The notes: a model not told the origin generated them from the sequence alone. A stretch of DNA of 28,255 nt from a virus (IMGVR_UViG_3300048032_000045:1-28255); one strand, 5' to 3'. Counted from the stretch's first letter, positions 1 to 28,255 are shown. Numbers and translations: made by a program.

Positions 1-1
1 A

Positions 2-292
2 AACGCAGAAGTTGTTGTTAGAGGAAATGATATTAACACTTGTGAAATTGAATGGCACAATGGAACAACACCTATACCAGTAGCTGACATAGAAGCTAAA
101 ATGAATGAGATGGCTAATGAGCCAGAACAATCTGATTATGCACAACAAAGAAGAAATAGTTACCCTGAAATTGGAGATCAACTAGATATGTTGTGGCACT
201 CAATAGATCAAAACCCATCTTTAAAATCGCAATATTTTGATTTCTATGAAGCTATTAAAGCAGTTAAGGTAAAATACCCTAAGAATGGCTAA
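2..292 (+). CDS. Conserved phage virion-region protein, 5' truncated
   Basis: The reading frame is open from the first bases of the window, so the true start lies upstream; the internal ATG at 101 is probably not the start. The visible 96 residues are hydrophilic. The C-terminal part has a pattern with YPEIGDQLDMLWHSID followed by a helix rich in Tyr, Phe and Lys ending KYPKNG. From memory, this block recurs in short proteins encoded near tail-fibre genes of marine phages. Its stop codon overlaps the start of the next gene. The function is unknown; a tail-fibre-associated or assembly role is inference from position only. Confidence 0.7.
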   Translation, partial: NAEVVVRGNDINTCEIEWHNGTTPIPVADIEAKMNEMANEPEQSDYAQQRRNSYPEIGDQLDMLWHSIDQNPSLKSQYFDFYEAIKAVKVKYPKNG

Positions 293-626
293 TATATATA
301 AAAATGCAATGTTTGATCTAACAACGACAAACAAAACAACTGTTTATACTGTTCCTACAGACAGAACCGCTTTAGTAAAATCTATTCAAATAACTAATAT
401 TCATACAGGTAATATTGAGGTTGAGGCATTTGCTACAGATAGTTCAGATTCTGGTGCAGAGCATGAAGTAGCTCATATATCACTTGCATCTAAAACAGTA
501 GATAATCTTGTCAAAGGAACTATGGTTTTAGAATCTGGAGATACTTTAAAATTACAAGCAGCATCTGCTAATAACATAGCAGGTATTGTTAGTTATGTAG
601 AAATATTTGACGAAAAGAGTGCTTAA
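285..626 (+). CDS. Small putative virion surface protein
   Basis: A 113-residue protein whose start overlaps the upstream gene's stop by 8 bases. It is rich in Thr, Ser, Val and Ile with alternating hydrophobic residues (TVYTVPTDRTALVKSIQITN, then IEVEAFATD), which suggests a beta-sandwich. It resembles in style the small proteins at 25658 and 26069 of this window (Ser/Thr-rich, beta, about 100 residues). Such proteins in marine phages usually sit with head or tail genes. No signal peptide or membrane segment is seen. A decoration or tail-accessory role is inference. Confidence 0.65.
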   Translation: MANIYKNAMFDLTTTNKTTVYTVPTDRTALVKSIQITNIHTGNIEVEAFATDSSDSGAEHEVAHISLASKTVDNLVKGTMVLESGDTLKLQAASANNIAGIVSYVEIFDEKSA

Positions 627-661
627 TTATATATTGTTTTTAAGTATTTTTTAATGTATTT

Positions 662-1099
662 ATGAATTTAGTACGAATACCAATTCAAGAACTTGAAAAA
701 GTTTGGAGCATGATTGAAAAGGATATTAAATCAGCTCTTGCATACTCAAGTCAACTTACCGATTCAGATTTTGTTTTTGATCTTGCTAAAGAAGGAAAAT
801 TCCAAATTTGGGTACTATGGGATAAAGAACAAAAGATTACAGCCAATAAATACTTTGGTGTTGTAGTAACTGAATTGATAAAAAGAAAATTTGGTAAAGT
901 TTGTCATATCTATATAATGACTGGCAGACAAAGAAATAAGTGGCAACACTTAATTAGTAAGATAGAAAATTTTGCTAAAGAAGAAGGTTGCAAAATGATG
1001 GAACTAATTGCTAGACCAGGTTGGCAAAAAGTTTTAAATGTCTTTGACTACAAAAGAACTCATGTAGTTTTAGAAAAAGAAATAAAACAGGAGAAATAA
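662..1099 (+). CDS. GNAT-like fold protein, possible T7 gp13-type virion assembly factor
   Basis: A 145-residue protein. The middle and C-terminal parts (about residues 60-135) look like a reduced GNAT acyltransferase fold: a strand FGVVVTEL, strand HIYIMTG, the RQRNKW region where GNATs bind acyl-CoA, a long helix, then strand MMELIARPGWQKVL and a final strand THVVLEKEI. T7-like and marine podoviruses carry proteins of this fold next to their internal virion protein genes, with T7 gp13 acting in assembly. The same position just upstream of the probable ejection proteins supports that. An active acetyltransferase remains possible. No strong ribosome site is seen before the ATG. Confidence 0.55.
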   Translation: MNLVRIPIQELEKVWSMIEKDIKSALAYSSQLTDSDFVFDLAKEGKFQIWVLWDKEQKITANKYFGVVVTELIKRKFGKVCHIYIMTGRQRNKWQHLISKIENFAKEEGCKMMELIARPGWQKVLNVFDYKRTHVVLEKEIKQEK

Positions 1100-1102
1100 A
1101 TT

Positions 1103-1798
1103 ATGTCATCAGGCGGAGGAGGAAACACTACACAACAACAGGTAACACCTTATGCACCAGCAGAACCAGGATTGGCTCAGATTTTATCTGAAGCTAGTCA
1201 ATTATATAATCAAGGTGTAGGTGCAGCAGGTTATGTAGCACCCACTCAACAAACTTTAACAGGTCTTGCTCAACAAGAAGCATTAGGTACTGCATCACAA
1301 CAACAGTTAGCAGACACTTTATCTGGTCAATATTTAAATCCTTTTTTATCTCCTCTCCTACAAAAGACAGCAGGAGATATAGCAACAGGAGTTCAATCAC
1401 AATTTAGTGCAGCAGGAAGAACGCCAGGTTCTCCCATGTCGCAACAACAAATAGTTTCACAAGTAGCACAAGCTGCTTTACCTTTAGCTTTTGGTCAGTA
1501 CGAAACTGAAAGAGGCAGACAATTAGGTATTGCATCTCAATCACCTAGTTTAGTTCAAACAGGAGCTCAATTAGAAAACATTCAAAGACAAAGACAATTA
1601 GCTCCAGCTCAAGCATTACAACAATACTCAGGTTTTGTATCACCAATTGCTACTGGACTACCTACAACAATAGGATCAACACAAACACAATCTAACCCAT
1701 TTTCTACTGCATTAGGTGGTGCGATGGTTGGTGGACAATTTGGAGCTACAGGTGCATTAATAGGTGGTGGTTTAGGATTATTAGGAGGACTATTATAA
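1103..1798 (+). CDS. Gln/Ala/Gly-rich putative internal virion protein
   Basis: A 231-residue protein preceded by a clear ribosome site (CAGGAGA). It is rich in Gln, Ala, Gly and Ser and nearly free of charge, with Gln-rich helical stretches (about 55-150). It ends in a hydrophobic Gly-rich tail (about 203-231; GGAMVGGQFGATGALIGGGL) resembling a membrane-inserting glycine-zipper segment. It is the first of a cluster of probable ejection proteins. In podoviruses such small Ala/Gly-rich proteins (P22 gp7-like, T7 gp14-like) are ejected into the host envelope. Assignment to that role is inference from composition and position; no specific family was recognised. Confidence 0.5.
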   Translation: MSSGGGGNTTQQQVTPYAPAEPGLAQILSEASQLYNQGVGAAGYVAPTQQTLTGLAQQEALGTASQQQLADTLSGQYLNPFLSPLLQKTAGDIATGVQSQFSAAGRTPGSPMSQQQIVSQVAQAALPLAFGQYETERGRQLGIASQSPSLVQTGAQLENIQRQRQLAPAQALQQYSGFVSPIATGLPTTIGSTQTQSNPFSTALGGAMVGGQFGATGALIGGGLGLLGGLL

Positions 1799-1908
1799 TG
1801 GATAAAATAAAAAAAATAATTTACGATTTTAAAACAGACATAGATAATAATACATCTAAATATATTATTATTCTTGGTGTACTATTTTTAATTTCAATAA
1901 TTTCATAA
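1798..1908 (+). CDS. 36-residue single-pass membrane peptide
   Basis: The ATG overlaps the stop of the upstream gene in a TAATG arrangement, the coupling used throughout this phage. The peptide has a short Lys/Asp-rich head and a hydrophobic segment (YIIILGVLFLISIIS) that reaches the C-terminus, predicting one membrane helix with the N-terminus cytoplasmic. No family was recognised. Position between two probable ejection-protein genes suggests a virion or envelope role, but that is a guess. Confidence 0.5.
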   Translation: MDKIKKIIYDFKTDIDNNTSKYIIILGVLFLISIIS

Positions 1909-1923
1909 AAGGATTAATTCTTA

Positions 1924-3108
1924 ATGAATGACCTTAAAAAATACGCAGGACTTCTAAACGATATAGCACCTAAAGGTGAATTTTTAGCATATATAAATCA
2001 AGACGAAGCAGAAATGCTTAAAGATAATGGTGCATTAGGTTTATTAACACCACAAGGTATTCCATCTTATAGAGGTGCAGGAGGTTATCAAGGTGGTAGT
2101 GGAGCAGCAGGAAGTGCAGAATCATCTAGTTCAAGCTCAAGTTCATCAAGCAGCGGTGGAGGAAACTCTGGCGGTGGTGGTGGTGGCGGTGGTGGCGGTG
2201 GTGGTGGCGGTCAAAGTTATTCACCTTCATCTGCACCCCCATCTGCACCTCCATCAATATTAAATTCACCAACAACATCTACACCTATATCAACTTATGA
2301 TGAAGCTGGAATTACGATGGGAAATGTAGATGCTGAAGATGAATACTTAGCACCAGATCCTAACCATTTCAAAGCTACACAAAAAGCAATTGGTAAAACT
2401 AATAAAGAATTAAGAGATCAAGGTTTAGATAAATCTGATTGGACAGATTATACTACAGAAGAACAAGATGCTTACCAAGCAGAAATGAATAGATTAAATG
2501 GTACAGAGGGTAAAAATTATTCTTTTTACAAAGGTAATAAAGGAACAACTAATTTAACTTTTGGCGAACATTTTAAAGATGTTGTTGTTACTGATCCTTT
2601 TTTAAAAACATCACCTCAATTAAGATTTTTAGTTGCAGCTGGTAGAACTATAAAAGAAAATGCTACAACTGATTATGGTACAGGTAATTATGGTGGTTAT
2701 ACTGCTGATGGCATGGGTAGTGGACAACCTATAGATAAAGGTGGCTGGATAGGTAGAGTATTTAATAGTGATGGATCAGTAAATCAAAATTTATCAGAAA
2801 CTCAAATTAATGATTTATATAATCAGGCACAAGTTGAGTTGCCTAATATAATATCTGACACAACTCCTCAAGATTCTATGGTAAATAAATATTTTGATAA
2901 TATGCTTATGACTCAAGGTTCACCATTAAGTTCTGATTTGCAAATAAGCTATAATAATGCTAAAAATAGTGTTAATAATATTTTGGGTATAACACCTACA
3001 AATCAGCAGTTTGGCTATTCAGCACAGCCGTATGGCGGTCTAATGGCTAGTAATTTAACAACTAACCCATATAATATAGATTATTTAAGGAGATTAGGAT
3101 TAATATAA
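1924..3108 (+). CDS. Putative internal virion (ejection) protein with Ser/Gly linker
   Basis: A 394-residue protein. Residues 1-50 are a compact N-terminal region. They are followed by a Gly/Ser-rich linker with 11 consecutive serines (67-77) and 14 consecutive glycines (83-96), then a Pro/Ser stretch (about 98-120). The remaining 270 residues are hydrophilic and Asn/Asp/Gly-rich without a recognised fold. Serine codons in the run are mixed (TCA, TCT, AGT, AGC), so it is not simply a DNA repeat. The stop overlaps the next start by one base. Position between the GNAT-like gene and two more large virion-type genes suggests an ejection or tail-associated protein; function is not certain. Confidence 0.55.
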   Translation: MNDLKKYAGLLNDIAPKGEFLAYINQDEAEMLKDNGALGLLTPQGIPSYRGAGGYQGGSGAAGSAESSSSSSSSSSSGGGNSGGGGGGGGGGGGGGQSYSPSSAPPSAPPSILNSPTTSTPISTYDEAGITMGNVDAEDEYLAPDPNHFKATQKAIGKTNKELRDQGLDKSDWTDYTTEEQDAYQAEMNRLNGTEGKNYSFYKGNKGTTNLTFGEHFKDVVVTDPFLKTSPQLRFLVAAGRTIKENATTDYGTGNYGGYTADGMGSGQPIDKGGWIGRVFNSDGSVNQNLSETQINDLYNQAQVELPNIISDTTPQDSMVNKYFDNMLMTQGSPLSSDLQISYNNAKNSVNNILGITPTNQQFGYSAQPYGGLMASNLTTNPYNIDYLRRLGLI

Positions 3109-4214
3109 TGATAGACAATTTAAGAAAAAGATATGAGCAATTGCAAGGTTTATTAAACACACCTGCTAATCAAGGTGGTGGATTATTAGGTAATATATCT
3201 CAAGGTGCTTTATTAGGTTCTGCTATCTATGGTCAAGGTATTCAAGGCAAAGATCCTTTTGCAGCAATTTTTCCTGCCGTAGTTCAAACAGCACAAACTC
3301 AGGCTTTTTTAAGTAAAACACAAGAACAAGAAAAAAAAAGAAAATATATTAATAAATATGGAGAAACTATACCAGAAGGTGAAGAAAGAGATTTATTTAA
3401 TTTAGATCCAGCAAGTTATATAAAAAATAAATTAACTCAAAAAAAACCAGATTTAATTAACATGATTGGTGGAGATCAAAAGACTCCAATAACCTTAAAT
3501 TTATCTAATAAAGAAGATTTACAAAAATTTAGAGAATTGAAATCTCAAGGGTTTTATGAGGTTGGTAAACCAGGAGTTCAAGCAACTTCATTATCTGGAA
3601 TATCAGGAGTTCCTAAATCAACTTTAACTGAAGCTGGTAAAAAATTATTAGGTGCAGAAGAATTACAAGTAACATTATCTAGTATGGAAAATTTATTTGA
3701 ACCTGAATTTTTAACATATAAAGGTAAAGGTAAAAAATTTATATCTGATACATTAAGTAAAGCAGGATATTCAAACTCACAAATAGATGCTTTTGCTCAA
3801 AGAAAAGCAGTATGGGATCAATCTGTTGAACAATATTTTAATCAATACAGAAAATTAATTACTGGTGTTGCAGCCGGTGAAAAAGAAATTGGTTTCTTAG
3901 AAAAATCAATACCAAGCAAAGGTGATGCACCAAATGTATTCTTATCAAAAGTAAGATTACAACAAAAATTAAATAATAAAATTATAGAAAGATCAAAAAG
4001 ATATTTACAAGGTGGTGGAGTTAAAACATTAGATAAAGAAGGTAAACCAACAGGTGCTTTTAAAAACTATTTAGAAAAAAATCCAATTCAAGTTGAAAGG
4101 GATGATGTTTTATCTATAACACAAGAATATAAAGATATGAATTATAATAAAAAGCAAATAGAATTTCAATTAAATCAACAGTTCGGAAACGAATGGAAAA
4201 AATTCTTTGAATAA
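3108..4214 (+). CDS. Putative internal virion (ejection) protein
   Basis: A 368-residue protein coupled by one-base overlaps to both neighbours. The N-terminal part has a Gly/Ala hydrophobic segment (about residues 23-65, GGLLGNISQGALLGSAIYG then FAAIFPAVVQTAQTQAFL), followed by a Lys-rich helical region. The C-terminal 180 residues are highly helical with an AEELQVTLSSMENLFEPEF block and a VAAGEKEIGFLEKSIPSKGD block. The latter is a pattern I associate with phage internal core proteins. No enzyme motif (lytic transglycosylase, protease) is visible. An ejection role is inference. Confidence 0.55.
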   Translation: MIDNLRKRYEQLQGLLNTPANQGGGLLGNISQGALLGSAIYGQGIQGKDPFAAIFPAVVQTAQTQAFLSKTQEQEKKRKYINKYGETIPEGEERDLFNLDPASYIKNKLTQKKPDLINMIGGDQKTPITLNLSNKEDLQKFRELKSQGFYEVGKPGVQATSLSGISGVPKSTLTEAGKKLLGAEELQVTLSSMENLFEPEFLTYKGKGKKFISDTLSKAGYSNSQIDAFAQRKAVWDQSVEQYFNQYRKLITGVAAGEKEIGFLEKSIPSKGDAPNVFLSKVRLQQKLNNKIIERSKRYLQGGGVKTLDKEGKPTGAFKNYLEKNPIQVERDDVLSITQEYKDMNYNKKQIEFQLNQQFGNEWKKFFE

Positions 4215-6196
4215 TGTCTGCTATTAATAATTTATTAGATGAGTTAAAAAAAACACAAATTACCCCATCTATTGAAAGTCCTACAGAAATTAAAGAAAAT
4301 ATTTCATCTACCAAAGATGCTGCAATATCTGGAACAGTTGGAGCTTTAAAAGGTATAAGTTATCTCATTGATTTACCACAAGCAATAAATGAATTAGGAT
4401 CTATGATAGTTGATAAAACTATGTCTCCTGCAAATAATTACATAAAAAGAAAAATGGGTAAATCACAACAAGAAATAGATGAAGAAAACAAATTAGCTAA
4501 AGAAATAGAATCTAAAATGTTTAAAATAAAACCAGGTGAATTAATTAGAAAAAATGTATTAACTTATCAACCTAGAACTACCGCAGGACAGTATGCAGAA
4601 ACTATTGGAGAATTTGCTGCACCTGGAGCTATATTAGGTAAAGGTGCAAAGACAAAAGCAATATTAACTGGAACTGGTGCTTTTTCTGGAGGTGTTGCAG
4701 AAGGTGTTGAGCAAGTTACCGGTAGTCAAGGTGCTGGAACTGTTGCTGGTGTAGGTACTAATATTGTATCTGACATATTAGCTTTAAGAAGGGGAAATGT
4801 TGCAGGTATAGCAAAAACATTATTACCAAAAGATGAGGTTATAAATAATACTCAAAAATTGCAAAATTATGCAGCTAGTAAAGGTTTAAAACTTACTGCT
4901 GGTGAAGCTAGTGGTAAAGCAAATCTTATTGCAACAGAAGGTAATATTAGAGTTTCTTTAGAAGGTGGAAAAATTATGGATGACTTTTATGAAACTAGAC
5001 CACAACAAATTGTAAATTTCATAAAAGGTTTTGCAAAAGAAACTGGATTATTAAGTGATCCATCTAAACTAAGTAGAACTCAAATTTTAAATGCAGAAAA
5101 AAAAGCAGGTATTTTATTACAAGCTAACAGATCAAAACTGTGGAATAAATCAGGTGGTGAAAAATTTAATAATACATATTTTAACCAAGTAGATATTGAC
5201 AATATTGTTGCAAAAATTTCTAAAATGCAAACACAAAAAACAAATAAACCTTATGTAAATATATTGGAAGATTATAAACAACAGTTATTAGTATCAGATG
5301 CTAAGGGTAAAAATTTACATGACATATTTAAAAATTTACAAGATAGTATTATTAACATATCTAAAAATCCTAACAAAACTTCAGCACTTAGATCAGAGCA
5401 AAGAATATTAAGTGATGTAAAAAATGATTTAGATTTAGTTTTAAGAAGCAATAAAAATTTTGCTAAAGCTCAAAAAAAATATGTTCAATATACAAATGCT
5501 TATATTAAACCAATTGATAAAACAAAACTATTTAAAGATATATCAGTTGCAGGTTGGGTAGATGACGCAGATGTGGTAGGTAGAGTTTATAGATATTTAG
5601 GCTCAGATAAAGTCTCTCCTAGAGATATAGAAAAATTAGCGAATTCATTTGGTAAATCAGGAAATTATGACAAGTGGAGATTAATTATTTCTGGATATTT
5701 TGATGAAGCATTTACTAAAGCATTAGCTGATAATATGAGTGAAGGATTAAATACAGGTGCTGTCTTTAGTAAAGCTATAGTTGGAAGTCCAAAAACAAGA
5801 AATAATTTTACTGAAATGTTATTTCAACTTTCTAAACAAAAAGGAAATAAAGTTACAAGAACACAAATGGCTAAGGCTGTAGATAGTTTTGCTATGGCAT
5901 TAAGATCAACTGGTAGAAATGCTAAAGCTGGTTCTCCAACTGCATCAAGAAGTAAACAAATGCAAGACTTACAAAGAAATTTTGGAGGACAAGTTATTGA
6001 AGGAATACCTGTAATAACTTATATAAAAAATATTTTAGACGAAAGAACATTATCTAAAAATTCTGAACTATTTGCTCAACGATTAACCTCTGATGATGGA
6101 ATTAAATCGTTTGTTGATTTAGCTCAAAACTTTAAAGATCCTGCTGCATTGGTTGCAGCTATTAGATCAATTGCTGTAGGTCAAAGGGTAGAATAA
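4214..6196 (+). CDS. Large putative DNA-ejection / internal virion protein
   Basis: At 660 residues this is the second longest gene in the window. Residues 30-60 and 130-190 contain Gly/Ala-rich amphipathic or hydrophobic stretches (AAPGAILGKGAKTKAILTGT, then GTVAGVGTNIVSDILAL). These resemble the membrane-active parts of podovirus ejection proteins (P22 gp16/gp20 and T7 gp15/gp16 classes). The rest is long, Lys/Asn-rich and mostly helical. I see no transglycosylase Glu motif. It is the last and largest of three coupled genes, the usual arrangement of ejection proteins. The assignment is inference from size, composition and order. Confidence 0.55.
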   Translation: MSAINNLLDELKKTQITPSIESPTEIKENISSTKDAAISGTVGALKGISYLIDLPQAINELGSMIVDKTMSPANNYIKRKMGKSQQEIDEENKLAKEIESKMFKIKPGELIRKNVLTYQPRTTAGQYAETIGEFAAPGAILGKGAKTKAILTGTGAFSGGVAEGVEQVTGSQGAGTVAGVGTNIVSDILALRRGNVAGIAKTLLPKDEVINNTQKLQNYAASKGLKLTAGEASGKANLIATEGNIRVSLEGGKIMDDFYETRPQQIVNFIKGFAKETGLLSDPSKLSRTQILNAEKKAGILLQANRSKLWNKSGGEKFNNTYFNQVDIDNIVAKISKMQTQKTNKPYVNILEDYKQQLLVSDAKGKNLHDIFKNLQDSIINISKNPNKTSALRSEQRILSDVKNDLDLVLRSNKNFAKAQKKYVQYTNAYIKPIDKTKLFKDISVAGWVDDADVVGRVYRYLGSDKVSPRDIEKLANSFGKSGNYDKWRLIISGYFDEAFTKALADNMSEGLNTGAVFSKAIVGSPKTRNNFTEMLFQLSKQKGNKVTRTQMAKAVDSFAMALRSTGRNAKAGSPTASRSKQMQDLQRNFGGQVIEGIPVITYIKNILDERTLSKNSELFAQRLTSDDGIKSFVDLAQNFKDPAALVAAIRSIAVGQRVE

Positions 6197-6198
6197 TC

Positions 6199-6375
6199 AT
6201 GCCAAGAAAATCTGCAACAGAAGTAAAAATAGATTTTTTAGTTAAAGAAGTAAAGGAACTCAAGGATGAAACTAAATCATTAAGAGCAGACATTAACAAG
6301 GGAAAGGGTGCTATATGGATATTACTTGCCATATCAGCAGTAATTACAAGTGGTTATAATTACTTTATAAAATAA
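6199..6375 (+). CDS. 58-residue coiled-coil plus C-terminal membrane helix protein (XhlA-like)
   Basis: A small protein starting two bases after the upstream stop. Residues 8-32 form a charged heptad-type helix (VKIDFLVKEVKELKDETKSL) and residues 37-52 a membrane segment (GAIWILLAISAVITSG), with a short polar tail. This is the topology of the haemolysin XhlA / small phage lysis-accessory family. It opens the lysis region that ends with the M15 peptidase. A holin partner or spanin-like role is inference. It encodes fewer than 61 residues but has good coupling and coherent topology. Confidence 0.6.
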   Translation: MPRKSATEVKIDFLVKEVKELKDETKSLRADINKGKGAIWILLAISAVITSGYNYFIK

Positions 6376-6379
6376 CATC

Positions 6380-6706
6380 TTGCCATCAGATAAAAAAATA
6401 ATCTCTGACAGACAAAAAAAAACATCAATAAAAGGTACTGTAGGCGAATATGAAGCTATCGCAAAGCTGACTAGACAAGGTTATTTTGTCGCCAAATCAG
6501 TAGATCCTGCCTGTCCTTTTGATATTGTTATCGTTGATAAAAATGGTAAAATACAGTTAATAGACATAAAAACAATTACCTATTATAAAAATTTAAGAGG
6601 TAAGAGTCTTAAAGATAAACCTAAAGGCTCATATAAAATTCACAGAAGTCCTACAAAAGAACAAAAAAAGTTAGGCATAAAGTTAATGATGGTAGATTAT
6701 GATTGA
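6380..6706 (+). CDS. PD-(D/E)XK nuclease, Holliday-junction-resolvase-like
   Basis: A 108-residue protein that appears to start at a TTG (no in-frame ATG precedes the conserved part). Motifs of the restriction-endonuclease / Hjc fold are visible: a helix with GEYEA (Glu23), a strand CPFDIVIVD (Asp48) and the catalytic LIDIK (Asp62, Lys64). This makes a minimal, probably active nuclease. The length fits single-domain resolvases or the PD-(D/E)XK endonuclease family. It sits in the late block among lysis genes rather than with the recombination genes, so a role in resolving or trimming DNA before packaging is possible, though unproven. Confidence 0.7.
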   Translation: MPSDKKIISDRQKKTSIKGTVGEYEAIAKLTRQGYFVAKSVDPACPFDIVIVDKNGKIQLIDIKTITYYKNLRGKSLKDKPKGSYKIHRSPTKEQKKLGIKLMMVDYD

Positions 6707-6806
6707 TAAATTAATTTATAAAGTATTTGGAATAGTAGATAATTTTATGAGTTATCTGTTTGATAGGTTTGTATCTGATGCACCCAAGAAGAAGAATAAA
6801 AAATGA
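6699..6806 (+). CDS. 35-residue basic-tailed small protein
   Basis: Starts inside the end of the nuclease gene (8-base overlap) and ends in an ATGA overlap with the next gene. It has an amphipathic aromatic helix (KLIYKVFGIVDNFMSYLFDRF) and a Lys-rich C-terminus (KKKNKK). The hydrophobic face might sit at a membrane interface. No family was recognised. Support is the precise coupling on both sides. Confidence 0.45.
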   Translation: MIDKLIYKVFGIVDNFMSYLFDRFVSDAPKKKNKK

Positions 6807-6967
6807 GAGATACTAAAGTTTTAGAATCGTTTAAGAAACTTGCAGAAAAAAAATTAAAAGAAATGAATATATTTAAGAATCTTAAACAGGAAGTAAATCA
6901 TGGTGCTAATGGTACTCAAGACTATGTAATTAAAAAAGGTATTAACAAAGGCAAAGTAGCTAAATAA
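6803..6967 (+). CDS. 54-residue basic hypothetical protein
   Basis: Coupled to the preceding gene by an ATGA overlap. It is Lys-rich, with an N-terminal helix (residues 5-28) and a Gly/Asn-containing C-terminal part (NHGANGTQDYVIKKGINKG). No membrane segment, cysteine pair or enzyme motif is seen, and I do not recognise the family. Confidence 0.45.
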   Translation: MRDTKVLESFKKLAEKKLKEMNIFKNLKQEVNHGANGTQDYVIKKGINKGKVAK

Positions 6968-6982
6968 TTTATGAGGATAAAC

Positions 6983-7054
6983 ATGAACTATTACTTTACA
7001 GGTATATTAATTTTAGGTTTTGTATTCTTAGCACTTTGTGTGAAACCAATATGA
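6983..7054 (+). CDS. 23-residue single-span membrane peptide
   Basis: The start at 6983 is preceded by a GAGGA ribosome site at about 6973-6977, and the stop overlaps the next gene's ATG (ATGA). Almost the whole peptide is one hydrophobic helix (YYFTGILILGFVFLALCV). Its position at the front of the lysis cassette suggests a lysis or envelope peptide. It is very short, so the support is the ribosome site plus coupling only. Confidence 0.4.
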   Translation: MNYYFTGILILGFVFLALCVKPI

Positions 7055-7431
7055 AAGATAAACCATTAAATATATCAGAATCGGCAGCTGTGCAAATGCC
7101 AATGAAAACAGTTGCTAGTCTTATAATTCTTGTAGCAATGGGTGTGTTTGCATATACAGAACTAACATCAAGGTTAGTATCTCTGGAAACCTCAAGAGAA
7201 TTATTTGAAAATGATTTGCTAAAAAAATCAGAGCAAGTACCGGTGGATCAGGAGCAACATTTTTTATTAGAGGATTTGTACAAGTCTGTTGAGAAAATGG
7301 AAGAAACTCAAGAGATGAATATGACTAACAAAGTAAATATAGAGTTTTTAAGAGATCAATTAGAAAAAGCATTGAAAGATATTGAAGATTTAAAAGATAA
7401 AGTTAGAGCTAACGGAAAGACAGCACATTAA
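7051..7431 (+). CDS. Membrane-anchored coiled-coil protein of the lysis region
   Basis: A 126-residue protein. I chose ATG 7051 because it overlaps the upstream stop as ATGA; an in-frame TTG at 7036 would add five residues. Residues 21-42 form a membrane helix (VASLIILVAMGVFAYTEL), followed by a long heptad-rich segment (about 65-120; LEDLYKSVEKMEETQEM and later LRDQLEKALKDIEDLKDKV). One anchor plus a long coiled coil resembles a holin-accessory or i-spanin-like protein, or a superinfection/envelope protein. It sits between two tiny membrane-type genes. The exact role is not known. Confidence 0.6.
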   Translation: MKDKPLNISESAAVQMPMKTVASLIILVAMGVFAYTELTSRLVSLETSRELFENDLLKKSEQVPVDQEQHFLLEDLYKSVEKMEETQEMNMTNKVNIEFLRDQLEKALKDIEDLKDKVRANGKTAH

Positions 7432-7643
7432 TGGAATTGATTATAGCTTTACTTATGATTGTAAATGGAGAGATTAAAGAACACAGAATACAAGAATCTA
7501 TGTCTGATTGTTTAAAAGGAAAAAGGGTTGCAATGAGGTCGAATAAGAATAATAATATTAATTACCAATGTATTAAATCAATGGCTGAATTAGAATCAAA
7601 TATAGATGGATCAAAGTCAATTAAGAAACTAATACTAGAATAG
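7431..7643 (+). CDS. Small exported or membrane protein with two cysteines
   Basis: A 70-residue protein starting on the last base of the preceding gene. The N-terminus is a short hydrophobic segment (ELIIALLMIVNG) followed by a polar domain with Cys27 and Cys47. The layout (hydrophobic lead, then a C...C pair) matches the products at 8259 and on the minus strand at 12564, suggesting a family of short periplasmic or membrane-tethered phage proteins. No catalytic motif is seen. Confidence 0.55.
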   Translation: MELIIALLMIVNGEIKEHRIQESMSDCLKGKRVAMRSNKNNNINYQCIKSMAELESNIDGSKSIKKLILE

Positions 7644-7654
7644 AGGAGTAAATT

Positions 7655-8044
7655 ATGTGGTTAAACTTAGCAGCTAAATTAGTTCCAGGTATGATTAAGA
7701 CTGGAATGTCTATTGCATCCAATAGAAGAAAGACAAAAGAATTAGAGTCTGTTGCAGAATTAAAGTTAGCTGAACGCATGGCTAGTGGAGAAGTTGAGTT
7801 TAAAAGAGCAGTTATTGAATCTCATAAAGGAGATTGGAAAGACGAATTCTGCCTCATATTAATTTCAATTCCTCTGCTTTTATTAGCATGGTCTGTATTT
7901 AGTGATGATCCTGATATACAAGCAAAGATAGATATTTTTTTTGATAAGTTTGCTAATCTACCAATGTTTTATCAAGCACTTGTAGTTGGTGCTTTTAGTA
8001 CGATACTTGGTATAAAAGGTGTATCTACATTTAAAAAGAAATAA
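7655..8044 (+). CDS. Putative holin, GTA-type (3-TM family)
   Basis: A 129-residue protein with a strong ribosome site (AGAGGAG) 9 bases before the ATG. The N-terminal half is amphipathic and charged. About residues 63-83 (DEFCLILISIPLLLLAWSVF) and 103-124 (FYQALVVGAFSTILGIKGV) are membrane segments. The order, with a charged N-terminal helix, a WKDEF entry into the first span, a loop rich in Phe/Asp and a glycine-containing second span, resembles the holin family described for gene-transfer-agent release (GTA_holin_3TM). It lies about 600 bases upstream of the endolysin candidate. Holin activity is inferred from topology and context. Confidence 0.55.
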   Translation: MWLNLAAKLVPGMIKTGMSIASNRRKTKELESVAELKLAERMASGEVEFKRAVIESHKGDWKDEFCLILISIPLLLLAWSVFSDDPDIQAKIDIFFDKFANLPMFYQALVVGAFSTILGIKGVSTFKKK

Positions 8045-8259
8045 TGTCAGACAGTTTAGAAATAATAAACGAATATAAGGAACAGGTTAGAATCTTAAAA
8101 CAAGAGGTTGCAGAACTTCAAGATTCTTCCAAGTCTAAAGATAGTGCTAATAAAAGGTGCTTACAAAAACTTGAACATCTATCTAAAGATTTAGAGGATG
8201 CTAACAAAACTATTAAGGATTTAAAAGAAACAAATAAAATGATGTATGAACACCCATAA
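8044..8259 (+). CDS. 71-residue coiled-coil protein
   Basis: Coupled by one-base overlap on both sides. Nearly the whole sequence is charged heptad helix (EIINEYKEQVRILKQEVAEL, then LQKLEHLSKDLEDANKTI). It has a single cysteine and no membrane segment. Position between the holin candidate and an exported small protein suggests a soluble partner in lysis or a virion chaperone; the function is unknown. Confidence 0.5.
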   Translation: MSDSLEIINEYKEQVRILKQEVAELQDSSKSKDSANKRCLQKLEHLSKDLEDANKTIKDLKETNKMMYEHP

Positions 8260-8471
8260 TGAAATTTATGTTAATACTTACTTTATGCTCATCTTTATAC
8301 AATTCTTGCATGACACCGGTAAAAATTGATAAACTATATCAATCTCATTATAATTGTGCATTAGATGGTTATAAATTGGGTGGTGAAACTGTTAAGAACT
8401 TTGGTAAACAAAGAGTAAATGATGAGATGCTTTATGTAAGTTTTGTTTGTAAGGAGATTGAGCAAACTTAA
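8259..8471 (+). CDS. Small exported protein with signal-like N-terminus
   Basis: A 70-residue protein. Residues 1-13 are hydrophobic (KFMLILTLCSSLY) with a possible signal-peptide or lipobox-like LTLCSS around Cys10, which could make it a small lipoprotein. Three more cysteines follow (17, 33, 64). Outer-membrane spanin subunits are short lipoproteins of this type, so an o-spanin-like role is a reasonable guess but not shown. It is one of three similarly built two-cysteine proteins here. Confidence 0.5.
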   Translation: MKFMLILTLCSSLYNSCMTPVKIDKLYQSHYNCALDGYKLGGETVKNFGKQRVNDEMLYVSFVCKEIEQT

Positions 8472-8659
8472 TGTGGTGTGTTATCTGGAAAAATGATAGT
8501 AATATCTTTAGTATGTTTTGTAATGTTCTATTTGAGTCTGAGAAAAAAGCTATAGAATTTAAAGATAAACAAAAGTCTATGAGAAAAAGACATGATTGCA
8601 GAGCAGTTAAATATGAATATAAATATTTTAATGGGGTAAATGAAGATGAAATTAACTGA
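8471..8659 (+). CDS. 62-residue hypothetical protein
   Basis: Starts on the last base of the previous gene and overlaps the endolysin candidate's start. It is Trp/Phe/Cys-rich at the N-terminus (WCVIWKNDSNIFSMFCNVLF) and then basic and helical (ESEKKAIEFKDKQKSMRKRH). The pattern resembles small one-domain proteins that describe themselves as a strand-strand-helix, common in marine phages. No function was recognised. Confidence 0.5.
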   Translation: MWCVIWKNDSNIFSMFCNVLFESEKKAIEFKDKQKSMRKRHDCRAVKYEYKYFNGVNEDEIN

Positions 8660-9095
8660 CAACTTTAGCTTAAAAGAGATGACACAATCTCAAACAGCTC
8701 TTAAAAACAATATAGATAATGAGCCTAATGCAGAGCAAATAGAAAACCTTAAACAACTTTGCCAGACCATCTTACAACCTATTAGAGAGGACTTTCAACT
8801 ACCAATTAAGATTACCTCTGGTTTTAGATCACCTGAATTATGTGAAATTATAGGATCAAAATCTACCTCACAACATTGTGCTAATGAATGTGCAGCAGCT
8901 GACTTTGAAATACCTGGTGTAGATAATAAAAAAGTATTTAAACATATCATTGAGAACCTACCATTTTGTCAAATTATTTTAGAGTATTATGATGAATCAG
9001 ATATTAATAGTGGATGGATTCATGTGTCTTGGTCGCCAAATCCTAGAGGTCAAGCTCTTACTAAAGATAAAGAAGGCTATAAGACATGGCAATAA
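8646..9095 (+). CDS. Endolysin candidate: M15A-type zinc peptidoglycan peptidase
   Basis: A 149-residue protein. I chose ATG 8646 over ATG 8640 because the GGGG ribosome site at 8633-8636 is then about 9 bases away. It is a single peptidase M15A domain: FSLKEMTQSQTA near the N-terminus, SGFRSPELCEIIGSKSTSQH in the middle, and ADFE and GWIHVSW later. Likely zinc ligands are His77, Asp86 and His126, all present. This family cuts peptide cross-bridges of the wall and is a common lysis enzyme of marine phages. There is no signal peptide, so it would need the holin to reach the wall. It ends the lysis cassette and overlaps the first basic mini-protein. Confidence 0.85.
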   Translation: MKLTDNFSLKEMTQSQTALKNNIDNEPNAEQIENLKQLCQTILQPIREDFQLPIKITSGFRSPELCEIIGSKSTSQHCANECAAADFEIPGVDNKKVFKHIIENLPFCQIILEYYDESDINSGWIHVSWSPNPRGQALTKDKEGYKTWQ

Positions 9096-9325
9096 ACAAG
9101 TCTAAAATGAAATGCAACAGACCTAAACGACAAGTTCAGGGTGGCAAAAAGTTTGTAGTCAAGGCTTGTAAAGGTGGTAAAGAAAAGATAATTAGATATG
9201 GGGATGCAAACATGACTATTAAAAAGTCTAACCCTGCAAGAAGAAAAAGTTTTAGAGCAAGACACAAATGTGCTAGTGCTAAAGATGTATTTTCTGCTAG
9301 ATATTGGTCTTGTAAAAAATGGTAA
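9086..9325 (+). CDS. 79-residue basic Cys-containing protein (DUF6321-like)
   Basis: Overlaps the endolysin gene end by 10 bases. It is strongly basic, with a conserved core GGKKFVVKACKGGKEKIIRY, then MTIKKSNPARRKSFRARHKC and a C-terminal ARYWSCKKW. From memory it belongs to a short family of unknown function frequent in marine phage genomes (DUF6321-like). Cysteines at 10, 28, 62 and 75 could bind a metal. It is the first of a run of basic mini-proteins. Nucleic-acid binding is inference from charge. Confidence 0.65.
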   Translation: MAINKSKMKCNRPKRQVQGGKKFVVKACKGGKEKIIRYGDANMTIKKSNPARRKSFRARHKCASAKDVFSARYWSCKKW

Positions 9326-9450
9326 GAAGTATATTAAAATTCATAGTGAAAACTAGAATGCTATATGCTGATCTTAGAGGTCATCATGGTAAACGATGGA
9401 ACTATGAACCTGGAGATTGGTATATGGGTAGAAAAAACAACAGGAGATAA
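9319..9450 (+). CDS. 43-residue basic hypothetical protein
   Basis: Starts 7 bases before the end of the upstream gene. It is Arg/Lys/His-rich with aromatic residues (MLYADLRGHHGKRWNYEPGDWYMGRKN), and a CAGGAGA motif at its 3' end serves the next gene. No family was recognised. Support is tight packing in a run of like genes. Confidence 0.4.
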   Translation: MVRSILKFIVKTRMLYADLRGHHGKRWNYEPGDWYMGRKNNRR

Positions 9451-9453
9451 ATT

Positions 9454-9522
9454 ATGTATATGAAGAAAAAAAAAGATAAAAAGAAAAAAAGTAAGAAGAA
9501 AAGCAAAAAGAAAAAGTATTAA
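9454..9522 (+). CDS. 22-residue poly-lysine peptide
   Basis: A complete ATG-to-TAA frame preceded by a good ribosome site (AGGAGA, about 7 bases upstream). Fifteen of 22 residues are lysine, interrupted only by Asp, two Ser and terminal Tyr. Lysine codons are mixed AAA and AAG, with serines splitting the runs into blocks of 3-4. It could be a translated peptide that binds nucleic acid or coats DNA. Alternatively it could be a non-functional A-rich spacer. The ribosome site favours translation. Confidence 0.4.
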   Translation: MYMKKKKDKKKKSKKKSKKKKY

Positions 9523-9573
9523 TAATTAGGAGTAGCTGCTTGTCAGCTGGGAATGTTGGAGGGTTAAAAAATT

Positions 9574-9702
9574 ATGCCTAAAGGTAAAAACAAAAAGTAT
9601 AGTAAAAAACAAATGAAGATAGCTAGAATGGCTGCACCATTTGATAGAATAACTGGTGATGATTTTGCTAAACTTAAAAAGAAGAAAAAAAGAAAAGTAT
9701 GA
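9574..9702 (+). CDS. 42-residue basic protein of a marine-phage family
   Basis: Preceded by GGAGGG about 11 bases upstream. The sequence pattern KKQMKIARMAAPFDRITGDD followed by a lysine tail is, from memory, a recurrent mini-protein in marine phage genomes; its function is unknown. The stop overlaps the next start (ATGATG arrangement). The central acidic/aromatic part with two basic ends suggests a small nucleic-acid or protein adaptor. Confidence 0.55.
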   Translation: MPKGKNKKYSKKQMKIARMAAPFDRITGDDFAKLKKKKKRKV

Positions 9703-9839
9703 TGAAATCAATTAAACCACCTAAAGGCTTTCATTGGATGAAATCTGGTAAAGGATATAAGCTAATGAAAGGTACTTACAAACCACATAAAGGAGCTGTT
9801 AGAACTGCTAAGTTCTCAGTACAAAAAAGACATGGCTAA
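9702..9839 (+). CDS. 45-residue basic hypothetical protein
   Basis: Coupled by a one-base overlap to the preceding gene and an 8-base overlap to the next. It begins KSIKPPKGFHWMKSGKGYKL and ends in a basic segment (AVRTAKFSVQKRHG). The Gly-aromatic-Met-Lys pattern is shared by short marine-phage proteins with a predicted beta-hairpin. No function is known. Confidence 0.5.
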   Translation: MKSIKPPKGFHWMKSGKGYKLMKGTYKPHKGAVRTAKFSVQKRHG

Positions 9840-9969
9840 ACTATGTGCAAAAGGTAAAAGAGCAGCTAAAAGAAAATTTAAAGTATATCCTTCGGCTTAT
9901 GCTAATATGTATGCTAGTGGTGTATGTTCAGGTAGAATAAAACCTAAGAAGAAAAAGAAAAAAAAATGA
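9832..9969 (+). CDS. 45-residue basic protein with conserved LCAKGK...KVYPSAYAN core
   Basis: The core LCAKGKRAAKRKFKVYPSAY followed by ANMYASGVCSGRIKP is, from memory, widespread in marine phages as a small protein of unknown function. Two cysteines (5 and 32) flank the core, and the C-terminus is a run of eight lysines (one Pro and Lys before). It overlaps both neighbours. The charge and recurring core suggest binding to DNA or RNA, which is inference. Confidence 0.6.
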   Translation: MAKLCAKGKRAAKRKFKVYPSAYANMYASGVCSGRIKPKKKKKKK

Positions 9970-10205
9970 GTTTAAGAAAATGGACATCAGAGAAATGGGT
10001 GGACATTGCTAATCCCAAAAGAGGTGGAGGTTTTCCGCCATGTGGAAGATCAAAGGGTGAGAAAAGAAAGAACTATCCTAAGTGTGTTAAGTCATCTAAA
10101 GCTAGATCCATGACTGCAAGTCAGAGGAGAGCAGCAGTTTCAAGAAAAAAAACAGCAGAAAGAAAATCCAGAAAAGGTAAAAAACCTAATTATGCCAAGA
10201 CCTAA
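9966..10205 (+). CDS. 79-residue basic protein (DUF5872-like)
   Basis: Starts in the last codons of the preceding gene. It has the pattern KWVDIANPKRGGGFPPCGRS followed by YPKCVKSSKARSMTASQRRA and a Lys/Arg-rich tail. From memory this matches a family annotated as DUF5872, found in phages and marine bacteria. Cys26 and Cys40 are in conserved spots. It overlaps the next gene by 14 bases. The function is unknown; DNA or RNA binding is plausible from the charge. Confidence 0.65.
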   Translation: MSLRKWTSEKWVDIANPKRGGGFPPCGRSKGEKRKNYPKCVKSSKARSMTASQRRAAVSRKKTAERKSRKGKKPNYAKT

Positions 10206-10407
10206 TAAAACTTGGATTAGAAAAGAAAAAATTATTGATGTAGGTAAATGTAAGTATTGTAATCAATCTATGACCTCAGAAGATTCATTTATTCCAATTG
10301 GTAAAATAATAAGAGGTAAGTATATTTATAAAAATGCACACTATGATTGCGTAAGAAAAGCAGACGAAGATAAGACTTATGAGAATGAGTCTAAGTTTGA
10401 TTGGTAA
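10192..10407 (+). CDS. 71-residue zinc-finger-like protein
   Basis: The last gene of the leftward plus-strand block. A CKYCNQSM motif (Cys19, Cys22) and a later HYDCV (His50, Cys53) form a plausible CxxC...HxxC zinc site, with a GKIIRGKYIYKNAHYDC strand-turn between, like small phage zinc-ribbon proteins. The C-terminus is acidic, unlike its neighbours. Its stop codon directly abuts the stop of the minus-strand gene with no spacer. The role is unknown; DNA binding is possible. Confidence 0.6.
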   Translation: MPRPNKTWIRKEKIIDVGKCKYCNQSMTSEDSFIPIGKIIRGKYIYKNAHYDCVRKADEDKTYENESKFDW

Positions 10408-11046
10408 TTAATATCCCCAAAATTTCTTAGCATTTTGTAAGTAATCTTCGTTAGCATCATTATTCCAAAACATATGTGTAAAGTCTGGTTGGATATAATC
10501 TTTAAGAACATTTGGATCATTACTGATCTTCATTAAGTTCTGTCTTACTTTAGCTCTTTGTATTATTCTAGGTATTCTTTTCTTAATATTCTCAGGTTTA
10601 AGTTCATCACAATTATCTGCATGATACACTTTAAATTCTTTCTCATTGACATAACAAAGATAAACTGGAACTTCAAATACTGACCAATAGAAATCAACTT
10701 GAAGAAGATTGTATGGTGAGGGTCTGTCAGGTAACTTACCTGGAAACCAAGACCTAGTGCCATCTTTTTTAACCATACCCCTTCTTGGCATCTTACATTT
10801 ATCTTCAATAATAACTTTATCCCCTTTTAAATCTATGTAACCATGAACAGGAATATTGATACCATCAAACCATTTAAAGGCTTCTATCTCTGGCTTACAA
10901 GACTCCCAACCTGGAATAGATTGGTGAGCCTTATGACAATTAGCAATCATAGCTGGAACTATACTTTTATAATGACTTAACTTTTCTTGGTCATCAGGTG
11001 TAAGTGCAACTAATTTATCTAGCTTTTCTTGAACAGGTACAAACAT
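10408..11046 (-). CDS. PD-(D/E)XK (RecB/Cas4-like) nuclease, catalytic C-terminal part
   Basis: A 212-residue protein carrying the catalytic motifs of the RecB/Cas4-type nuclease fold: PEIEAF (Glu53), GYIDL (Asp72), IIEDKCK (Glu81, Lys83) and a later LLQVDFYW (Gln116, the QxxxY-type motif). It lacks the usual N-terminal helices (the LSPSQLN...W...Y segment). That segment is found in a separate gene at 13754-14005, so this looks like the second half of a split exonuclease. Phage enzymes of this type chew 5' ends for annealing. Residues 1-45 are helical (KLDKLVALTPDDQEKLSHYK). It is the last gene of the minus block. Confidence 0.75.
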   Translation of the reverse strand: MFVPVQEKLDKLVALTPDDQEKLSHYKSIVPAMIANCHKAHQSIPGWESCKPEIEAFKWFDGINIPVHGYIDLKGDKVIIEDKCKMPRRGMVKKDGTRSWFPGKLPDRPSPYNLLQVDFYWSVFEVPVYLCYVNEKEFKVYHADNCDELKPENIKKRIPRIIQRAKVRQNLMKISNDPNVLKDYIQPDFTHMFWNNDANEDYLQNAKKFWGY

Positions 11047-11420
11047 TACTCAGTACCTAATGTTTTTTGATGTTCTTTGTAAAAATTATCTCTTTCTTTT
11101 TCGTAAGCCATATTAAATTCTTCTGCAACGACATCTAATTCTTTATAGTCATCTAAGAAATAACTTAGTGGTTTTTTTAAAAATTTACTTATCTTAATTA
11201 AATTAACAACTGGTATTCTATTCTCACCTTTTTCATATTTACCAATTTGTTGAAATGTTGTTTTTAGTGCATTGGCAACTTTAGTCTGAGGTATAATTGT
11301 TTCCTTACCAGTAAACTCATTAACCTTAGTTCTTCTTGCTTGTTTTATTTTTTTACCTAGATTTATATAGAACGCATTATCTTCTTCATGGTTCTTTTTA
11401 GCTTTGGGTGATAATCTCAT
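11046..11420 (-). CDS. XRE-family helix-turn-helix regulator
   Basis: A 124-residue protein. Residues about 19-90 form a lambda-repressor-like domain: LGKKIKQARR, then IPQTKVANALKTTFQQIGKY (turn and recognition helix), EKGENRIPVVNLIKISKFL, and KPLSYFL. The tail is short and acidic, with no protease or dimerisation domain of the LexA/cI kind. An AAGGAAGG ribosome site precedes the ATG. A promoter with a palindrome just upstream lies at 11443-11500, so it may control itself. Its position inside the minus block suggests control of the early genes. Confidence 0.85.
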   Translation of the reverse strand: MRLSPKAKKNHEEDNAFYINLGKKIKQARRTKVNEFTGKETIIPQTKVANALKTTFQQIGKYEKGENRIPVVNLIKISKFLKKPLSYFLDDYKELDVVAEEFNMAYEKERDNFYKEHQKTLGTE

Positions 11421-11442
11421 TGTGTTCCTTCCTTTAATTTAG

Positions 11443-11471
11443 AGTATAGAATCCCTTAAGTGTTTATGCAA
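11443..11471 (-). promoter_or_regulatory. Sigma-70-type promoter for the XRE regulator
   Basis: On the minus strand, TTGCAT (11466-11471) and TATACT (11443-11448) are separated by exactly 17 bases, close to the sigma-70 consensus. The predicted start, near 11436, gives a short leader before the ATG at 11420 with its ribosome site. The window from 11421 to 11489 contains no gene. Confidence 0.65.
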
Positions 11472-11478
11472 CTTTTTA

Positions 11479-11500
11479 TATATACTTAATTAAGTATATA
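11479..11500. promoter_or_regulatory. 22-bp perfect palindrome, operator candidate
   Basis: Arms TATATACTTA and TAAGTATATA around a central AT form an exact 22-bp palindrome. It lies 7 bases upstream of the -35 box of the XRE promoter and covers the stop codon of the neighbouring minus gene. It is A+T-only apart from one C and one G, so it is not a usual terminator. A dimeric HTH protein site is the natural reading; which protein binds is unknown. Confidence 0.5.
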
Positions 11501-11675
11501 AAAATCTAGCATCTTTGTTCTCTGCTTCAACAATTCTTCGGAATAATTGATTGTATTCCTTAAATGCTTTCAGAGTATGTACACATTGCCTTCCCTTATC
11601 TTTAGCAGCATAAACTTTTTTATGTGCCTTATCTAGCTTATTGTACAATCTAGTATTGCTATTTTTTAAGCTCAT
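11490..11675 (-). CDS. 61-residue basic hypothetical protein
   Basis: The frame is open upstream, but the ribosome site GAGGAGA lies just before tandem ATGs at 11678 and 11675. I chose 11675 (spacing 4-7 bases), giving MSLKNSNTRLYNKLDKAHKK at the start. It is Lys/Arg-rich and helical, with the region TLKAFKEYNQLFRRIVEAEN toward the C-terminus. It overlaps the upstream gene's end. The longer reading from 11825 lies over the real gene at 11659-11865 and is rejected. No family was recognised. Confidence 0.6.
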   Translation of the reverse strand: MSLKNSNTRLYNKLDKAHKKVYAAKDKGRQCVHTLKAFKEYNQLFRRIVEAENKDARFLYT

Positions 11676-11865
11676 CATTCTCCTCACCAATAAGTTTGAT
11701 ATTTGCACTAATAAGTTTGTTATCGGTGATATTTGCTTTTGCAAACTCACTAGGCATTTTCTGACCATGTGCTTTTTGTGTAGCTTCTTCCACACTAGCA
11801 CCATCAAAAACTTCTTCAAAGTCAACTGCTAATTCTAAACTTGATCTTTTTAAGACTTTAAACAT
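11659..11865 (-). CDS. 68-residue acidic hypothetical protein
   Basis: Starts inside the end of the upstream LexA-like gene (8-base overlap) and overlaps the next gene by 17 bases. It has alternating hydrophobic strands and a helix rich in Glu/Ala (EVFDGASVEEATQKAHGQ), then ITDNKLISANIKLIG. This looks like a small alpha/beta fold of unknown function. Coupling on both sides supports it. Confidence 0.55.
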   Translation of the reverse strand: MFKVLKRSSLELAVDFEEVFDGASVEEATQKAHGQKMPSEFAKANITDNKLISANIKLIGEENDELKK

Positions 11866-12091
11866 TTAAAACTATATTTCTGCTATAACCAGAGTAATCT
11901 CTTTTAATCTCATCTCTTTGTTCTAGCTTTTCAATCAGCGAACTAATTGAATTTTTACTTTTGTAACCCATTTCATTAGCCATTTCTAAAAATGTTGGCA
12001 TATATCCATGTTTTGTACTATAATTTTTAAGATATTGCAATAGTCTGAGCATTTTAGGAGTCATTGGTCTTTTACCTCTTTTCTTGTTCAT
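11858..12091 (-). CDS. LexA-type winged-helix DNA-binding protein (DNA-binding domain only)
   Basis: A 77-residue protein that matches the N-terminal LexA DNA-binding pattern: MTPKMLRLLQYLKNYSTKHG, then YMPTFLEMANEMGYKSKNSI and a wing ending RNIVLNV. The S24 self-cleaving domain of LexA is absent. An AAGGAGG ribosome site lies about 10 bases upstream of ATG 12091. It probably acts as a phage regulator, either binding a host-LexA-like box or a phage operator. It sits between unknown small genes and upstream of the XRE regulator. Confidence 0.75.
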   Translation of the reverse strand: MNKKRGKRPMTPKMLRLLQYLKNYSTKHGYMPTFLEMANEMGYKSKNSISSLIEKLEQRDEIKRDYSGYSRNIVLNV

Positions 12092-12371
12092 TTATTACTA
12101 ACCTCCTTAATAATTCTGCATAGCCATTGATGTCATCAAAACTATCTTTTTTATAATTTTCCGATTGCATAACTCTCCAAAGTTTTAAAAAAATCATAAA
12201 GATACCAAACAATTTTAAAGGTACTTTGACCTCAACATTATTATAAACTGATAAATATTTTTCTAAAATTCCTGACATAACATAAGAGGTATGGTCAAAT
12301 TCACCATAATCATCTTGCTTTTCTTTTAATAATCTTTCTATCTCACTTATAAACTTAACATTATCTGACAT
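12072..12371 (-). CDS. DUF6378-type phage protein
   Basis: A 99-residue protein. I chose ATG 12371 (AAGGA 6 bases upstream) over the ATG at 12386. Residues 10-90 fit a small helical phage family annotated DUF6378: KQDDYGEFDHTSYVMSGILE, then VPLKLFGIFMIFLKLWRVMQ and DSFDDINGYAELLRRL. The central hydrophobic helices are probably the core rather than membrane spans. The fold is thought to relate to nucleotide pyrophosphatases such as MazG, but I see no complete catalytic motif. It overlaps both neighbours. The function is unknown. Confidence 0.65.
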   Translation of the reverse strand: MSDNVKFISEIERLLKEKQDDYGEFDHTSYVMSGILEKYLSVYNNVEVKVPLKLFGIFMIFLKLWRVMQSENYKKDSFDDINGYAELLRRLVINEQEKR

Positions 12372-12564
12372 AATTTCCTTCATCATCTTTACACCAATAA
12401 GCAGCTACTTGTTTTCCTTTGTACCTAACTCCTTTAGGTAAGTGATTTATTGTTGTAACTTTTTCTAATCTGTTAAAGCAATTTATAGAGGAACTATCAA
12501 AAGGATAAACGATATTCTCAATAGTTCCATCTATAAAAAACATAAATAAAAAAACTACTTTCAA
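12361..12564 (-). CDS. 67-residue small exported or membrane protein with two cysteines
   Basis: Begins at a TTG directly following the stop of the upstream gene (TAATTG arrangement); an ATG at 12543 is the alternative. The N-terminus is hydrophobic (VVFLFMFFIDG), followed by a polar domain with Cys29 and Cys58. The layout is the same as the products at 7431 and 8259, suggesting one family of small envelope-targeted proteins scattered in this phage. No catalytic motif is seen. Confidence 0.5.
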   Translation of the reverse strand: MKVVFLFMFFIDGTIENIVYPFDSSSINCFNRLEKVTTINHLPKGVRYKGKQVAAYWCKDDEGNYVR

Positions 12565-12930
12565 TTAAAAAGGAATTTCTTTGCTTTTAGGTTTGTCTTG
12601 TTTAGGTCTAGGTTCATTCTTGTAACCAGATAAAATATTACCTGATTCATTAATCCAACCAATTAAACCTTTGTGTCCACCAGCTTCAGAATAATTCATT
12701 TCGCCAGTAAATTTATCATCACCTTTGAATAGAACTCCTACTTGAGCAAACACTTTAACAAACTTAGTATTACCATCTCTTGATGCACCTTTGACACCAA
12801 GTATAGTACCCTTGTTGCCATTATCTAAATTTACATTTCCTGAGAAATCAATTTTGATGGCTTTTTCATTGTTGGCATCATAAGGAAATAATACCCAATC
12901 CTTTTGCTTACCACTACCATTGTCTGACAT
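12565..12930 (-). CDS. Putative single-stranded DNA-binding protein
   Basis: ATG 12930 is chosen because GGAGG sits 5 bases upstream; the in-frame ATG at 12972 has none. The 121-residue protein is Gly/Asn/Lys-rich with a beta-strand-rich core (DWVLFPYD, AIKIDFSGNVNL, KFVKVFAQVGVLF). It ends KSKEIPF, the acidic/IPF-type C-terminus that SSBs use to dock partner proteins. I do not see a confident OB fold. Adjacency to the annealing protein (17-base overlap) supports the role. Assignment is inference from the C-terminus and context. Confidence 0.55.
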   Translation of the reverse strand: MSDNGSGKQKDWVLFPYDANNEKAIKIDFSGNVNLDNGNKGTILGVKGASRDGNTKFVKVFAQVGVLFKGDDKFTGEMNYSEAGGHKGLIGWINESGNILSGYKNEPRPKQDKPKSKEIPF

Positions 12931-13507
12931 TCTGTCCTCCATTTTGTTTGATAGATTGTTGTTGTGATTCAAAGTCTTTTTCTATTGAATCATTTTGTTT
13001 CTTCCAATCGGAATACAGAGCAGTCAACTTAGTTTCGGTTGTTTGCTTTTTAATTGTATCTTTAATTGAAATTTGTTGAGTAGATCCCTTTTGATTATTT
13101 AAGGCATTTACTAATTCTTCTGCACTAGCATATTCTGAACCTGATAGACCAAATGCAGCAATTGTTCTTCCTAAACTACTACTGGCACAATTCTCTAATG
13201 CACTTGTTTTATTTATAAAAGATGAATTTCTGTATTCTTCGGCAGTACCAACAGAATAAATTGTATCACCAATATATAATTCAGTTTTAACAATAACTCT
13301 TTCATTATCATGAAATAAAACTTCTTCATTAAATCTAGTTTCTGGAAAATATTTAAGCAAATGTCTTAATCTTTCATTAACTGTAGAATACTTTTTACCT
13401 TTAATATCTACAGTTGGAATATTTTTTGCTTCATCTAAACAAAGTTTTCTTCTTTCTTTAAACCCTCCCTTACTTTTTTCTTCTGTCGTCTGTGGCTTTA
13501 GTTTCAT
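12914..13507 (-). CDS. Putative single-strand annealing recombinase (ERF/Sak-like)
   Basis: A 197-residue protein preceded by GAAAGGA. The middle is distinctive: RFNEEVLFHDNERVIVKTEL, then YSVGTAEEYRNSSFINKTSA, ENCASSSLGRTIAAFGLSGS and EYASAEELVNAL. The block of small residues, then SLGR, then AAFGL resembles the signature of ERF/Sak-type annealing proteins, where this segment follows a beta-sheet core. The C-terminal 60 residues are a flexible, charged tail. It is flanked by the SSB-like gene and a coiled-coil gene. Function is inference; I cannot confirm the family without a search. Confidence 0.55.
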   Translation of the reverse strand: MKLKPQTTEEKSKGGFKERRKLCLDEAKNIPTVDIKGKKYSTVNERLRHLLKYFPETRFNEEVLFHDNERVIVKTELYIGDTIYSVGTAEEYRNSSFINKTSALENCASSSLGRTIAAFGLSGSEYASAEELVNALNNQKGSTQQISIKDTIKKQTTETKLTALYSDWKKQNDSIEKDFESQQQSIKQNGGQNVRQW

Positions 13508-13757
13508 TTTTTCCTTTCATTTGTATCTTTTGGTTTTCTTTAATTTGGTCAATATCTTTCTGAGCTTTAGCTTCTAAATAACTTTTATTTTTTGCTACCA
13601 TTTGATCTTTAAGTTCAAGTAAATCTAATTTCTTTTTTAGTTCTGATATTTCATTATCCCTTAAATGTAATTGCTCAATATGTTTCTTTTCATTATTCTC
13701 ATAAGCTCTAATTTTAGTTTGCATCTTTGCAAGTTCCATCATTACAGTATCTGTCAT
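13470..13757 (-). CDS. 95-residue coiled-coil protein
   Basis: AAAGGT precedes the ATG. Residues 8-70 form a strong heptad helix (IEQLHLRDNEISELKKKLDL). A charged tail (MKGKNETKATDDRRKK) overlaps the next gene. It sits between the N-terminal nuclease fragment and the annealing protein, so it could act as a coupling or loading factor in recombination. No enzyme motif was recognised. Confidence 0.5.
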   Translation of the reverse strand: MTDTVMMELAKMQTKIRAYENNEKKHIEQLHLRDNEISELKKKLDLLELKDQMVAKNKSYLEAKAQKDIDQIKENQKIQMKGKNETKATDDRRKK

Positions 13758-14005
13758 TTTTTACCTTTCATTACTTCTTCAAGTGTTAATTTATGAACAA
13801 TAATATCCTGTACTGCCTGACCTACTATTGCTCCTATATCCATGTTTAAGTTACCCAATAAATCTTTTCTTTGTTTAGCAGTTAAGATTATGTAATCGTT
13901 AAACCAAATATCTAAACTTTTATTGAGCTGTGAAGGTGATAAATGATCTGCTGTAAATGTTCCACCTTCTTCTTTTTTTGTCCATTCTTTTCCAATTGTT
14001 TTCAT
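13754..14005 (-). CDS. N-terminal segment of a RecB/Cas4-like exonuclease, apparently detached
   Basis: An 83-residue protein with the opening helices of phage RecB/Cas4-like nucleases: HLSPSQLNKSLDIWFNDYII (residues 21-40), then NLNMDIGAIVGQAVQDIIVH, ending with LTLEEVMKGKK. Intact family members continue after such a block into a helix and the E...D...ExK core. Here the gene stops and the core is in the gene at 10408-11046. The ATG has no strong ribosome site and lies only about 10-30 bases from the possible transcription start. Both pieces are on the same strand and in order. Confidence 0.6.
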   Translation of the reverse strand: MKTIGKEWTKKEEGGTFTADHLSPSQLNKSLDIWFNDYIILTAKQRKDLLGNLNMDIGAIVGQAVQDIIVHKLTLEEVMKGKK

Positions 14006-14015
14006 AACTTAATCT

Positions 14016-14050
14016 TTTATATTCTATACAAAAAGTGTCAATAAATTATA
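14016..14050 (-). promoter_or_regulatory. Probable promoter upstream of the nuclease N-terminal gene
   Basis: The 56-base gap 14006-14061 contains on the minus strand TTGACA (14036-14041), with TATAAA (14016-14021) at 14-base spacing, which is short. Alternatively a perfect TATAAT (14045-14050) serves as -10 without a clear -35. Either would start transcription close to the ATG at 14005. Confidence 0.35.
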
Positions 14051-14061
14051 CAAATAATATT

Positions 14062-14553
14062 CTACTCTAGGGTTTCTTTTAGTTCTTTTAATTCTATTTT
14101 ATAAGCTGCAGGTCTATCTTGGTAGCCAAAATTTGATAGCTTTTCTGGTGGTAGATCATCATTATAAATAAATGAACCCATGATACTAAAATTAAAATCC
14201 TTATCATTATCTTTAATTATCAAAAAATAATTTCCTTTCTTCTCTCCAGGTCTTATTAGTAGAAAATTATATGATTTCTTTTCTTGAGTTCTTATTTCTA
14301 TATTGTTTTGAAAGTCTGAGTCTGAATAGAATTGGTTATCATCTGAGTAAGAACCATTATAAAAGCTATTAGTTGCCTTTGCATAAGCCACCTCTCCTAA
14401 AGCTCCTAAGATGCCATCTGTTAGTTGTGATTTAATTCCTTTAGTGTAACCATAAGAAAAGGTTTTACCCATTTTAAGGTTGCCTATGTACCTCTTTGAT
14501 GCAATATTTAAGGCTAGTTCTACTTCGTTAGCTTCTAATTTAACTTTTAACAT
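14062..14553 (-). CDS. Restriction-endonuclease-like fold protein, degenerate catalytic motif
   Basis: A 163-residue protein. A helix GILGALGEVAYAKATN (Glu54 in the place of the first catalytic acid) is followed by DSDFQNNIEIRTQE (residues 78-91) and SYNFLLIRPGEKKG, then a hydrophobic strand. This matches a phage family with a PD-(D/E)XK-like core in which the second half of the motif reads E-x-R rather than E-x-K, so activity is doubtful. It overlaps the methyltransferase by 14 bases. It could be the nuclease partner of that enzyme or an unrelated common phage protein. The C-terminus is Lys/Glu-rich. Confidence 0.55.
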   Translation of the reverse strand: MLKVKLEANEVELALNIASKRYIGNLKMGKTFSYGYTKGIKSQLTDGILGALGEVAYAKATNSFYNGSYSDDNQFYSDSDFQNNIEIRTQEKKSYNFLLIRPGEKKGNYFLIIKDNDKDFNFSIMGSFIYNDDLPPEKLSNFGYQDRPAAYKIELKELKETLE

Positions 14554-15637
14554 TAAATAATCCTAGCTCTTTATGAATTCTTTTATTAGCAATATCAATA
14601 TAATCTTTATTTAATTCTATTAAAATAGCATTACGATTGTTTTGAGATGCAACAATTCCTGTAGTTCCACTTCCACCAAAAGGATCTAAAACTATACCAC
14701 CTTCAGGACAACCTGCTTTAATACATGGCTCAATTAAATCTTTTGGAAAAGTTGCAAAATGAGCTTCCTTGCAAGGTTTAGTGGTTATTGTCCAAACATT
14801 TCTTTTATTTTTAGTTTCTAAATTACCAACAGCTTTCATATTGCCATTTGATTTCATTCCACCATTACCTCTAGTGCTACCTTTTTGATTTTTAATATCT
14901 TGATTTAATCTTGTTAATGAAGTTGAAGCTAAAGGCTCTCTAATTGAATCTGCATCATAATAATATTTTTTAGATTTAGTTATTAACCATATCTTTTCAT
15001 GTGCAGAAGTTGGTCTATCTCTTACACTTTCAGGCATTGGATTTGGTTTATGCCAAATAATTTCTGACCTGATATACCAACCTGCATCTTGTAAGGCTAT
15101 AGCAATTCTATTTGGTATCATTACTAAATCTTTAGGTTTTATAGAGCCTTGAATAGTAGAAAATGGTTTATCTACAAACATTCTATCATCATTTTTTACA
15201 TCTTTTGCTTTTCTACCATTTATAGTTGTTGCATAACTATCACCATAGTTAATCCATATTGTTGCTGATTCTTTTAATTTTGGTTTTATTTCTTCAAAAA
15301 GATTTACAATATTTTTTATGTGTTCTTGATAAGTTTCTTCCAATCCTAATTGTTCGTCTTTTCTTTTTGCACCACATTCAGGACAATAATTTTTATATAT
15401 TGCATCACCAACAACATTACCTTTTTTAAACATTCCTGCATGACCTGTTTTAGTATCTTTAGAAATTTTTGTTAATCTTTTATGAGGACAATTTTTATCT
15501 CCACCAATCCAAGTTCCTGTACCATAATCTCTTAAACCCCAATAAGGTGGAGAAGTTACAACGCAATCAATAGAATTGTCATTTAATTCTTTTACTTTAT
15601 CAAAAACATTTCCATGTAATATTTTTATTTTATCCAT
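14540..15637 (-). CDS. DNA methyltransferase, class beta (N4-cytosine or N6-adenine)
   Basis: A 365-residue protein of the N6_N4_Mtase family. The catalytic motif TSPPYWGLRDY is at residues 28-38 and the AdoMet-binding DPFGGSGTTG at 318-327, so catalytic comes before AdoMet-binding (class beta order). An inserted zinc-binding region (Cys50, His52, then Cys85 and Cys88) sits between. Conserved KPNPMPESVRDRP and FATFPKDLIEP blocks are present, so it is likely active. The target sequence cannot be read from the protein; SPPY occurs in both N4-cytosine and N6-adenine enzymes. AAAGGA precedes the start. It may protect phage DNA from host restriction or regulate genes. Confidence 0.9.
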   Translation of the reverse strand: MDKIKILHGNVFDKVKELNDNSIDCVVTSPPYWGLRDYGTGTWIGGDKNCPHKRLTKISKDTKTGHAGMFKKGNVVGDAIYKNYCPECGAKRKDEQLGLEETYQEHIKNIVNLFEEIKPKLKESATIWINYGDSYATTINGRKAKDVKNDDRMFVDKPFSTIQGSIKPKDLVMIPNRIAIALQDAGWYIRSEIIWHKPNPMPESVRDRPTSAHEKIWLITKSKKYYYDADSIREPLASTSLTRLNQDIKNQKGSTRGNGGMKSNGNMKAVGNLETKNKRNVWTITTKPCKEAHFATFPKDLIEPCIKAGCPEGGIVLDPFGGSGTTGIVASQNNRNAILIELNKDYIDIANKRIHKELGLFNVKS

Positions 15638-15815
15638 TATTTTTTTTATCCTTTCTTGCTTGATCTAATTGTTTAACTCTTTTTTCATATTCTTCAATGC
15701 TTTCACCGGAAAAATGTTTAAACCAACATTCAGCACAGTAATCTTTACCTTTTTCAACTATATCGGCACTCATACCGCATTTAATACATTGCCTAACATC
15801 ACCATACATATTCAT
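15630..15815 (-). CDS. 61-residue zinc-ribbon protein
   Basis: Two CxxC knuckles (CIKCGM at residues 10-15 and CAECWF at 27-32) form a single zinc ribbon. A charged C-terminal helix follows (EYEKRVKQLDQARKDKK). It overlaps the methyltransferase start by 8 bases and the HNH gene end by 4. It could be a small DNA- or protein-binding adaptor. Confidence 0.65.
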   Translation of the reverse strand: MNMYGDVRQCIKCGMSADIVEKGKDYCAECWFKHFSGESIEEYEKRVKQLDQARKDKKNNG

Positions 15816-16567
15816 TCAAAATATTTATTTCCTTTGCTTATATTTTGTTTAGCGGTTAAGTATTGCAAATTATTCTCTACATGAAGTCCAGAAACATTTT
15901 CACCTTGTAATGGTATAATGTGGTCAACATGATAACCTTTTTTTCTATTTTGATATATTTCTCTTATCTTTTCTAAATTTGCCCATTTAGGAGTTCTCAT
16001 CAAAATATGCTTTGTTCTATGTAAAGATTTTAAATTATAATATAATTTATTATTAAGATAATGATTTCTATTCTTTTTTAAATAATATTCTTTATTTGCT
16101 AGAAAATGCTTTTTAAACGATTTTCTTTGTCTTAATTTTGCTTTAAGGGTAGACATTTTCAATCTTACTTGAAGTTTATTTTTTTCATGTAATATTGGAT
16201 CATTTATAATTTTTTGCCATCTTTCTTTAGCTATTTTTAAAATTTTTTTAGGGTTATTTAATCTCCATTTTCTATTTGTTTTTTTATCTCTTAATGGATT
16301 TTTATTTCTCCATTCTTTTCTTTTCTCTGCACCATTGTTTTTATAATAAGATTCTTTTTGTTGTTTAATAATTTTATCTCTATTCTCTAAACGATATTTT
16401 TTATGCCAAATTAAAAGTGTTTTTTTATTCTTTTTATAATATTTTTTTCTAAGTTTTGAACAACATTCTTTACAATTAGCTCTATAATTATTTTGATCTT
16501 TTCTAAACCAAAATTCTAAAATACTTTTAGTATTTTTGCATTTAGAACAATTTTTAGTTTGTTGCAT
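15812..16567 (-). CDS. HNH endonuclease, free-standing homing type
   Basis: A 251-residue protein. The N-terminus has two cysteine pairs (CSKCKNTKS and CKECCS) as a zinc ribbon. The middle is very Lys/Asn/Arg-rich. The C-terminus has the HNH core YHVDHIIPLQGENVSGLHVE followed by NNLQYLTAKQNISKGNKY, with DH and Asn/His residues in the expected order. This architecture recurs in phage group-I-type free-standing endonucleases. The codon bias is more A-rich than its neighbours and there is no ribosome site before the ATG, so it may be acquired and depend on coupling with the 20-residue peptide overlapping its start. Confidence 0.85.
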   Translation of the reverse strand: MQQTKNCSKCKNTKSILEFWFRKDQNNYRANCKECCSKLRKKYYKKNKKTLLIWHKKYRLENRDKIIKQQKESYYKNNGAEKRKEWRNKNPLRDKKTNRKWRLNNPKKILKIAKERWQKIINDPILHEKNKLQVRLKMSTLKAKLRQRKSFKKHFLANKEYYLKKNRNHYLNNKLYYNLKSLHRTKHILMRTPKWANLEKIREIYQNRKKGYHVDHIIPLQGENVSGLHVENNLQYLTAKQNISKGNKYFE

Positions 16568-16616
16568 AATAAAATATTAATAATGCAATCTCTATTGCGA
16601 TAATTGTTTCAAGCAT
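16554..16616 (-). CDS. 20-residue hydrophobic peptide
   Basis: The ATG at 16616 has AAAGG about 10 bases upstream and its stop lies inside the HNH gene start. The peptide (LETIIAIEIALLIFYYATN) is almost entirely one membrane helix. It may be a real membrane peptide, or a small leader that couples translation to the HNH gene. Very short; moderate-to-low confidence. Confidence 0.3.
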   Translation of the reverse strand: MLETIIAIEIALLIFYYATN

Positions 16617-16762
16617 ATTATTTGTTCCTTTCTTTTTAGGTTTTTAATTCTATTCCAAGTAACACCATTGATAGACCTAGATCCCTCAATGATGTTCTTG
16701 AAAGTTTGTATAGCTAGTCTTTCTTTATCTATCTCAGTTGAGAGTTTGTCTTTTTCTTTCAT
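16592..16762 (-). CDS. 56-residue charged hypothetical protein
   Basis: Overlaps the end of the gene at 16734-16919 by 29 bases. It is charged, with a helix-turn-helix-like layout of short helices (LSTEIDKERLAIQTFKNIIE, then NGVTWNRIKNLKRKEQ). No strong ribosome site is seen. A small DNA-binding protein is possible; the role is unknown. Confidence 0.4.
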   Translation of the reverse strand: MKEKDKLSTEIDKERLAIQTFKNIIEGSRSINGVTWNRIKNLKRKEQIICLKQLSQ

Positions 16763-16919
16763 TTATATTCTTTTTTAATTGGTCTAGTTTCTTGCTCCAA
16801 AGTTCTTTCCAACCTTTTGGACAGTTCCATTTCATATAATCTAAATTCTTCAATCTCCTTTTATCCCTTAAAGCTATATTAAAATCATAGATCAAAGGCA
16901 AACCATATTTATTTCTCAT
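16734..16919 (-). CDS. 61-residue basic hypothetical protein
   Basis: A strong ribosome site (GGGGGAG) lies before the ATG, inside the end of the preceding gene (ATGA coupling). It is Lys/Trp-rich with helical segments (NLDYMKWNCPKGWKELWSKK, then LDQLKKNINERKRQ). No family was recognised. Confidence 0.5.
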   Translation of the reverse strand: MRNKYGLPLIYDFNIALRDKRRLKNLDYMKWNCPKGWKELWSKKLDQLKKNINERKRQTLN

Positions 16920-17092
16920 TTCTCCCCCTTTATAAATTTAACTATATTATTAAAGTATTGTTTAGGTAAAGGCAAAATTACTTCTTTTTTCCTAATCTCT
17001 GCGTTTTCCATATCCATGTAACTAAAAAACTTCTTTCCTGGATTTCTTTGTTCTAGGTCTTTTGTTACTGAATAAACTTTATTTTTCAACAT
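16916..17092 (-). CDS. 58-residue basic hypothetical protein
   Basis: Starts within the end of the gene at 17079-17393, with an AAGGGGGA ribosome site directly before the ATG. It ends in an ATGA overlap with the next gene. It contains VYSVTKDLEQRNPGKKFFSY and later IRKKEVILPLPKQYFNNIVK. No motif is recognised; the double coupling supports it as a gene. Confidence 0.5.
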   Translation of the reverse strand: MLKNKVYSVTKDLEQRNPGKKFFSYMDMENAEIRKKEVILPLPKQYFNNIVKFIKGEK

Positions 17093-17393
17093 TCCCCCTT
17101 TGTAAAGTTGATAATTCTGGTCTTAAATTAGTAATAAAATTAACTACAATGCTATGATTAGTTTTATAATTATAAACATCTTGATAAGCATCTTCTATTT
17201 TTGCTCTACCATTATAAACAATAGACTCTTTCACAGCTTTAGTAATTTCTTTATATGAAAGTTTTTCAATTTCTTCTACAGTCCATTTATCTACTAATAG
17301 TGCATCTGCTAAGTCGTTCACATCCCAACCAGATTGCAATTCAATAGTTAAATACTCCAACATTTTACCGCTATTTGATTTTAATATAGTCAT
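17079..17393 (-). CDS. 104-residue helical hypothetical protein
   Basis: Preceded by a GGAAGG ribosome site at a suitable distance. It is helical, with LTIELQSGWDVNDLADALLV, then VEEIEKLSYKEITKAVKESI and YNYKTNHSIVVNFI. No membrane segment or metal site is seen. It lies at the promoter-proximal part of the minus block, where host-takeover or regulatory genes usually sit, but no function can be claimed. Confidence 0.55.
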   Translation of the reverse strand: MTILKSNSGKMLEYLTIELQSGWDVNDLADALLVDKWTVEEIEKLSYKEITKAVKESIVYNGRAKIEDAYQDVYNYKTNHSIVVNFITNLRPELSTLQRGNVEK

Positions 17394-17449
17394 TTTGTTT
17401 TATCCTTCCTTTTAGTTTCTGACCTCATCAGTTAGGGATTTACCCTAAG

Positions 17450-17468
17450 ACACCCCTTATGGGGGTGT
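17450..17468. terminator. G+C-rich hairpin between two minus-strand genes
   Basis: ACACCCC (17450-17456) and GGGGTGT (17462-17468) pair around a five-base loop. Neighbouring AGGG (17434-17437) and CCCT (17443-17446) could form a second small stem. G+C-rich in an A+T-rich region, so likely an RNA structure. There is no T-run on the minus strand, so attenuation or processing is as likely as termination. Confidence 0.4.
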
Positions 17469-17477
17469 TTCGGTCTA

Positions 17478-17834
17478 TTATATTTTTCCTACTGTAAATG
17501 AATAATGATTATTTGGGTGTGGATATAAACCATAATTTTTTAAAAGATTTATAAATTTTACTTCAAGTTCTTGACCTAATGTCCAAAAATATTCGCTATC
17601 ATGTGATAGATAATCCCATGAGTTAGCACCATCCATATCTAAAACCCAATTTTTATTATCATCTTGGTAATAATAAAACCAAACCTTACGACTTAATACT
17701 TCATCAGTTGCTGAAACTTCTTTAGTTAATGTGTGATGAGGAGAATTTTTTACCTCAACAGATTTTTTATCGTAAGTATCTGGTAATATTTCAGTTAATA
17801 TTTTTACTAATTTACTTTCTGTAAGTTTTTTCAT
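17478..17834 (-). CDS. 118-residue hypothetical protein, first gene of the leftward block
   Basis: I chose ATG 17834, with a GGGAG ribosome site about 5 bases upstream; the in-frame ATG at 17876 has none. The protein is rich in Trp/Tyr/Asp (SRKVWFYYYQDDNKNWVLDM, then YFWTLGQELEVKFINLLKNY) with mixed strands and helices. No family was recognised. As the first gene after the divergent promoter region it may be an immediate-early host-interaction or regulatory protein, which is inference. Confidence 0.6.
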   Translation of the reverse strand: MKKLTESKLVKILTEILPDTYDKKSVEVKNSPHHTLTKEVSATDEVLSRKVWFYYYQDDNKNWVLDMDGANSWDYLSHDSEYFWTLGQELEVKFINLLKNYGLYPHPNNHYSFTVGKI

Positions 17835-17882
17835 GTTGCTCCCTTTTTTATTTTTATTTATTGATTTGTTTTTCATTCTTTA

Positions 17883-17910
17883 TTTGTACCATTTTTGTAT
17901 AATATTGCAA
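17883..17910 (-). promoter_or_regulatory. Leftward promoter candidate
   Basis: On the minus strand, TTGCAA (17905-17910) and TACAAA (17883-17888) are separated by 16 bases, and TG one base before the -10 makes an extended -10. The predicted start is near 17876, giving a leader of about 40 bases before ATG 17834. It lies in the gene-free, very A+T-rich divergent region 17877-18014. Confidence 0.4.
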
Positions 17911-17959
17911 ATAATTATATTAAAAAAAGTAAATTATTTTGTTCGCTAAATGTTCTTAC

Positions 17960-17986
17960 TTGACTACCCATATTTTGACATATAGA
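17960..17986 (+). promoter_or_regulatory. Rightward promoter candidate
   Basis: TTGACT (17960-17965) and TATAGA (17981-17986) with 15-base spacing, slightly short. It would start near 17993, leaving a short leader with the AAGGAAGG ribosome site (17997-18004) before ATG 18015. Confidence 0.35.
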
Positions 17987-18014
17987 AGGTCTAGCAAGGA
18001 AGGAATTAAAGAGT

Positions 18015-18407
18015 ATGGAAAAGACTAAAGAAGGGTTCGCTATGATCCCAAATTCAATTATATATGACGATAAGCTAGGAAATGAGGCTAAAGTCTTATT
18101 TTGCTATATTAAATCATTATCTGCTAATTATAGGAACTTGAGGAACTCAAATTTATGCAAAAAATTAGGTGTTTCTGTTAATACCTTGCAAAAGGCAAAA
18201 AAAGAGCTTGTTGATAATGGATATTTAATTATTCACAGGTTATCAAGTGCCAACAGATATACATTAAGACTACCCAAAAATAGGGTAATCAGGGTGTCAA
18301 AATCTAAGCAGTCAGACTACCCAAAATTTGGGCAGTATTTAGAGAGTAATAACAATAATAATAATAACAATAGTAATAAGAAAAAGTTTAAAGGTTTTAA
18401 GAAATGA
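18015..18407 (+). CDS. Winged-helix replication-initiation or regulatory protein
   Basis: A 130-residue protein with an AAGGAAGG ribosome site. Residues 5-80 fit the phage replication-organiser / HTH_36 pattern: GFAMIPNSIIYDDKLGNEAK, then CKKLGVSVNTLQKAKKELVD (recognition helix) and GYLIIHRLSSANRYTL (wing). The C-terminus is low complexity, with eight asparagines from an AAT/AAC repeat (18349-18378), then Lys-rich. It is the first gene of the rightward block, next to an A+T-rich intergenic region that could be an origin. In this family the partner often loads host helicase; here that is inference. Confidence 0.7.
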   Translation: MEKTKEGFAMIPNSIIYDDKLGNEAKVLFCYIKSLSANYRNLRNSNLCKKLGVSVNTLQKAKKELVDNGYLIIHRLSSANRYTLRLPKNRVIRVSKSKQSDYPKFGQYLESNNNNNNNNSNKKKFKGFKK

Positions 18408-18691
18408 ATGAAGATGAATATTACTATAATAATGAACCACTTCAATTAAGTTATAAGAACACCTACACCCCCCCTGAGAAGATTGAAATAGTTTTACAGA
18501 TAACAAATGACTTTAATTCTGGAATGCTCTCCGCTGAGCAAATGCGTTGGATAGTCAATAATTTAAAATTCGGAGCTTGGACTGTCCAAAATATTATTGA
18601 TAAAATGATGTTTAATAACAAAATAAAGATTAACCCAATTACCCTTGATAATAGAACATTTAATAAAAAACCAACTCCTTTTGATTTGTAA
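18404..18691 (+). CDS. 95-residue hypothetical protein coupled to the winged-helix gene
   Basis: Overlaps the upstream gene by 4 bases (ATGA). It has a Tyr/Asn-rich acidic start (EDEYYYNNEPLQLSYKN), then helices (EKIEIVLQITNDFNSGMLSA, EQMRWIVNNLKFGAWTVQNI). No enzyme motif is visible. Tight coupling suggests it works with the winged-helix protein, perhaps as a replication partner. The function is unknown. Confidence 0.55.
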   Translation: MNEDEYYYNNEPLQLSYKNTYTPPEKIEIVLQITNDFNSGMLSAEQMRWIVNNLKFGAWTVQNIIDKMMFNNKIKINPITLDNRTFNKKPTPFDL

Positions 18692-18832
18692 AACACAACA
18701 TATTGTGTTAAACGAATTATAGACTACTAGCTCCCTTGCGTTAGTCTAAAATAAGTTAATTAACTAGACCTGGTGAGTGCTTTTCTTTCCTTTCTTTCTT
18801 GCCTTGCCAGGTCGCTTAACAATAGAATTAAA
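18692..18832 (+). other. Inverted-repeat-rich leader before the small terminase gene
   Basis: A 141-base non-coding stretch with several inverted repeats: AACACAA/TTGTGTT (18692-18709), TAGACTA/TAGTCTA (18720-18748), a 12-bp palindrome AGTTAATTAACT (18754-18765), and GACCTGG/CCAGGTC (18767-18813) around a pyrimidine-rich 33-base loop. It is a candidate packaging (pac/cos) or regulatory region because TerS usually binds near its own gene. An in-frame GTG at 18773 could extend the TerS frame but lacks conserved sequence. Confidence 0.4.
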
Positions 18833-19261
18833 ATGGCTGGACGACCTAGAAAATTAACAGATAAATTAAAAGCTCACATACTTTCTTTAATTGCAGATGG
18901 ATTAACAATTAGAGAATTATTTAGTAGAGAAGATGTTCCTATAACTTGGCAATCATTTAGAGCTTATCTTATAAAAGATAATGAATTGATGGCTAATTAT
19001 GTCAGATCAAAAGAATTGGCAATTGATTTAAAATTATCTGATTTGGAAGATAAAAGAAAAGAATTAGAACTAAAGATTGAATCCGGTGACTTAGATCCTA
19101 AAGCTGCACAATCTATGGTTAATCTTTATAAAATTATTACTGCACATAATCAATGGTCAGCTAGTAAATTATCGTCTAAAACTTATGGCAAAGCAGCCGA
19201 AACATTGCAGATAAAAGGCGATAGCAACCAACCATTGTCGATTTCTTGGTCTAAACCTTAG
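18833..19261 (+). CDS. Small terminase subunit (TerS)
   Basis: ATG 18833 is chosen because the product then begins MAGRPRKLTDKLKAH, the typical opening of phage TerS (AGRPRK followed by a helix-turn-helix). It has 142 residues. The HTH spans residues 10-55 (LSLIADGLTIRELFSREDVP, then ITWQSFRAYLIKDNEL). A long helix and coiled coil follow (60-100; LKLSDLEDKRKELELKIES), then a tail. TerS recognises phage DNA and hands it to TerL, four genes' distance downstream or less. No strong ribosome site is seen. The family is Sf6/P22-type-like by pattern. Confidence 0.75.
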   Translation: MAGRPRKLTDKLKAHILSLIADGLTIRELFSREDVPITWQSFRAYLIKDNELMANYVRSKELAIDLKLSDLEDKRKELELKIESGDLDPKAAQSMVNLYKIITAHNQWSASKLSSKTYGKAAETLQIKGDSNQPLSISWSKP

Positions 19262-19268
19262 ATTAATT

Positions 19269-19430
19269 ATGAATATTTCTTTTGCTAAACCTTTTAGAAG
19301 TATTGATTTAATTGGTGTTGTGGTAAAAACTACACACATAAAATGTAGATTATACATACAAGGTGTTGCAAAAATACCAAATTGTTGCAAAAATATCACA
19401 CAATTATTTAGAAAGGTTCTAAACTGGTGA
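19269..19430 (+). CDS. 53-residue doubtful small ORF after TerS
   Basis: A complete ATG-to-TGA frame starting 7 bases after the TerS stop, with no ribosome site. The product is weakly hydrophobic and basic (FAKPFRSIDLIGVVVKTTHI...) with Cys pairs at 25, 39 and 40. The underlying DNA contains a 12-base direct repeat (19365-19376 and 19384-19395). It may simply be an open frame within a regulatory or packaging region; low confidence. Confidence 0.25.
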   Translation: MNISFAKPFRSIDLIGVVVKTTHIKCRLYIQGVAKIPNCCKNITQLFRKVLNW

Positions 19431-19603
19431 TAACCTATAAGTTATCGGAAATAACTATTACTAATCATAAGTTATCGTTTTAAAAGTGATCGTTGTAATA
19501 ACTGATTATTGAAAGCTAAATACAACTTGGTGGGGTACTAAAAAAGTCGATACCCAATTTTTTAGTTACCGGTTAAAATAAAATTGATACAAGGCATAAA
19601 CAC
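19431..19603 (+). other. Repeat-rich non-coding region before TerL
   Basis: No convincing gene lies here. It contains ATAAGTTATCG twice (19437-19447, 19467-19477), a GATAAC/GTTATC inverted repeat (19429-19446), and an ACTAAAAAA/TTTTTTAGT stem (19537-19545 and 19558-19566) around a 12-base loop. Together with the repeat at 19365-19395 it makes a structured block between TerS and TerL: a packaging-site or late-control candidate. Confidence 0.45.
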
Positions 19604-19789
19604 ATGGATGATACTTTTCTAAAAACAATAATCTTCATTATGAAGGATAAAAAAACTAAGAAACCAATTGTGATTACACACTTTCAAGGTTTTGAAGATG
19701 AGGCTGAAGCTAACGACTTCTCAGAGTTCCTTAGAACACAATTCATTTTGCCTAGCGATTATCCTAATTCAAATGAAACAATACATTAA
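19604..19789 (+). CDS. 61-residue hypothetical protein between TerS and TerL
   Basis: An AAGG ribosome site lies about 10 bases before the ATG. The product is a compact acidic/basic protein (TIIFIMKDKKTKKPIVITHF, then GFEDEAEANDFSEFLRTQFI), a strand-strand-helix layout seen in small genes beside terminases of marine phages. No function is known. The next gene begins 18 bases later after a run of G. Confidence 0.55.
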   Translation: MDDTFLKTIIFIMKDKKTKKPIVITHFQGFEDEAEANDFSEFLRTQFILPSDYPNSNETIH

Positions 19790-19807
19790 GGGGGGTTTTG
19801 TTTTAAA

Positions 19808-21079
19808 ATGAAACAAATTGTTATTCCTTACGCACCAAGAGATATTCAAAATTTTTTGCATAAAAAATGCGATATGAACCGCTTCAATGTAGTGATTGTT
19901 CACAGGAGAGGGGGTAAGACTGTATTTGCTATCAACCACCTCATTAGAGCTGCTCTAACAAGCACTAAACCCTATCCTAGATATGCTTTCATCTCTCCAT
20001 ATCGTTTGCAGGGAAAGAGTACAGCATGGGATTATATGAAACAATTTTCTGCCACAATTCCAGGAGTTAAGTTTAATGAGTCAGAACTAAGGGTGGACTT
20101 CTCTATAAACAATTCAAGAATACAAATCTTAGGCGGTGAGAATAGTGCTGCTATTAGAGGTCAATACTTTGATGGTATAGTCTGCGATGAAACTCAAAAC
20201 CTTTCGCCAGACCTTTTTGATACCATTTTAAGACCATGTCTATCGGACAGAAAAGGCTTTGCTATATTTATTGGAACTCCGATGGGAAGAAACTGGTTCT
20301 ACGATTTACATGAGAAAGCTAAAACAAATAAAGATTGGTTTACAAAAGTATTCAGAGCTAGTGAAACAAAGATCATAGCTCAAGAAGAATTAGATGCTGC
20401 TAAACAAACAATGTCGCCTGAAAGTTATGAGCAAGAATTTGAATGCTCATTTCAAGCTGGAATAAGTGGTTCTTATTTTGGATCTATAATTGAGGAGTTA
20501 GAGGAGTCTGGCAATGTTAAGAACTTTGATATAGATGATAATTTAGATGTCGAAACCTGGTGGGATTTAGGAATGAACGATAGTACAGTAATTACCTTTG
20601 CTCAACGAAGGACAAATGGCGAAATTAGAATTATTGATTGTTATGAGAACTCCGGTGAGGGATTAGAGCATTACATAAATGTCATAGATAGCAAACCTTA
20701 CACATATTCAAAACACATAGCTCCCCATGATATTAGAGTTAGAGAGATCGGCACAAATAAATCAAGATGGGAAACTGCTAAAGAACTAGGCTTAGAATTT
20801 GACATAGCACCCAAACTTAGTGTAGAAGATGGTATTGAGCAAGTAAGACGAATGTTACCCAAGTGTTTTTTTCATAAAAACAATTGCAATAAGTTGGTTG
20901 AAGCATTAAAATCATATTGTAAGCGGTGGGATGAAAAAAATAATTGTTTTAGGAATAAACCCCTACACAATTGGGCATCACACTTTTGCGATTCGGTAAG
21001 GTATGGTGCTGTTACAGAACCACTAGAAACATCGAATTGGGATAAGCCAATAGAAGTAGATACAAATTATATAGTTTAA
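19808..21079 (+). CDS. Large terminase subunit (TerL): ATPase and nuclease
   Basis: A 423-residue protein. ATPase part: HRRGGKT (Walker A, residues 32-38), GIVCDE (Walker B, Asp127-Glu128) and IGTP (coupling motif, 155-158). Nuclease part (RNase H-like): WDLGMND (Asp253 and Asp258), APHD (Asp308) and HFCDSVRYG (Asp395). All expected catalytic residues are present, so it is likely active. TerL pumps DNA into the procapsid through the portal (next gene) and cuts the concatemer. Its length is typical of podovirus TerL. Confidence 0.95.
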   Translation: MKQIVIPYAPRDIQNFLHKKCDMNRFNVVIVHRRGGKTVFAINHLIRAALTSTKPYPRYAFISPYRLQGKSTAWDYMKQFSATIPGVKFNESELRVDFSINNSRIQILGGENSAAIRGQYFDGIVCDETQNLSPDLFDTILRPCLSDRKGFAIFIGTPMGRNWFYDLHEKAKTNKDWFTKVFRASETKIIAQEELDAAKQTMSPESYEQEFECSFQAGISGSYFGSIIEELEESGNVKNFDIDDNLDVETWWDLGMNDSTVITFAQRRTNGEIRIIDCYENSGEGLEHYINVIDSKPYTYSKHIAPHDIRVREIGTNKSRWETAKELGLEFDIAPKLSVEDGIEQVRRMLPKCFFHKNNCNKLVEALKSYCKRWDEKNNCFRNKPLHNWASHFCDSVRYGAVTEPLETSNWDKPIEVDTNYIV

Positions 21080-21080
21080 T

Positions 21081-23312
21081 ATGGCAAAAAAAGATAAAGA
21101 AATATCAAATATAGAATTACGAAGTTTATTATCAAATCAAATTCAAAATGCTTTAGGTTATCTTGGAGGACAACTTTCAGACTCCAGAACTAAATCATTA
21201 GAATATTATTTAGGTGATAAACTAGGAACAGAAATAGATGGTCGTAGTCAGGTTGTATCAACCGATGTTGCAGATACGATTGAAAGTTTATTACCTAATT
21301 TATTAAGAGTGTTTACCGCATCAGATAAAGTTGTTCATTGCGAACCAATGACAGCAGAAGATGTACCAATGGCAGCACAAGCCACAGCTTATTTAAATCA
21401 TGTTTTTTATAAAGAGAATGATGGCTTTCAATTATTATATAATTTTTTCAAAGATGCTTTGATTGAGAAGAATGGTTTTTTAAAAATTTATTGGGATGAC
21501 TCTGAAAAAGTAGATTACGAAACTTATGAAAATTTATCCATAGTTGAGAAAGAGGCTTTGCAAGATACTAAGGATGAAATAGAAACTGTTGAGGAAGAAG
21601 TATTTGAAGATGAGTCTGCCAAAGAAAAGTTTGAAGAAGTTTTAAAACAATACGAAATGCAAGGGGTAGATATATCCCAAGTTCAAGTTCCTGATTTTAA
21701 TTTATATAATTGCAAAATTAAAAGAATTAAAAAAACAGGTAGAGTAAAAATAGAAAGTATTCCACCAGAAGAATTTTTAATTGATAGAAGTGCTAAAACA
21801 ATTGAGGATGCCGATTTTGTTTCTCATAAAGTTTTAATGACAAGATCAGATTTAGTTGCAATGGGTTATCCTCAAGACGAAATTGACGAACTACCAAAAT
21901 CAGATTTGGATATTTACAGCGAAGAAGAAAATGTAAGATCAGATGATATAGATTCCTTTACAACAGGTAGTTCAACAGATACCTCTACAGAAAAAGTTTT
22001 AGTTTATGAGTCTTATGTAAAATATGATTACGATGAAGATGGTATAGCAGAACTTAGAAAAATAGTTTCAGCTGGAACAGATGGTTATCACATTTTATCA
22101 AATATGCCTTGCGATAGTGTACCATTCGTAACCATCACTCCTATTCCAATGCCTCATAGATTTTATGGAAGATCAATTGCAGAATTAGTAGAAGATGTTC
22201 AGTTAATGAAATCTACTGTGATGCGTCAGTTGTTAGATAATATGTATTTAACAAATAATAATAGAGTTGCAGTAATGGATGGTATGGTCAATATGGATGA
22301 TCTATTGACGACTAGACCTGGTGGAATTGTAAGAACTAAACAACCACCGAACCAAGTAATGCAGCCATTACAAGCTCAACCAATTTCACAACAAGCCTTT
22401 CCATTATTATCTTACTTAGATTCAGTAAGAGAAGGTAGAACTGGTGTTTCAAAAGAAGCTCAAGGTTTAAGTCCAGATACACTTAATGCTAAAACAGCAA
22501 CCGGTGTAAATGCACTAATGCAACAAACTCAAATGAGATCAGAACTGATTGCTAGAGTATTTGCAGAAACAGGTGTTAAGAGTTTATTTAAAAAAATATT
22601 TGAACTAATGGTTAAATACCAAGACAAAGAAAAAATTATTATGATGAGTAATCAGTATGTACCGGTAAGACCTACTGAATGGAAAGATAGATTTAATGTT
22701 TCAATAGTTGTTGGACTTGGTACTGGTTCTAAAGAACAACAAACAATTATGTTGAATAGTATTTTAGAAAGACAACTACAAGCATTTCAAATTCAAGGTG
22801 GAAAAGAGATGCCAATGGTTAATTTAAAAAATATGTATAACACTTTAACTAAGATGGTAGAGAACGCAGGTCTAAAAAATGTAGAAACTTACTTTGTAGA
22901 TCCTGATGTAGGTAAACAAATGATGCCACCTCCAGCTCCACCACCATTAACACCGATTGAGAAGATAGAATTTACTAGAATTGATGCTGAGAATAAGAGA
23001 AAACTTGCAGACCTAGAATTACAAGCTCAAGAGTTACAACAAAAAACTCAAGAAATGCAATTAGACTTTGAAGCTAAGATAAAAGAAATGGCTTTAAAAT
23101 ATAATACTCAACTTGATACTGCAAAAATTAAAGCAGATGCAGATTTAGATAAGATGATGGTCGCTGGAGATAACAAAATACTTGAAGAAGCGGCAAAATC
23201 TACTAATATGTTTGGCAAACAACTACAAGGAATAAATGAAAGCGAAAGACCAGGCGGACAGGTCGGTGGAAATCAGCCGATCCAACGAAGCCAAGCAGAT
23301 ATTGGAGAGTAA
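21081..23312 (+). CDS. Portal protein
   Basis: At 743 residues it has P22/SU10-type portal length and layout. The wing and stem region includes PHRFYGRSIAELVEDVQLMK (from about residue 356) and TGVSKEAQGLSPDTLNAKTA (from about 453), portal-family blocks. A proline run (MMPPPAPPPL, about 613) separates a long C-terminal coiled coil (about 625-695) that resembles the P22 barrel. It begins two bases after TerL and has no ribosome site, suggesting translational coupling. It forms the dodecameric ring for DNA passage and head-tail joining. Confidence 0.9.
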   Translation: MAKKDKEISNIELRSLLSNQIQNALGYLGGQLSDSRTKSLEYYLGDKLGTEIDGRSQVVSTDVADTIESLLPNLLRVFTASDKVVHCEPMTAEDVPMAAQATAYLNHVFYKENDGFQLLYNFFKDALIEKNGFLKIYWDDSEKVDYETYENLSIVEKEALQDTKDEIETVEEEVFEDESAKEKFEEVLKQYEMQGVDISQVQVPDFNLYNCKIKRIKKTGRVKIESIPPEEFLIDRSAKTIEDADFVSHKVLMTRSDLVAMGYPQDEIDELPKSDLDIYSEEENVRSDDIDSFTTGSSTDTSTEKVLVYESYVKYDYDEDGIAELRKIVSAGTDGYHILSNMPCDSVPFVTITPIPMPHRFYGRSIAELVEDVQLMKSTVMRQLLDNMYLTNNNRVAVMDGMVNMDDLLTTRPGGIVRTKQPPNQVMQPLQAQPISQQAFPLLSYLDSVREGRTGVSKEAQGLSPDTLNAKTATGVNALMQQTQMRSELIARVFAETGVKSLFKKIFELMVKYQDKEKIIMMSNQYVPVRPTEWKDRFNVSIVVGLGTGSKEQQTIMLNSILERQLQAFQIQGGKEMPMVNLKNMYNTLTKMVENAGLKNVETYFVDPDVGKQMMPPPAPPPLTPIEKIEFTRIDAENKRKLADLELQAQELQQKTQEMQLDFEAKIKEMALKYNTQLDTAKIKADADLDKMMVAGDNKILEEAAKSTNMFGKQLQGINESERPGGQVGGNQPIQRSQADIGE

Positions 23313-23532
23313 ACTTTTTCAAGAGAGTATGGAAACTCTTAAAAAAATTTATTCTGAGGCACTTTTAGAGAAAACAGGTGCTAAAGAAAGTGATACCAGA
23401 GAAAAACTTTGGATTGCTTATAATGTTGTTGGAAAAGTAGAGCAACATCTACTTACTGTTATCGAAACAGGAAAACTTGCAGCTAAACAGTTGGAAGATT
23501 TTAGAAAACAACAAGATAATACAAAATTTTAA
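23236..23532 (+). CDS. 98-residue helical protein between portal and scaffold
   Basis: Overlaps the portal's 3' end by 77 bases in another frame. A GTG at 23266 (giving VEISRSNEAKQILES) is an alternative start that better matches the conserved part; the first 10 residues may be spurious. It is helical and charged, with LKKIYSEALLEKTGAKESDT, then REKLWIAYNVVGKVEQHLLT. Small proteins here in marine podoviruses are often assembly or scaffold-associated. The function is unknown. Confidence 0.6.
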   Translation: MKAKDQADRSVEISRSNEAKQILESKLFQESMETLKKIYSEALLEKTGAKESDTREKLWIAYNVVGKVEQHLLTVIETGKLAAKQLEDFRKQQDNTKF

Positions 23533-23586
23533 CCACAAAGGTTAGAATAAGCCAAGTCGAAAGACAGCTTAACATAGGAGGACTTA

Positions 23587-24579
23587 ATGTCTGACCAAAA
23601 CCCATTACTGAACAATGCTTCAGTACAAGGTGCAGCAAATTCTATTGAAGGTTTGATGGACACTAAAGGTGTTATCAAAAAACCTCAAAAAGAAGCAGCA
23701 CCAGTTGAACCAAAAGAAGAAGTTGAAGCGAAAGTGGAAACTGAAACAGAAGAACAACAACAACCTGTTGCTCAACCAGAGGAAACAATGGAAGTAGCAG
23801 ATGAAGAACAAGCATCACAAGATGAAAATGCGATTGAAGAACAAACAACCGATCTACACCAAGTTACTGTTAATGGTGAAAAGATTGATGTTGACCTTGA
23901 AGAATTAAAAGCAGGTTATCAAAAAGATGCTGACTACAGACGAAAAACTGAGGAGATAGCAATTGAAAAAAGAGAGCTAAAATCTGAAGAAGATCGTCTT
24001 AAAAATCAGTATTCAACTAAGATGGATGATTTAAATTCATTAGTAGTTACTTTAAATGCTGAGATTAACAATGATATGAATTCTAAGGAGCTTGATGCTC
24101 TTTGGGATGAAGATCCAACTGAAGCTGCTAGAGTTGATCGTAAGATTACAAAACGAAAACAATCAATTCAACAAGCACAGCAAAAACTGAGAGAACATCA
24201 AGAAGCTCAGTTTCAGGATATATTAAGAAATGAACAAAAAAAACTTCATTTAAAACATCCTGAGATTGCTGATCCTATTAAGGGTACTACAGTTAAAAAT
24301 AATATCATGGGTTATTTAAATTCTAAAGGCTTCTCAAATGATGATGTCGCAAGAATTTATGATTCAAGATATTTTGATGTGATCATGGATGGTATGAAAG
24401 CTAATGCGACTAAACCCAATTTAGTAAGTAAAAAAGTTAAGCCAACCACAGTTGTTAAGTCAGGCGTTAAAACTACTAAAGAAGATATAAATAGTCAGTC
24501 TAGGTTGAAGAAGATTAATGCGTTGAAGAAAAGCGGTAATGCAAAAGATGCTACCGATTTACTGATGCGTTATCTATAA
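23587..24579 (+). CDS. Scaffolding protein
   Basis: A 330-residue protein with a strong AGGAGG ribosome site. Residues 30-95 are very acidic (Glu/Gln-rich). Helices and coiled coil follow (about 115-225; ELKSEEDRLKNQYSTKMDDL), then a basic C-terminal helical end (LKKINALKKSGNAKDATDLL). The composition and the position between portal and major capsid are typical of phage scaffolds, which guide procapsid assembly and leave before maturation. No family-specific motif was seen. Confidence 0.8.
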   Translation: MSDQNPLLNNASVQGAANSIEGLMDTKGVIKKPQKEAAPVEPKEEVEAKVETETEEQQQPVAQPEETMEVADEEQASQDENAIEEQTTDLHQVTVNGEKIDVDLEELKAGYQKDADYRRKTEEIAIEKRELKSEEDRLKNQYSTKMDDLNSLVVTLNAEINNDMNSKELDALWDEDPTEAARVDRKITKRKQSIQQAQQKLREHQEAQFQDILRNEQKKLHLKHPEIADPIKGTTVKNNIMGYLNSKGFSNDDVARIYDSRYFDVIMDGMKANATKPNLVSKKVKPTTVVKSGVKTTKEDINSQSRLKKINALKKSGNAKDATDLLMRYL

Positions 24580-24603
24580 ACAATAACCTAACGGAGAAAA
24601 CAA

Positions 24604-25554
24604 ATGGCTAAATACCAAACATACACAACTGTAGGTATAAGAGAAGATTTGGCTGATATTATTTATTCAATATCACCAACTGAAACACCTTTTATGTCTG
24701 GAGTTGCAAAAACAAAAGCAACTAATACTTTACACCAATGGCAAACAGATGCACTAGCAGATGTTGCTGCAAATGCTGCCGTTGAAGGTGCTGATATTTC
24801 TTATGGAACTATGGCTCCAACTGTATTAGAAAATAACCACACTCAAATTTCTACTAAAGGAATTCAAGTTACTGCAACTAACGAAGCTGTAACTTCTGCT
24901 GGAAGAAATAATGAGATGGCTTACCAAGTAGCTAAAGCTGCAAAAGAATTAAAAAGAGATATGGAAACTGCTCTTTTATCTAATGTTGCTAAATCTGCTG
25001 GTTCGTCATCAGCTGCAAGAAAACTTGGTGGATGTCCAACTTGGTACGAAACTAATGTTGATGCAGGTTCTGGTGGTTCTGGTGCTGGTAATGGTGCTAT
25101 AAGAACAGATGGAACTCAAAGAGCTTTTACTGAAGATCAGTTAAAAGGTATTTTAGTTAGCTGTTACAATGAAGGCGGAAACCCTAACATGATTATGGTA
25201 AATGCTTTCAATAAACAGAAACTATCTGGCTTTACTGGTGGTTCTACTAGATTTGATGCTGCAGAAGATAGAAGATTAATTACTTCTATTGATGTGTACG
25301 AATCTGACTTTGGAACTATGCAAGTATCACCAAACAGATTTATCAGAGGTGCTAATGGTACTGCTGCTAAAATCGGACAAGATGCTCACATTCTAGATAT
25401 GGAATATTGGGCAGTTTCTTTCCTTAGAGATTTTGCTCTACAAACACCTGCACAAACTGCAGATGCTGACCAAAGATTTATGGTTGCTGAGTACACTCTT
25501 GAGTCAAGAAATGAAAAAGCAAGTGGTTTAATCACAGATTTAACTACTTCATAA
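24604..25554 (+). CDS. Major capsid protein, SU10/DUF5309 family
   Basis: A 316-residue protein with a CGGAGA ribosome site. The N-terminus IYSISPTETPFMSGVAKTKA leads into LHQWQTDALADVAANAAVEG, then KGIQVTATNEAVTSAGRNNE and KELKRDMETALLSNVAKSAG. The C-terminus has DMEYWAVSFLRDFALQTPAQ. These are hallmarks of the HK97-fold major capsid family annotated DUF5309/SU10-like, found in marine podoviruses. It is followed by a strong hairpin (25565-25590), so it is probably the most transcribed gene. It forms the icosahedral head. Confidence 0.85.
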   Translation: MAKYQTYTTVGIREDLADIIYSISPTETPFMSGVAKTKATNTLHQWQTDALADVAANAAVEGADISYGTMAPTVLENNHTQISTKGIQVTATNEAVTSAGRNNEMAYQVAKAAKELKRDMETALLSNVAKSAGSSSAARKLGGCPTWYETNVDAGSGGSGAGNGAIRTDGTQRAFTEDQLKGILVSCYNEGGNPNMIMVNAFNKQKLSGFTGGSTRFDAAEDRRLITSIDVYESDFGTMQVSPNRFIRGANGTAAKIGQDAHILDMEYWAVSFLRDFALQTPAQTADADQRFMVAEYTLESRNEKASGLITDLTTS

Positions 25555-25564
25555 TAAATCTAAA

Positions 25565-25590
25565 GTGGTGGGGGAATTATCCCCCATCAT
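25565..25590 (+). terminator. Strong hairpin after the major capsid gene
   Basis: A stem GTGGTGGGGGA / TCCCCCATCAT with a four-base loop (about 11 bp including two G-U pairs) follows the capsid stop by 10 bases. Downstream is A+T-rich but not a clean T-run, so it may act as a terminator, attenuator or mRNA-stabilising element. Confidence 0.6.
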
Positions 25591-25657
25591 TCAATTAATA
25601 ATTTTGTTTGGTCTTTGAAGTCAATGACGGAACGAAGCAAATAAATAGGATAATAAA

Positions 25658-25999
25658 ATGAGAACATTAAACGATTACTTTTTAACATCTGCAATTCCAG
25701 ATGTTTCAACAGCTTCATCAACTTTTGTTTGTGTACCTGATGGTGGAAAAATTGTAAAAATCATCACTCACAACAAAGCAACTACAACTGGCACAGCAGC
25801 TATCTCTTTTGAAATAGGTGGTGTTGCAGTAACTGGTGGTGCTATAAGTCATGTAGCTTCAGGTTCAGCTGGTAAAGTAGCAACTGCTGCTCCAACAGCT
25901 TTAAATACTGTTGCTGAAGATGGTACTATTGAATGTATCACTAATGGTGGTTCATCAAATGCTTCTAAAATGGAAATTACTTTCGTAATTAGAAGATAA
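25658..25999 (+). CDS. Small beta-rich head-associated protein
   Basis: A 113-residue protein with an AGGAT ribosome site. It is Ser/Thr/Val/Gly-rich with alternating residues (STFVCVPDGGKIVKIITHNK, then TAAISFEIGGVAVTGGAI), predicting a beta-sandwich. It lies between two similar hairpins directly after the major capsid gene, the place of decoration or cement proteins. It resembles in style the genes at 285 and 26069. The exact role is inference. Confidence 0.6.
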   Translation: MRTLNDYFLTSAIPDVSTASSTFVCVPDGGKIVKIITHNKATTTGTAAISFEIGGVAVTGGAISHVASGSAGKVATAAPTALNTVAEDGTIECITNGGSSNASKMEITFVIRR

Positions 26000-26016
26000 T
26001 AGTATATAACAATATT

Positions 26017-26047
26017 TGGGGGATCTTGCCTAGCGGTATTTCCCCCA
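26017..26047 (+). terminator. Second hairpin, similar stem to 25565
   Basis: TGGGGGA (26017-26023) pairs with TCCCCCA (26041-26047) around a 17-base loop. Same GGGGGA/TCCCCC core as the hairpin before this gene. There is no T-run after it; an AGGAG ribosome site for the next gene follows. Confidence 0.5.
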
Positions 26048-26068
26048 TAATTAATTAGGAGAAAAAAA

Positions 26069-26347
26069 ATGAGTTATAATTATGCTTTAAGACCTGGTAC
26101 TACACAGAAACTTAATACTAATAATTCTTCAACAGCTTCTGCTGCATTTGGTACACAAACTGAATACATAAGAATAGTTGGAGATGCTAATTGTCATTTT
26201 GTTTTAGGTGGTTCACCTACTGCAAGTGCAACATCAGCTTTATTACCATCTGGTGAAATAGAAATGTTAAAAGTTTCACCTGGCGAAAAGATTGCAGTAT
26301 TTCATGGTTCATCTACAAATGTATATGTTACTGAAATGAGTGCTTAG
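26069..26347 (+). CDS. Small beta-rich virion protein
   Basis: A 92-residue protein with a TAGGAG ribosome site. It is Ser/Thr-rich with beta-strand alternation (EYIRIVGDANCHFVLGGSPT, then EIEMLKVSPGEKIAVFHGSS, NVYVTEMSA), resembling small capsid or tail decoration proteins. Its stop overlaps a GTG start of the next gene. The role is inferred from place. Confidence 0.6.
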   Translation: MSYNYALRPGTTQKLNTNNSSTASAAFGTQTEYIRIVGDANCHFVLGGSPTASATSALLPSGEIEMLKVSPGEKIAVFHGSSTNVYVTEMSA

Positions 26348-26481
26348 TGGCTAAACAAAAGTTTGTTCATTTTGTTCCAAGAGATCAACCTAAAAAAAGA
26401 CCAGGTTGTCATAAAAAATCTCAGAACAAATCAGAGTGCAGACAAAAAAAACAAACAAGATATAAAGGTCAAGGCAGATGA
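26347..26481 (+). CDS. 44-residue basic protein, GTG start
   Basis: The GTG at 26347 overlaps the previous stop and the stop overlaps the next ATG (ATGA), so both ends are coupled. The product has VHFVPRDQPKKRPGCHKKSQ, then NKSECRQKKQTRYKGQG. A KKRPGxHKK-type core occurs, from memory, in small marine phage proteins of unknown function. Two cysteines (21 and 31) may bind a metal. It is basic, so nucleic-acid binding is possible. Confidence 0.55.
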   Translation: MAKQKFVHFVPRDQPKKRPGCHKKSQNKSECRQKKQTRYKGQGR

Positions 26482-26810
26482 AAAAAGATACAGTTGTTGA
26501 TGGTTTAAAAAAAGAAACTTTTTCATTAGATGAAATGGAAAAGAAAATTGTTATAAACGAAGAAGTTAATATCGACTCTCATTTAAAACATAATAAAATA
26601 TTATTAAATCAAGATGATGGTTATTCTAAATCAAGAGATTTAAAAAGAGTAGCTTCTATTCCAACTTTAGCTTTATCTGTTTGGGCAAAAGAGTATAATG
26701 GAGATGGTAATTGGTTTGCACTTCCTAAAGAAGTTCAAAGTAAAATATTAAAAACAAAATTAAATAGTAATGAGTTTAAATATTTTAGAACCGCAGAAGG
26801 TAAAATATAA
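26478..26810 (+). CDS. 110-residue hypothetical protein of the head-tail region
   Basis: Coupled by ATGA to the upstream gene and by one-base overlap to the adaptor gene. An acidic/basic N-terminal half is followed by a helical block with SRDLKRVASIPTLALSVWAK, then EYNGDGNWFALPKEVQSKIL. The region with Trp and Asp/Asn resembles a short head-completion-type protein. No family was confirmed. Confidence 0.55.
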   Translation: MKKDTVVDGLKKETFSLDEMEKKIVINEEVNIDSHLKHNKILLNQDDGYSKSRDLKRVASIPTLALSVWAKEYNGDGNWFALPKEVQSKILKTKLNSNEFKYFRTAEGKI

Positions 26811-27487
26811 TGGCACTTGCAACATATTCAGATTTAAAAACATCAATAGCTAACTGGTTAAACAGATCAGATTTAACAACTGAGATAGCTAATGATTTTA
26901 TTGTTTTAACAGAAGCTGATCTTAACTCTAAACTAAGAGTTAGAAAAATGATTACCTCAACTTCTATTACAATAGATTCAGAAACAGAATCTGTACCTAC
27001 AGATTTTTTACAAGTAAGAGATTTTTTTATAACATCAGGTGGAACTAAGTATGCTTTAAAATATATTACTCCAGCTCAAATGGATCAAATTAGAGGTTCA
27101 TCTACAACTGGTATGCCTTCAGCATATACTATACTAGGTGATAATTTTAGATTTGCACCCATTCCAGATTCTGCATACACAGGAACATTAAATTATTATG
27201 CTAAGTTTGCATCTCTATCAGATACCAATACTTCTAATTATATATTAGCAAGTCATCCTGCAATTTATTTATATGGTTCATTATATCATGCTGCTAATTT
27301 TTTAGGTGGTGTTGATCCACAAAGACTTCAACAATGGCAAGGAATGTACACAACTGCCTTAGAAAGACTTGAGAGAAATGATAGAGAAGATCAATATGGT
27401 AATGCACCTTTACAACAAAGAGGTGATGTAACTGTTTCAGGTGCGTTTAATGATGTATCTAAATTTGTAACAAACAATAACCAATAG
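26810..27487 (+). CDS. Head-tail adaptor protein (podovirus adaptor family)
   Basis: A 225-residue protein. The N-terminus ALATYSDLKTSIANWLNRSD is the typical opening of podovirus adaptor proteins, followed by ALKYITPAQMDQIRGSSTTG and SAYTILGDNFRFAPIPDSAY. The C-terminal helices include LYHAANFLGGVDPQRLQQWQ. The adaptor ring sits under the portal and joins the tail nozzle (next gene). It overlaps the upstream gene by one base (TAATGG). Confidence 0.8.
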   Translation: MALATYSDLKTSIANWLNRSDLTTEIANDFIVLTEADLNSKLRVRKMITSTSITIDSETESVPTDFLQVRDFFITSGGTKYALKYITPAQMDQIRGSSTTGMPSAYTILGDNFRFAPIPDSAYTGTLNYYAKFASLSDTNTSNYILASHPAIYLYGSLYHAANFLGGVDPQRLQQWQGMYTTALERLERNDREDQYGNAPLQQRGDVTVSGAFNDVSKFVTNNNQ

Positions 27488-27494
27488 GAGAATA

Positions 27495-28255
27495 ATGCAA
27501 ATACCTTTTGGAGAATGGCTACCTGACCAACCAGAATATAATAATCCTGGTGCGAATACTGCCAACAATGTTTATTTTGCAGCTTCCTCTTATAAAAGAT
27601 TTCCTTCATTAGTAAATTATTCTACAAACAATATAGCTAAAGATAGTAGAGGTGCAGGTTCATTTAGAGATAACTCTAATACTGTATTTAATTTTGTAGC
27701 AACTAATTCAGACATACATCAATTAGCTTCAGGAACTTTTACATCAAGAAAATCTGGTTTAACTGGTGGCAATACTGATTACTTTACCTTTACTCAATTT
27801 GGAAATTATATCATAGCTAGTAATGGTGTAGATGCACCCCAATATTATTTAATGGGTACATCAACTAACTTTGCAAATTTATCTACAATTGCAACATCAG
27901 GTACTGTACCAGTATTTAAATGTTCAGGTGTCATAAGAGATTTTTTAGTAACAGGTAATCATGTTGGTGCATCTAATAGAATACAATGGTCAGGAATTAA
28001 TGATATTTCTACTTGGGCTTCTGGAACTAAACAATCAGACTTGCAAGACCTACCAGGATCAGGTGGACAGATAACTCACATAACCTCTGGAGAGATTTCA
28101 TATATTTTTAGACAAAACCAAATAGTTCGTATGGACTATGTGGGTGGTGCAACAGTATTTAGATTATCAGTAATATCTCCAAATAGAGGTGCAGTATTAG
28201 GTAGAACAGTTTGCCAAGATAATCGTAGAGTTTTCTTTTATGCTGATGATGTATT
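27495..28255 (+). CDS. Tail nozzle / stopper protein, 3' truncated by the window
   Basis: A TAGGAG ribosome site precedes the ATG. The frame is open for 253 residues and runs off the end. The start QIPFGEWLPDQPEYNNPGAN leads into NNVYFAASSYKRFPSLVNYS, a pattern common to podovirus nozzle/stopper proteins (P22 gp10-like and SU10-type). The rest is beta-rich, Gly/Ser/Asn-rich (VTGNHVGASNRIQWSGINDI), suggesting repeated beta-propeller-like blades. It lies after the adaptor, as expected. The name is inference from order and pattern. Confidence 0.75.
   Translation, partial: MQIPFGEWLPDQPEYNNPGANTANNVYFAASSYKRFPSLVNYSTNNIAKDSRGAGSFRDNSNTVFNFVATNSDIHQLASGTFTSRKSGLTGGNTDYFTFTQFGNYIIASNGVDAPQYYLMGTSTNFANLSTIATSGTVPVFKCSGVIRDFLVTGNHVGASNRIQWSGINDISTWASGTKQSDLQDLPGSGGQITHITSGEISYIFRQNQIVRMDYVGGATVFRLSVISPNRGAVLGRTVCQDNRRVFFYADDV

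What the first reader, a model, noticed from the sequence alone, without database searches (positions are those of the whole stretch)
10408..14005. RecB/Cas4-like nuclease apparently split into two genes 2.7 kb apart
The 83-residue gene at 13754-14005 has the opening helices of a phage RecB/Cas4-like nuclease (LSPSQLN...W...Y...GAIVGQ) and then stops, while the 212-residue gene at 10408-11046 starts just where such a family member would continue and carries Glu53, Asp72, Glu81/Lys83 and Gln116. Both lie on the same strand in the right order, separated by eight other genes including annealing, SSB-like and regulatory ones. If the pieces reassemble it would be an uncommon split recombinase; otherwise one half may have become independent.
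Basis: partly seen in the sequence, partly recalled or inferred. Interest (0 to 1): 0.7.

Follow-up and report, generated by a model that had tools for sequence, protein, structure and literature searches.

The report
Phage exonuclease gene broken in two
In one large group of ocean viruses that infect SAR11 bacteria, the gene for a DNA-chewing enzyme is broken into two genes 2.7 kb apart in the same gene cluster, and both pieces are kept by selection, so they very probably reassemble into one working two-part enzyme.

Summary
The window is a fragment of an HTVC106P-like pelagiphage. Its 83-aa and 212-aa genes are the N- and C-terminal parts of one RecB/Cas4-type PD-(D/E)XK exonuclease that related phages (C72C1, HTVC028P, HTVC034P, Greip, HTVC010P) encode as a single ORF of about 270-360 aa. 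Profiles built only from one-ORF relatives rank the two ORFs first in the window (E=1e-14 and 2e-49). An intact homologue models at pLDDT 93 and matches AdnA, Cas4, RecE and RecB nucleases. The split lineage is one clade; the halves lie on the same strand, 2.5-3.6 kb apart, in 128 first-round and 52 second-round loci (79 distinct pairs analysed), under equal purifying selection (dN/dS 0.22 and 0.21). The complete HTVC106P genome has only these two pieces and no intact copy. The N-half keeps the ancestral position; the C-half, with D72/E81/K83, sits behind an HTH gene. No intein or intron was found, so non-covalent reassembly is most likely, but it could not be modelled or tested. Split phage enzymes are known (Aeh1 NrdA, gene 43A/B, T4 topoisomerase); a recombination exonuclease with one half relocated past nine genes was not found in the literature searched.

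The parts
13754..14005 (-). N-terminal half (83 aa) of the split exonuclease: helical part with HxSxxQ, W, Y, R and the GxxVxxxxQ helix; stop overlaps the start of cc95 (ATGA)
10408..11046 (-). C-terminal half (212 aa): catalytic core with E53, D72, E81, K83, Q116, Y120; start overlaps the HTH stop (TAATG)
13470..13757 (-). cc95: 95-aa coiled-coil-like protein found with every split locus and no one-ORF locus; possible assembly partner (inference)
12914..13507 (-). phrog_11717 protein in the annealing-protein position (annealing role inferred from position only)
12565..12972 (-). SSB-like protein (role inferred from position and acidic IPF tail)
12072..12386 (-). DUF6378/MazG-like gene of the intervening cassette
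11858..12091 (-). LexA-like small DNA-binding protein of the intervening cassette
11046..11420 (-). HTH regulator directly upstream of, and overlapping, the C-half

Best explanation
The two genes are the N- and C-terminal halves of one RecB/Cas4-type PD-(D/E)XK recombination exonuclease, divided once in the ancestor of HTVC106P-like pelagiphages. Shown: homology of both pieces, in order, to a single-chain exonuclease; a break between the N-terminal helical part and the catalytic core; a single split clade; co-occurrence in every contig long enough to show both apart from one odd contig; equal purifying selection; no other copy in the complete relative. Inferred: the two chains fold together without a covalent link. 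The N-chain supplies the N-terminal helices including the motif-I helix; the C-chain supplies the catalytic D/ExK and QxxxY residues. The complex resects double-stranded DNA ends to give single strands for the neighbouring annealing and SSB-like proteins. More speculative: the 95-aa coiled-coil-like protein found only with the split version helps assembly, and placing the catalytic half behind an HTH gene gives separate control of when the nuclease becomes active.
For: One-ORF relatives contain both pieces. Profiles from one-ORF relatives alone pick out each piece in the window. 128 first-round loci carry both pieces, all same strand, 2550-3633 bp apart where both are complete; a wider N-half scan adds 52 at 2512-3042 bp, with no unpaired N-half where the contig reaches far enough. 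Split rows form one clade in two trees, support 100. Median dN/dS 0.217 (N) and 0.211 (C) over 79 distinct pairs. Seven of ten N-columns at least 90% conserved in one-ORF relatives keep the same residue in split N-halves, and one more is R to K. HTVC106P complete genome: exactly two matches, no intact exonuclease; 9 long split contigs the same; one-ORF phages one match each. Fold: pLDDT 93.3, Foldseek hits to AdnA, ACE1, SSO0001, RecE, RecBCD; the C-half alone models at 89.3 and also hits SSO0001. Over the whole set N-C has the strongest distance correlation of 36 gene pairs (r 0.83, partial 0.59), while the HTH gene abutting the C-half reaches only 0.42 with it.
Against: No complex was predicted and no biochemistry exists. 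All catalytic D/E/K residues lie on the C-half, so the C-half alone might keep some activity. The strong N-C distance correlation comes from the deep division between two clades; inside the window's own clade N-C ranks only 21st of 36 pairs. One contig, L077, has a C-half without an N-half, though with an intact exonuclease of another type; it may be chimeric.
Confidence: 0.82

Rival explanations
1. The C-half alone is the working nuclease, and the N-half has been kept for another task, for example as a regulator of the annealing protein.
For: D72, E81, K83, Q116 and Y120 are all on the C-half; the C-half models well alone (pLDDT 89.3); the motif-I His is absent from the N-half.
Against: The N-half keeps the residues conserved in one-ORF relatives rather than new ones, has the same dN/dS as the C-half, and co-occurs with it. 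The missing His is also missing in one-ORF HTVC028P. No one-ORF relative found lacks the N part except at contig ends.
Confidence: 0.12
2. The N-half is a decaying remnant and the phage no longer makes this exonuclease.
For: Both genes are annotated as hypothetical; the pieces are far apart.
Against: Purifying selection on both pieces, intact reading frames in 79 distinct pairs, invariant catalytic residues, no unpaired N-half on long contigs.
Confidence: 0.02
3. The halves are joined covalently, by a split intein, trans-splicing RNA or a recoding event.
For: Would restore the one-chain form.
Against: The pieces together are only about six residues longer than C72C1 at the junction, with no intein-sized extra sequence; no Rfam family, introns included, in 10000-14600 at E up to 1; no recoding can span 2.7 kb and nine genes.
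Confidence: 0.02

Closest known systems
One-ORF exonucleases of pelagiphages (C72C1 gp45, HTVC028P gp07, HTVC034P gp15, Greip gp37, HTVC010P gp52)
   Same: Homologous over the full length of both pieces, same invariant residues, next to or one small gene away from the annealing-protein position
   Different: One chain; no cc95 gene; the C-terminal part is not relocated
Genes-in-pieces phage enzymes: Aeh1 NrdA, phage 25/44RR DNA polymerase 43A/43B, T4 topoisomerase (PMC2988022)
   Same: An enzyme gene cut in two whose products must reassemble; split NrdA is reported fully functional and 43A/43B co-purify with polymerase activity
   Different: In those cases the break is marked by an inserted homing endonuclease or an untranslated spacer. 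Here the C-half lies beyond nine resident genes and no homing endonuclease lies between the halves in the window or HTVC106P
RecB/Cas4/RecE-type PD-(D/E)XK nucleases (SSO0001, ACE1, exonuclease 3l0a, RecE, AdnAB and RecBCD)
   Same: Fold (Foldseek probability 0.98-1.00) and D, ExK, QxxxY motifs
   Different: Single chains or domains; structure-alignment identity only about 10-14%; the motif-I His present in C72C1 (GTAVH) is Gly in the split N-half (VGQ), as in one-ORF HTVC028P

Membership tests
RecB/Cas4-type PD-(D/E)XK exonuclease superfamily | D...(D/E)xK catalytic motif | tested here: met
   D72, E81, K83 invariant in 60 sequences
RecB/Cas4-type PD-(D/E)XK exonuclease superfamily | QxxxY motif after the core | tested here: met
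   Q116 and Y120 invariant
RecB/Cas4-type PD-(D/E)XK exonuclease superfamily | Motif-I His in the N-terminal helix (common in RecB/Cas4, not universal in the superfamily) | tested here: not met
   Gly in the window N-half; His in C72C1; Gly or Asn in other one-ORF relatives. So 'RecB-type' is used for fold and core motifs, not as a claim of strict RecB-family membership.
RecB/Cas4-type PD-(D/E)XK exonuclease superfamily | Overall fold | tested here: met
   One-ORF homologue pLDDT 93.3; Foldseek to AdnA, ACE1, SSO0001, RecE, RecBCD; viral PD-(D/E)XK and Cas4-family hits
RecB/Cas4-type PD-(D/E)XK exonuclease superfamily | Profile-level sequence match | tested here: inconclusive
   Window pieces: no Pfam hit and no significant PHROG hit. 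One-ORF relatives: phrog_1706 in 27/41 (best 7.8e-08), phrog_69 exonuclease in 14/41 (best 6.3e-07), Pfam PDDEXK_1 in 2/41 at 0.002
Cas4 proper | Four-cysteine Fe-S cluster | tested here: not met
   No conserved cysteine set in either half; only C146 near-invariant
Genes-in-pieces (split enzyme that reassembles) | Complementary pieces homologous to one chain | tested here: met
Genes-in-pieces (split enzyme that reassembles) | Both pieces kept by selection | tested here: met
   dN/dS 0.217 and 0.211
Genes-in-pieces (split enzyme that reassembles) | Physical reassembly and activity | not testable with these tools
   Single-chain prediction only; no biochemistry
Genes-in-pieces by homing-endonuclease insertion | Homing endonuclease between the pieces | tested here: not met
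   None between the halves in the window or HTVC106P; some relatives carry other extra genes there
Split intein / fractured gene | Intein halves at the break | tested here: not met
   Only about six residues more than the one-chain C72C1 protein at the junction

The most novel reading that the evidence does not exclude
A three-component phage recombination exonuclease: a helical N-chain, a relocated catalytic C-chain and a dedicated coiled-coil assembly protein (cc95), with the catalytic chain placed behind an HTH regulator so that nuclease activity needs products from both ends of the cassette.
Probability: 0.2. Interest if true: 0.78.

Novelty: new variant of a known kind. Interest (0 to 1): 0.6.

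Why it matters
Enzyme fissions that have become fixed in a whole viral group are uncommon, and this one offers 79 distinct N/C pairs plus many one-ORF relatives, enough to study how a split active-site fold is maintained. It also explains an apparent gap: HTVC106P-type pelagiphages seem to lack a recombination exonuclease because both pieces are annotated as hypothetical proteins and neither hits Pfam. If the pair works, it is a naturally two-part DNA-end-resecting nuclease.

Tried and rejected
Pfam and PHROG scans of the two pieces alone gave nothing useful; the link came from one-ORF relatives. A PDB sequence search with the one-ORF profile found no significant relative; only fold comparison worked. 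Covalent joining by intein or intron was considered and rejected. A remnant N-half was rejected by selection and co-occurrence. I looked for intermediates (adjacent split genes or half-duplicated forms) in a wider N-half scan and found none. The mirror-tree test supports N-C coupling over the whole set but not within the window's own clade, so it is treated as secondary. Profile comparison of the putative annealing protein with the C72C1 (Sak-like) and HTVC034P (Erf-like) proteins gave no similarity, so its role rests on position. Promoter-like sites were no more frequent than in shuffles and no terminator-like site was found, so separate transcription could not be judged. One first clustering script timed out and one failed on file names; both were redone. 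Locus counts include overlapping stretches of the same contigs; 79 distinct N/C protein pairs is the non-redundant figure for the first-round set.

Full report
What is there. The window is a 28 kb virus record. Its nearest named relative is Pelagibacter phage HTVC106P (64.9% and 72.0% identity for the two pieces). The 83-aa ORF (14005-13754, -) and the 212-aa ORF (11046-10408, -) are as described. Between them lie a 95-aa coiled-coil-like gene (cc95), a phrog_11717 protein (putative annealing protein), an SSB-like protein, a small gene, a DUF6378/MazG-like gene, a LexA-like DNA-binding protein, two small genes and an HTH regulator. HTVC106P annotates nine genes here, in the same order.

The two pieces are one protein. 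tblastn of each piece independently finds the same ORF in phage C72C1, in order and in frame. Five named phages carry the protein as one ORF, several annotated as putative nuclease. In C72C1, HTVC034P and Greip the next gene is annotated as an annealing protein; in HTVC010P the next gene is hypothetical; in HTVC028P a 52-aa gene lies in between. In a joint alignment the window's N-piece ends (LTLEEVMKGKK) and its C-piece begins (MFVPVQEKLDK) at neighbouring columns, with about six residues more than C72C1. Profiles trained only on one-ORF proteins rank the 83-aa and 212-aa ORFs first among 89 window ORFs, at E=1e-14 and 2e-49.

What protein it is. The window pieces hit no Pfam family and no PHROG significantly. 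Of 41 one-ORF relatives, 27 match phrog_1706 (CRISPR/Cas system associated) and 14 match phrog_69 (exonuclease). An AlphaFold2 model of a C72C1-like one-ORF protein (96% identical to C72C1 gp45, contig locus L219) has pLDDT 93.3 and pTM 0.87. Foldseek matches AdnA, the ACE1 Cas4-family nuclease, SSO0001, a Eubacterium exonuclease, RecBCD, RecE and MGME1, and viral PD-(D/E)XK and Cas4-family exonucleases. The C-half alone models at pLDDT 89.3 and matches SSO0001. Invariant across 60 split and one-ORF sequences: E53, G69, D72, E81, K83, Q116, Y120, L149.

Where the break is. In the model the N-half corresponds to helices 10-13, 17-26, 29-33, 39-57 and most of 61-73. The break falls near residue 68, towards the end of that helix and before the loop 74-82; the C-half begins just before the long helix 83-108 and the beta core. 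The D, ExK and QxxxY residues are all on the C-half. The N-half carries HxSxxQ, W, Y, R and the GxxVxxxxQ helix. The motif-I His of C72C1 (GTAVH) is Gly in the split N-half, but also in one-ORF HTVC028P, so it was not lost because of the split.

How general it is. Over 317 loci, 128 carry both pieces as separate genes (all same strand, 2550-3633 bp apart where both are complete) and 95 carry one ORF. Some loci are overlapping stretches of one contig; the distinct N/C protein pairs number 79. Apparent exceptions were contigs that end too early or carry extra inserted genes. A second, wider N-half scan added 52 split loci (2512-3042 bp) and again no unpaired N-half on a long enough contig. Split sequences form a single clade, support 100, in two trees. 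In cellular genome contigs, seven Pelagibacteraceae or Pelagibacterales contigs carry the one-ORF form and one MAG contig the split form.

Is it the phage's only exonuclease of this type? Searching complete genomes with the one-ORF profile gave exactly two places in HTVC106P, the N and C pieces, and exactly one in each of five one-ORF phages. Nine long split contigs (19-38 kb) also had only the two pieces.

Selection and coupling. Median pairwise dN/dS is 0.217 for N and 0.211 for C. Across all 79 pairs the N-C distance correlation (0.83) is the highest of 36 gene pairs, although the HTH gene that abuts the C-half correlates with it only at 0.42; the partial correlation is 0.59 and was the top one in 98% of resamplings. 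The signal comes from the division between two clades; within the window's clade N-C is ordinary (rank 21 of 36). It is supporting and not decisive evidence.

How it probably arose. HTVC028P-type phages, which share the same putative annealing protein and MazG-like and HTH genes in the same order, have the intact exonuclease at the front of the cassette. The split lineage keeps the N-half there and has the C-half at the back, behind the HTH gene. Either the C-half was moved, or the gene was duplicated to the far end and complementary halves were lost; no intermediate was found. In HTVC106P and the window no homing endonuclease lies between the halves. The cc95 gene is present in all 128 split loci and in none of the 95 one-ORF loci.

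How it probably works (inferred). N- and C-chains associate non-covalently to rebuild the RecB/Cas4-type fold, resect double-stranded ends and hand single strands to the neighbouring annealing and SSB-like proteins. There is no intein-sized sequence at the junction and no Rfam family in the region. The N-half stop overlaps the cc95 start (ATGA) and the C-half start overlaps the HTH stop (TAATG), so each half is probably translationally coupled to a different neighbour. Complex formation, activity and the role of cc95 are untested.

Compared with what is known. Split phage enzymes that reassemble are known: Aeh1 NrdA, gene 43 of phages 25 and 44RR, T4 topoisomerase (PMC2988022). Literature searches found no report of this split exonuclease, but only open-licence papers are covered. 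I rate it a new variant of a known kind.

Noticed in passing
L077 (IMGVR_UViG_3300001352_000854) 45-5433: Contig with an intact Greip-type exonuclease on the opposite strand and a PAPS-reductase-like gene, followed by the split-lineage cassette ending in a C-half, with N-half and cc95 missing. Either a natural recombinant that replaced the split enzyme or a chimeric assembly.
   Followed up: partly
window 13470-13757: The cc95 coiled-coil-like gene is in all 128 split loci and none of 95 one-ORF loci; its distances correlate with both halves (0.79 with N, 0.73 with C).
   Followed up: partly
L006 170-997, L094 5702-6541, L076 126-581: Extra genes (PAPS-reductase-like; methyltransferase-like) sit inside the interval between the halves in some relatives; both halves persist.
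   Followed up: partly
window 12914-13507: The phrog_11717 protein in the annealing-protein position shows no detectable similarity to the Sak-like and Erf-like proteins that hold that position in C72C1 and HTVC034P; possibly an undescribed annealing-protein family.
   Followed up: partly
window 15812-16567: 251-aa endonuclease VII/HNH-like gene (phrog_1035, 5.9e-13) upstream of the cassette.
   Followed up: no
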